This document shows positions 1 to 41,622 of a stretch of DNA of 41,622 nt, piece after piece. The DNA lies in assembly GCF_004217095.1 (NCBI RefSeq), contig NZ_SHKO01000006.1:1-41622 (forward strand), read 5' to 3'. Every line of letters begins with the position of its first letter. The first letter of the stretch is position 1. The notes under the pieces are model-generated. The model saw only the letters and a list, made by a program, of their open reading frames with translations. It searched no databases and was not told the DNA's origin. This DNA comes from Advenella incenata. GTDB taxonomy: Bacteria > Pseudomonadota > Gammaproteobacteria > Burkholderiales > Burkholderiaceae_B. The translations under genes and the position numbers were made by a program.

Positions 1-94
1 TACACAGCACAAGGGTACGCACCGATTAACCCGTGTTCTCGCTTCGCTGCGAGCCGCGCCAGTTAATCGGTGCCGCTGCGCGCCCTTGCCCTGC
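1..94. repeat. Terminal overlap, left copy (circular assembly)
   Basis: These 94 bases recur exactly at 41529-41622, the end of the window. A perfect end-to-end duplicate of this length is what an assembler leaves when it walks round a circle, so the molecule is read as circular with about 41,528 unique bases. A genuine terminal direct repeat of a linear molecule is the less likely alternative. Confidence 0.9.
20..72. repeat. Nested inverted repeat across the circle junction
   Basis: CACCGATTAAC (20-30) is the exact reverse complement of GTTAATCGGTG (62-72). Inside it a second hairpin forms from CTCGC (38-42) and GCGAG (49-53). AAGGG (11-15) can also pair with CCCTT (83-87). Outside, CCGCCTT/GACGCATA at 41499-41517 pairs across the join with TATGCGTC/AAGGCGG at 113-127. 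No T-run follows, so it is not an ordinary terminator. It could be a single-strand initiation or promoter element, a protein site or an RNA leader structure. Confidence 0.7.
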
Positions 95-306
95 TTCGCG
101 TTCTGTCTTTTCTATGCGTCAAGGCGGCTCCGAAAAGCATAACGATAGAACAGTAAATCAACGAAAAGGACGAAATCATGAATACAGCAGAAACACACGA
201 CCTGATTACCTCAAATGAAAACTTGGGTGTTCCCCCCAAACCCTCCAAGGCCCACCAAACAGCATGTGATTTAAACCCTCTTTCTCAACCACAGGAGATC
301 CACAGC

Positions 307-1101
307 ATGAACACTTATGAACAGAAACAAGCCGAGCGTAAAGAACGGTACGAGCAACTTGCCCAAAAAGCAGAATCAGATTCACTAGCCACACTAGACC
401 GCGCGCGCGAAATGTCTAGCTGGATTCCACCGGGACAGCCTATTTTGATCGGACACCACAGTGAAAATCGTGATCGTCGTTTCCGGGAAAAAATTCATAA
501 CACCTATGGAAAGGCTTTTAAAGAATCTGAAAAAGCCGAATATTTCGCACGTAAGGCCGCATCGGTCGGAACTGGTGGTATTTCAAGTGATGATCCGCAA
601 GCCATTGAAAAAATCAAAGCAGAGATTGAACATCTGCGTAACGCCCAGGATCAAATGAAAAAAATCAATGCCGTGATTCGTAGTCGTCGCGGTGATGAAG
701 ATGCACAACTTGACGGATTACTTGCATTAGGTTTTCTGACAAATGAGCAAGCCAAAGAGATTCTAACCCCTGATTGCATGGGCACCATCGGCTTTGCCCG
801 GTTCTCCCTGAGCAATAACAACGCCAACATAAACCGCCTTGAGAAACGTATTAAACATATCGAAGCGGTACGCCAGCGGGCACCAGTGGAGATTAAGACA
901 GATAACTACGAATATCGGGAGGACGGCGACGAAAATCGAGTGATGTTTATCTTTGGTGGGAAACCTGATGATGCTACACGCACCGTTTTAAAAAAGAACG
1001 CTTTTAAATGGTCGCCCCGGCGCAATGCCTGGGTGCGGCATTTAAACAATGCAGGTATTTGGGCTGCTGGACAAGTTCGTAAAGCACTAGACGCCCAGTA
1101 A
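307..1101 (+). CDS. DUF3560-domain protein
   Basis: The product of about 264 residues begins MNTYEQKQAERKERYEQLA, a start recalled as typical of DUF3560 proteins, which are common on plasmids and have no settled function. It is rich in charged helices. A C-terminal part around residues 200-260 is compact and contains KNAFKWSPRRNAWVRHL. An in-frame ATG at 178 with an AAAGGA site would add 43 poorly conserved-looking residues; ATG 307, preceded by CAGGAGATC, is preferred. It is the first gene after the hairpin-rich junction region, and a GC-rich hairpin follows it. Confidence 0.72.
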   Translation: MNTYEQKQAERKERYEQLAQKAESDSLATLDRAREMSSWIPPGQPILIGHHSENRDRRFREKIHNTYGKAFKESEKAEYFARKAASVGTGGISSDDPQAIEKIKAEIEHLRNAQDQMKKINAVIRSRRGDEDAQLDGLLALGFLTNEQAKEILTPDCMGTIGFARFSLSNNNANINRLEKRIKHIEAVRQRAPVEIKTDNYEYREDGDENRVMFIFGGKPDDATRTVLKKNAFKWSPRRNAWVRHLNNAGIWAAGQVRKALDAQ

Positions 1102-1109
1102 ACCATCCT

Positions 1110-1128
1110 GGCCGGGAAATTCCCGGCC
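1110..1128 (+). other. Intercistronic hairpin
   Basis: GGCCGGGAA and TTCCCGGCC form a 9-bp stem around a single A between the DUF3560 gene and the next small gene. It has no T-tract, so it may slow RNA decay or attenuate rather than terminate. Confidence 0.5.
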
Positions 1129-1145
1129 TACTCTGGAGAAACCCA

Positions 1146-1412
1146 ATGAACACCAATGAAACAGATAAAATCGATGTACTTAAAAAGCGGATCGATAATT
1201 TTGTAGCTGATGCCGCGAAGATTCAAGCCGAGCTGGTCAAGGCCAGGGATGAAATGAGGGTGAATTTAGAACTGGTGAACTCAGAGAAATGCAATAGCCA
1301 GGAAGACGAAAAGCTGCGGACTCATATCTTTGAACTGGACGATATTATTATTGATTTTGATAGTCTCATAGATAATCATTTTGACCAGAAAATTGCCGCT
1401 ATTAAATATTAA
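1146..1412 (+). CDS. Small coiled-coil protein, unknown function
   Basis: The protein has 88 residues, is acidic, and is almost entirely helical by composition, with heptad-like spacing of I/L/V in residues 8-60. No catalytic motif is seen. The ATG follows CTGGAGAAACCCA, a good ribosome binding site, 33 bases after the hairpin that closes the DUF3560 gene, so it probably shares that transcript. The family is not recognised. Confidence 0.6.
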   Translation: MNTNETDKIDVLKKRIDNFVADAAKIQAELVKARDEMRVNLELVNSEKCNSQEDEKLRTHIFELDDIIIDFDSLIDNHFDQKIAAIKY

Positions 1413-1461
1413 TGGCTGCCTATTTTTATATTTTGAATTTGAACATTAACAGGTAATGTAT

Positions 1462-1941
1462 ATGCATTCTTTTTTTTCCAGAGTAGATCAAATTAGTATA
1501 GGCATTGCGCTTTCCGTTGGTGTAATTATGGGGGTTTACTATAAAGGCTGGACTCTATTTTTGGTTTTGTTAGCTGCGTTGATAGTGGTAAATGTAGTTG
1601 GAAAACTTCTAAATTCCAAGGCTGGCAAATTTAATTGGCGCTATTATATTATCCCGGTCGTCATGATGATTGTGGTTGCGATTGGTAGCTTTATCATGTC
1701 CATTCAGGAGGCAACGGCCACTGACTATATGACAATAAAGGACAATTTGCAGTGGTCTGATGCTGAAGTAAAGAATTCAGTAAAAGCAGCTCTATCAGAC
1801 GGGAAACTCACCCACAGCGAGTATTTAGATTTATTTGGACTTATGTTTAAAAACAATAAGATGGTTTTAAAAATGGCGCAGTCAGAAAATCTTAGTGAGG
1901 AACGCGAAAAATTGATACAAGCTGTAGACGCACTCAATTAG
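1462..1941 (+). CDS. Membrane protein with cytoplasmic-type tail, unknown
   Basis: Hydrophobic segments lie at about residues 10-25, 30-47 and 60-80. They are followed by a charged tail whose KAALSDGKLTHSEYLDLFGLM stretch recalls a helical TerB-like or EF-like module. ATG 1462 sits 8 bases after AACAGG; ATG 1456 is too close to it. The function is unknown. Its 3' end runs towards the convergent umuC gene, 13 bases away. Confidence 0.6.
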   Translation: MHSFFSRVDQISIGIALSVGVIMGVYYKGWTLFLVLLAALIVVNVVGKLLNSKAGKFNWRYYIIPVVMMIVVAIGSFIMSIQEATATDYMTIKDNLQWSDAEVKNSVKAALSDGKLTHSEYLDLFGLMFKNNKMVLKMAQSENLSEEREKLIQAVDALN

Positions 1942-1954
1942 ATGCCTTGATTGA

Positions 1955-3232
1955 CTATGCTCTAACGGTTAAAACTTCATCCCAGGACGTTGTATAACTT
2001 TGAGTTTTGCGCTCTTGTCTCATAAACCATTGTTCTTTGTTATGGATACCCGCGCTGGCAGCTTTGACTGTCCCTCGTCCGAATCGCTTGTTAAGTACGT
2101 CTACCGTTTCCATTAATGCCCTGCTTTCTTCTACTGATTCAGCCTCGCTAAAAAGATCGCCTTGGATCTTTAGCGCTGGCTCAATGTCAAATAGCATTAC
2201 CCCCGCTTTTGAATAATTAAAGCCAGGACGAAATATTTTATTCAGGCAGGACAATGCAGTATGAATCATCGCCGCAGTGTCTGAAGTTGCACCCGAAGGG
2301 AAATAAGCAATCAGACTATTGGAATATTGTTTGTCTTTTCTAAATGGGCTTGTCCTGATAAATACTTGTATACCGCCAGCAATTGATTCTTGCGCTCGTA
2401 ATTTTTTCGCTGCAATGGCGGTAAATTCTGATATTGCCTCGGCTAATTGGGATTGTGTAGTGACAAGTGAGCCAAAGGAACGGGAAGTAATTATTTGCTT
2501 TTTGGGCGTCGTGTCCGGCTCTAGCTCGATGCGCGAAATACCGCGTAGCTCCTGAATGGTTTTCCCCAGGACAATAGAAAATTCATGCCGTGCTACTTCC
2601 GGATCTAGTTTAGCGAGATCCAGCACAGTATGAATACCCATTTGGTACAGTCGTTTTGATATCTGGCGCCCTACCCCCCAAACCTCCTTTACATCAATAT
2701 GGCGCATCTCATGGGCTAGTTCTTGGCGTGTTAACGAGGTTAAGTCACAGACGCCGTTCCACCGATTTTGTTTTTTGGCTAAGTGGTTAGCGAATTTCGC
2801 CAAAGTACGAGTTGGCCCACTTCCCACGCATGTGGGAATCCCAACGTTTCGCATGACATCAGCGCGAATCTGTTGACCATATTTTGTTAAATCATCACCA
2901 AAATTTGAGAGCGTCAAAAAACATTCATCCACGGAATACACCAGTTGATCAGCCGAAAATCGACCTATGATTTCCATCATTCTGTCTGAGAGGTCTTGAT
3001 ATAACGGGAAATTTGCGGAAAGCCCTATAAGCCCTGCTGAGTCAACTAAATGTTTTATTTTGAACCATGGATCACCCATTGCAATGCCTAACGCTTTTGC
3101 TTCATCGCTGCGAGCGATGGCGCAGCCGTCGTTGGATGACAAAACAATAACGGGCTTGCCTTTAAGGGATGGTCGAAATACACGTTCACAGCTCACGTAA
3201 AACGCATTGCCGTCAATCAGCAGAAATATCAT
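1955..3232 (-). CDS. umuC: UmuC-type DNA polymerase V catalytic subunit
   Basis: This is a Y-family translesion polymerase subunit of about 425 residues. It starts [19 protein letters not shown], with catalytic Asp7 in motif I, and YSVDECFL carries the second acidic pair (Asp102, Glu103). An HhH region, a little-finger domain and a DUF4113-like tail ([10 protein letters not shown]...[10 protein letters not shown]) complete it. The ATG at 3232 overlaps the umuD stop as ATGA, a translational coupling. A 15-residue upstream extension exists but would overlap umuD. Plasmid homologues are MucB, ImpB and RumB. With UmuD' it should copy past lesions under SOS control. Confidence 0.95.
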
Positions 3233-3651
3233 AGTGTGGACTTGATAATATAGGTGACGACTCCCCATATCGCCCACTCCTGGCCCTGGACAGGAACGAT
3301 ATCTGGATAGGTGACATTTTCTGCTCGTAGTTTGATAATGCCATTTTTTTTAAAGAGCCGCTTCACCGTAACATCGCCATTAATTTCAGCGATCACAATA
3401 TGGTTATGCCTGGGCTCGATCGAGCGATCGACAATGACATGATCCCCATCGTCAATGCCTGCATCTTTCATGCTGAATCCTTTGATGCACATGAAATAGG
3501 TGCTGACCGGATTCTTAACAAGAATATCCCCTATGTTTATTCTGTTTACGGCCAAATCCGCAGCTGGCGAGGGGAAGCCTGCCGGCGTCTTACTCAAAAC
3601 CTGTTGTATGGCCGGGGCTTCAGCCTCAATAAGTTGGCAGTCGATTATCAT
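3229..3651 (-). CDS. umuD: UmuD-type SOS mutagenesis protein (S24 peptidase fold)
   Basis: From ATG 3651 the protein has 140 residues, and its key residues fall at the E. coli UmuD numbers: Ser60 in GFSMKD and Lys97 in VTVKRL. Its self-cleavage site is Ala24-Gly25 in [11 protein letters not shown] (E. coli has Cys-Gly). This agreement fixes the start; a longer form beginning at 3693 is unlikely. RecA-stimulated autocleavage gives UmuD', which joins UmuC. A LexA box lies 12-27 bases upstream of the start. The ribosome binding site is weak. Confidence 0.95.
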
Positions 3652-3662
3652 AATAAATACCA

Positions 3663-3678
3663 CTGTATAAACATACAG
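3663..3678 (-). promoter_or_regulatory. LexA box controlling umuDC
   Basis: CTGTATAAACATACAG matches the beta/gamma-proteobacterial SOS box CTGT-N8-ACAG perfectly. It overlaps the likely -10 of the leftward umuDC promoter, with a candidate -35 TTGAGG upstream, so LexA bound here would block transcription. It is the only such box I found in the window. Confidence 0.9.
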
Positions 3679-3753
3679 TATTTTATACCTCAAAATTTAG
3701 TTTGGCACGGTAAAGAATTGCGGCCGTAACAAATGAGGCGATACCCGGGCATG

Positions 3754-3782
3754 TTGCGTTTTTTGCAACTTTTTGGTATGAT
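3754..3782 (+). promoter_or_regulatory. Promoter of the 3.8-kb small RNA
   Basis: TTGCGT (3754-3759) and an extended -10, TGGTATGAT (core TATGAT 3777-3782), are separated by 17 bp. Transcription would start near 3789, point away from umuD and run into the terminator at 3885-3913. Confidence 0.65.
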
Positions 3783-3788
3783 GATTAC

Positions 3789-3914
3789 ATCAGCGTATGA
3801 ACGGAAGCCGAAAGGCGCGTTGACCCACCGGAAACGGTCTCAGCCCATGTGCGGAGATATTCAAGAGGTTCCGATTAGTTTCAAAAAAGCCCCATACTTT
3901 GTATGGGGCTTTTC
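3789..3914 (+). ncRNA. Structured small RNA, C4 antisense RNA-like
   Basis: A stand-alone transcript of about 125 nt is defined by its own promoter and an intrinsic terminator, with no convincing ORF. CGGAA (3802-3806) pairs with TTCCG (3869-3873). Inside this stem are the GAAA-tetraloop hairpins GCC-GAAA-GGC (3807-3816) and ACCG-GAAA-CGGT (3827-3838), followed by a third arm in TGTGCGGAGATATTCAAG. The layout and these strings recall the C4 antisense RNA of phages P1/P7 and relatives, where it blocks antirepressor synthesis. That match is from memory and untested. The target here is unknown. Confidence 0.6.
3885..3913. terminator. Bidirectional intrinsic terminator
   Basis: AAAAGCCCCATAC and GTATGGGGCTTTT form a perfect 13-bp stem with a TTT loop. 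It ends the rightward small RNA and lies just past the stop of the leftward gene at 3917-4465, so it can serve both directions (T-runs on each strand). Confidence 0.88.
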
Positions 3915-3916
3915 CT

Positions 3917-4465
3917 TTATGGGGCCGGTCTTGTTGCTTTACCCTGTAGAACGTTGTTTAAAATCACAAAAAAATTAATTTTTTTATTCCGCCTTCCTGC
4001 TGGCTTATTTGTGTATTCCCTGTCGCGAGGATAGGCAGTAATTACAAATATCTGAAGTTTGCTATCCCTGCCTGCTGGCTTAGAAACCGAAAAATATATC
4101 TCATAATCTTCGACAACCCCTTGTTCATTTATATGTTTAATTGAGAAGTAGGTGCTGTGATTTGTATGAAAACACGCTGACATAGGCAATTGTTCAACAA
4201 TCGTTTTTAGACTCTTGGACAATTCATAGCGTCTAGTATCAAATATTCTTGTTTCTTTAGCGTCACTATAAGCATATGGGGTCTTTGTAGACTCTCCTGA
4301 TTCCGGTCCCCGAGTGAAGCAATGCAAGCTGAAAGAAATTTCAACGACATATTTTCTTTCAGGGTTATCCCCCTTAGCTGGCTGAACATAGGTATGCACA
4401 TATTTATCTAAGTGGGTTAGCTCATATGTTTGCTCTGCGAGGCAGAACGGTCGCCAGCTATTCAT
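3917..4465 (-). CDS. Conserved-looking protein of unknown function
   Basis: The product has 182 residues. Its N-terminal part (THLDKYVHTYVQ...YVVEISFSLHCFTRG) and later short beta-strand-like segments (YFSIKHIN, YEIYFSVSK) suggest a compact beta-rich fold. I recall similar proteins on prophages and mobile elements but cannot name a function. The basic tail is low in conserved features. It converges on the small RNA and shares its terminator. The ATG at 4465 has no strong ribosome binding site. Confidence 0.65.
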   Translation of the reverse strand: MNSWRPFCLAEQTYELTHLDKYVHTYVQPAKGDNPERKYVVEISFSLHCFTRGPESGESTKTPYAYSDAKETRIFDTRRYELSKSLKTIVEQLPMSACFHTNHSTYFSIKHINEQGVVEDYEIYFSVSKPAGRDSKLQIFVITAYPRDREYTNKPAGRRNKKINFFVILNNVLQGKATRPAP

Positions 4466-4638
4466 TCTAGAAATTGATGGTTAAGGGAAAACAGGATTCT
4501 ACAATTTTTATCACATAAGACATGCAGGAACTGCAGGCTATAGCGTAAACCAGATGTCTAAAAAACCACCGTTTTAAAGACCTGTTGGCCAACCTGCCCT
4601 AGCCCGTCAATATTTACGCCTTTTTGTCTTTTTTCTTA

Positions 4639-4685
4639 TCTATAAATCTATGTATATTAATGGTATAGTTTTATATGTTTATAGA
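4639..4685. promoter_or_regulatory. AT-rich inverted repeat before the resolvase operon
   Basis: TCTATAAA (4639-4646) and TTTATAGA (4678-4685) are perfect inverted copies 31 bases apart, with further TAT-rich half-elements between them, 17 bases before the ATG of the first gene of the resolvase operon. This is a plausible operator or a resolution (res) subsite for the serine recombinase. The promoter should also lie here, but no single -10/-35 pair is convincing. Confidence 0.45.
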
Positions 4686-4702
4686 CGTTGGGTTATTTCT
4701 TT

Positions 4703-5011
4703 ATGGATGATGCTAACAAAAACTTTGGGGCTGGCAGCAGCCAGGCGCAAAACAGCGGCACTCAGCAGAGTGACGAACTTCTTTTATTGAATGAACGCGA
4801 TGAAAAGATTCACGCCTGGTTGACCAGCGCAACTACACCAGGCCAGATACAGGCAGCGATTGCGAAACTCAATGGCAAGAAGCCCTATATTTCTAATATC
4901 TGCAAAATTTTAAAAATTGATCCGCCTGCAGATATTTTCGTGACACCCAAAACAGAGGTACATAAGAAAGTGGCAGAGATACGGGCCATTCTGAATAAGG
5001 GCAATAAATGA
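4703..5011 (+). CDS. Small protein upstream of the resolvase, unknown
   Basis: The product is about 102 residues: a polar, Gln/Ser/Asn-rich N-terminus (residues 1-30), then a helical domain (residues 35-100). No family is recognised. ATG 4703 is chosen over an in-frame TTG at 4688. Its stop overlaps the resolvase start as ATGA, so the two are translationally coupled and the protein probably assists or regulates recombination. Confidence 0.6.
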   Translation: MDDANKNFGAGSSQAQNSGTQQSDELLLLNERDEKIHAWLTSATTPGQIQAAIAKLNGKKPYISNICKILKIDPPADIFVTPKTEVHKKVAEIRAILNKGNK

Positions 5012-5565
5012 AAATTGGATATGCGCGTGTTTCAACGCAGGAACAAAACCTTGATATGCAGATTAGGGCTTTAGAAGAGGTAGGTTGTTCCAAGATATAC
5101 ACCGAGCAACAAAGTGCCAGGAAAGACAGGCCAGAGCTTGCAAAGGCCATCGAGCATTTGCGCGAAGGCGATATTTTTGTTGTGTGGAAAATTGACCGCC
5201 TGGGAAGATCAGTTAAGGAGCTGGTGACGCTTCTACAAGAATTTGAAAGCCGGAAAATTGATATTGTTTTTATCAAAGATGGCATTGATACCAGTACATC
5301 GACCGGCAGATTTTTATTCACCATTATTTCTGCATTTGCAGAACTGGAATTAAACATCATCCGCGAACGCACCATGGAGGGCTTAAAAGCGGCCCGAGCG
5401 CGGGGGAAAAACGGTGGGCGACCCAAAGCATTAACTAAATCTCAAATCCAGCAGTTACGCGCTATGCACGCTGATAAAAGCATTCCAGTAAAGGACATTC
5501 AGAATGCATTAGGCATTAGTCGCGCCACAGTGTATAAATATTTAAAAATGGATTCAACACAATGA
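5008..5565 (+). CDS. Serine recombinase, resolvase/invertase family
   Basis: The 185-residue protein opens MKIGYARVSTQEQNLDMQ, with nucleophile Ser9 and conserved Arg7. WKIDRLGRS follows near residue 70, then the long E-helix (ERTMEGLKAARARG), and finally a C-terminal HTH (VKDIQNALGISRATVYKYL). This is the Tn3/ParA-type resolvase layout. On a plasmid it would resolve multimers. It starts in an ATGA overlap with the upstream small gene and ends in another ATGA overlap with the DUF192 gene. A candidate res or operator region is at 4639-4685. Confidence 0.93.
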   Translation: MKIGYARVSTQEQNLDMQIRALEEVGCSKIYTEQQSARKDRPELAKAIEHLREGDIFVVWKIDRLGRSVKELVTLLQEFESRKIDIVFIKDGIDTSTSTGRFLFTIISAFAELELNIIRERTMEGLKAARARGKNGGRPKALTKSQIQQLRAMHADKSIPVKDIQNALGISRATVYKYLKMDSTQ

Positions 5566-5999
5566 AAAGTCTCTTAGCAAGCGCAAGTTTAGCCATTTTG
5601 GTTATGTCTTACCTGCCTGCGGCCAGCGCCGATATGTTGGTATGTGATCTACATTTTTCTAATGGTCAATCACTCAAATCTGTGCCTGTTGCTACAACCT
5701 TGCCTCAAATGGAAAAAGGACTGTCACAACGTAAAGATATTGGGCCTGGGATGCTGTTTGCATGGCCGCAAGCAGAACTCCGCACATTTTGGATGCGTGA
5801 TACCTGGGTTCCCCTTTCTATTGGTTTTTTTGACGAAGCCGGGAAATTATTTAAGATCGAGGACATGCAGCCCAATTCTGATACACATCATGAGTCAGGC
5901 TTGCCTGCCCGTTATGCGTTGGAACTCGCAGCCGGACAATACCCAATCGTTGGGCTAAGACCGGGCGATTTTTTATCGGTTGGAGAGTGTAAAAAATAA
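5562..5999 (+). CDS. Exported DUF192-family protein
   Basis: The 145-residue protein has a signal peptide (MKSLLASASLAILVMSYLPA, cut near ASA at residues 21-23). The DUF192 core follows: EKGLSQRKDIGPGMLF, the FWMRDTWVPLSIGFFD block, and RYALEL...G...GD near the end. DUF192 proteins are small periplasmic proteins of unknown biochemical role. The gene overlaps the resolvase stop as ATGA, which is unusual company and suggests shared expression rather than shared function. Confidence 0.9.
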   Translation: MKSLLASASLAILVMSYLPAASADMLVCDLHFSNGQSLKSVPVATTLPQMEKGLSQRKDIGPGMLFAWPQAELRTFWMRDTWVPLSIGFFDEAGKLFKIEDMQPNSDTHHESGLPARYALELAAGQYPIVGLRPGDFLSVGECKK

Positions 6000-6000
6000 C

Positions 6001-6029
6001 TTGTAGCGCGTAAAGCATCATGCTACAAT
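6001..6029 (+). promoter_or_regulatory. higBA promoter with overlapping operator
   Basis: TTGTAG (6001-6006), a 17-bp spacer and TACAAT (6024-6029) form a sigma70-like promoter. TTGTAGC (6001-6007) and GCTACAA (6022-6028) are perfect inverted copies overlapping both boxes, the expected place for the HigA (or HigBA) autorepressor. Confidence 0.7.
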
Positions 6030-6066
6030 TAATTTAATCCTGTATTGCTTAGGAATCCGGTTTTCA

Positions 6067-6345
6067 ATGATCATTTCTTTCAAACACAAAGGTTTAGAAG
6101 TCCTTTATAAAACCGGTTCAGCAAAGGGAGTTTTACCGACTCATGCGCCCAGGCTCAAGCTACTACTAGCTGCCCTGGACGCGGCAAGAACGCCGGAAAG
6201 CCTAAATTTGCCAAGTATGCGTTTGCATATGCTCAAAGGCAATTACAAAGGTTTTTATTCAATCACAGTAAGCGGCAATTGGCGGCTTATTTTTAGATTT
6301 GTCGATGCAAATGTTGAATTAGTGAATTATTTGGACTATCACTAA
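6067..6345 (+). CDS. higB: HigB-type toxin (RelE fold mRNA interferase)
   Basis: The 92-residue protein belongs to the plasmid-maintenance killer (HigB/RelE-like) family. Typical features are KGLEVLYKTG near the start, LNLPSMRLHMLKGNYKGFYSI in the middle, and a closing beta-sheet with WRLIFRF and the family-typical YLDYH end. Family members cut mRNA at the ribosome. The toxin gene precedes the antitoxin by 13 bp, the usual higBA order, and is expressed from the palindrome-bearing promoter at 6001-6029. Confidence 0.93.
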   Translation: MIISFKHKGLEVLYKTGSAKGVLPTHAPRLKLLLAALDAARTPESLNLPSMRLHMLKGNYKGFYSITVSGNWRLIFRFVDANVELVNYLDYH

Positions 6346-6358
6346 AAAGGTACACATT

Positions 6359-6637
6359 ATGATGAAAGATCACCCACACCCTGGCGAACTGATTAGAGCT
6401 GACGTTATTGATCATTCCGGCCTGGACGTCACTGAGGCTGCAGCACGTCTTGGCGTCTCCAGAACTACCCTATCGCGCCTGTTAAACGGTCATATTGGGA
6501 TCAGCCCTGAAATGGCGCTGCGTCTCGAAAGAGCGGGTCTAAGCAATGCTCGCTTTTGGATGGACTTGCAAACTAATTATGAACTTTCCAGAATCATGAG
6601 CAAGGATATCGGGAAAGTATCTTCGCTGGTGAATTGA
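6359..6637 (+). CDS. higA: HigA-type antitoxin (XRE HTH)
   Basis: The 92-residue protein opens HPHPGELIRADVI, a hallmark of HigA. An HTH follows (DVTEAAARLGVSRTTLSRLLNG), then ISPEMALRLERA. It should neutralise HigB and repress the 6001-6029 promoter. AAAAAGG before the tandem ATGs at 6359/6362 is the ribosome binding site. The pair would stabilise the plasmid, which fits its place next to the replication gene. Confidence 0.93.
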   Translation: MMKDHPHPGELIRADVIDHSGLDVTEAAARLGVSRTTLSRLLNGHIGISPEMALRLERAGLSNARFWMDLQTNYELSRIMSKDIGKVSSLVN

Positions 6638-6670
6638 GTTTAGACGCTTTCAATATTTAGGGTAAATGCA

Positions 6671-7558
6671 ATGAGACGACAGCAAACAAAACGATCCGAT
6701 TCTGAGCTTCATGAGAAATCACTAGCTATCCAGCGGAAAAATTATTTGCAAGCCAAAGGCATTGACCCGGATGGCAACACGCAGTTAGCCATTCAATTTC
6801 CGGAAATTATCGGAAACCGCACCGACCTGCGCCATATTCCGAATGACTATTGCAGAAGTTCTTTATTTACTGCAAGGAACAATAATCAGCCAAGAAAGAA
6901 CCTGCTGCGCAATCGGCTGTTTCATCTTCATGATGTTGAAATCCTTTATACAGGCTCAGAACTACGGGCTGTAGACGATGAATTAGTATGGATGCAACTG
7001 GTTCATTATGCCAAGGATACCGACTTTGGCAGCACCTTTGAATTTGATTTGACGGATCTATTACGCGATTTAAATTGGCCTCGCAGCGGGGACGGTTATT
7101 CGCGCTTGCGCGAATGCATTAGCCGTCTTCGCGCTACTGAAATCCTGATTACTAATAAAAAAGCCTATGGTGTCAGTGGATCGTTCAGTTTGATCGAGTA
7201 CGATAGTTTGAACGATAACAACGGCGATCAAATGACCTATTTCGTTCGCATGAATCAGAAAATAATGCTGCTATTCGCAGGCAATCTTTTTACTTCCCAC
7301 AATTGGGAAATCTATAAAAAGTTGAGCCCGGCAACCCGCCGCCTGGCCGACTACGTTAACTCGCATAGAACGCCCTTGCCGTTAAGCGTAAGCAATTTTG
7401 CTAACCTGTGCGGCATCGAGATTAAATCGCCTACACGCACCCGCCAGTGGGCAAAACAGAAGTGTGAGGAACTTAAAAAAATAGGCATTGTTGAGGATAT
7501 TTTTGTTGAAAATGACTCTATTCATTTTCGCAGGCGTACCTCAAAAATCGATAGTTGA
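6671..7558 (+). CDS. trfA: TrfA-family plasmid replication initiator
   Basis: The 295-residue protein resembles IncP TrfA: RSSLFTARNNNQPRKNLLRN, HDVEILYTGSELRAVDDELVW, MLLFAGNLFTSHNWEIYKKLSP and TRRLADYVNSHR all follow the family pattern in order. TrfA proteins bind oriV iterons and load the host helicase. The iterons and DnaA boxes lie directly downstream (7630-8077), and one inverted iteron copy sits inside its last codons (7536-7550). The ATG follows AGGGTAAATGCA. The N-terminal 50 residues are less conserved. Confidence 0.95.
   Translation: MRRQQTKRSDSELHEKSLAIQRKNYLQAKGIDPDGNTQLAIQFPEIIGNRTDLRHIPNDYCRSSLFTARNNNQPRKNLLRNRLFHLHDVEILYTGSELRAVDDELVWMQLVHYAKDTDFGSTFEFDLTDLLRDLNWPRSGDGYSRLRECISRLRATEILITNKKAYGVSGSFSLIEYDSLNDNNGDQMTYFVRMNQKIMLLFAGNLFTSHNWEIYKKLSPATRRLADYVNSHRTPLPLSVSNFANLCGIEIKSPTRTRQWAKQKCEELKKIGIVEDIFVENDSIHFRRRTSKIDS
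7536..7550 (-). repeat. Inverted iteron copy inside the 3' end of trfA
   Basis: GTACCTCAAAAATCG is the reverse complement of the iteron core CGATTTTTGAGGTAC. It lies in the last codons of trfA, opposite in direction to the oriV array. An opposed iteron here could handcuff with the array or let TrfA bind its own gene. Confidence 0.7.
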
Positions 7559-7562
7559 GGAA

Positions 7563-7579
7563 GTAAACGATTCTGTAAA
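7563..7579 (-). promoter_or_regulatory. Two-unit TTTAC array after trfA
   Basis: Minus-strand GTTTACAGAATCGTTTAC has two TTTAC units 12 bp apart. The same 18-base string occurs, apart from its first base, in the par promoter at 32852-32869. It lacks the third unit and an obvious -10, so it may be a relic or a KorA-like control site facing trfA and oriV. Confidence 0.6.
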
Positions 7580-7676
7580 CGGCCATTCTTACCACATCGA
7601 AGATTGCTTTTACTGAGCTGGATATAATTGCGATTTTTGGGGTATATCCGCTGATTCTGCGACTTCTGAGGTACGG

Positions 7677-7685
7677 TTATCCACA
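7677..7685 (+). promoter_or_regulatory. DnaA box 1
   Basis: TTATCCACA, a perfect DnaA box, directly after the iteron at 7659-7676. Confidence 0.85.
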
Positions 7686-7898
7686 GAGGCGCGACTTTTG
7701 AGGTACGTTTTTATATTCTGTGCGACTTTTGAGGTACGGTAAAACGGCAATGTGTACCCCAAAAATCGCATTTTTGGGCTTTTGTGGTTTCTTAGCGTGA
7801 ATGTTTTCCACAATTTCTATATTTTTGATTGTGATATTGGCCCGAAATTCATGAATTTGCGACTTCTGAGGTACGATTTGCGATCTTTGAGGTACGAG

Positions 7899-7907
7899 TT
7901 ATCCACA
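7899..7907 (+). promoter_or_regulatory. DnaA box 2
   Basis: TTATCCACA again, directly after the iteron at 7880-7897. Both boxes have the same orientation and the same position relative to an iteron. Confidence 0.85.
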
Positions 7908-8077
7908 CTGCTGCGACTTTTGAGGTATAAAACCGCGACTTTTGAGGTACGTTTTTGCGACTTTTGAGGTATCAAGTTTGGGGTATTTAATAATTAAATC
8001 AACAGATTACGCAGCCCCTAACCTTATATAACCTATATAACCATAGACCGCGAAAATTTGCGACGTTTGAGGTATGG

Positions 8078-8540
8078 CAGAAACCCTTTCGCCTAACCCT
8101 CCGGTCGCCAAGGCTCCCTTCGCCCTTTGCTTCGCAAAGCCTTTTAATTCAAGTCCCGCTAAAGCGGGAAATATGAACCCTCACCCCAACACTGAGCTGC
8201 GCTGGTAGCAACAAATAAACATGAAAGGCTATGGCCGCGGGAACCGTGCCGGTTCCCCTGTCCTCCTTTCGCTTCGCTACAGTCGCGGCCTCGACCCCTT
8301 ATGTGAAAACCTGCGGTTTTCCCCGCAAGCGGCACCCCTTTCCCTTCGGTTCTGCAATAAGAGGGGCATACGACAGGTTTAAAAGTGTCGTCTCGTTTGT
8401 GTAGCGGGCTTGTGTGGGCTTTTTTTTGAAGTCTGAAGGGTAAGGTATGTAAAGCAAATTATCTTCAAACGTCATGATTAAGTTTGAAGTACGATTTTAT
8501 CAAGAGATCACAGCGGTTTAAATATTCAATAAATGAGTAT
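8078..8540. other. Hairpin-rich non-coding region downstream of oriV
   Basis: No convincing ORF was found. Several perfect hairpins occur in a row: CTTTGC-TTC-GCAAAG, TCCCGC-TAAA-GCGGGA, GGGAACC-gtgcc-GGTTCCC nested in a GGCCGCG...CGCGGCC pair, GAAAACC-tgc-GGTTTTC, and CGACA...TGTCG. The base composition is more GC-rich than its neighbours and C-rich on the plus strand. This is compatible with a single-strand initiation site or a structured RNA, but I cannot assign one. Confidence 0.5.
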
Positions 8541-8545
8541 ATTAA

Positions 8546-8586
8546 TTTACAAAACAGTTTACTTTTAAGTTTACTTTTGCTATAAT
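8546..8586 (+). promoter_or_regulatory. TTTAC-array promoter of the 8.6-kb membrane operon
   Basis: TTTAC occurs at 8546, 8558 and 8570, exactly 12 bp apart and in the same direction. The middle unit is the -35 (TTTACT 8558-8563) and TATAAT (8581-8586) is the -10, with a 17-bp spacer. The element closely matches those before stbB and the ssb operon, so all should answer to one regulator, proposed here to be the triple KorA-like protein at 34904-35545. Confidence 0.85.
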
Positions 8587-8628
8587 TTAAACAAGTTCTA
8601 AGGGAAACTTTTTAAGCAGGAGTCAAAC

Positions 8629-9162
8629 ATGAGCAAAGACAACTACTCTTTCAGTTCGAATAAATTTGTTGGGCCACCGGCTCCTTTTAGCTATGTCGCT
8701 GTTTCATGTGCACAGACTATTGCTAAAGTCGGAATTTTCATTTTCATTGCTACAGTTGTGATCTTATCAATAGTTGAGTTTGGGCCTGGTATAGCTAATT
8801 TTTTAGCAAATACATATTCAGAATTTTTAAATTTTGTTGGTTCTGGCGGGTATGTTTGGATTTGCTTCTGTCTGGGCTTATTTGCTGCTTCTGTATTTTT
8901 CTGGGGTATATGCGTTGGCAATAAATTAAGTTGGGAGTTACCAATTTTACCGTCTATTTGTATTGGTCTGGTTTGTATATTCTGCTGGCTTTTGTGCGCA
9001 CTAGCCGTCTCTGAAGTATTGGGAGCATTTAAAGTCTTATCCGAGCCCACACCTTTTACCACTGCTGTTTTTATATTAATTTGGTTGCCTGGAGTCTGCG
9101 GTTTTACTATGTTATTGGCCCAGTTTATTGATATTTTCACCCAACCAATATTCAAGGTTTAG
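8629..9162 (+). CDS. Four-helix membrane protein, unknown
   Basis: The product has 177 residues with hydrophobic segments at about 28-52, 76-98, 107-130 and 140-165 and short polar loops. No motif is recognised. The ATG follows GCAGGAGTCAAAC. It is the first gene after the TTTAC-array promoter, so it should be co-regulated with the transfer genes. A role in surface exclusion or host adaptation would be a guess. Confidence 0.65.
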   Translation: MSKDNYSFSSNKFVGPPAPFSYVAVSCAQTIAKVGIFIFIATVVILSIVEFGPGIANFLANTYSEFLNFVGSGGYVWICFCLGLFAASVFFWGICVGNKLSWELPILPSICIGLVCIFCWLLCALAVSEVLGAFKVLSEPTPFTTAVFILIWLPGVCGFTMLLAQFIDIFTQPIFKV

Positions 9163-9172
9163 GAGCAATACA

Positions 9173-9724
9173 ATGAACTGGAATCAACGATATTTGAAAA
9201 TTTTTCTAGCACTGGCGATGATCATTGGTGCTTATCAACTAATGATGTTTATAGCTGCAGAACCTGATGAAAATGAAGTATCAGCGGGGGGTACAGAAGT
9301 TAACCTAACTTTTGTTTATATTGTCTTAAGCATACTTATTGCGGCATTGTATTTTGCGGCTAATTATTTATCTAAGTGTTATGACGGTGAAGTGCCGAAG
9401 GTTGTAGATAACTTAATATTTGGGATTGTGGTCATTTTTGGTTTTCCGGCAATAGCTGTGGCCTTTATTTATAATTCAACGACCGTTACGGAAATTAAAA
9501 GCGTGGGTCAGATTCGGAAATTGACATTTCAAGCAGAAACGTTCTTTGAATCGCGTACTACTATGGTTGAAACTACAAAGGGTTTCTATATAGTTGCGGG
9601 ATATCCACCCGGGCGCCCAGGTCAGGAAGTTGAGATAAGAAGCAATAAAAAGAAGGACGAATTCATGTGTTCAGCGGGAGAAAAGGATTTGTTGAGCTGC
9701 TCCAAGGTAATTAAAAGTTATTGA
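9173..9724 (+). CDS. Membrane protein with C-terminal extracytoplasmic-type domain
   Basis: From ATG 9173 (after TTAGGAGC) the product has 183 residues. Hydrophobic segments lie at about 8-24, 40-62 and 80-102; they precede a soluble beta-like domain (residues 105-183) with two Cys near the end (FMCSAGEKDLLSCSK). A longer start at 9128 would overlap the upstream gene. The family is not recognised. It is the second gene of the 8.6-kb operon. Confidence 0.6.
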   Translation: MNWNQRYLKIFLALAMIIGAYQLMMFIAAEPDENEVSAGGTEVNLTFVYIVLSILIAALYFAANYLSKCYDGEVPKVVDNLIFGIVVIFGFPAIAVAFIYNSTTVTEIKSVGQIRKLTFQAETFFESRTTMVETTKGFYIVAGYPPGRPGQEVEIRSNKKKDEFMCSAGEKDLLSCSKVIKSY

Positions 9725-9734
9725 TATTGTTTAA

Positions 9735-9754
9735 AATCAATCAATCAATCAATC
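9735..9754 (+). repeat. Tetranucleotide tandem repeat (AATC)x5
   Basis: Five perfect AATC copies lie in the short gap before the gene at 9781. Slippage could change the spacing of the leader, but the repeat is 27 bp from the start codon and not in a coding frame. Confidence 0.8.
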
Positions 9755-9780
9755 GCATTTTTGTAGAAAACTGAATTTCA

Positions 9781-10104
9781 ATGAATCAAAAACCTAATGG
9801 TGAGCCTCCTAAGTCGCTCAAACAACAGGAAAAAGAACATCAAGAGAAGCTAGATTCCATGACCCCTGAAGAACGCGAGGGATTTGACAAGGTTTTAGCA
9901 ACTTTAGATGATATATATAAATCAGAACATCCAATTTTTCATTGGCTGCATAAACATATTAATCAAATTTGTCTAACCTCAATGATTGCTGGGGCGATTG
10001 TTGGCATTATCGGAATTCTGAATGACAGTAAGGTATTGACGTTTTCTGGTCTTGGCTTTGCAATATTTGTAATAGCATTTTGGTTTATGGTTAGAGAAGA
10101 TTAA
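9781..10104 (+). CDS. Small two-helix membrane protein, unknown
   Basis: The product has 107 residues: a charged coiled-coil-like N-terminus (residues 1-50) and two hydrophobic segments (about 62-82 and 84-103). The topology suggests a cytoplasmic N-terminal domain. No good Shine-Dalgarno sequence precedes the ATG. It is third in the operon; the function is unknown. Confidence 0.55.
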   Translation: MNQKPNGEPPKSLKQQEKEHQEKLDSMTPEEREGFDKVLATLDDIYKSEHPIFHWLHKHINQICLTSMIAGAIVGIIGILNDSKVLTFSGLGFAIFVIAFWFMVRED

Positions 10105-10131
10105 CCTTCTGCAAATACGAGGGATTTGGAC

Positions 10132-10413
10132 ATGAGTACACAGAGGGCATTAGAAAAATCGCACTGGCATTCGGCAGTATCCAGTTCTATATGTGTTATT
10201 GCTTCAATCGCAACTTTTATAATGTCTTTTTGGGCCGAATCTTTGGAACAAGAAATAGGGTTTGGTAGATCTATTCTTGGATATAACAGGGATTGGCTTG
10301 TACATGGACGTTGGTATTTTTTTGCTGCGATTGTAGTATTCACCTTATTTGCAATTCTTTCTTTCATGAAGTATAAAAAATACCAGCCTATAAGCCATGC
10401 AAAATTTAAGTGA
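10132..10413 (+). CDS. Small two-helix membrane protein, unknown
   Basis: From ATG 10132 (after GAGGGA) the product has 93 residues with hydrophobic segments at about 15-35 and 60-78 and a basic C-terminus. It overlaps the following HTH gene by 17 bases, so translation of the two is coupled. The family is not recognised. Confidence 0.55.
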   Translation: MSTQRALEKSHWHSAVSSSICVIASIATFIMSFWAESLEQEIGFGRSILGYNRDWLVHGRWYFFAAIVVFTLFAILSFMKYKKYQPISHAKFK

Positions 10414-10738
10414 AAGACTCCGCTATGCAATGCAACACGCCGATATTTCTCAGTCTGATTTAGCTAGAAAAACTGGCGCTAAAAGGTCATCAGTTAGCAA
10501 TTGGGCCAGCGGCAAAACAAAAAATTTGAAAGGGAAAAATTTAGTTTTAGCGGCTGAGCTGCTTTGCGTGAAAAGTGAATGGCTGGCGACTGGTCAAGGC
10601 CCAATGAAAGACAGCTGGCCGTTCGTTGATTTTTCTATTGCAGAACTAAAACAGCTACCTGAAACCGCTATAGAGGAAATTTCTGAATATATCGTAATGA
10701 AAATTGAGAAGCAAAAGAAATTGGCAGTTTTATCCTAA
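10397..10738 (+). CDS. XRE-family (phage repressor-like) regulator
   Basis: The 113-residue protein has a lambda-repressor-type HTH in residues 1-60 (RLRYAMQHADISQSDLARKTG, KRSSVSNWASG, AAELLCVKSEWLATGQGP). The SEWLATGQGP ending is typical of phage-type regulators with this fold. It lacks the peptidase domain of cI/LexA proteins, so it would not be cleaved in the SOS response. It lies inside the membrane-protein operon and may regulate it or another site. No own promoter was seen. Confidence 0.85.
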   Translation: MQNLSERLRYAMQHADISQSDLARKTGAKRSSVSNWASGKTKNLKGKNLVLAAELLCVKSEWLATGQGPMKDSWPFVDFSIAELKQLPETAIEEISEYIVMKIEKQKKLAVLS

Positions 10739-10754
10739 CGGGGCTCTTTGTAAA

Positions 10755-10955
10755 ATGAATGTATTTAAAACGAAATTAGCTCGAAAACTAGTACCATCGG
10801 CACTATTAACCTTCCTTGGCATAGCAATAATGGCATATGGACTTCTTTATTTTGAACCAGCTATTGGTTTTGTTGGGAATATTGTGTTCGTGCTGAGCGT
10901 TTTCTCTGGTATTTTCATCTGGGCATTTAATGATAGTGCTAAACAAAATTCTTGA
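10755..10955 (+). CDS. Very small two-helix membrane protein
   Basis: From ATG 10755 the product has 66 residues with hydrophobic segments at about 12-32 and 37-58. An in-frame extension back to 10704 would overlap the HTH gene and is less likely. It overlaps the next gene by 26 bases. Function unknown. Confidence 0.5.
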   Translation: MNVFKTKLARKLVPSALLTFLGIAIMAYGLLYFEPAIGFVGNIVFVLSVFSGIFIWAFNDSAKQNS

Positions 10956-11187
10956 TCGACTACATGCCGTCTGTCCTGGCTCGTATCGACTCGATGAAGC
11001 CGAGGTAATTCACCTTCATGGGCAATACGTGCTTGACATTGACGAAGATAGCGCGCTGCCAACAGTATCACTTGATGAACGAATGGAAGTTGGTGGCAAT
11101 GTAACGATTGCCGATTGGATAGTTGACAACGAAGCCGTTCTTGATGAAATCGTAGCGGCTGTAGTGGATTTGAAAAACGATAGTTAA
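10930..11187 (+). CDS. Small acidic protein, unknown
   Basis: The 85-residue product is acidic and soluble (VLDIDEDSALPTVSLDERMEVGG, IVDNEAVLDEIVAAVVDL). It starts within the 3' end of the preceding membrane gene. It is the last gene of the rightward 8.6-kb operon and is convergent with the minus-strand gene ending at 11189. The family is not recognised. Confidence 0.55.
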   Translation: MIVLNKILDRLHAVCPGSYRLDEAEVIHLHGQYVLDIDEDSALPTVSLDERMEVGGNVTIADWIVDNEAVLDEIVAAVVDLKNDS

Positions 11188-11188
11188 T

Positions 11189-11437
11189 TTAGTGCCTGGT
11201 TAACGGAACCACGTTGATGATGATTTCAACTGCAATCAGATCCCTTGTTCCATTGCTTTTGCCAAGCTCAACAAAGGGCACTGGCCCTATTGCCTCCGTC
11301 TCGATGTAAACAATACGTATAAATTTTCTTATTTTACGAGCGGCAGGTATTGTTTCTGCAAAAGGGGATAGCCATGTTTTGGTATGAAATTCATACATTG
11401 TGCCTGGCACAAGGTCATCCAGTTCTGTCATATACAT
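11189..11437 (-). CDS. Small protein distal to the T4SS operon, unknown
   Basis: The 82-residue product is mixed alpha/beta in appearance, without membrane segments or known motifs. It lies beyond the hairpin terminator at 11463-11481, so it would need read-through or its own promoter. Its stop is two bases from that of the rightward operon. It could be spurious, but it fills the space well. Confidence 0.45.
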   Translation of the reverse strand: MYMTELDDLVPGTMYEFHTKTWLSPFAETIPAARKIRKFIRIVYIETEAIGPVPFVELGKSNGTRDLIAVEIIINVVPLTRH

Positions 11438-11462
11438 TTGAATCCAAAATCTAAAGCGAAAT

Positions 11463-11481
11463 AAAGGCCCTAGGGGCCTTT
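11463..11481. terminator. Terminator at the end of the virB/virD4 operon
   Basis: AAAGGCCC and GGGCCTTT form an 8-bp stem with a TAG loop and T-rich flanks on both strands. It follows the last gene of the leftward transfer operon (ending at 11498). Confidence 0.75.
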
Positions 11482-11497
11482 ATTTGTATTCCAAGGG

Positions 11498-12013
11498 TTA
11501 CCGCTGTTTCTCTGCTTCTCTGGCCGCTGGTGGCCGTTCTTGGGCTTTCTCATGGCCTTTTTCCCTGCTGACATCTTTTTTAAACTTCTCGATGTTTTCT
11601 AAGAATAATTTTCGAGATTGTTCATTTGTAATGTTCTTTTCAGCCCATTTTTCAGCGTCTTTGCTATAACGCTCTACTCTGGCCTGCTCAGGGTTCATGA
11701 GTCGGGTAGAGCCGCGCTCATTGTCATATTTAATGGAAATAGTCGTTTTAGGCTTAATTTCGTTACGATCAAACCTATCTCCTATTTCTTTGCCTTTATC
11801 CAGTTTTGACAGATCATGAGCAATAGCAGTCCGATAGCCGACCTGTTGAATCAAGTGGCTATCGGTCATCAACAGAATCCGTCCAGTGTAGTCGCTATTA
11901 CGTTTCGGTAAATGTACATAGCCCTGCCCTTCTCGCATAACTGCTTCACGTGCTGTTTCAAAATCAGGCTTAGGAAGTAGATCGCCGATGGTTTTGCGTT
12001 CTTCATTAGACAT
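11498..12013 (-). CDS. KfrB-domain protein
   Basis: The 171-residue protein has in residues 30-80 the pattern YTGRILLMTDSHLIQQVGYR followed by TAIAHDLSKLDKG, which matches the KfrB domain known from IncP plasmids (a partner in Kfr nucleoid/partition-related proteins) and from relaxase tails. The C-terminus is highly charged. It is the last gene of the transfer operon, 69 bases after virD4. Confidence 0.7.
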   Translation of the reverse strand: MSNEERKTIGDLLPKPDFETAREAVMREGQGYVHLPKRNSDYTGRILLMTDSHLIQQVGYRTAIAHDLSKLDKGKEIGDRFDRNEIKPKTTISIKYDNERGSTRLMNPEQARVERYSKDAEKWAEKNITNEQSRKLFLENIEKFKKDVSREKGHEKAQERPPAAREAEKQR

Positions 12014-12082
12014 AATTTAAATTCCTATCGAGGTAATTAATCAACACCCGTATCGTGGGCAGAGTCCGGACTGTTTCGGCAT

Positions 12083-14047
12083 TTAAGCATTTGGGTCTAA
12101 CGTTGTATCAGAAGTTCCCATATAAGGCGTATCCAATTTTTCAAGATATTCCTTTTTATATGCTTCAGCTAGTTTCTCAACTGCTTCGATCCGTGCCTGT
12201 TCACTTTCAGGCGAGTCGTTGCCAGTATCTTCTTCGTTGACGATATCCAACAATTTCTGCATATCTGGGCTTTGCTCCGGTTTTTTTAAGTCCATAAATT
12301 CACCTTCCTGGTAATAATCACTGCGATAAACTGATGATTTGTAAATACGCCAATTGGGCTTAGGGACAACTTCTTTAATCGGGATTGTGCGTGTTGTTCC
12401 GTCTATCTGAACATCTTCACAATCGACGGCTGCCAAACGTTCTTTAAAATAATCCTCCTTAAAATAACGAATTTTTTCGGACAAAATAATGGGTATTCCT
12501 GGCCGACTGATAAGCTCTTTTTCGATGCTTAAAGAAAGCAATTCTTGAGGCAGCATTAAGGCTCGTTGCTGCTGTGATTCGGTTTCTGAGCGGCCAGACT
12601 GCGAAAATGACCGTTGCACAGATTTTGACTTTATCGTGTTGTAGCCAATCATCTTGCTGTATTCTTCTGCCTCTTTGACCTTTCGAGGCGTGTAGTAAAT
12701 GACAGCGCCCATATTGCTGATCAAGTTTTCTGCGTCTTTTCCATAGGTAGATTCAAGCTGCGTCTTGTCTTGAATAATGAGAGCCAGGCGCATGTTATAT
12801 CCGGCCATGAATCCAACGCCTTTTGCGATAATTGAGATTTTTCCAGCTGCTGTGAATTCGTCTAGCATCAACAAACATTGATATTTCAGAGCCGGGTTCT
12901 GTTCTGGCAATTCCTTTACGTTTTCATTGATTAATTGAGTAAAAAATAAATTAATCAGAAAATCAGCCTGGACAATATTTGCGGGATCAATATGTATATA
13001 AATGCTCATTTTCTTTTTGCGAACTTCACGCAAATCAAAATCGTCGCCACTTGTGGCTTTATCGACAACGGCATTTTCCCAACGGCTAAGTTTGGCATTG
13101 AAGGTTTGTAAGATATTGCCAATGGAGTTTTCAGAACCCGTTAGAACACGATTTAAGGCGTTCACACAGCGGTTAGACAGCGGTAGTTCTGATTCTTTAC
13201 GAAGCGCAATGACAGAGTTTAGATAATCAACGGTTTTTTGCCCTTTTCCTGATGCTTGTCTAACCACTTCCCCGAGTGTGTTTGGCAGTGATGGGGTTTC
13301 AAACACCAATAGAACGACACCCAGGAAAAAGTCCCGAGCCATATCATTCCAAAAAGCATCATTGTCATTGCCGGAATTGGATGGAAAAATCATATTCGCC
13401 AAATTCATAATATCGTTGACGCGAAACTTTTCATCATCCGATATATAAGAAAGTGGGTTCCACCTATGGCTATTTTCAGAAAAAGGGTTGAAATAATATA
13501 TTTTGTTTTTCAGATGCCTTTTCCGGAATTGTGATGTTATTTGATAGTTTTCACCTTTGATATCCAGAACGACAGTACTGTCAGGGAAGGTTAATAAATT
13601 TGGAATAACGAACCCTACACCCTTACCTGTCCTTGTTGCAGCGGCCAACATGACGAACTCATAGCCTGGGAGTTTTAAAAAATCTTTTTTCAAACGGCCA
13701 AGAATGATCCCCTTGTTATTCAAAAAACCCTCTTTATTAAGATCAGAGCGATTGGCAAAGCGAGTTTTACCGTAAAGTTCAGGGCCTTTTTTGCCAGTCA
13801 ACAACATGGCTACAAATGCGGCTGCTGGAGCGATATATCCAACTGCAAGGGCAATGTATACCTTTTTTATGTGAGGTTCTTGAAAGGTTTGAAACGCATC
13901 ATATATTGTGAAGAACGATATGTTGACAGGGATTTGTTTGAACACAATAAAGAGGACATACCCAGCTATGAAACTGGCTATCAGGACATAAAGAACCAAA
14001 GAAACAAGAGCGAATAAAATGGCGAAGATTATCTTTGGTTTACTCAT
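12083..14047 (-). CDS. virD4: VirD4/TraG-type coupling protein
   Basis: The 654-residue T4SS coupling ATPase has membrane segments at about residues 5-36 and 63-85, a Walker A region (ATRTGKGVGF, residues 137-146) and a Walker B (LLMLDEFTAAGK). It recruits the relaxosome to the secretion channel. The length is normal for VirD4 with an acidic C-terminal tail. Its start overlaps the virB11 stop as ATGA. It is placed after virB11 rather than with the relaxase gene. Confidence 0.96.
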   Translation of the reverse strand: MSKPKIIFAILFALVSLVLYVLIASFIAGYVLFIVFKQIPVNISFFTIYDAFQTFQEPHIKKVYIALAVGYIAPAAAFVAMLLTGKKGPELYGKTRFANRSDLNKEGFLNNKGIILGRLKKDFLKLPGYEFVMLAAATRTGKGVGFVIPNLLTFPDSTVVLDIKGENYQITSQFRKRHLKNKIYYFNPFSENSHRWNPLSYISDDEKFRVNDIMNLANMIFPSNSGNDNDAFWNDMARDFFLGVVLLVFETPSLPNTLGEVVRQASGKGQKTVDYLNSVIALRKESELPLSNRCVNALNRVLTGSENSIGNILQTFNAKLSRWENAVVDKATSGDDFDLREVRKKKMSIYIHIDPANIVQADFLINLFFTQLINENVKELPEQNPALKYQCLLMLDEFTAAGKISIIAKGVGFMAGYNMRLALIIQDKTQLESTYGKDAENLISNMGAVIYYTPRKVKEAEEYSKMIGYNTIKSKSVQRSFSQSGRSETESQQQRALMLPQELLSLSIEKELISRPGIPIILSEKIRYFKEDYFKERLAAVDCEDVQIDGTTRTIPIKEVVPKPNWRIYKSSVYRSDYYQEGEFMDLKKPEQSPDMQKLLDIVNEEDTGNDSPESEQARIEAVEKLAEAYKKEYLEKLDTPYMGTSDTTLDPNA

Positions 14048-15054
14048 TTCATCAACTCGTATTTTTTATCCGGATTGTAGTAAATCTCGGTGATTCGCCG
14101 CTTTCCGTTAAATTCTTCAAAATGAATGATTATGTCGATGGTCATAAACAGGAGCCGACGAATCATTTCATTATCAAGTCTGCTGCCAGCCTGTGATTCT
14201 TTAATCATGATCACAAGTTGTTCCCAAGCAAGCATTGGACTATCAGCATGTAATGACGTGATAGAGCCTGGATGGCCTGAAGCGGCGGTACGGATGAAAT
14301 ACAAACATTCTTCGCTGCGTACTTCTGCTAGCAGGATACGGTCAGGTTTCATACGTAGACAGCTTTTTACTAGGTCTTGTGTATCAATGTCTGCTTTACC
14401 GGATTTAGTAGCTGAATACAGCAAATTGACCTGATTTTGATGTGGTAGAAATAATTCTCTAACGTCTTCAATCGTGATTAGACGTTCATGTAAGGGAATT
14501 TCTTTGACGATTCCCTTCATGAACGTTGTTTTTCCTGATCCAGTCGCACCACAACAAATGATGTTTTTTCTATAGATAACTGCCTTTCTAATGAACTCTT
14601 TAAACTTTTTATCGGATAACAGTTTTTTGAGCTCATTCTCTTTTTCATTCGTTTCAAATCGTGATACTGCTATGTCGTTGAATAAACCCTGTTTGTCAAA
14701 GTCATCAAGATCAAGATCAACTTGTGAAGGTCTACGGATAGTTAACGAAATCCTATTTTTCTCAACTGCTGGCGGCATAACTAGCTGGATACGTGAACCA
14801 TCCGGCATCGAGCTCGATAAAAGTGGGTTTGACTCATCCCACTTTTGATTAGAGAATTTTGCAACGGCAACACCTAACTTTGTCAGATGACTTGTTGTCA
14901 CCTGCTCTACCCTGCTTGATTGCCATGTTGAATTCTTGAGTGACATAACAATGTTGGGTTCGTTAACTACAATTTCAGTAACTTGTTCATCCTCGAAAAA
15001 TGGCTGAAATGGTTTAAGAAAGTGCACCACTGAGGTTGGTTGTTCAGTAATCAT
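14044..15054 (-). CDS. virB11: VirB11 traffic ATPase
   Basis: The 336-residue hexameric secretion ATPase has Walker A GATGSGKTT (residues 169-177), an Asp box (TIEDVRELFL), Walker B (RMKPDRILLAEVR) and a His box (GHPGSITSLHAD). The N-terminal domain has the usual RISLTIRRPS segment. It overlaps virD4 and virB10 by 4 bases on each side. Confidence 0.97.
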   Translation of the reverse strand: MITEQPTSVVHFLKPFQPFFEDEQVTEIVVNEPNIVMSLKNSTWQSSRVEQVTTSHLTKLGVAVAKFSNQKWDESNPLLSSSMPDGSRIQLVMPPAVEKNRISLTIRRPSQVDLDLDDFDKQGLFNDIAVSRFETNEKENELKKLLSDKKFKEFIRKAVIYRKNIICCGATGSGKTTFMKGIVKEIPLHERLITIEDVRELFLPHQNQVNLLYSATKSGKADIDTQDLVKSCLRMKPDRILLAEVRSEECLYFIRTAASGHPGSITSLHADSPMLAWEQLVIMIKESQAGSRLDNEMIRRLLFMTIDIIIHFEEFNGKRRITEIYYNPDKKYELMK

Positions 15055-16166
15055 GATTCAAACCATAGATCTTTGTTAACAAAAATCATTAGACGTGCGC
15101 CGCGATTAGCTTCTAGCGTTGGACGTATATTGATTGTCGAATCCAGGACTTTAGAAGCCATTTCTTTAGATTGGCGGCCTGTTCTTTCACCATAGACTTG
15201 CTGCCCTGCTGACCCTTGAGTTTCCTTGGCAATGGCATAACTTACGCTGTCGTCAATCAATGAGAGCAGTAATGCGGCGCCTAAACGCTCACCCCAATGA
15301 TTTTCAACATAGCCACCCACGCCCATTGTGCCTACACCATCTGTTGCAGGGCTATCTACATCTATAACGAAACCATCGGTAGTTTCAATCCGCTGCCACA
15401 TAACACCGATTCGCTTATCCCCATTTTGTAATGTTTGACCATACTCACCTATAGCTTTGGAGCCTTTGGCAATAAGCAATCTTTTGCCATTGTTGCTATA
15501 TACGTTTTCAGGAATAACGCAGGAAGTTTGGCCTGGTACATTTGAATTCAATTGCGATAACAAAATGCAAGGAATATTGCTGCCCCGAGTGATGACTTTC
15601 GACCGATCCCCAATCTTTGCGGATTTGCGTTGTTCTGTCTTTGTCAATGGTGCTTTTTCGAGCTTTGCATAACCTTCAATCGTTGTCGGTAAGAGTTCCG
15701 TTTCTTCTTTTCCAAGCATCATTGGTTTAGGTGCTGGCGGAGGGTTTTGTCCCGTAGCGCCTGTATTTGCTTGCGTAGACCCATTGTTATGCAAGGGTAT
15801 TGGCTTTGGTTCATCGGTCTGTGGAAGTACAGGCAAGGGCGCCGGTTCTGCAACCTGGGGCACTGGCTCAGGAAATGAAAATTCACGGCCACGTCTTGAA
15901 TTTTCAACGTTTGCTGCATTTTCGTTCTCACGTTGTCTTGCTTCACGCTCAGCTGCATTTTTGTCAAGCATGTACTTAATTAATAATCCAGCCCCGATAA
16001 CAACGAGACACAAAATAACCAGAAAAATTATCGCTTTTACCAATACATTATTTTTTCGTTTCTCTTTCTCAGAATCGAAAGTGTATTTTTCATTTTCTAC
16101 ACCTTCAGGCTCGTCGTAGTACACTTTTTCAGACTCTTGGGGATTTTGGTTTTTATCAGTTTCCAT
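15051..16166 (-). CDS. virB10: VirB10 core-complex protein
   Basis: The product has 371 residues from ATG 16166, which follows AAGGAGAATATCT. An N-terminal cytoplasmic segment precedes one membrane helix (about 42-65), then a Pro-rich periplasmic linker (residues 90-150) and the TrbI/VirB10 domain (TCVIPENVYSNNGKRLLIAKGS, GVMWQRIETTDGFVIDVDSP, the GVGGYVENHWGER antenna region). The longer frame back to 16229 runs through the 17-bp repeat and overlaps virB9 more, so it is rejected. Confidence 0.95.
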   Translation of the reverse strand: METDKNQNPQESEKVYYDEPEGVENEKYTFDSEKEKRKNNVLVKAIIFLVILCLVVIGAGLLIKYMLDKNAAEREARQRENENAANVENSRRGREFSFPEPVPQVAEPAPLPVLPQTDEPKPIPLHNNGSTQANTGATGQNPPPAPKPMMLGKEETELLPTTIEGYAKLEKAPLTKTEQRKSAKIGDRSKVITRGSNIPCILLSQLNSNVPGQTSCVIPENVYSNNGKRLLIAKGSKAIGEYGQTLQNGDKRIGVMWQRIETTDGFVIDVDSPATDGVGTMGVGGYVENHWGERLGAALLLSLIDDSVSYAIAKETQGSAGQQVYGERTGRQSKEMASKVLDSTINIRPTLEANRGARLMIFVNKDLWFES

Positions 16167-16944
16167 AGATATTCTCCTTGCTATCGTTTTGAGTTTCTCC
16201 ACGCGAAACTTTGGCTTTATATGAGTCATTAAAGACCCCGATCAATGAATCCCCTATTCTTAAATTCCAAAGCGGACTTACACCGTGCAGGACGATATAA
16301 CCATTTTCTTTATGGGAATTTATCAACCATTCATTTTCAGAGCCGGGAGTGCTCTTATATATGGCTGGAACGTCAACGTTTTTATCAAATTTCATATACG
16401 TAAACGTACCGTTATCGAACACCTCCAACGGTCGGAAATTTTCATCTTCTTTGACAATTTCCATTGAATAGTTGAAATTCTGGATTCCGCTATTCATTGG
16501 CGGTGAATCTTGTTCAGTTCCGGCGCTGTCTGAATCACCCTTTTTCTCAGGGTATTTCATGATTATTTTGGAGACACGATTTTTTACGTTGCCACCGGAA
16601 GGATAAAGATCGATCACATAATCATGTTTGTCAGTTGAGACAATGACAGTGGCTGCCTTAGCGCCATCAAGTGGCCTGAAAAACAAATTTCGACCTTCTT
16701 TAAACAATTCCCAATTAACAATAATTCCACCGGCAACATTGTTAATGGTTTCATCTTCTCCAAAGACAATAACGGAGGGATGATTTTTATAACCAGCAAC
16801 CTTAATAACTAGGTTATCGCTATAGGTGACAGTCTGAATCCGCTTAGAATTGTCGTAAACAACATTAAAGTTGCTATTTGCCATTGCTGGCGCTGACATA
16901 GCAATAGCAGCCGCAAGTAGTAATGTTTTGAGTTTCATTGTCAT
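16156..16944 (-). CDS. virB9: VirB9 outer-membrane core protein
   Basis: The 262-residue protein has a signal peptide (MKLKTLLLAAAIAMSAPAMA) and the VirB9/CagX C-terminal domain (NFNYSMEIVKEDENFRPLEVF, then DNGTFTYMKFDKN, NGYIVLHGVSPLWNLRIGDS). It forms the outer-membrane core with VirB7 and VirB10. The last residues (VSRGET...) are encoded by the 17-bp dispersed repeat at 16193-16209. The start overlaps virB8 by 4 bases. Confidence 0.95.
   Translation of the reverse strand: MTMKLKTLLLAAAIAMSAPAMANSNFNVVYDNSKRIQTVTYSDNLVIKVAGYKNHPSVIVFGEDETINNVAGGIIVNWELFKEGRNLFFRPLDGAKAATVIVSTDKHDYVIDLYPSGGNVKNRVSKIIMKYPEKKGDSDSAGTEQDSPPMNSGIQNFNYSMEIVKEDENFRPLEVFDNGTFTYMKFDKNVDVPAIYKSTPGSENEWLINSHKENGYIVLHGVSPLWNLRIGDSLIGVFNDSYKAKVSRGETQNDSKENIYGN
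16193..16209 (+). repeat. 17-bp dispersed element, copy 1
   Basis: Exact GTTTCTCCACGCGAAAC. It lies inside the 3' end of virB9 and 27 bases upstream of virB10, where it encodes VSRGET on the minus strand. Confidence 0.9.
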
Positions 16945-17636
16945 TCCCCTACGAATTCTGAATCAGTTTGATAGGCAGATATAGTGAACCCATGAGGGTT
17001 ATCTATGGCATCCGATTCCGTCTGGAATAACTTCTTCTCGTAGCTGAAACGCATCGTAGCTACCTTGCGCTGCACCTTTGGAGCATAGTTTGCTTGCCGG
17101 CGATCAGTTGTTGCCAGTTCATAACGAACAGTAGCAATGCCGCCATTCTGAATTGTTATTGAAAGGATCTTCGGGGTAATTTCGATGTTGTCGGCATAGA
17201 CCTTATCCAGGGCTTTTTCACCGTTAAATTTTGACGAATAATCACGCCAAACAGTATCACCGGCTAGAATTTTGATTTTGTCATAATCATATTGAAGCAA
17301 CTTATAGTTGTATCGCTCGTGACTGATCAAAAACTCTTTTACCCAATGCTTATCATTCAAAACATTGTTAGTTGTGTAATTTTCTGATGTCGGGACAACT
17401 GAAGTTTCCCCTGTTATTTTGTCAACTGCTATCACATAAGGCACAACAGTTTTCAAAGGCAACAGAAAAAAAATCGCTATGCCGAGAGTTATCGACAATA
17501 CGGTTTGTGCATAAAACGCACGCCATGCTGTTCTTTTCGATTTTCTTTCGTTGGACACTAAAGAATGTTCCCAACTTAAATTACGCATTTCTGGTTCTGG
17601 CCGTTGGCCGCCACGGTTCTTTGTCTTGTTGAACAT
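16941..17636 (-). CDS. virB8: VirB8 inner-membrane assembly protein
   Basis: From ATG 17636 the product has 231 residues: a cytoplasmic N-terminus, one membrane helix (about 41-62), and the NTF2-like VirB8 periplasmic domain (WKEF-type helix HWVKEFLISHERYNY, then beta-strands ending in VGE). A TTG two codons upstream would touch the virB7 stop. It bridges inner-membrane and core components. Confidence 0.95.
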   Translation of the reverse strand: MFNKTKNRGGQRPEPEMRNLSWEHSLVSNERKSKRTAWRAFYAQTVLSITLGIAIFFLLPLKTVVPYVIAVDKITGETSVVPTSENYTTNNVLNDKHWVKEFLISHERYNYKLLQYDYDKIKILAGDTVWRDYSSKFNGEKALDKVYADNIEITPKILSITIQNGGIATVRYELATTDRRQANYAPKVQRKVATMRFSYEKKLFQTESDAIDNPHGFTISAYQTDSEFVGE

Positions 17637-17638
17637 AA

Positions 17639-17785
17639 TCAATCCTCAATTATTTGGGCAGGACTTTTCTGAATCTGATTCACTGGAATACGAGCTGAAT
17701 CGCCGGTTGGAAAGCCTACTTTTGGCGGTGATGAGCAGCCAACTATGAAAAAAAGGCAAAAAAGGGCTACTGACAAAATTTTCAT
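17639..17785 (-). CDS. virB7: VirB7 lipoprotein (48 residues)
   Basis: Translating the gap between virB8 and virB6 gives MKILSVALFCLFFIVGC, a lipoprotein signal with lipobox Cys17, followed by about 31 residues rich in Pro, Ser and Gln. It has AAGGA before the ATG and ends within two bases of virB8. Size, lipobox and position are those of VirB7, which pairs with VirB9 in the outer-membrane core. Confidence 0.9.
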   Translation of the reverse strand: MKILSVALFCLFFIVGCSSPPKVGFPTGDSARIPVNQIQKSPAQIIED

Positions 17786-17856
17786 AATGAAAATTCCTTA
17801 AAAAAATTAGATTGAATTTATATTTTTTCGGAGTCTTAGAAATTTATATGCATGAC

Positions 17857-19056
17857 CTAGCCCCTCGTTACCGTACCGATGCCAGATCTATTTGAGTCGT
17901 TATATCCGGAGCTATATGCTCCTCTGACATTACCAGCGCGCCTATTCATTGCGGCGCGTCTTTCTGGTGTGCTGTAGGCAGCACCCGTTTTGCCTTGCAT
18001 AACTCGAATTACTGTACCGACCGAGGACGCTGTTTGACGAGCACCAGACGTTGCGTCTGCGAATCTCTGCCCTACTTGAGTATTAGCCAGGGCACCAGAT
18101 GCACGGCCAACACCATAAGCGCCAGCACGTGCCGCTCCTTGTGTGGTATTGCTAACAGTTGAACTAACTGTGTTTGATATTTTTTTTGCGAGCGGTGTAG
18201 CTGATACTAAATTCATTGCTGCACCACCTACCATATCGGCGGCAAGGGATGCTGCTCTCATGGAAAGAAAAATAAGGATACCGGTAGCACCAAATGCTCC
18301 TACAGCGAGCGAAATATAATCAGTGGTGTCATTTACACCTTTAAGTTGAGCGGCATAATTACCAAGAATGTCAGTTCCCAGGCCAATGATTGCGACAATA
18401 ACTATCGCTGTGAATATATATTTAAGAACTGCGACTACCCATGTGTTGAAAAATCCAGATGTTGCTTGGAATGCATAGCAAGCTACAAAAAGAGGCCCAA
18501 CTGCAAAAATAAAATGAAGTGAAAAATCAATAATCAGAAGATTGACAGCAGCGACAATCGCGTAGCAACCAAAGCAAAACAGTAAAACTATGCCACTAGC
18601 AATATAAGAAAGACCGATTAAATTGATGTTAGAAATGGATATATCAATTTTTTCTTCACCAAGTATCCATATTTTTTTAAATGCGGTTATTGCTTCATTA
18701 ACAGAGCTATCGAGTTTTGCATAAGCAGATTTGCCTGCACCACCTGATGGTGCAAACAAATTCAATAACCCGTCTTTTAAGTCGTTCGCTAAACCCATTA
18801 TGTTGTCAAAATACGCAGCGCCTGTCAGGCATAAAGTAACAACTAAGAATGCACGTAACGATTTAAAAAACACATCCAACAGATGATCTTGTCCTCCTTG
18901 GCCACGCATAATGCCATAACCTTGCATTATGATCTGTATAGTAAGCCCCGCAAGAATTGGAGGAGCAACCCAGGTCATAAGTACGCCAGGTATAAATACC
19001 CAACTTAGAAAGGCAGACAGTAGCTTTGTAGAGATTGATTCAAATACATGAAACAT
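17857..19056 (-). CDS. virB6: VirB6 polytopic channel protein
   Basis: The 399-residue protein has at least six hydrophobic segments between residues 15 and 285, including the family-type GLTIQIIMQGYGIMRGQ near the start. It ends in a Gly/Ala/Ser/Arg-rich, probably disordered tail (residues 300-399). VirB6/TrbL proteins form the inner-membrane part of the DNA path. It is placed between eexN and virB7. Confidence 0.93.
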   Translation of the reverse strand: MFHVFESISTKLLSAFLSWVFIPGVLMTWVAPPILAGLTIQIIMQGYGIMRGQGGQDHLLDVFFKSLRAFLVVTLCLTGAAYFDNIMGLANDLKDGLLNLFAPSGGAGKSAYAKLDSSVNEAITAFKKIWILGEEKIDISISNINLIGLSYIASGIVLLFCFGCYAIVAAVNLLIIDFSLHFIFAVGPLFVACYAFQATSGFFNTWVVAVLKYIFTAIVIVAIIGLGTDILGNYAAQLKGVNDTTDYISLAVGAFGATGILIFLSMRAASLAADMVGGAAMNLVSATPLAKKISNTVSSTVSNTTQGAARAGAYGVGRASGALANTQVGQRFADATSGARQTASSVGTVIRVMQGKTGAAYSTPERRAAMNRRAGNVRGAYSSGYNDSNRSGIGTVTRG

Positions 19057-19073
19057 AAGATCATCTTTCCAGT

Positions 19074-19334
19074 TTAATTGTTATGCTGCTTTTGATATTC
19101 ACTTAGTGGATTAGGATTGCCTAAAAACTGTTGCTTATCAAATTCGATTTTCGCTGCTTTCGCATTAATACAATTTCCGTCTGTAGTGGCTTTAGCTGGA
19201 TCGTTTTTACACTCAGAAAGTTTTTTACTTAGCTCAGGAATATTTTCTTTCCAGTAAGCAACGTCTTTGGTATCCTCGCCACAACCAGCCAGACCGACGA
19301 CCAAGAGTAAACAAAGTAATGATGCTTTTTTCAT
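19074..19334 (-). CDS. eexN: EexN-type entry-exclusion lipoprotein
   Basis: The 86-residue protein has lipoprotein signal MKKASLLCLLLVVGLAGC (Cys18) and an EexN-like body (YWKEN, LSECKNDPAK, GNCINAKAAK) with two further Cys. EexN proteins reduce uptake of related plasmids. The position between virB5 and virB6 is as in pKM101-like operons. Confidence 0.88.
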   Translation of the reverse strand: MKKASLLCLLLVVGLAGCGEDTKDVAYWKENIPELSKKLSECKNDPAKATTDGNCINAKAAKIEFDKQQFLGNPNPLSEYQKQHNN

Positions 19335-19343
19335 TCAAAAAAC

Positions 19344-20066
19344 CTATTTAATTTGGTTGAAAGGGTTTTCAGTATTAGTTAAAAATGCTTTCCTGTCAGC
19401 CTCGGCCTGTCCTTGACTCAATAATTTGGCTTGGTATTCTTGCTGTTTCAATGCCAAGGTCATCATTGTCTGTTCGTTCTGCAATAAAGTCTGTTCTGCT
19501 TGGATTCGATTTTGCAAATCACTAGCTGCCTTTAAATCTGGTGCTTGATCCACTTTAGTAATGAGTTTTTTCAACTCATTAACTCGTTTCTGTGAAGATT
19601 CCAACGCCTGATTTACAAAATCTGTACTTGACGGTGTTAGCAACGCTTTCGCTTCACAATCTCTGATCGAGGTTGAATCTCTAAATTGCTGATCACAACC
19701 AAATTTTTTAATTTCAGAATAGATTGACCTGGCACCGGCAGAAGCACCGCCGCTGCCCAAGTTGGCAAGATTGTTGTATGTATCGGTGAACCCATCTGGA
19801 AGCTGTTGACGAACTAAATCGTTGTTTAGCAAATCACCCATCCCACGAATACCGGTGATCGAGTCATATTGTGCTTTTGCTTGCGCAATTTGCTGTTGCA
19901 TCTGGTTCGCTTGTTCAACCCATTTTGCAATTTGTGCTGCAGCTTCTTGTGCCCGAGAAGCGATACTGGCCGCATCTGTCACCGGGATTTGTGCAACCGC
20001 TGTGCCATAGGCCAGAAGGCCGGAAACTGATACCGCTAAAGTTAGAAATGATTTTTTGATATTCAT
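19344..20066 (-). CDS. virB5: VirB5 pilus-tip type protein
   Basis: From ATG 20066 (after CAGGTGAAATT) the product has 240 residues: a signal peptide (cut after VAQ/AVA near residue 20) and a helical, Gln/Ala-rich body with QMQQQIAQAKAQYDSITGIRG, the usual start of the VirB5/TraC domain. VirB5 decorates the pilus and takes part in adhesion. Confidence 0.93.
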   Translation of the reverse strand: MNIKKSFLTLAVSVSGLLAYGTAVAQIPVTDAASIASRAQEAAAQIAKWVEQANQMQQQIAQAKAQYDSITGIRGMGDLLNNDLVRQQLPDGFTDTYNNLANLGSGGASAGARSIYSEIKKFGCDQQFRDSTSIRDCEAKALLTPSSTDFVNQALESSQKRVNELKKLITKVDQAPDLKAASDLQNRIQAEQTLLQNEQTMMTLALKQQEYQAKLLSQGQAEADRKAFLTNTENPFNQIK

Positions 20067-20095
20067 AATTTCACCTGTATAAATGGCCATTACAA

Positions 20096-22489
20096 TTAAG
20101 ATTCACCGCTAACAAAAGGTTGATGCCAAACTTCCGGATCATCACCAAGACGCTCACGCAATTTATCCAGCCGATTTACATTGGCTGTAGTACCTGAAAT
20201 AATTTTTAGGTCTTCTGGAAAACCGTTCAGATCCAGCTTTGCAAGACTGCAAGTGTGTTCTTGCTTAATCAGAAAAACACGGTCTTTTTCATTCAAACTT
20301 TTGACAATTTCATATTCAGTCTCGGTCAGTTTGAAACCGTTAACATAATCGTCATAATCTGCTCTGGGATTAGGTAGTAAAATCAATGTTGCACTTTGTT
20401 CGATCAACGCCCGAGCGATATCACTCTTTAATGTATCTTCAGGGCTTTGAGTCATATAGACACCAAAACCGTTTTGCTTACGGATTGTTTTTTGTTTGTT
20501 TTTCGCAAAATCTTTGAAATAAGAAACGCTTAAGGCTTTCCAATATTCATCCATGAAAAATGCGAATTTCCGCCCATCAATAAGTTTCTCCACGCGAAAC
20601 ATGAGGTACATCATGATTGCGCCGCATATTTCTGGATTATCGAGAACTTCGGTATAGTCAAAGCCGTATGGCCGACCAGGCTCAAAATGAACAATATCTT
20701 CGTCGCTATTTAAGCACCAACTCAACGACCCTCCAGAAGCCCACTTTCTAAGCCTTTGAGCTATGGAGTTATCGTTGTCGTCTGGAAGATTTTCAAGCAG
20801 CGTATCAAAACTTCGCACTTCTACAGGCAATTCAGCAACGGCATTAACCGCATGATGGATTTGCATTAACTCGGCTGGAGTATGTGGCAACGCTACACTT
20901 TTTGAGCAGTAAATTACGAGTTCTTCCCAAAATAGAATGTTCTCAGTCGTAGGTTCCAGTTTGAATGGACTAAATCCTGTCTTTTGCCCTCTTACTAATG
21001 ACAAATACTGCCCGCCGAATCTTCTGATTGCTATTTCGGCACCTCTATCTTTATCAAAGTAAACAATTTGGGTTTTGTACTTCAGTAAATTGGCGAGTAG
21101 AAAAATGGCGAGCGCGGTTTTACCTGAACCTGACTTACCAATAACTTGTGTATTGCCCAGGTAATCATCCTTACCAAACGAATTTTCATTTGCCGGTGTA
21201 TGGTGAAAGTTGAAATATACTGGTTGTTCTGATGGTGAACGTAAAATTGCTACGGCCTCACCAAATGGATTGTTATCGCGTTTACCAGAAGCAAAATTAT
21301 GGAAAGAACACAGCCCAGTGAAATTTCGACTACTTAGCTTTGCGACCCGGTGACGGTAGCGAAAATTTGAAGGTAATTGCGCGGCATACGCATCTGCTAC
21401 AACAAGGTCAATAGGAATCCCTAAGAAGCCAGAACCAGAGCTTGATAGCAGTTCAATAGCTTGGCTTCTCGCTGCTGTAACCTGTTCAACCGAATTGCCT
21501 TTTAACTGCAATGAGTAATGATAAAGACCAAATGAAATATGATCGGCTACAAGTTGATCTAAAGCCACATTCAAATCTTCGATTTGTGACAGTGAATCAT
21601 CTTCACTACTAATCAATTGGTTTTTTTGACGCTTAATTGCCGCTTGCGAATCCAATTTTGTCATTGGCGAAAAGGAATGCGTTTCTACGTATTCACAGTT
21701 CAGACCCAATAGAGTGTTGAGTATGCCTGGACTTGAAAAATCGCAATAATCTTTAATGTCTACGAAAGTTGAATACGTAGAGCCATATGTATCGCGTGAC
21801 TCGACAATTTTGTCACCGAACAGGTGCCGCGTAGTTGGTAAATAGTTATATAAGGGCAAATCCTTCGCTGGAATTTGCCACCAGAAACCATTAATCAAGT
21901 ATGAATAGAATTCTAATTGTTCACTGAAGACTTGCTTACCCTGGGTGTACACGCCAAGTAACCTTGTATTGTATTCATCAAGGGTTGCTGCGATCTTACG
22001 ATCAATCTCTGATAGTTCTTCAATTGCATTAATATTTTCCGCGCGAATGTCTTCAATCCCACGTTTTACTTTGGAGAAAATGCCACTGCCCTTGCCTTGT
22101 GGATATGGCCGATATACAACTGTTAAATAAATCTCAGTTGCCATCATTCCCGATTCGCTCAGGTCATCGTAATATCGGTTCAGAAAATCCTTGGCATAGC
22201 CATTTTCCGGCACTGAGAGCCGATCAGATACGTACCGGCGTACACGGTGTACCCAAAAGGCGAATTTGCCGTTAGAAATGCTTCTGACAAACATATTGAG
22301 TGATTGCATTTTTGCGTAGGCATCTGCATCACTTAAACCTTCAAATGAAAGGCCGTGGATTTTCCAAGTTGCCAAATAATCGCCCTGGCGGGTAGTGACG
22401 ATTGAGTCAGTCAGAGAACTCGAGAACGGGATCACCCTTGAAAGGTGATCTTCTAGATTCGCGTTACGCTTAGTATTCGTCATCTTCAT
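20096..22489 (-). CDS. virB4: VirB4 ATPase
   Basis: The 797-residue protein has the N-terminal CagE/VirB4 domain and an ATPase half with Walker A GKSGSGKT (residues 451-458) and Walker B (KFAFFMDEYWKAL). The N-terminus overlaps the virB3 stop by 20 bases; ATG 22483 two codons later is an equal choice. It powers pilus assembly and substrate transfer. One 17-bp dispersed element (20584-20600) lies inside the gene and encodes FRVEKL. Confidence 0.97.
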   Translation of the reverse strand: MKMTNTKRNANLEDHLSRVIPFSSSLTDSIVTTRQGDYLATWKIHGLSFEGLSDADAYAKMQSLNMFVRSISNGKFAFWVHRVRRYVSDRLSVPENGYAKDFLNRYYDDLSESGMMATEIYLTVVYRPYPQGKGSGIFSKVKRGIEDIRAENINAIEELSEIDRKIAATLDEYNTRLLGVYTQGKQVFSEQLEFYSYLINGFWWQIPAKDLPLYNYLPTTRHLFGDKIVESRDTYGSTYSTFVDIKDYCDFSSPGILNTLLGLNCEYVETHSFSPMTKLDSQAAIKRQKNQLISSEDDSLSQIEDLNVALDQLVADHISFGLYHYSLQLKGNSVEQVTAARSQAIELLSSSGSGFLGIPIDLVVADAYAAQLPSNFRYRHRVAKLSSRNFTGLCSFHNFASGKRDNNPFGEAVAILRSPSEQPVYFNFHHTPANENSFGKDDYLGNTQVIGKSGSGKTALAIFLLANLLKYKTQIVYFDKDRGAEIAIRRFGGQYLSLVRGQKTGFSPFKLEPTTENILFWEELVIYCSKSVALPHTPAELMQIHHAVNAVAELPVEVRSFDTLLENLPDDNDNSIAQRLRKWASGGSLSWCLNSDEDIVHFEPGRPYGFDYTEVLDNPEICGAIMMYLMFRVEKLIDGRKFAFFMDEYWKALSVSYFKDFAKNKQKTIRKQNGFGVYMTQSPEDTLKSDIARALIEQSATLILLPNPRADYDDYVNGFKLTETEYEIVKSLNEKDRVFLIKQEHTCSLAKLDLNGFPEDLKIISGTTANVNRLDKLRERLGDDPEVWHQPFVSGES
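20584..20600 (+). repeat. 17-bp dispersed element, copy 2
   Basis: Exact GTTTCTCCACGCGAAAC inside virB4, far from any start codon. A purely intragenic copy argues for a ParB-type spreading or roadblock site rather than a promoter element. Confidence 0.9.
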
Positions 22490-22802
22490 CTACCCTCTTT
22501 TTATAATTGATTGGAGACATTGAGTGAGTTCCCCAATTTGCTGCGTTTCTACGAAATGTCGAGTTACGCACCCATGCCAGAAAGATATTCAATCGGTAAG
22601 CATCATTTTCTGATAGCTTGCGCAAGGCCAGAATTTCAAAGGCTAAAATCAGCAATACAACGAGCGTTGCAAGAATATTGATGAACACCATTAGCCACAT
22701 TGCGATGATGATATGTAGACCGGAAAGCAGAATGAACGGGACGATTGGAATTCCCACTATCATTGCCGGTCGACTTGCCCCTTTGAAAATTCTGTCTTGC
22801 AT
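22470..22802 (-). CDS. virB3: VirB3 inner-membrane protein
   Basis: The 110-residue protein opens IFKGASRPAMIVGIPIVPFI, the VirB3/TrbD signature, with two hydrophobic segments (about 13-30 and 33-56) and a basic C-terminus. It sits 4 bases after virB2 and overlaps virB4, with which it works. Confidence 0.95.
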   Translation of the reverse strand: MQDRIFKGASRPAMIVGIPIVPFILLSGLHIIIAMWLMVFINILATLVVLLILAFEILALRKLSENDAYRLNIFLAWVRNSTFRRNAANWGTHSMSPINYKKRVDEDDEY

Positions 22803-22806
22803 CGCT

Positions 22807-23094
22807 TTACCCTACCAACATGGCTGCAATACCGCCAGCACCACCGACTAGTACACCACCCCAGAATACTGGGGCAACATCTTTCCATTGTGCTTCTCGG
22901 AAGGCCATACGAAAACCGACAAACATTACCGCGAAAGTGACTATGAGTGCCGAAATGGAAACCAGCCACGTTTGAAGAGTGTTCAACATGGTTGTGCCCT
23001 TTTCGAGCTGCGCATATGCTGGTGATGCAAACACCGTGACCAGTGCCGCAGCATAGATATGCTTTAGTGTTTTTGACACAGGCTGTTTCTTCAT
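22807..23094 (-). CDS. virB2: VirB2 major pilin
   Basis: The 95-residue protein has a long signal peptide (cut near PAYAQ, residue 29) and two hydrophobic segments (about 41-60 and 70-93), as in processed VirB2/TrbC pilins. It lies between virB1 and virB3. Confidence 0.93.
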   Translation of the reverse strand: MKKQPVSKTLKHIYAAALVTVFASPAYAQLEKGTTMLNTLQTWLVSISALIVTFAVMFVGFRMAFREAQWKDVAPVFWGGVLVGGAGGIAAMLVG

Positions 23095-23106
23095 TGAATA
23101 TCCTCT

Positions 23107-23751
23107 TTAGTTAAGAAAAAAATTAAGCATCATTGATACTGATTGCTTGGTTTTGGTAAGTCGTGACGAAGTTTCTCCACGCGAAACTGAAACCTTTTTG
23201 ACTTTCACAACTGCCGATTTATTTGCATTTGCTAGAGGGATCACTTTGCCCTTCTCGTTTTTGGGTGCTTCTGTGTTGGATGCTGTTTTTACGCTTAATA
23301 CATCATTTACATACCTTGCGACGTCTGGAACGGAAGTTCCCCAGGCATGCTTGCCACTGTAATAACAAGACAACGCAGCGTGGGTTGCTGTATAGCCAGT
23401 GGAATTTTCTTGATAACCAGCGGATAAGGCTGATGCATAGCAGTCTTTGAAAATCTGATGCGCAGCAATTACGTTATTGCAGACATCAAATCCTTTAGTT
23501 AGGTCGTCCCACCCTAATCTGGCGAAATGCGTTTTGTTGACCTGGCCTTTTCCAATTGAGAAGTTATAGCCACTTTGTTGTAAGTAATTTGCTGTAGCTA
23601 CAGCGTCATCGAGGTTTTGCGGCTGACGTACCAACCTATTACGAACAACTCCAATAGCAAATGGATTGTTCGATGATTCAACATGGAATATCTGTTGCAT
23701 CACTGGTGCATTTAATGCGTTCTGGCAGTCAGGTGGTAGATCAACACTCAT
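23107..23751 (-). CDS. virB1: VirB1-type lytic transglycosylase
   Basis: The 214-residue protein has an SLT/lysozyme-like domain: VMQQIFHVESSNNPFAIGVV with catalytic Glu25, YNFSIGKGQVN, ALSCYYSGKHAWG and YVNDVL. No signal peptide is seen. It would open peptidoglycan for the secretion channel. The basic tail (KKVSVSRGETSSR) contains the translated 17-bp element at 23171-23187. It is the first gene of the transfer operon. Confidence 0.93.
   Translation of the reverse strand: MSVDLPPDCQNALNAPVMQQIFHVESSNNPFAIGVVRNRLVRQPQNLDDAVATANYLQQSGYNFSIGKGQVNKTHFARLGWDDLTKGFDVCNNVIAAHQIFKDCYASALSAGYQENSTGYTATHAALSCYYSGKHAWGTSVPDVARYVNDVLSVKTASNTEAPKNEKGKVIPLANANKSAVVKVKKVSVSRGETSSRLTKTKQSVSMMLNFFLN
23171..23187 (+). 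repeat. 17-bp dispersed element, copy 3
   Basis: Exact GTTTCTCCACGCGAAAC in the 3' end of virB1, encoding VSRGET in the same frame as copy 1 does in virB9. Confidence 0.9.
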
Positions 23752-23778
23752 TTCTTTAATCCTAATGTTGTTAAATAA

Positions 23779-23831
23779 ATTATCTCTTGTTTTTGGCTAA
23801 AAGTAAACGAAAAAGTAAACTGATATGTAAA
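23779..23831 (-). promoter_or_regulatory. TTTAC-array promoter of the virB operon
   Basis: Minus-strand TTTAC units lie at 23803-23807, 23815-23819 and 23827-23831, exactly 12 bp apart. The proximal one is the -35 (TTTACT) of a promoter with a 17-bp spacer and -10 GATAAT (23779-23784), 28 bases before virB1. It is the single obvious promoter for the whole transfer operon. Confidence 0.85.
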
Positions 23832-23852
23832 TTGATAAATTCCTACAACAGG

Positions 23853-23880
23853 CCGTGGTCTTTTGTAAAAAAGGCCACGG
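23853..23880 (-). terminator. Hairpin after the stbB-stbC pair
   Basis: CCGTGG...CCACGG, extended by CTTTT/AAAAGG with one G-U pair, gives a 12-bp stem between the stbC-like stop and the virB promoter. No T-run follows on the minus strand, so its terminator role is uncertain. Confidence 0.45.
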
Positions 23881-23897
23881 TAACAAGCGATAGCGCG

Positions 23898-24251
23898 TTA
23901 GTACTTCAGAAGAAGAACCACAATTGCGCTGAGTGCAATCAGGTTTGTGAATACCGATAAAGCGATCAGCAACCAAAAATATTTTGTAAAAGGAGCCAAG
24001 GCACGATTCATTGACGATGCATGTGCCTCTTTTTCTTTTCCTATTTTTTCTTTCAATGCACCAGCTAAACCAGTGAACTTTGCGAACAGATCATCAAAAT
24101 GTTTTGTTGAACTCTCGATTTGCTTATCCAAATTTATCCGATGTTCATTGACAGCTTCGGTAGTCTTTTCAAGTGACTTTGAAATCTGAAGTATTTCAGT
24201 CAGCATTTCGGCATGAACAGCGTCCAACAACTTTGTTGGTTGCTTATTCAT
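23898..24251 (-). CDS. StbC/TraM-like membrane coiled-coil protein
   Basis: The 117-residue protein has a helical N-terminal region (residues 10-85) and one C-terminal membrane helix (about 93-115). It overlaps the upstream ATPase gene by 8 bases. A ParA-like ATPase followed by a small coiled-coil membrane protein beside oriT matches stbB-stbC of IncW/N and traL-traM of IncP. The assignment rests on context more than sequence. Confidence 0.65.
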   Translation of the reverse strand: MNKQPTKLLDAVHAEMLTEILQISKSLEKTTEAVNEHRINLDKQIESSTKHFDDLFAKFTGLAGALKEKIGKEKEAHASSMNRALAPFTKYFWLLIALSVFTNLIALSAIVVLLLKY

Positions 24252-24927
24252 GGAACACCTTTTGGAAAACTGAATTCAGATTGTCTTCAACACCAACGGC
24301 CAGCCGAGATGCAGCAAGCAGCGACGCTAATCTACGTTTTTCATCGGTGTCAGTTTCTGCTTTTAGTTTAGTTTTGATGGTTTCATTCATTTCTGCCGCT
24401 TCGCGGATACTCAAGTCTTTGAGCATTGGGAACAGGTCAGATTGATAGATAACAGACTCAGTTTGCAGGCCGAGTTCTTTGCAGTAGGTAGCCAATTTTG
24501 GGAATAGGCTTTCTACGGTTTCGTCCTGGTCAACCATGTTGAAAATGATGCGGATTTTATTAGCAGGGATGCCGATATCGAGCAGTTGCGCGATAGTCTG
24601 CATTGTGTCGATTTGCTGCTTTTGACTTGGCACGGTAGGAACAACATAAAAATCAAAATCTTCATGTGAGCCTTTGAGCTTTCGCATTTCACTGATTGTT
24701 GTCTCGATATTTGAACTACCAATATCTACGACTACATTGTCATGAATAGCGAGTTCAACCAGAACATCTTTAAAATTTTTACCCTTGAAATGCGGCGATT
24801 CAATGTCTGAATCATTGATTGTCTCGATAGGGATAATGATGCTGTCGGTCAATCTTGGCATCAACAAATGCTTCGCAATGGTTGATTTGCCTACATTTCC
24901 TGAATTATTTAGGACTGCGATTTTCAT
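24244..24927 (-). CDS. StbB/TraL-like ParA-family ATPase
   Basis: The 227-residue P-loop protein begins MKIAVLNNSGNVGKSTIAKH, a deviant Walker A lacking the first Lys of true ParA. VVVDIGSSN fills the switch position and YVVPTVPSQKQQ follows. Plasmid StbB proteins of this type position plasmids or aid conjugation. It has its own TTTAC-array promoter and lies between SRAP and the StbC-like gene. Confidence 0.8.
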   Translation of the reverse strand: MKIAVLNNSGNVGKSTIAKHLLMPRLTDSIIIPIETINDSDIESPHFKGKNFKDVLVELAIHDNVVVDIGSSNIETTISEMRKLKGSHEDFDFYVVPTVPSQKQQIDTMQTIAQLLDIGIPANKIRIIFNMVDQDETVESLFPKLATYCKELGLQTESVIYQSDLFPMLKDLSIREAAEMNETIKTKLKAETDTDEKRRLASLLAASRLAVGVEDNLNSVFQKVFHE

Positions 24928-24961
24928 TTACTTGCACCTTTGACGTGAATCATTAGTGCTT

Positions 24962-25002
24962 ATTCTAATTTTAGTAAATGAAAAAGTAAACTGTTTTGTA
25001 AA
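24962..25002 (-). promoter_or_regulatory. TTTAC-array promoter of the stbB-like operon
   Basis: Minus-strand TTTAC units lie at 24974, 24986 and 24998 (lower coordinates), 12 bp apart. The middle unit is the -35 (TTTACT) and TAGAAT (24962-24967) is the -10, spacer 17. The distal half is identical to those before 8629 and the ssb operon. Confidence 0.85.
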
Positions 25003-25021
25003 TTAATAAATGTAATTTGTC

Positions 25022-25038
25022 GTTTCTCGTCGCGAAAC
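25022..25038 (+). repeat. 17-bp dispersed element, copy 4 (variant)
   Basis: GTTTCTCGTCGCGAAAC differs at two central bases from the consensus but keeps both GTTTC/GAAAC arms. It lies between the SRAP stop and the stbB promoter. Confidence 0.75.
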
Positions 25039-25060
25039 TGCCCTACTCTTTATCTTTGGC

Positions 25061-25675
25061 TTAAACCGGCTTAAAAATGAATGTGTCCTGATCTTCGATT
25101 GGCTGTATGAGGCTTTGTCTATCCCCATCTGAACCAGTTAGCCACATCATATAATCTTCTTTTTCAAGAAGCAGTGGCGCTCTGTCGTGGGCCTGTTTAA
25201 GTGGGGTATTCATTCCTGGCGCTACAGTCAGCATTGAAAAAACCTCTATTTTTTCCCCGGTATCTCTATCAGTCTCTGTCTCGTAGATCCCTGCTGCACC
25301 AAATAATGGCCGGTCTTTAATTCCGATCCAAGTTTTGATTTTGGCTCCTTCATCATTTACCGGCCATTCGTACCAACCATTCATTGGAATTATGCATCTT
25401 GCAGTTTCATATGCTTTTTTAAAACTACGTTTGGAAGTTATTTCTTCGGATTTGGCATTGATCAGATTATGTGCAATTATCCGTCCGCTTTTACCGGGCC
25501 AATATTTAATAAAACCCCATTGTTTTGTGTGCATTTGAAATCCGCTGTTCTCGTCAAATAAAAGCACGGGCACTGGATTTGTCGGTCTAATTTCTTTTTG
25601 CCCTTCAAAGCCATTCCAATCTACACCTTGGAATTCTTTCTGATTCGGTTTTGAAAAATCATATCGACCACACAT
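25061..25675 (-). CDS. SRAP-domain protein (YedK/HMCES type)
   Basis: The 204-residue protein starts MCGRYDF, exposing the catalytic Cys2 that forms a thiazolidine crosslink with abasic sites in single-stranded DNA. It also has NLINAKSEE, RCIIPMNGWYEW (active-site Glu) and QAHDRAPLLL (His). These are all the SRAP hallmarks. It lies between the TraK-like and StbB-like genes beside oriT, where most plasmids have no such gene. It may shield abasic lesions in transferred single strands; that role is inference. Confidence 0.93.
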   Translation of the reverse strand: MCGRYDFSKPNQKEFQGVDWNGFEGQKEIRPTNPVPVLLFDENSGFQMHTKQWGFIKYWPGKSGRIIAHNLINAKSEEITSKRSFKKAYETARCIIPMNGWYEWPVNDEGAKIKTWIGIKDRPLFGAAGIYETETDRDTGEKIEVFSMLTVAPGMNTPLKQAHDRAPLLLEKEDYMMWLTGSDGDRQSLIQPIEDQDTFIFKPV

Positions 25676-25690
25676 TTCTCGCCCCTAAAA

Positions 25691-25707
25691 GTTTCTCCAC
25701 GCGAAAC
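25691..25707 (+). repeat. 17-bp dispersed element, copy 5
   Basis: Exact GTTTCTCCACGCGAAAC, abutting the stop codon of the TraK-like gene (its outer G is the last base of TAG) and 16 bases before the SRAP start. Confidence 0.9.
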
Positions 25708-26234
25708 TAATTATCTCGCATTTCCTTTAATTGTTCTTCTTGCGATTTTCCGAGAAACGCTGCCAACCTTTCTTTGTGTGTCCTGTTATCGCTGCTTGCT
25801 GGCAATTCTGAGCTAGAAGGGTTGTTTTTACTTGAATCAGATGAAATTGATTTCGGTAGGGGAGAATTAGCAGAACCTGGCAGATTTACGCTCTGGAAAT
25901 CTGCTTTCGCCTCATTTTTAATATCACCAGTAATTAACGGTTCAACTTCAAGTGTGTATGGCGAAGTTTGGGGCGCACCAGTTTTTGGTACATGAGGATC
26001 GTTTTCCGTGGCTTTTGATTCTAATGTGTTGGTATTGATATTTTCTTTTAGCCATTGATAGATGACTGTTCTACCAACCTTAATTTCCAGAAAATGCACA
26101 AACTCAACAATCTGTTGCTTGGTGTAGCCACTCTTAAGCAGATCGATGATTTGTGTTTGGATGGCGAATAGCGCAGTGCTCGATTTGGGTAAATGGCTTG
26201 ATTTGAACTCTTGGAGCTTTTGGTCGTAATCCAT
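25707..26234 (-). CDS. TraK-like oriT-binding protein (tentative)
   Basis: The 175-residue protein has an HTH-like N-terminal domain (residues 20-65: IIDLLKSGYTKQQIVEFVHFL, VGRTVIYQWL) resembling the pattern of IncP TraK (a Gly-Tyr turn, then a Tyr/Phe helix). A long low-complexity Ser/Pro/Lys tail (residues 70-175) follows. IncP TraK binds the oriT leader next to its own gene. Here four or more 18-bp direct repeats lie just upstream (26267-26450), the expected site. Confidence 0.6.
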   Translation of the reverse strand: MDYDQKLQEFKSSHLPKSSTALFAIQTQIIDLLKSGYTKQQIVEFVHFLEIKVGRTVIYQWLKENINTNTLESKATENDPHVPKTGAPQTSPYTLEVEPLITGDIKNEAKADFQSVNLPGSANSPLPKSISSDSSKNNPSSSELPASSDNRTHKERLAAFLGKSQEEQLKEMRDN

Positions 26235-26460
26235 TTTTTTCCAATAAATCCGTAAATATACATATACGTTCGATTTTATCCATATTTGTGCGAATAAATC
26301 CAGATGTTCATTAATTTTAAGAAAAATGGATATTTTTTAATCCTATGTCGTCCGTAAAATTGTTGTTTATTCCGCAGATTGTACAAATTTATCCATAATA
26401 CATACATATTCGTACAGATTAATCCGGAATAATCCGGTTTCGTACAGTTTCAGTAGAGAA
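26235..26460. repeat. Direct repeats in the oriT leader
   Basis: An AT-rich stretch carries 18-bp direct repeats of the form YGTACRAATTTATCCATA: CGTTCGATTTTATCCATA (26267), TGTGCGAATAAATCCAGA (26287), TGTACAAATTTATCCATA (26380) and CGTACAGATTAATCCGGA (26411). There is a half copy (CGTACAGTTT, 26441), and AATAAATCCG at 26243 may be a further relic. They sit between the TraK-like start and the oriT hairpins and should bind a relaxosome protein. Promoters for the divergent traK-like and mobC genes must also lie here but are not clear. Confidence 0.7.
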
Positions 26461-26596
26461 AAGCTGCTTTTTATGTCTTTGCATAAAAAGGCACTATTGG
26501 TATGTTTACACTTCGGCTACGCCTTGGTAAAATACCAGTGCCAAAGGGGAGTCCCTTTGAAACCCTAAAGGCTACGCCTTTACCCTTGAAACTATA
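26461..26596. other. Probable oriT: hairpin cluster before mobC
   Basis: Consecutive perfect stems are CTTTTTATG/CATAAAAAG (26467-26490), GCACT...GGTAT/ATACC-AGTGC (26491-26541, 3-base bulge), CAAAGGG-GAGT-CCCTTTG (26542-26559) and AAAGG-ctacg-CCTTT near 26570. Position between the divergent TraK-like and mobC/relaxase genes makes this the transfer origin. I do not see a textbook nic sequence and do not assign the cleavage site. Confidence 0.75.
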
Positions 26597-26613
26597 GTTT
26601 CGCGTGGAGAAAC
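26597..26613 (-). repeat. 17-bp dispersed element, copy 6; supplies the mobC RBS
   Basis: Plus strand reads GTTTCGCGTGGAGAAAC. Its GGAGA (26606-26610) is the only Shine-Dalgarno sequence for the TTG start of mobC 7 bases later, so a protein bound here or its mRNA copy could directly control relaxosome synthesis. Confidence 0.9.
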
Positions 26614-26617
26614 TACA

Positions 26618-26989
26618 TTGACGCCCGTTAAACAGAAGCGCAATTCCAGTAAAACTGCAGTCGTATCATTTCGTATTAGCAACGAAACATACGAGCGTTT
26701 AACGTCCAATGCAGCCAAAGCGGGCATATCAACAAAGCTATGGCTTGAAAAGGCCATTCTCGAAAACCAAACAAAAATTGTCGAAAGAGCAAAACCCAAT
26801 CGTGATTTATCCGATTTGGTTGTTCAGGTGAACAGGGCAGGGAACAACATTAATCAAATAGCGCACAACTTGAATACTGCCGCCTTGACAAGCAAACTCA
26901 CCAAAGCCGAATGTGAGGATGCCCTTAAGCGACTCGATCACCTTAGAGCCCTTCTAAATGAGCTGATAAGCCATGCTAGCGAAAATTAG
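26618..26989 (+). CDS. mobC: MobC relaxosome accessory protein
   Basis: The 123-residue protein has an N-terminal ribbon-helix-helix-like part (TAVVSFRISNETYERLTSNA, GISTKLWLEKAI) and the MobC motif LVVQVNRAGNNINQIAHNLN. MobC proteins help melt oriT for the relaxase. The start is TTG, with GGAGA from the 17-bp element as ribosome binding site. It overlaps the relaxase gene by 17 bases. Confidence 0.92.
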   Translation: MTPVKQKRNSSKTAVVSFRISNETYERLTSNAAKAGISTKLWLEKAILENQTKIVERAKPNRDLSDLVVQVNRAGNNINQIAHNLNTAALTSKLTKAECEDALKRLDHLRALLNELISHASEN

Positions 26990-29708
26990 TTCCGGTGTTT
27001 CTGGCATCCGCGAGTATTTAGAAAGCGGACGCAAACAAGGTCGAGAATATGACAGAGACTTAATTGACCGGAGAGTGGTGCTTGATGGTGATATCGAAGT
27101 TATGGACCATGCAATTTCCCTGATTGACACTAAACAAGAAGGCGATAGCCGATATTTACACATTACCCTCAGTTTTGCCGAACACTTTACCGAACAAGCT
27201 AATTTAGAGCCAGGGCAAATTAACTTAGAAACCATCAGGCAAGTCACACAGCAATATAAGCAGGATTTGATGGCTGCGTTTGAGGCAGAGGAATATGTTT
27301 TTTACGCTGAAGCTCATATTCCTATCGTGACGCATGACATACATTCTAAGACTGGCGAATCAATAGAACGCCTGCCACATGTACATATCGTCATTCCTAC
27401 TAAAAATCTAATTAATGATCGATATCTAAACCCCCTTGGCTATGGGAATGTGCATTTTCATGATGCAATTCAGGAAAAGATCAACAATGATTTTTCTCTA
27501 AAAAGCCCCGATGATGCTCCACGTGAAACAATTCGAGAGACAAACCTTGTTCGCCATGTACCGAACTTTGTTGATAACGTTAAATCGTTACGACAGGGCA
27601 TCATTGAGCGTGCAGAACTGTCAGAGGCGAAAACCCTGGACGACATAGCGGCTATCGCTGCTGACTATGGTGAAGTAAAGATTCGTAAAGGCAGGGATGG
27701 CGACTACATAAATGTAAAACCCGCCTGGGCCAGCAAGGGTGTCAATCTCAAGGAATTGACCGCAAAAACTCTACCTTTACAGCGCGAGAAAGAATCCACG
27801 CCACAAAGACCACCCGCAGAACATATGCAATCCATGGTGAAACAGTGGACTGAGCGACGCGCTTTAGAAGCACGGTATGTATCGAGTGCCGGCAGACGAA
27901 GCGCGTATGCAGCTATGACCGAGCCAGATAGGCAAACATGGCTTGAGGAACGTAGAGAAAATACCCGAGATACGGTAGTCCGAAAACTTAATGAGGGACT
28001 TTATGAATCAAGAAAAATTAATGGAAAAACTGATCGACAGAATGAACGAGCAGAGCCAGGCATTAGCCATGATGGCCGATCTGAATCAAGTATTGGTGGA
28101 AAAAGTCACCAAGATATCGGAACTCCTGGCGCACCGAGACAAGCAACTGACCGAGGATCAGATTTTGCAGAGTCTTCAAAAGCTGATGCATCCAATATCA
28201 ACAGACCTAGCCGAAATCAAAGAAAGGCTGGAATAATCAGAGGAAATCACTATGAAACAGCGAAATATCGAGGATATAAGCCCAGTGTTGCAGCAGTTGG
28301 ACAGTTCCCGCCTCCCCAAAGAATTCACCGTTTGCGAAACCTGTCCGAACTCGGTATGGTTCAGCTCGAAAGAGAGTCTGAGTTGCTACTGCCGCGTGAT
28401 GTTTCTAGTAACGTGGACGAACGCCAAGCCGCAGACTTTGACGGATTGCGACGGGTTGAATCTGGGCGGGGATCAGCCGAGCGAGGAATAAATAATGAGC
28501 ATCCCCTTTCAGAGAGCATTCAACGCATTGGAAAACGCCAGATTACATGCATCGAGATGCTTACACAGTCAACGCAAGCTGCAGGCCGCATTGACACAAC
28601 TGGAATCGACCCTGAATCCACCCAGCTTGTCTTCGGCCGAGTTCAATCGATTCTTGAAGGAGAGATACACAGAGCTGGCCAAAATCAAAAAAACCTTGAA
28701 AGACAGGCAAGCGTAATTTCTCACCTGATGGCCGACAGAGCGCCATCAATAAGTGATAAACGACTGAAAACAGAAACCAGCCCCGCATTAGTGTTGGATG
28801 CAGCAGCCAAACACTATGGAATCAACCTGCAGGAATACAGTATCGGCGCAGGCAAGGATGGGACGCCACGAATTTTCCATGCCAGCCGTCAATACAATTT
28901 AGGCGATTTTTTTACTAAACACCTGAATAAGCCCTGGGACGAAGCAAAACCGATCCTAAAGGATTGTTATTACGCGACCTTATCTGAAGCACTTCCTACA
29001 CCGGACAAGGCGCTATGGCACAGTTTCAATGAATGGCGTAGCCACTCAATGAAACACCGTCAGAATGAGAAACAGACCCTTCAAGCGTCCTTACGTAAAG
29101 AAGTGCTGGCAACCCGAGAACACTACAAAAAACAAAAGGCGCATGCCTATCAACAGAAAGGCCCTGAACGACATACCTTGTTAGCAGAGGCCCGAGCAAA
29201 CCGCATCGATGCGTTAGAACGCATTACACAAGCAAGACAACAAGGCTATGAAGATTTGAAATTTCCAGGCAGAAATGCAGAGTATCGGATTTTTCTAACC
29301 AGTCTTGCGCAAAATGGTGATTTGGCAGCATTGGCCGAACTTCGCCGTACCAAGCGGGTGTACCCGCAGCCGGAGCCTGACTTTATCAATGGCGCAAAAA
29401 GTAAGACAGTGTTGCCATTGCCAAACTACACGATAGATAGCGCAGGTAATGTCGTTTACTCAGACAGAGGGCATGCCGTGGTTAAAGATTCTGTACGTGG
29501 TATTGAGGTGCTTAACGCCGAAACACGTGCTTATGACCTGGCGCTAAAACTAGCAGTGAGTCGATATGGATCTTCGTTAACCTTAAACGGTGATCAGGCT
29601 TTTAAAACCGCAATGCTGGAAGCAGCAAAGCGCAGCGGCTTAGAGTTGAATTTACGCGATAGCGATAATCCCAATAAATCTATTAAAACTCAACCCCGCG
29701 AACGATAA
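26973..29708 (+). CDS. MOB_P-type relaxase with LPD7-like C-terminal domain
   Basis: The 911-residue protein has an N-terminal relaxase domain with the three-His pattern EAHIP (His115) and LPHVHIVIPTKN (His136, His138); the nucleophile is probably Tyr15 or Tyr26. Residues about 340-590 look unconserved and carry three nested genes in another frame. A basic helical stretch follows. Residues about 790-900 (NVVYSDRGHAVVKDS, AYDLALKLAVSRYGSSLTLNG, AAKRSGLEL) match the LPD7 domain found behind many relaxases. It nicks and leads oriT DNA into the T4SS. No helicase domain is seen. Confidence 0.92.
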   Translation: MLAKISSGVSGIREYLESGRKQGREYDRDLIDRRVVLDGDIEVMDHAISLIDTKQEGDSRYLHITLSFAEHFTEQANLEPGQINLETIRQVTQQYKQDLMAAFEAEEYVFYAEAHIPIVTHDIHSKTGESIERLPHVHIVIPTKNLINDRYLNPLGYGNVHFHDAIQEKINNDFSLKSPDDAPRETIRETNLVRHVPNFVDNVKSLRQGIIERAELSEAKTLDDIAAIAADYGEVKIRKGRDGDYINVKPAWASKGVNLKELTAKTLPLQREKESTPQRPPAEHMQSMVKQWTERRALEARYVSSAGRRSAYAAMTEPDRQTWLEERRENTRDTVVRKLNEGLYESRKINGKTDRQNERAEPGISHDGRSESSIGGKSHQDIGTPGAPRQATDRGSDFAESSKADASNINRPSRNQRKAGIIRGNHYETAKYRGYKPSVAAVGQFPPPQRIHRLRNLSELGMVQLERESELLLPRDVSSNVDERQAADFDGLRRVESGRGSAERGINNEHPLSESIQRIGKRQITCIEMLTQSTQAAGRIDTTGIDPESTQLVFGRVQSILEGEIHRAGQNQKNLERQASVISHLMADRAPSISDKRLKTETSPALVLDAAAKHYGINLQEYSIGAGKDGTPRIFHASRQYNLGDFFTKHLNKPWDEAKPILKDCYYATLSEALPTPDKALWHSFNEWRSHSMKHRQNEKQTLQASLRKEVLATREHYKKQKAHAYQQKGPERHTLLAEARANRIDALERITQARQQGYEDLKFPGRNAEYRIFLTSLAQNGDLAALAELRRTKRVYPQPEPDFINGAKSKTVLPLPNYTIDSAGNVVYSDRGHAVVKDSVRGIEVLNAETRAYDLALKLAVSRYGSSLTLNGDQAFKTAMLEAAKRSGLELNLRDSDNPNKSIKTQPRER
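27991..28236 (+). CDS. Nested gene 1 in the relaxase: coiled-coil protein
   Basis: This 81-residue product in the frame shifted from the relaxase is a clean amphipathic helix protein (LMEKLIDRMNEQSQALAMMA, VTKISELLAHRDKQLTEDQI). No strong ribosome binding site precedes the first ATG (27991); ATG 28003 in NQEKLMEKL context is possible. It is followed closely by two more ORFs in the same frame with good ribosome binding sites, like the mbeB/mbeD genes nested in ColE1 mbeA. Confidence 0.6.
   Translation: MRDFMNQEKLMEKLIDRMNEQSQALAMMADLNQVLVEKVTKISELLAHRDKQLTEDQILQSLQKLMHPISTDLAEIKERLE
28252..28491 (+). CDS. Nested gene 2 in the relaxase: Cys-rich protein
   Basis: The 79-residue product has VCETCPNSVWF and, 17 residues on, SCYCRVMF, a CxxC...CxC arrangement that suggests a metal site or Fe-S ligand set. 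AGAGGA precedes the ATG at the right distance, 15 bases after nested gene 1 stops. I recall similar CETCP...W proteins beside other relaxases, without a known function. Confidence 0.7.
   Translation: MKQRNIEDISPVLQQLDSSRLPKEFTVCETCPNSVWFSSKESLSCYCRVMFLVTWTNAKPQTLTDCDGLNLGGDQPSEE
28495..28716 (+). CDS. Nested gene 3 in the relaxase: small helical protein
   Basis: The 73-residue helical, basic product (FNALENARLHASRCLHSQRK, FLKERYTELAKIKKTLKDRQA) starts 3 bases after nested gene 2, with GAGGAA upstream. Length and composition recall MbeD/MobE-type mobilisation proteins. The tight spacing of all three ORFs in one alternative frame makes chance unlikely. Confidence 0.65.
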   Translation: MSIPFQRAFNALENARLHASRCLHSQRKLQAALTQLESTLNPPSLSSAEFNRFLKERYTELAKIKKTLKDRQA

Positions 29709-29717
29709 GAGGCATTT

Positions 29718-31553
29718 ATGAAACTATTCATCGCTGAAAAACCATCTGTTGCCAAAGCCATTGCAGAACAACTTGGAACCCCAATGAGAAAGGAGGGATA
29801 TTGGATCAGTGGAGACAACTACATTACCAATTGTGCCGGGCACCTTTTTGAAATGGCCCCACCTGATGCCTATTCAGAAGAATATAAACGCTGGGTCATG
29901 GACTCATTGCCTATTATTCCCGATGCCTGGAAGTTGCAGCCAAAAGAGCAAACAAAGAAACAGCTCAAAATTATTGGAGAATTGCTCAAACGATCTGATG
30001 TCGATATGGTCATTCATGCGGGTGATCCAGATAACGAGGGGCAATTGCTGGTTGACGACGTTTTAGAGCATTTCAAAAACCGCAAACCCACGTACCGATT
30101 TTGGGTTTCCGCACAAGACCCTGTATCGATCCGCAACGGCCTGCAGGCGCTGAAATTGAATAAGGAGTACCAAGGCTACGGGCTGGCAGCAAAAGCGCGT
30201 CAGCGCGCCGATTGGCTCATTGGAATGAACTTTACCAGGGCATATACCTTGCTATCCCAGGCCAAAGGCCATAAGGGTACGACGACAATTGGCCGAGTCC
30301 AAACCCCGACACTGGCCTTAGTTGTCAAAAGAGATCGAGAAATCGAAAATTTCGTACCGATTCCCTATTACGTCATTACCGCGACGGTGAATGTTGGAAC
30401 GGGCCAACTGCTTATGCGTTGGAACCCCAAAGAGGGGCAACCAGGGCTTGATGAAGAAAACCGTCTTATCAATCCCCAGGTAGCGAAGGAACTGGTGAAT
30501 AAGGTCTTCCAGCAGACCGGCAAAATCACTCAGATTAAGCGCGAGAAGAAGCAAAACAATCAGCCTAAAGGCTTTTCCCTGACGGGCATCACTTTGAAGG
30601 CATCCAGCCTATATGGCTACGGCGCCGAAACAGTCTTAAAAATCTGCCAATCGCTCTATGAGAGGCACAAAATACTCACCTATCCAAGGACGGATTGCGA
30701 TTATTTACCCGAATCGCAGCATGAACTAGCGCCAACTATATTAGCGACTATTGCGGCCAATGTGCCTGCCTTACAAAGTTTTGTTGATGCAGCGAACCCG
30801 CATATCAAAAGCCCGATCTGGAACGACAAAAAAATCACGGCTCACCATGCCATCATCCCGACTGTTCTAAAGTGCGATCTTAATAACCTGACAGTTCAGG
30901 AACGTAATGTTTATATGCTGGTCGTGCAAAATTACCTGGCTCAATTTTTCCCTGCATATCAATACTGGCTAACAACCATTGATGCCGTTATTGAAGAAGA
31001 GCTATTTTGTGCGCGTGGTGCTGATGAAATTGAAAAGGGCTGGAAAGCCTTATTCCGGAACGAAGCACAAAACGAAGAAGAAGATATTCAACCTATACCG
31101 GCCATCGAGGAAGGCCAGGACGCGGCTTGCGACAATATCGAAGCCAAGCCAACAAAAACCAAACCGCCAAAGCGTTTTACTGAAGCAACACTTCAACTGG
31201 CAATGGAGAACATATATAAGTATGTTGATGATGCCGATGAAAAAGCACTTCTCAAAGAAGGGGATGGTATAGGCACTTCGGCCACTCGCGCAACGATCAT
31301 TTCTGAATTGCTGCGCAGAGAGTTTTTAGAAGCCGATAAAAAGTTTATCATTAGCACTGAGTCAGGCCGCCGACACATTGACCAGCTGCCGATTACACTG
31401 AAAAGCCCTGCAGTAACGGCTGCTTTTCAAACACTGTTATCTGAAATAAAAGACAACGCTATGACAGTTGACGATTTTCTTTTGATACAAAAAGAATTCG
31501 TGATTGATCAAATCATGGTTACAAAAAAATTGCTGACCAACCTTAAATCATAG
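29718..31553 (+). CDS. topB: DNA topoisomerase III (TraE/TopB type)
   Basis: The 611-residue type IA topoisomerase has a Toprim domain with Glu7 (FIAEKPSVAKAIAEQL) and GDPDNEG (Asp103, Asp105, Glu107), and active-site Tyr322 in ILTYPRTDCDYLP. The usual GIGTSATRATII motif lies near the C-terminus. No zinc-finger tail is present. IncP plasmids carry a comparable traE next to the relaxase. It may decatenate or remodel plasmid DNA during transfer. It starts 9 bases after the relaxase stop, so it is co-transcribed. Confidence 0.95.
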   Translation: MKLFIAEKPSVAKAIAEQLGTPMRKEGYWISGDNYITNCAGHLFEMAPPDAYSEEYKRWVMDSLPIIPDAWKLQPKEQTKKQLKIIGELLKRSDVDMVIHAGDPDNEGQLLVDDVLEHFKNRKPTYRFWVSAQDPVSIRNGLQALKLNKEYQGYGLAAKARQRADWLIGMNFTRAYTLLSQAKGHKGTTTIGRVQTPTLALVVKRDREIENFVPIPYYVITATVNVGTGQLLMRWNPKEGQPGLDEENRLINPQVAKELVNKVFQQTGKITQIKREKKQNNQPKGFSLTGITLKASSLYGYGAETVLKICQSLYERHKILTYPRTDCDYLPESQHELAPTILATIAANVPALQSFVDAANPHIKSPIWNDKKITAHHAIIPTVLKCDLNNLTVQERNVYMLVVQNYLAQFFPAYQYWLTTIDAVIEEELFCARGADEIEKGWKALFRNEAQNEEEDIQPIPAIEEGQDAACDNIEAKPTKTKPPKRFTEATLQLAMENIYKYVDDADEKALLKEGDGIGTSATRATIISELLRREFLEADKKFIISTESGRRHIDQLPITLKSPAVTAAFQTLLSEIKDNAMTVDDFLLIQKEFVIDQIMVTKKLLTNLKS

Positions 31554-31677
31554 TTAAGATTGACAGCAGCAGACGTTTTTTTGAAATTTCTCATTTTTTG
31601 GGATGAAGAAATAGTATATTCTTTTACACATCTACATCGAAAAGTAGTTCTGTATTAGAAACGTAAAGAGAGACACA

Positions 31678-31914
31678 ATGTTTTTTTCATTATCGCAAGT
31701 TGAAATCGTCAGTGCTGGTATGTTCAATAATCACGAAGAACTTAAAATTTCTGATGATCTGCTGGAAAGCGTTGCTGACCTTCAATTTACTATGATGATT
31801 AATGAAACTGAGTCAGTGCCCAAAGAAGTGATTGATCCTGGCCTGCTTGTTTGGTTTGATCACTTCTTAGAAACCAATATGACGAGCACCACACAAATGA
31901 CAGCAGCTGGATAA
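31678..31914 (+). CDS. Small acidic protein, unknown
   Basis: The 78-residue product is acidic with several Met and no known motif (ELKISDDLLESVADLQFTMM, DPGLLVWFDHFLE). GAGAGACACA precedes the ATG. It is a monocistronic unit between topB and a strong terminator at 31945-31973. TATATT near 31615 could be its -10. Confidence 0.55.
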   Translation: MFFSLSQVEIVSAGMFNNHEELKISDDLLESVADLQFTMMINETESVPKEVIDPGLLVWFDHFLETNMTSTTQMTAAG

Positions 31915-31944
31915 GCAGCTCAGTTGCTCCTATGGGGCAAATAG

Positions 31945-31973
31945 AAAAAGCCAATCAAAAGATTGGCTTTTTT
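31945..31973. terminator. Bidirectional terminator between 31678 gene and trbM
   Basis: AAAAAGCCAATC and GATTGGCTTTTT form a 12-bp stem with an AAAA loop and T-runs on both strands. It serves the rightward small gene and the leftward trbM. Confidence 0.9.
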
Positions 31974-31982
31974 AATGGATCA

Positions 31983-31999
31983 GTTTCGCGTGGAGAAAC
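31983..31999 (-). repeat. 17-bp dispersed element, copy 7
   Basis: Plus strand reads GTTTCGCGTGGAGAAAC. It abuts the stop codon of trbM (shared G of TAG), the same arrangement as copy 5 at the end of the TraK-like gene. Confidence 0.9.
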
Positions 32000-32712
32000 T
32001 ACCGGTCGCCAGTTATATTTTTGATCCCCGCAAACGGGCTTTTGCTGTCGCCAGTGGCTTTTTCATAGCTATATGTCACCGATTTAAACGGGCTATTTGA
32101 GGCTTGGTCGTTCAGGCGCTTTTGCTCATACTCTGCCAGTTTGGCATTGTAATCAGCCCCTTCGGCCCACAAACCGCCTTTTTCCGGATCACCAATGTAT
32201 TTAACATTGATATCCGTATATTGATTGTTTTCGTAGACAGCGCAAAATTGGGGCTTGTCTTTGCTGACCACCTGAATTTCTTCAATTTCGCATTCACCAG
32301 CTTTAAATCCAGCTTTGTGGCAGGTCTTTTTATACATCGTGACCAGATTGTGTTCATTCAAAAATTCTGCATCACAACGACCGGCACCCATCGCTATAGC
32401 GCGAATCAAGGCAGGCATCCCGGCCTGGTTAGAAGCGGGGCACATATCAAGGAAGTTAATGCGATCTTCCATCCATGTAATCGGGTCATCAAAGCCGAAA
32501 TAACGACTGATAGAGGGCGCACATTCACTTGGCCGTGAGCCGCTAGACAGACACAATAGCGCCTCACACGCGAGCTTTGTGTCACCTGTAAACTGTTCAG
32601 TCTCTATTTTTGGAGGCTCAGTCTGGGCCTGCGCGTGTAGAACGGAAATCGGCAACATTGCGCCCATTGTGCCAATTGTCAGCCCAACCTTTTTAATCTG
32701 TTTAAAATTCAT
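31999..32712 (-). CDS. trbM: TrbM/KikA-family exported protein
   Basis: The 237-residue protein has a signal peptide (cut after VLHAQA, residue about 29) and the TrbM core: LACEALLCLSSGSRPSECAP, SISRYFGF, FLDMCPAS, with paired Cys suited to disulfides in the periplasm. TrbM/KikA proteins accompany IncP and IncN transfer systems. It is transcribed leftward, divergent from parA, across a four-unit TTTAC array. Confidence 0.9.
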   Translation of the reverse strand: MNFKQIKKVGLTIGTMGAMLPISVLHAQAQTEPPKIETEQFTGDTKLACEALLCLSSGSRPSECAPSISRYFGFDDPITWMEDRINFLDMCPASNQAGMPALIRAIAMGAGRCDAEFLNEHNLVTMYKKTCHKAGFKAGECEIEEIQVVSKDKPQFCAVYENNQYTDINVKYIGDPEKGGLWAEGADYNAKLAEYEQKRLNDQASNSPFKSVTYSYEKATGDSKSPFAGIKNITGDR

Positions 32713-32775
32713 GTCAGCCCCTTAGATATGGAATAATGAATGAAACCTGTTTGAGTTTATCAACGCGCTTGTTAA

Positions 32776-32816
32776 TTTACAAATTAATTTACTATTGGAT
32801 TTACTATATCATTTAC
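32776..32816. promoter_or_regulatory. Four-unit TTTAC array in the trbM-parA divergent region
   Basis: TTTAC at 32776, 32788, 32800 and 32812 keeps an exact 12-bp period on the plus strand. It covers the likely leftward trbM promoter (minus-strand TATAGT near 32805). It is the longest array on the plasmid and could also act as a centromere-like site beside parAB. Confidence 0.8.
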
Positions 32817-32852
32817 TTTTGTTGCTTAAAAGTAATTGTTTGCGTAAATCAA

Positions 32853-32893
32853 TTTACAGAATCGTTTACTTTATGGTTTACTGTAGGTATTGC
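32853..32893 (+). promoter_or_regulatory. TTTAC-array promoter of the parA-parB-korA operon
   Basis: TTTAC at 32853, 32865 and 32877, 12 bp apart. The middle unit is a -35 (TTTACT); a weak -10 (TATTGC, 32888-32893) follows after 17 bp. This is the promoter expected to be autoregulated by the operon's own ParB/KorA-like products. Confidence 0.78.
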
Positions 32894-32926
32894 ATTTAAC
32901 CTAGAAAACCATCAAAAGGATTGTCC

Positions 32927-33730
32927 ATGAAGATTTTTTCCGTTGCGAATCAAAAGGGCGGCGTTGGTAAAACTACACTTTCAACTCAACTGGCTTTTGC
33001 GGCTATAGAGCAGGGAATAAAAACACTTTTTATCGACCTAGACACGCAAGGCAATGCGACTCTAACATTTGCAGGGCAAAGCCAAATCGCAAATGATGAC
33101 GGTTATGAAGGCGCAAAGGCCAGCAGGCTATTTACAGCAGCTGGTGAAGACAGCCAGCCAATTGAAGTGAATGAAACCCTGTCAATCATTCCATGTGATA
33201 ACGATCTTTTTGACGTGATCCGTGGTCGGATTGGAACGGAAATAATTGACGATGAAGTACTGATGGCTCATTTCATCAAAAGCGTTAAACAATTTGATAG
33301 CCAATTTGAGCTATGCATTATTGACACGCCACCGGCCCTGGGGGTCGTCCTGCAGTGCGCTTTGGCAGTGTCCGATATTGTGATCAGCCCGCTTTCCATT
33401 TCTGTTTACGATATGGAAGGGACAGAACAGCTATTGGATACCGTGAATTACATCCGGGAAAATATAAACAAGAATCTTAGGCATGGCGGCATCCTGCTTA
33501 TGAAAACCAATACCCGCTCCAATATCGAAAAAGAAGCCATTGAATCGCTTAAAGGCCAATATGGCTCACTTGTGCTGCCAATGCAGCTGCCCGAGCGGAT
33601 TGCCGTCAAAATGGCCGTAGCAATGGGTCAAGCCGTTTGGCATAAGCCCCGAGGCTCGTCACATAACAAAGCCGCCATCGAATGGAAGAATGTTTGCGAT
33701 GCCATCATCAATAACATCGTCAGTCACTAA
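32927..33730 (+). CDS. parA: ParA/IncC partition ATPase
   Basis: From ATG 32927 (after AAAGGA) the product has 267 residues with deviant Walker A KGGVGKT (residues 10-16), DTQGNATL, CIIDTPPALG and SPLSISVYDMEG. No N-terminal DNA-binding domain is present, as in IncC2 or chromosomal ParA. With ParB and its site it partitions the plasmid. A TTG two codons upstream is a possible alternative start. Confidence 0.95.
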   Translation: MKIFSVANQKGGVGKTTLSTQLAFAAIEQGIKTLFIDLDTQGNATLTFAGQSQIANDDGYEGAKASRLFTAAGEDSQPIEVNETLSIIPCDNDLFDVIRGRIGTEIIDDEVLMAHFIKSVKQFDSQFELCIIDTPPALGVVLQCALAVSDIVISPLSISVYDMEGTEQLLDTVNYIRENINKNLRHGGILLMKTNTRSNIEKEAIESLKGQYGSLVLPMQLPERIAVKMAVAMGQAVWHKPRGSSHNKAAIEWKNVCDAIINNIVSH

Positions 33731-33750
33731 AGAATTTAAGGTACGTATCT

Positions 33751-34878
33751 ATGAACGCAAAAAACCCACTGTTGGCCAAAACTCAAAATCTTGGATCGAA
33801 GATTAAGAATTTTTCATCAGAACAGTCTAAAACGCCTGATGGCCTGGTTGAGCTCGAAAAAATTATTGTTCAGGAACAAGTACGTAAAGAATTTGAAGAC
33901 GGTGATAACTCTTTACAAGAAATGGCCGAGGACATTGCGATCAGAGGCGTTCTGCAGCCAATTTTGATCCGGCCGTCTGCCGGCGGGAAATTTATTCTTG
34001 TGGCTGGTGAACGTCGGTTTCGCGCCGCGAAACTTGCTGGCCTAAAAACCATCCCGGCTCTGATTAAGGAAATGACCGAGGAAGAAGCGGACGAAGCCCA
34101 ATTCATCGAAAATATCCACCGGAAGAACCTGACTCTGCAGGAACAGGCAACACGGATTCAGCGCGACCTTGATAAATTCGGCGGTGACGTTGACGCGGTT
34201 CTGAAAAAATATAACAAAGAAAAAACCGGCAAAGCCTGGGTTTCCAAAATGCTTAGCCTTTTGGATCTACCCGAGCAAACGCAGCGCCTGATTGACGAGA
34301 ATATTACCGCTGACAAAGAGGTCATCAATTCCGTCAAACAAATCGAAAAGCATGACCCCGATAAAGCAAAAGAGGTAGTGGATACCCTTAAAAACTCACG
34401 AAAAGACGGTGCTGGAAAAGCAAGGGAAATCGCGTCAAGTGCTAAAGTGGCAACAAAACGTAAAAAAACTCAGAACGGCACGGAAAAAATATCAGATAAT
34501 AAGCAAGATGACTCATTAAGTATTGCAGCGCCCCGGAATCGGGATGCAGAGCAACCGTCCGAGGTCGTATCCATTTTTCCTGATGCTATCAAGCCAACAG
34601 TTGATAATGTTGGCGCGCAGGAGAATACCCACAATGTGGAAGATATGACTTTGGAAGATTTACAGAAGATGGAACCGGCTTTAAAAGAACATTTTGAATC
34701 AGGTTCGACGGCTACAGATTGGACAAGCGATGTTCTTAAGGGTTTAAAATCGGGGACTTTTGGGCATACCGGCCAGCCAGCCGCCAATTTGGCGGCATAT
34801 GCACAGGGTTTTTCAAAGAATACTGACAAACTTGATCTTGCTTTAACACTCCAAGCTATTCAGGAGGTTAAAGAATAG
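33751..34878 (+). CDS. parB: ParB/KorB-family partition and regulatory protein
   Basis: The 375-residue protein has the ParB CTPase domain (LQPILIRPSAGGKFILVAGERR FRAAKL, then ENIHRKNLTLQEQA), an HTH (DAVLKKYNKEKTGKAWVSKML) and a long linker. It has a C-terminal domain (residues 300-375) unlike the usual dimerisation domain. In IncP plasmids KorB does both partition and global repression from many dispersed sites. The dispersed GTTTC...GAAAC 17-mers here are the natural candidates for its binding sites. Confidence 0.92.
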   Translation: MNAKNPLLAKTQNLGSKIKNFSSEQSKTPDGLVELEKIIVQEQVRKEFEDGDNSLQEMAEDIAIRGVLQPILIRPSAGGKFILVAGERRFRAAKLAGLKTIPALIKEMTEEEADEAQFIENIHRKNLTLQEQATRIQRDLDKFGGDVDAVLKKYNKEKTGKAWVSKMLSLLDLPEQTQRLIDENITADKEVINSVKQIEKHDPDKAKEVVDTLKNSRKDGAGKAREIASSAKVATKRKKTQNGTEKISDNKQDDSLSIAAPRNRDAEQPSEVVSIFPDAIKPTVDNVGAQENTHNVEDMTLEDLQKMEPALKEHFESGSTATDWTSDVLKGLKSGTFGHTGQPAANLAAYAQGFSKNTDKLDLALTLQAIQEVKE

Positions 34879-34903
34879 GGGAGAGTATTAGCGAGGTAGT
34901 AGA

Positions 34904-35545
34904 GTGCCAAAACAGGGAAGTGCAAAAAAATTGACACACGACGAGTTTCAAAGTGCTTTGATCTATACCAGCATCCGTGAAAATAGCCGGGTAATCGCCT
35001 ATGATTACCTGGTTAATGGCATTCCCATTTCCAACGTAGCCGAAAAATACAGCACATCAAAACAGAACGTTTTCAACATGACCAAAAGGGTGTTGGAGGG
35101 GTTCCAAAAATACAAAGACGCCCTGACCGCCGTTCATGCGCTGACAAAACAGGAGTTTGATGACGCTTTGCCCTATTCAACTCAGCTGATAGAAATTTCT
35201 ATTAAGTATGCTTATTTGCATCTGGTGGAAGGTCAGCCGTTGATTAAAATTGCTCAGGAATTTGATACCACACGACAGAACGTTTATGGCGCTGCCAAAC
35301 GTGTTATTGAGGCCCACGGACGGTATCTGGATAGTCGGAAATTGAACGAACAGATCGATAAATATAAGATGACTCAAGAGCAATTCGAGGCATTGGACAT
35401 GAATCTTAAAGATAACCAGTCTCAGATTGCACAGCGTTATTTCGTACAGGGAAAGCCAATCGAGCAAGTAGCAACAGAAAGCCGGGTGACAAATTATTGG
35501 GCTTATAGCGTTATTGCAAAAATCATAGAGGAAAAGAAATTATAA
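34904..35545 (+). CDS. KorA-like regulator with three tandem TrfB-type HTH units
   Basis: The 213-residue protein starts at GTG after GCGAGG. Three units align: residues 10-66, 80-137 and 156-209, each with LT/MTxxxF, Y...LVxG/FVQG and an HTH. Units 1 and 2 share T-S/T-K/R-QNV in the recognition helix; unit 3 has diverged (VTNYWAYSV). IncP KorA has a single unit and acts as a dimer on GTTTAGCTAAAC. A triple-unit protein fits direct repeats of TTTAC every 12 bp, found at six places here. The fold match is from memory; the DNA pairing is inference. Confidence 0.8.
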   Translation: MPKQGSAKKLTHDEFQSALIYTSIRENSRVIAYDYLVNGIPISNVAEKYSTSKQNVFNMTKRVLEGFQKYKDALTAVHALTKQEFDDALPYSTQLIEISIKYAYLHLVEGQPLIKIAQEFDTTRQNVYGAAKRVIEAHGRYLDSRKLNEQIDKYKMTQEQFEALDMNLKDNQSQIAQRYFVQGKPIEQVATESRVTNYWAYSVIAKIIEEKKL

Positions 35546-35716
35546 CGGCCGACCCTGGCGGATTTGGCTGTGCCAAACCAACGCTTTCATGAACCGAACC
35601 TAAAGTTTCGGCCATCCGGTTTCAATCGTTTTCCGGGGCTTAAAACTTAAAAAATGACGCGTGACATGGTTTATAGGTATAATCTCGCTCTTATCTTTAC
35701 GATACCTTCCATACCT
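35546..35716. other. Non-coding stretch with the tRNA promoter
   Basis: No ORF is seen. A weak stem CCGAA...TTCGG occurs near 35596-35615. TATAAT (about 35689) with a TGACGC -35 17 bp upstream can drive the tRNA at 35717. Confidence 0.5.
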
Positions 35717-35801
35717 GCCCGGGTGGTGAAATTGGTAGACGCAGGGGATTCAAAATCCCCCGCCGCAAGGCGTGCCGGTTCGATTCCGGCCCCGGGCACC
35801 A
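35717..35801 (+). tRNA. tRNA-Leu (anticodon CAA)
   Basis: Acceptor GCCCGGG (35717-35723) pairs with CCCGGGC (35791-35797), followed by A and an encoded CCA. The anticodon stem GGGGA/TCCCC closes loop TTCAAAA, giving anticodon CAA for UUG. The D-arm has TGGTAGAC and the T-loop is GTTCGATTCC. The long variable arm (class II) is present and all stems look intact. It has a promoter upstream and a terminator at 35855, so it is probably expressed. A tRNA gene on a 41-kb conjugative plasmid is unusual. Confidence 0.95.
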
Positions 35802-35831
35802 GCGAAACTTCTAATCTACGAGCTAATTACA

Positions 35832-35848
35832 GTTTCTCTACGCGAAAC
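35832..35848 (+). repeat. 17-bp dispersed element, copy 8 (variant)
   Basis: GTTTCTCTACGCGAAAC, one base from consensus, lies between the tRNA and its terminator, about 1 kb from the end of parB. Confidence 0.85.
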
Positions 35849-35854
35849 TAATCT

Positions 35855-35880
35855 AAGGACTATTTGCATAGTCCTTTTGT
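35855..35880 (+). terminator. Terminator after tRNA-Leu
   Basis: AAGGACTAT and ATAGTCCTT form a 9-bp stem with a TTGC loop, followed by TTTGTTTT. Confidence 0.9.
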
Positions 35881-35885
35881 TTTGC

Positions 35886-36198
35886 CCGAGCTACGGCAAA
35901 AACTCCAATCACTTGCCCGCTCGTTGTGCCCTTCGCAAACACTAAACCTTAATCCGATGCGTCTGACCGTCAAGGGTAAACCTGCCGGCATGTTCCATGC
36001 CCTGGACGGCCAGCCTTAATGCATCCGGCTTTCAGGACGTGTTCCCAAGGCGAAGAACTCAACGAGTCGATACAGAGCAAGTGCAAAGCGAATTTTTTGG
36101 AGGCCGGTATGGGCAAAACCAATAAAGCAAACCGCTTAAAGCAGGCTCAGAATCTAACAACTCGATGTTTCTTTAACAGCATAAACTGCGAATATTAA
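35886..36198 (+). other. Gap without a firm gene; short ORFs only
   Basis: Only two very short plus-strand reading frames are seen: about 20 codons from 35957 and 29 codons from 36109 (MGKTNKANRLKQAQNLTTRC...). The latter is preceded by a good TTGGAGGCCGGT site. The stretch looks like decayed or rearranged sequence between the tRNA terminator and the ssb-operon promoter. Confidence 0.4.
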
Positions 36199-36239
36199 TT
36201 TACAAAACAGTTTACTTTTGAGTTTATTATATTTATAAT
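36199..36239 (+). promoter_or_regulatory. TTTAC-array promoter of the ssb operon
   Basis: TTTAC at 36199 and 36211 and TTTAT at 36223 keep the 12-bp period. The middle unit is the -35 (TTTACT), the spacer is 17 bp and the -10 is TATAAT (36234-36239). The upstream half is identical to that of the promoters at 8546 and 24962. Confidence 0.85.
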
Positions 36240-36275
36240 TTAGTTGTAGTCCATTGAATTACGGGAGTTTTTACC

Positions 36276-36407
36276 ATGCGTCAAGATGATCTGAAAGAAG
36301 CCAAAGACATGAGTGATGGCAACATTGACCAAGCTGCAGAAGGTTCTGTGATGGGTTTGGTTTTTTGGTGCGTGGTGATCTATGCCCTGTACCAATACTT
36401 TTTCTAA
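36276..36407 (+). CDS. 43-residue single-helix membrane peptide (paralogue A)
   Basis: MRQDDLKEAKDMSDGNID opens a short acidic head, followed by one hydrophobic helix (about residues 25-41, VMGLVFWCVVIYALYQYFF) and then the stop. GGGAG lies upstream. A paralogue with the same opening MRQDDLKEA, AEGS and aromatic tail occurs at 39691-39825. Conservation between two distant copies shows that this very short gene is real. Function unknown. Confidence 0.8.
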   Translation: MRQDDLKEAKDMSDGNIDQAAEGSVMGLVFWCVVIYALYQYFF

Positions 36408-36442
36408 GCGTTTTACCCTCAACAACATTAAGGAAATACAGC

Positions 36443-36850
36443 ATGAAAAATAAGGTCAATCTAACGGGTCGTTTTGGCCGTGATATGGAATTGAAGACAC
36501 TACCCAACGGCACACCTGTTCTGTCAAATTCACTGGCTACCAGCCGTTATTGGACGGATAAAGAATCCGGTGAAAAGAAAGAGGAAACCACATGGCATGC
36601 CGTGGTTTTCTATCGCCGTGATGCTGAGAACGTCGCCAAATTCATGAAGAAAGGTTCTCTGGTGGACATTGAAGGCAGGCTGCGAAATCGGAACTATGAA
36701 AAAGATGGCCAGACCATTTATGTTACTGAAGTGGTTGCCGAAGAAGTACGATTTATTCCGACCGGCAATAACGATAGTTCAGTACCTGCAGCGCCGGAAC
36801 ACGACGCGCCGCCAGTTGCTGATGATATCCCGGAGGAAATACCTCAATAA
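36443..36850 (+). CDS. ssb: Single-stranded DNA-binding protein
   Basis: From ATG 36443 (after TTAAGGAAATACAGC) the product has 135 residues with an OB-fold (VNLTGRFGRDMELKTLPNGT, ETTWHAVVFYRRDAENVAKF, GSLVDIEGRLRNRNYEKDGQ). The short tail ends DDIPEEIPQ; it has the acidic tip but lacks the usual final Phe that contacts partner proteins. Plasmid SSBs protect incoming single strands during conjugation. It lies in the long rightward operon behind a TTTAC-array promoter. Confidence 0.95.
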   Translation: MKNKVNLTGRFGRDMELKTLPNGTPVLSNSLATSRYWTDKESGEKKEETTWHAVVFYRRDAENVAKFMKKGSLVDIEGRLRNRNYEKDGQTIYVTEVVAEEVRFIPTGNNDSSVPAAPEHDAPPVADDIPEEIPQ

Positions 36851-37041
36851 TGTGGCGCAGTGTTGAACAACTTTTACCAAAGGAGCCAGGTCTTTATTCT
36901 GTCCGGTTGTTTTCAGGCGCGATCCGTCGCGCCTTCTGGACAGGTAAGACTTGGTATGAGTCTGAATGTCATGCCAACAAAAAGCGGAAACCTCAAACGG
37001 GTTTTATTCGCTATATCCGCTACTGGCAAGATGAAAAATAA
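36850..37041 (+). CDS. Small protein coupled to ssb, unknown (DUF551-like?)
   Basis: The 63-residue product starts in a TAATG overlap with ssb. The pattern WRSVEQLLPKEPGLYSVRL...AFWTGKTWY...IRYWQDE resembles the small DUF551-type fold (W..v...lP ... W), but the match is weak and from memory. Basic and soluble. Confidence 0.6.
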   Translation: MWRSVEQLLPKEPGLYSVRLFSGAIRRAFWTGKTWYESECHANKKRKPQTGFIRYIRYWQDEK

Positions 37042-37066
37042 TGTCAGCACGTCATAGAGGCCATCA

Positions 37067-37480
37067 ATGAATATCTTATCGAAAATCTTAGCGAAATTTA
37101 AAGCAAAACCAGCGGACAAATTCACATATGCCTTAGCTGTTATTGCCATACTGGCGTTATCCATAAATCTCATATTTCCAGGGCAAGCAGCGATTGCAAT
37201 TTTTTGTGTGGAACTGCCAGCTATGTTCGCTTTTGTACTGTATGTATTGATCGACAACATTTCTGAAGAAATGGAGCGGCATTTATATTGGGCCAATTGT
37301 GCATTTCTGGCGACTTTACTGCTATGCCTGGGAATGTTGTCATTTGATTTTAGGATTTTGATGTATGTGATTGTCCCGGTTGTAATGTTCGGGCTTTTTC
37401 AATGGGCCTTGTTTGTCTATAAAATCGTTACCAGTGCATTGCTATTGAAAAAACAAAGCCATTTCTATAAGGATGAATAA
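37067..37480 (+). CDS. Four-helix membrane protein, unknown
   Basis: The 137-residue product has hydrophobic segments at about 18-40, 44-62, 72-92 and 95-122 and charged ends. The next gene begins at its stop codon (TAATG). No family is recognised; it is one of several small membrane proteins in the ssb operon. Confidence 0.6.
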   Translation: MNILSKILAKFKAKPADKFTYALAVIAILALSINLIFPGQAAIAIFCVELPAMFAFVLYVLIDNISEEMERHLYWANCAFLATLLLCLGMLSFDFRILMYVIVPVVMFGLFQWALFVYKIVTSALLLKKQSHFYKDE

Positions 37481-37827
37481 TGCTATCTGAAGCAACCGTA
37501 TTACCCAATGCTGTGATTTATTTTATTCTGATTGCTGTCCTAATTTATGTCTTAATTCCAATCCTGAAACCGGCCTGGGGTCAGGCTAAGCTCTATAAAT
37601 CCATATTCTATATTTTGGGCCTGGGATTGGCCGTCTATCTTGTGGTGCTCATGGTTTTGCAAGCGAAAATTCAGCCGGTGAAATTGCCGCCAGCTCATGT
37701 TTTGGAAATGCTTCAGGGCGCGTCAGATTGTGTTGTAAAGAAATTGGGTGACCGTGTCTTTTATAAAGATTTTTCGAGTTTTGAAATCGTAGAAGCGCGT
37801 CAGTTTTGCAGTGGTTCTAAACAATAA
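37480..37827 (+). CDS. Two-helix membrane protein with Cys-containing tail
   Basis: The 115-residue product has hydrophobic segments (about 8-28 and 42-62) and a tail of about 50 residues with two Cys (GASDCVVKKLGDRV, ARQFCSG) that could form a disulfide outside the cytoplasm. It is coupled by a TAATG overlap to the gene before it. Unknown family. Confidence 0.6.
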   Translation: MLSEATVLPNAVIYFILIAVLIYVLIPILKPAWGQAKLYKSIFYILGLGLAVYLVVLMVLQAKIQPVKLPPAHVLEMLQGASDCVVKKLGDRVFYKDFSSFEIVEARQFCSGSKQ

Positions 37828-37839
37828 AGGGATAGAGAA

Positions 37840-38076
37840 ATGAATGTACCAAAAAAAATGGATCTACCTAGGAAGCTGTTTTATTCGTTTGGAGTTGTAT
37901 GCGCATTTTTGGGTGCTCTTATCTGTTTGGGAATGATACTGGCTATGCTTTCATCAAAGTCAGGCGGTGCTGCACAATTCTTACAAGACTATCTTGCTTA
38001 CGTGTTAGGTTTTGCTGCAATCATGTACGGCAACGCTGCAGGCGGCATCATTGCTCACCACTTTTCTAATAAATAG
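37840..38076 (+). CDS. Small two-helix membrane protein, unknown
   Basis: The 78-residue product has hydrophobic segments at about 13-36 and 50-74. GGGATAGAGAA precedes the ATG and the spacing to its neighbours is short. No family is recognised. Confidence 0.55.
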   Translation: MNVPKKMDLPRKLFYSFGVVCAFLGALICLGMILAMLSSKSGGAAQFLQDYLAYVLGFAAIMYGNAAGGIIAHHFSNK

Positions 38077-38086
38077 GAAGATCGGA

Positions 38087-38512
38087 ATGACAGAGCCACA
38101 AAATCAAAATGATGATTACCGCAATTCGCAAGAAACTGAAATTCTTAAGGAATGGCAATGGGTTAAAAATTTGCCGGGATATGATGGTGCATACTCAAGC
38201 AAGATCATCGAAATGGCGCGAGAGTATCAACAGGCTGTTGATCTTGAAGTCCAGGCCCGTCGCTTACTGAGTGGTGTAGAGGAAGGTAGAGATAAAACCC
38301 TCGAAGTAACCCCGGAGGATCATAAACAGGCAAACGAACTTCGGCACCAAGCATTAGAGTTACGTCACGAAACCGTAGAAGATTCAAAAACACTTTTGAC
38401 TAAGATCATGGATCGATGGACACCGCAGCAAATTGCTATGGCGCGTCAAGTACGAGAACAGTCAATAGACAGAATGCCGGTACAAGCCTTGCACCGTGAC
38501 CGTGACCGATAG
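38087..38512 (+). CDS. Charged helical protein, unknown
   Basis: From ATG 38087 (after TAGGAAG) the product has 141 residues. It is very rich in Glu, Gln and Arg, helical, with HKQANELRHQALELRHETVE giving a strong coiled-coil pattern and a basic end (LHRDRDR). A longer frame from 38012 overlaps the previous gene and is rejected. Cytoplasmic; function unknown. Confidence 0.6.
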   Translation: MTEPQNQNDDYRNSQETEILKEWQWVKNLPGYDGAYSSKIIEMAREYQQAVDLEVQARRLLSGVEEGRDKTLEVTPEDHKQANELRHQALELRHETVEDSKTLLTKIMDRWTPQQIAMARQVREQSIDRMPVQALHRDRDR

Positions 38513-38556
38513 GAACAGAAAGAAACGATTATGAAAAATATTTTAGTGAGGAACAC

Positions 38557-39021
38557 ATGCACCCTGCATTGATGGCTTTCTTAGGTCTAATCGCCGTATC
38601 TGCTATATATATTGGGTTAAAGGACGTTGTTGCGGGAAATACAAAATTTAAATTCTCATTGGCGCTAAGCCCAACTGCAGCGATCTGCCTATTTGTAGCT
38701 GCAGCCGCAACTGCAGGGTTGATCTTGAGCATTCCGACAAATGCATCATATTTATCGCCAAAACAAATCAATGAACAAGTTGATCAGTGCTGGTCAGTCA
38801 ATGGCTCACCAATTCCCATCTACCAAACAGATGAACCGCAGAATGTTTCACGCATTGAATGTGTGCAGAAAAAACCCACGCAGGAATCTTTTTTGACGAT
38901 TCAAGAATTCACAGATCAGGTTGAAAAGTGCAAGTTAGTAGGTGGATCACCAAAACCTATCTACAAAGATGATGACCCGATGAAAGTTTATCGTATCCAG
39001 TGTGTGCGGCAGAAATACTAA
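38557..39021 (+). CDS. Membrane protein with a duplicated Cys-pair domain
   Basis: The 154-residue product has two hydrophobic segments (about 3-20 and 33-58). Two tandem copies of a 35-residue unit follow: residues about 70-105 (QVDQCWSVNGSPIPIYQTDE, RIECVQK) and 118-153 (QVEKCKLVGGSPKPIYKDDD, RIQCVRQK). Each has a Cys pair that could form a disulfide in the periplasm. GTGAGGAACAC precedes the ATG. The duplication suggests a repeated binding module; family not recognised. Confidence 0.65.
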   Translation: MHPALMAFLGLIAVSAIYIGLKDVVAGNTKFKFSLALSPTAAICLFVAAAATAGLILSIPTNASYLSPKQINEQVDQCWSVNGSPIPIYQTDEPQNVSRIECVQKKPTQESFLTIQEFTDQVEKCKLVGGSPKPIYKDDDPMKVYRIQCVRQKY

Positions 39022-39040
39022 TTAGAGAGAGGGAATACGC

Positions 39041-39688
39041 ATGAATCAATCTAAAACAATGCTTTATCACTTTGTGCCTCGCCTTCTGGTGTATCCCGGT
39101 GAACCAGAATGCAGCTTGATTGATTTTTCCTGCCCTACGCTTGGGTTAGAGCTGCGTGGCGGCATTGAGCTGACCACCCGACGCCCATATCCGAACAAAC
39201 GCTATTTAGTAGCATGTAGGAAGATAGGACAGAAGGCGATGAAGGGTTTTCTGGTTGAATCGCGGAATCGGGTAGACGTGTTTACAACCGTCACCCGGTG
39301 GGCTATAGGAGCGGATCGAATCATTCACCATTATGTGCAATATAACGTGAACGATGCAGAGCAAAACGCGGTGACAGAAGATATGCCTCTTTGGAGCGCC
39401 ATGTGGTACGGTTTGGGAGGTCTTTCCGACCGCAGGCCAGCTATCGCCCAGGACTGGACACCAGCCGCCGCACAGCCCCGCATGGAATTGATCCCGCGCA
39501 GCCGTCAGGGAGTCTATACCGACAGCCTTGATGCTGATGGCAGGATTACAAAGCGGACTGAGGTTTTAAACCTGCACACCGTGGAGTGGAAGCCGGTTTT
39601 TAATTCATCATATTCATTTTTTGAACGCATCCCAAATGTTGAAATGGCTTTTCAAGCCGACCCGAATAACCGAAATTTAAGGAGATAG
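39041..39688 (+). CDS. Soluble protein of unknown function
   Basis: The 215-residue product is soluble, rich in Arg and aromatic residues (LGLELRGGIELTTRRPYPNK, WAIGADRIIHHYVQYNV, WSAMWYGLGGLSDRRP). No signal peptide or catalytic motif is seen. It follows AGAGAGGG and precedes the second membrane peptide by 2 bases. Unknown family. Confidence 0.6.
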   Translation: MNQSKTMLYHFVPRLLVYPGEPECSLIDFSCPTLGLELRGGIELTTRRPYPNKRYLVACRKIGQKAMKGFLVESRNRVDVFTTVTRWAIGADRIIHHYVQYNVNDAEQNAVTEDMPLWSAMWYGLGGLSDRRPAIAQDWTPAAAQPRMELIPRSRQGVYTDSLDADGRITKRTEVLNLHTVEWKPVFNSSYSFFERIPNVEMAFQADPNNRNLRR

Positions 39689-39690
39689 CT

Positions 39691-39825
39691 ATGCGACAAG
39701 ATGATTTGAAAGAAGCAAATGATCGAGCGCGAGAAAATATTGACGAGAAGGCCGAAGGTTCAATTCTGGTATGGGTCTTTTGGGCTTTCGTCGCCTATGG
39801 GGTCTACGTCTATTTTATTAAATAA
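39691..39825 (+). CDS. 44-residue single-helix membrane peptide (paralogue B)
   Basis: MRQDDLKEANDRARENIDEKAEGS is split here as MRQDDLKEAND plus RARENIDEKAEGS; a helix (WVFWAFVAYGVYVYF) follows, then IK and the stop. AAGGAG lies 9 bases upstream. It matches paralogue A (36276) in the first nine residues, the AEGS turn and the aromatic helix, though the DNA has diverged at many third positions. Function unknown; it sits directly before the zeta-like gene. Confidence 0.82.
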   Translation: MRQDDLKEANDRARENIDEKAEGSILVWVFWAFVAYGVYVYFIK

Positions 39826-39828
39826 TTC

Positions 39829-40785
39829 ATGATGAACAAAATATATAAAAAAGACTATTCCGATGATCCGATCCGGGCTGCCGTCCAAGATGCGGTTGTT
39901 TCTGATGTAGAAAGAAACCCCGAAAAATACATTGCCCGGTACAACGCTCACCCTGAGTCTAAAGACGGTACTTATATTTGTGCGGATCTATTCAAAGAGA
40001 CAATCCCTCAATATAGCCAGAATAAAGACACCAAAGGCTTATTCAATAATGTCGTCCATAACTCCGCTGCTGTACTTGCCAGTGAGCAATTTAGCCGAGT
40101 CGTTGACGAAATAGCGCAAGACCCAAGTAATCGCGGTAAAACCGCCCTGTTTCTAACTGGTTCACCTGGCGCCGGTAAAACCTCTGCAGTGTTAAATAAA
40201 ACGCTGGATGGAGAAGATATTGCTTTGATTTACGAAGGACAACTGGCTCAGCCGGATACTGCCATTCCCAAAATCAAAGCCGCGCTCGATGCTGGCTTAT
40301 CTGTAGAAATACTGGCTGTGCGCAACAGTCCTGAAACTGCACTTAATAACACCCTGCACCGTTTCGAGCATGAAGGCCGGGGGGCTAGTTTGAACGTAAT
40401 GGCAACCATTATTGGTAAAACGCCTGATGGCCTGGAATCGATACACAAAGAATTTGGCAATCGTGTACATTTAATGATCTACGATGTCAGTAATCCCCGC
40501 GAAAAAACCACCTATACCGGCTGGCAGCACCTCGATATACTTCGCAAGGACGGAAATCATGACCAAATTAAAGAAAGACTCACCAACCACCTTAACGACC
40601 TTAACAGAAACGGAAAAATCAGTGAACAAGCCTTCTTACAAGCAAGTGGGCAACCCCTCGCCCTTACAAAAACGAATATTCGACAAGTTAGCCCAACACT
40701 CAGAGCGTATGGAGAACGACCCGGAATACAAAAAGAAGAACGACAAGCGCCTGTTTTGAAAAATCAAACAGCCAGGGACAGATAA
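39829..40785 (+). CDS. Zeta-toxin-like P-loop protein
   Basis: The 318-residue protein has Walker A LFLTGSPGAGKTSAVL (G111-T118) and the zeta-type layout: a mixed helical N-terminus, then kinase core (LIYEGQLAQPDTAIPKIKAA, EILAVRNSPETALNNTLHRF). Zeta toxins phosphorylate cell-wall precursors, but plasmid-borne relatives in transfer regions may have other roles. No epsilon-like antitoxin is upstream; the neighbour is the 44-residue membrane peptide. Its 3' part overlaps another ORF (40559-40759). Confidence 0.75.
   Translation: MMNKIYKKDYSDDPIRAAVQDAVVSDVERNPEKYIARYNAHPESKDGTYICADLFKETIPQYSQNKDTKGLFNNVVHNSAAVLASEQFSRVVDEIAQDPSNRGKTALFLTGSPGAGKTSAVLNKTLDGEDIALIYEGQLAQPDTAIPKIKAALDAGLSVEILAVRNSPETALNNTLHRFEHEGRGASLNVMATIIGKTPDGLESIHKEFGNRVHLMIYDVSNPREKTTYTGWQHLDILRKDGNHDQIKERLTNHLNDLNRNGKISEQAFLQASGQPLALTKTNIRQVSPTLRAYGERPGIQKEERQAPVLKNQTARDR
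40559..40759 (+). CDS. Overlapping small basic protein inside the zeta-like gene
   Basis: The 66-residue product in another frame begins MTKLKKDSPTTLTTLTETEK after AAGGACGG. The second half (SPLQKRIFDKLAQHSERMEN, DPEYKKKNDKRLF) is a plausible helix and looks more gene-like than chance. It could be a small partner or antitoxin of the host gene, but this is not shown. Confidence 0.45.
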   Translation: MTKLKKDSPTTLTTLTETEKSVNKPSYKQVGNPSPLQKRIFDKLAQHSERMENDPEYKKKNDKRLF

Positions 40786-40794
40786 GCCAATTTC

Positions 40795-41373
40795 ATGTAC
40801 ATCTTCGCAACAATATTCATCATAATGATGACCGTGGTTTTAATCATCAAAAAGCCAGCATATGGCTATTTAATGATAGTGCCAACCATTTTTACTTGCG
40901 CTCCTTTTTTCACCACTATTTACGATCATATTCAAGTTAGCGCCGGGAACCCAGTTGCCTTCTCAAACGGCGGCAGAAGTCTGCGATTTGCCATTGTAGG
41001 AATAACGTTTCTTATCGTTGGTTCTCTAATCTGTCTGGCGAAGACATTTAAAGATAATGCAAACATAGTAAATAATATTTATCTTGGCTTTGTTATTGCT
41101 GGTGTAATGAGTTTTTTTGCAATTTTCTATCAAGCTGGTGATCGCTCAACACGCCCGATGGTCGTCAATTTTGATGCAATCCGCAATGATGTTGAAGACA
41201 TTGAATGCGATTCAGACTTTATCATCGCTTATGGTAACTACGAGGGTTCGACAATTCGCTACCGATGCCCAACTGGAATTGTCCTCAATCCCTACGCCCT
41301 TTTACCGTTTATTCCATGGCCCGATTACCATGACGGTTCAAGCGTTGATCTGAAAAAAAAGCTCATTCAGTAA
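40795..41373 (+). CDS. Four-helix membrane protein with C-terminal soluble domain
   Basis: The 192-residue product has hydrophobic segments at about 1-16, 22-42, 62-84 and 95-118 and a C-terminal domain with two Cys (IECDSDF, YRCPTGI). It is the last gene of the ssb operon, 31 bases before the terminator. Unknown family. Confidence 0.6.
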   Translation: MYIFATIFIIMMTVVLIIKKPAYGYLMIVPTIFTCAPFFTTIYDHIQVSAGNPVAFSNGGRSLRFAIVGITFLIVGSLICLAKTFKDNANIVNNIYLGFVIAGVMSFFAIFYQAGDRSTRPMVVNFDAIRNDVEDIECDSDFIIAYGNYEGSTIRYRCPTGIVLNPYALLPFIPWPDYHDGSSVDLKKKLIQ

Positions 41374-41403
41374 AAATAAAATTATTAGAGAATAGAGAAC
41401 AAC

Positions 41404-41428
41404 GCGGCCCAACGGCCGCATTTTTTTT
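41404..41428 (+). terminator. Terminator of the ssb operon
   Basis: GCGGCC-CAAC-GGCCGC followed by A and eight T. It ends the rightward operon that begins at 36199. Confidence 0.95.
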
Positions 41429-41528
41429 CCTGTTTTGATAAGCAGTTCGCGCAAGTCCAACATTCCTCAGTTGATCCCCCGTTGTCTGCCCTCTGAACCC
41501 GCCTTAAACGACGCATAAGCCAATCCTC
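41429..41528. other. Non-coding region up to the circle join
   Basis: No ORF is seen. The only structure noted is the left arm (41499-41517) of a long inverted repeat whose right arm is at 113-127 across the join. Together with bases 1-177 it is a 270-bp non-coding leader for the DUF3560 gene. Confidence 0.6.
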
Positions 41529-41622
41529 TACACAGCACAAGGGTACGCACCGATTAACCCGTGTTCTCGCTTCGCTGCGAGCCGCGCCAGTTAATCGGTG
41601 CCGCTGCGCGCCCTTGCCCTGC
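41529..41622. repeat. Terminal overlap, right copy
   Basis: Exact copy of bases 1-94. It should be trimmed once when the circle is closed. The join leaves the hairpin-rich region between the terminator at 41404-41428 and the DUF3560 gene continuous. Confidence 0.9.

Follow-up and report, generated by a model that had tools for sequence, protein, structure and literature searches.

The 213-residue product of a gene in a par operon is built from three linked KorA-type helix-turn-helix (HTH) units, and the window, by which we mean the whole 41,622-nucleotide stretch analysed here, carries six arrays of TTTAC half-sites that, within each array, run in one direction at a 12-bp period. The contig is taken as a plasmid because it holds trfA, par, virB4-like, virB11-like and virD4-like genes, stbB and mobC. 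With three units in the protein and oriented arrays at promoters that include the one of its own operon, the protein is the best candidate reader of the arrays. With a probability of roughly two in three, we propose that it acts as the plasmid's global, self-controlling repressor, working in the manner of ArdK on the TTTAC arrays through its linked units. Most likely, the arrays are a real and well-placed operator set and the three-unit protein is their cognate repressor.

Architecture of the three-unit protein

Searched as a whole, the protein matches the Pfam family KORA (PF16509) over three stretches with an E value of 9.1e-16 (58.3 bits), and a related HTH family, UPF0122, also exceeds its cut-off over two stretches (31.8 against 22.7 bits). 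Unit 1, cut out and searched alone, still matches KORA above the cut-off (E 4.8e-6, 27.1 bits; cut-off 26.7), and units 2 and 3 match at 5.8e-4 and 1.8e-3, both below it. A unit profile built without unit 3 locates that unit at an i-E of 1.4e-5; units 1 and 2 were part of the profile, and their own scores with it are therefore given by construction. The boundaries obtained in this way (Table 1) agree with the three TrfB/KorA-type units at residues 10–66, 80–137 and 156–209 that the initial annotation had proposed.

In pairwise comparison, units 1 and 2 share 42% identity with each other and 30 and 36% with ArdK, and unit 1 is also 42% identical to a single-unit protein of M. bovoculi. Unit 3 shares 24% identity with each of its neighbours. 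At the position of the DNA-contacting pair, unit 1 has K-Q, unit 2 R-Q and unit 3 N-Y, so the earlier suggestion that the third unit has diverged holds. Among PDB entries the protein matches ArdK best, though weakly (E 0.21), in an ungapped alignment that sets ArdK R45-Q46 against R124-Q125. When a profile of the three-unit proteins is the query, the PDB order becomes UPF0122 (0.023), KorA (0.025) and ArdK (0.081).

The units are joined by linkers of about 8 and about 13 residues, with 2 residues after unit 3, which leaves no space for a dimerisation domain of the KorA type; in KorA, this domain has 31 residues, according to the available text of PMC4889941. A C-terminal dimerisation domain after the HTH is thus absent from the 213-residue protein. 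The KORA profile by itself is indecisive on this point, as its matches end at or before position 60 in four of seven single-unit cousins too, and one genome match reached position 70 of 84. The gene lies behind parA and parB, as it does in the cousins, and directly behind it the plasmid contig carries a tRNA-Leu (CAA) gene (35717–35801).

Table 1. Features of the window that bear on the three-unit protein and its candidate operators.
Feature	Position	Strand	Remark
Gene of three-unit KorA-like protein	34904..35545	+	GTG start, 213 aa
Unit 1, about residues 9–70	34928..35113	+	contact pair K53-Q54 at 35060–35065
Unit 2, about residues 79–141	35138..35326	+	contact pair R124-Q125 at 35273–35278
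Unit 3, about residues 155–211	35366..35536	+	N197-Y198 (35492–35497) in place of the contact pair
parA, first gene of operon	32921..33730	+	start more likely at the ATG at 32927
parB/korB-like gene	33751..34878	+	protein probably uses separate GTTTC-N7-GAAAC sites
Array of 3 TTTAC, period 12	8546..8574	+	site 2 fits the -35 of the 8629 operon
Array of 3 TTTAC	23803..23831	-	site 3 fits the -35 before ORF 23107–23751, first of the virB cluster
Array of 3 TTTAC	24974..25002	-	site 2 fits the -35 of stbB
Array of 4 TTTAC	32776..32816	+	upstream of parA
Array of 3 TTTAC	32853..32881	+	upstream of parA; no consensus promoter found
Array TTTAC-TTTAC-TTTAT	36199..36227	+	site 2 fits the -35 of the small-ORF/ssb operon
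Lone pair right behind trfA stop	7563..7579	-	19 bp in common with array 32853
Lone pair TTTAC-N7-TTTAC	1768		within CDS 1456–1941
GTTTC-N7-GAAAC palindromes	16193, 20584, 23171, 25022, 25691, 26597, 31983, 34017, 35832

Arrays of TTTAC before plasmid genes

The window contains TTTAC-N7-TTTAC 14 times, compared with a mean of 0.11 in 100 shuffles, which confirms the six places with direct TTTAC at an exact 12-bp period that had been noticed at first. A scan over k-mers and periods that presupposes no motif likewise gives TTTAC with a 12-bp period the top rank in the window; the plasmids of N. eutropha and M. bovoculi do not show this ranking. The 14 pairs group into two lone pairs and six arrays, five of which have three sites and one, at 32776, four. 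In the 4.9-Mb genome, the triple pattern TTTAC-N7-TTTAC-N7-TTTA has seven matches, all on this 41.6-kb contig, and the reversed triple pattern, searched as a control in the whole genome, has none. Pairs are less confined (14 of 20 genome-wide lie on the contig), and those elsewhere are regarded as background because the reversed pair pattern gives 23 matches genome-wide. A host regulator as reader was ruled out, given that triple arrays occur on this contig only.

The arrays are not a satellite repeat, a candidate rejected on the make-up of the repeat units: between neighbouring units the TTTAC columns are kept in 12–13 of 13 comparisons and the other seven, spacer columns in 1–7. When the first three sites of each array are compared, site 1 reads TYAATTTACA in all six, and sites 2 and 3 read RTTTACT, except that site 3 is TTTAT in one array and TTTAC in the other five. 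Self-similarity by lag is too weak a measure for single promoters, the arrays of the window included (P 0.007 to 0.78). Across 399 genomes of the order, 17 contain the triple pattern, the genome of the window among them; in the other 16, the matches listed are mostly plain tandem repeats, in which the spacer repeats too. A scan of viral sequences for the array pattern returned at least 120 stretches, with one match each among those listed.

All six arrays point in the direction of the gene downstream, and for five of them the distance from array to ATG is 54, 51, 46, 45 and 48 bp (the array at 32776, which lies further from parA, is left out). A promoter scan of the five regions places an array TTTACT as -35 hexamer with a 17-bp spacer in four, at 8558, 23807, 24990 and 36211, and finds none at the parA region. 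Promoter presence alone is not beyond chance, because the five regions hold 2, 1, 1, 0 and 2 promoter-like hits and shuffles give means of 0.9, 0.4, 0.6, 1.2 and 0.7. It is most improbable that the arrays are mere promoter boxes or AT-rich repeats arisen by chance. The fit of TTTACT to the -35 at four promoters is what such boxes would give, but one promoter requires just one -35, and the arrays have three sites in a fixed 12-bp phase; their restriction to this contig and the conserved TYAA before site 1 are far beyond chance.

Behind the arrays stand parA-parB-korA itself, the virB cluster, stbB, the operon of ssb and that at 8629. Two arrays precede parA-parB-korA, that is, the operon of the three-unit protein. 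In the virB cluster, VirB4-, VirB11- and VirD4-like ORFs follow the first ORF, 23107–23751, which has no Pfam match at 1e-5; the array at 36199 precedes a 43-aa ORF and then ssb; and the 8629 operon has no family match. In the proposed scheme, the KORA HTH units would read same-direction TTTAC half-sites over the -35 region, where the bound three-unit protein would exclude RNA polymerase and so may repress the promoters that carry arrays. Five promoter regions of the window offer little sign of a palindromic operator, with the best inverted repeat at P 0.11 to 0.94. By eye, an inverted half-site stands opposite site 1 of array 32853 (GTAAAT-CA-ATTTAC, 32842–32857). Two further stretches of the contig were noted: 8090–8351, behind trfA, is perhaps the replication origin, with no annotated gene in matching records and 83–88% identity to two Advenella plasmids, and 1955–3693 encodes a UmuD/UmuC-like pair (Peptidase_S24 and IMS domains), such as is also annotated on the N. 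eutropha plasmid.

Two other plasmid proteins could be considered as readers. The ParB/KorB-like protein might take TTTAC for half of a KorB-type operator: KorB sites of RK2 include TTTAGC, and the parB gene shares its operon with the three-unit gene. Against this, the window has nine copies of a separate palindrome, GTTTC-N7-GAAAC, which are probably the ParB sites, and several of the cousin plasmids likewise carry their own sets of repeated palindromes; on the strength of these palindromes, in the window and in the cousins, ParB was rejected as the array reader, a role we consider very improbable. The stbB array has one of these palindromes at a distance of about 20 bp.

Among alternative proteins, the strongest competitor is the StbA-like protein (25707–26234, minus strand), which we regard as an unlikely reader. 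It would read the TTTAC arrays as StbA of R388 reads 9-bp direct repeats; the R388 protein binds arrays of direct repeats in the promoter region of stb and probably at further promoters, since its motif is found again elsewhere on R388, as described in the available part of PMC3098194. One TTTAC array stands directly before stbB, and the StbA-like ORF weakly resembles proteins in the stbA position of N. stercoris (E 1.6e-4) and N. eutropha (0.009) within a set of seven; this ORF, which together with the repeats next to it takes up 25707–26460, has no Pfam or NCBIfam match. Set against these points, 6 of the 31 GGATWWA heptamers of the window, a motif chosen after the stretch had been read, fall within the 230 bp between an oriT-like block and the StbA-like gene, all on the minus strand. 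That interval has no TTTAC array, and two arrays precede the korA operon. By eye, the oriT-like block (26480–26600) is similar to the DNA that precedes mobC on the Nitrosomonas plasmids. The three-unit protein remains our preferred reader, one that probably binds the arrays.

Relatives in Nitrosomonas and a possible fit of units to sites

Plasmids on which parA, parB and korA-like genes are neighbours were reached by a ParB search; another such search, over 398 genomes, returned too many chromosomal ParB proteins to be of use. Single-unit cousins on such plasmids are 96–141 residues long. Three-unit relatives are encoded on p2 of N. eutropha (220 residues) and on a plasmid of N. stercoris (207 residues), and a protein of this type is also encoded on contigs from two further N. 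eutropha strains; in the genus of genome G1142, three of 85 genomes have such relatives. Among the loci scanned with the unit profile, more than one unit per ORF occurs only in copies of the window gene and at the Nitrosomonas loci. The profile gave a single weak match (E 0.0036) in 132 loci (L077–L208). PF16509 itself has matches in 18 of 399 genomes of the order, six over the cut-off, and in seven of 369 genomes of the class when the limit is set at E 1e-5, which excludes even the genome of the window. Searches with the window protein alone against genome contigs, and of phages and viral contigs, returned nothing useful.

The Nitrosomonas proteins stand behind parB like the gene in the window and are 23–25% identical to its product. 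Their degenerate unit is the middle one, whereas that of the window protein is the third. In the N. eutropha C91 sequence, K-Q is retained by units 1 and 3 and replaced by I-E in the middle unit, which the unit profile barely recognises in the Nitrosomonas proteins (i-E 5 to 110). The N. eutropha relatives score below the cut-off for KORA and above that for UPF0122.

The question of a 12-bp or a 24-bp repeat was set before the Nitrosomonas promoters were examined; a previous scan of N. eutropha for exact repeats had revealed no such pattern. A matrix built from the 19 sites of the window alone was applied to the Nitrosomonas plasmids. The motif AGTnTACTTTT was shaped after both plasmids had been viewed, and the window-only matrix is therefore the test that counts. 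Of all positions, the matrix ranks the parA promoter first, with 15.0 in N. eutropha (next 14.2) and 14.4 in N. stercoris (next 13.6). The best pair of half-sites there has an offset of 23, not 24. The N. eutropha pair is first (25.7; next 24.1), the N. stercoris pair (24.6) is level with a pair away from parA, and the best pairs in eight other plasmid sequences, some of them partial, score 16.5–18.8 (G+C 0.40–0.65 versus 0.46–0.50). At the virB1 promoters the repeat is one of 24 bp and its sites are weaker (P 0.013 and 0.14 by self-similarity), and the parA repeat is not significant by self-similarity alone. As the Nitrosomonas promoters are homologous, their evidence amounts to about one event. 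The close runners-up among the pairs, the UPF0122 matches and the near-chance promoter scans lower our confidence in the proposed repressor. In six parA promoters of single-unit cousins, an inverted repeat reaches P < 0.05 in three, and a direct repeat with P < 0.4 is found in none. The Nitrosomonas parA promoters also have a second repeat, AGACCTA..GG-like, 30 bp apart.

How the protein might occupy an array can be pictured in two ways. In one, the units in a single chain would each lie about 12 bp further along the DNA, replacing two subunits joined at their C termini, so that one polypeptide might occupy several sites. Units 1 and 2, which keep the K/R-Q contact pair of ArdK, would supply most of the specificity, and the degenerate unit 3 would bind weakly or make contacts between molecules. 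A bolder extension, which we think less likely than not, is a ruler, in which each KORA unit would take its own 12-bp step and the units with a contact pair would set which half-sites stay. For the window, this possible reading has units 1 and 2 live on sites every 12 bp; for Nitrosomonas, it would, with the same reserve, have units 1 and 3 live on sites about 24 bp apart, the middle step being blank. The number of units may thus be linked to the spacing of the sites. Against one unit per site stands the conservation of site 3 despite the missing contact pair in unit 3.

That observation, together with the one array of four sites, speaks for the other arrangement, to which we give an appreciable chance, somewhat short of even: the three-unit protein binds, not with one unit on each site, but as a dimer (for example through unit 3) or as several molecules with two units each. 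The presence of three sites in five of the six arrays argues against it, as does Nitrosomonas, where the degenerate middle unit accompanies the wider 23-bp spacing. Either arrangement has the three-unit protein on the arrays.

Comparison with known plasmid regulators

KorA-type plasmid repressors usually act as pairs of one-unit proteins, and the gene of KorA of RK2/RP4, which exerts both global and self control, adjoins parA/parB. KorA/TrfB (PDB 2W7N, 5CM3) has the same HTH domain as the units of the window protein. It acts, however, as a symmetric dimer on the palindrome GTTTAGCTAAAC, contacted through R48 and Q53, whereas the window has direct repeats and a protein with no space for a dimerisation domain (KorA as given in the available text of PMC4889941). 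The initial annotation had likened TTTAC to half of the KorA operator; it is indeed one change from TTTAG of KorA, but equally one from TTGAC of ArdK, and ArdK is the better comparison in that the sites run in one direction, have an almost invariant C and lie at the -35.

ArdK of R388 (PDB 7BBQ, 7BCA, 7BCB) has a KORA-type HTH and direct repeats at the -35 of several promoters, that of ssb included. Its asymmetric dimer uses R45 and Q46 to bind TTGACA-N4-TTGACA at the -35, and the repeat spacers in its branch are 3 to 6 bp, according to the available part of PMC9723621. A 6-bp spacer with 6-bp arms would give a 12-bp period. The half-site TTGACA is close to TTTACT of the window, and at the R45-Q46 position unit 2 has R-Q and unit 1 has K-Q. 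As opposed to ArdK, which has one unit, 102 residues, a dimerisation domain and two repeats at 10 bp, the window protein has three linked units, no space for such a domain and three repeats at 12 bp. The suggestion of a new operator logic falls away as far as the reading of direct repeats is concerned, as the single-unit ArdK is already described as doing so at the -35 (PMC9723621, available part). What is new is the covalent three-unit form with triple sites, together with the Nitrosomonas cousin and its wider spacing; a search of open-access papers found no multi-unit KorA protein or triple sites.

StbA of R388 is similar in being a plasmid DNA-binding protein that acts on direct-repeat arrays with its motif in several promoters, but its stbDRs are 9-bp repeats spaced by 2 bp (PMC3098194, available part), and a StbA-like gene accompanied by different repeats is present in the window itself. 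KorA and ArdK form a well-studied pair for one fold that reads inverted or direct repeats. If the proposal is true, the single-chain form would remove the symmetry of the dimer and make spacing readable from the number and health of the units, and, for a plasmid of the conjugative type (par, virB, stb, ssb), such a global repressor would be uncommon.
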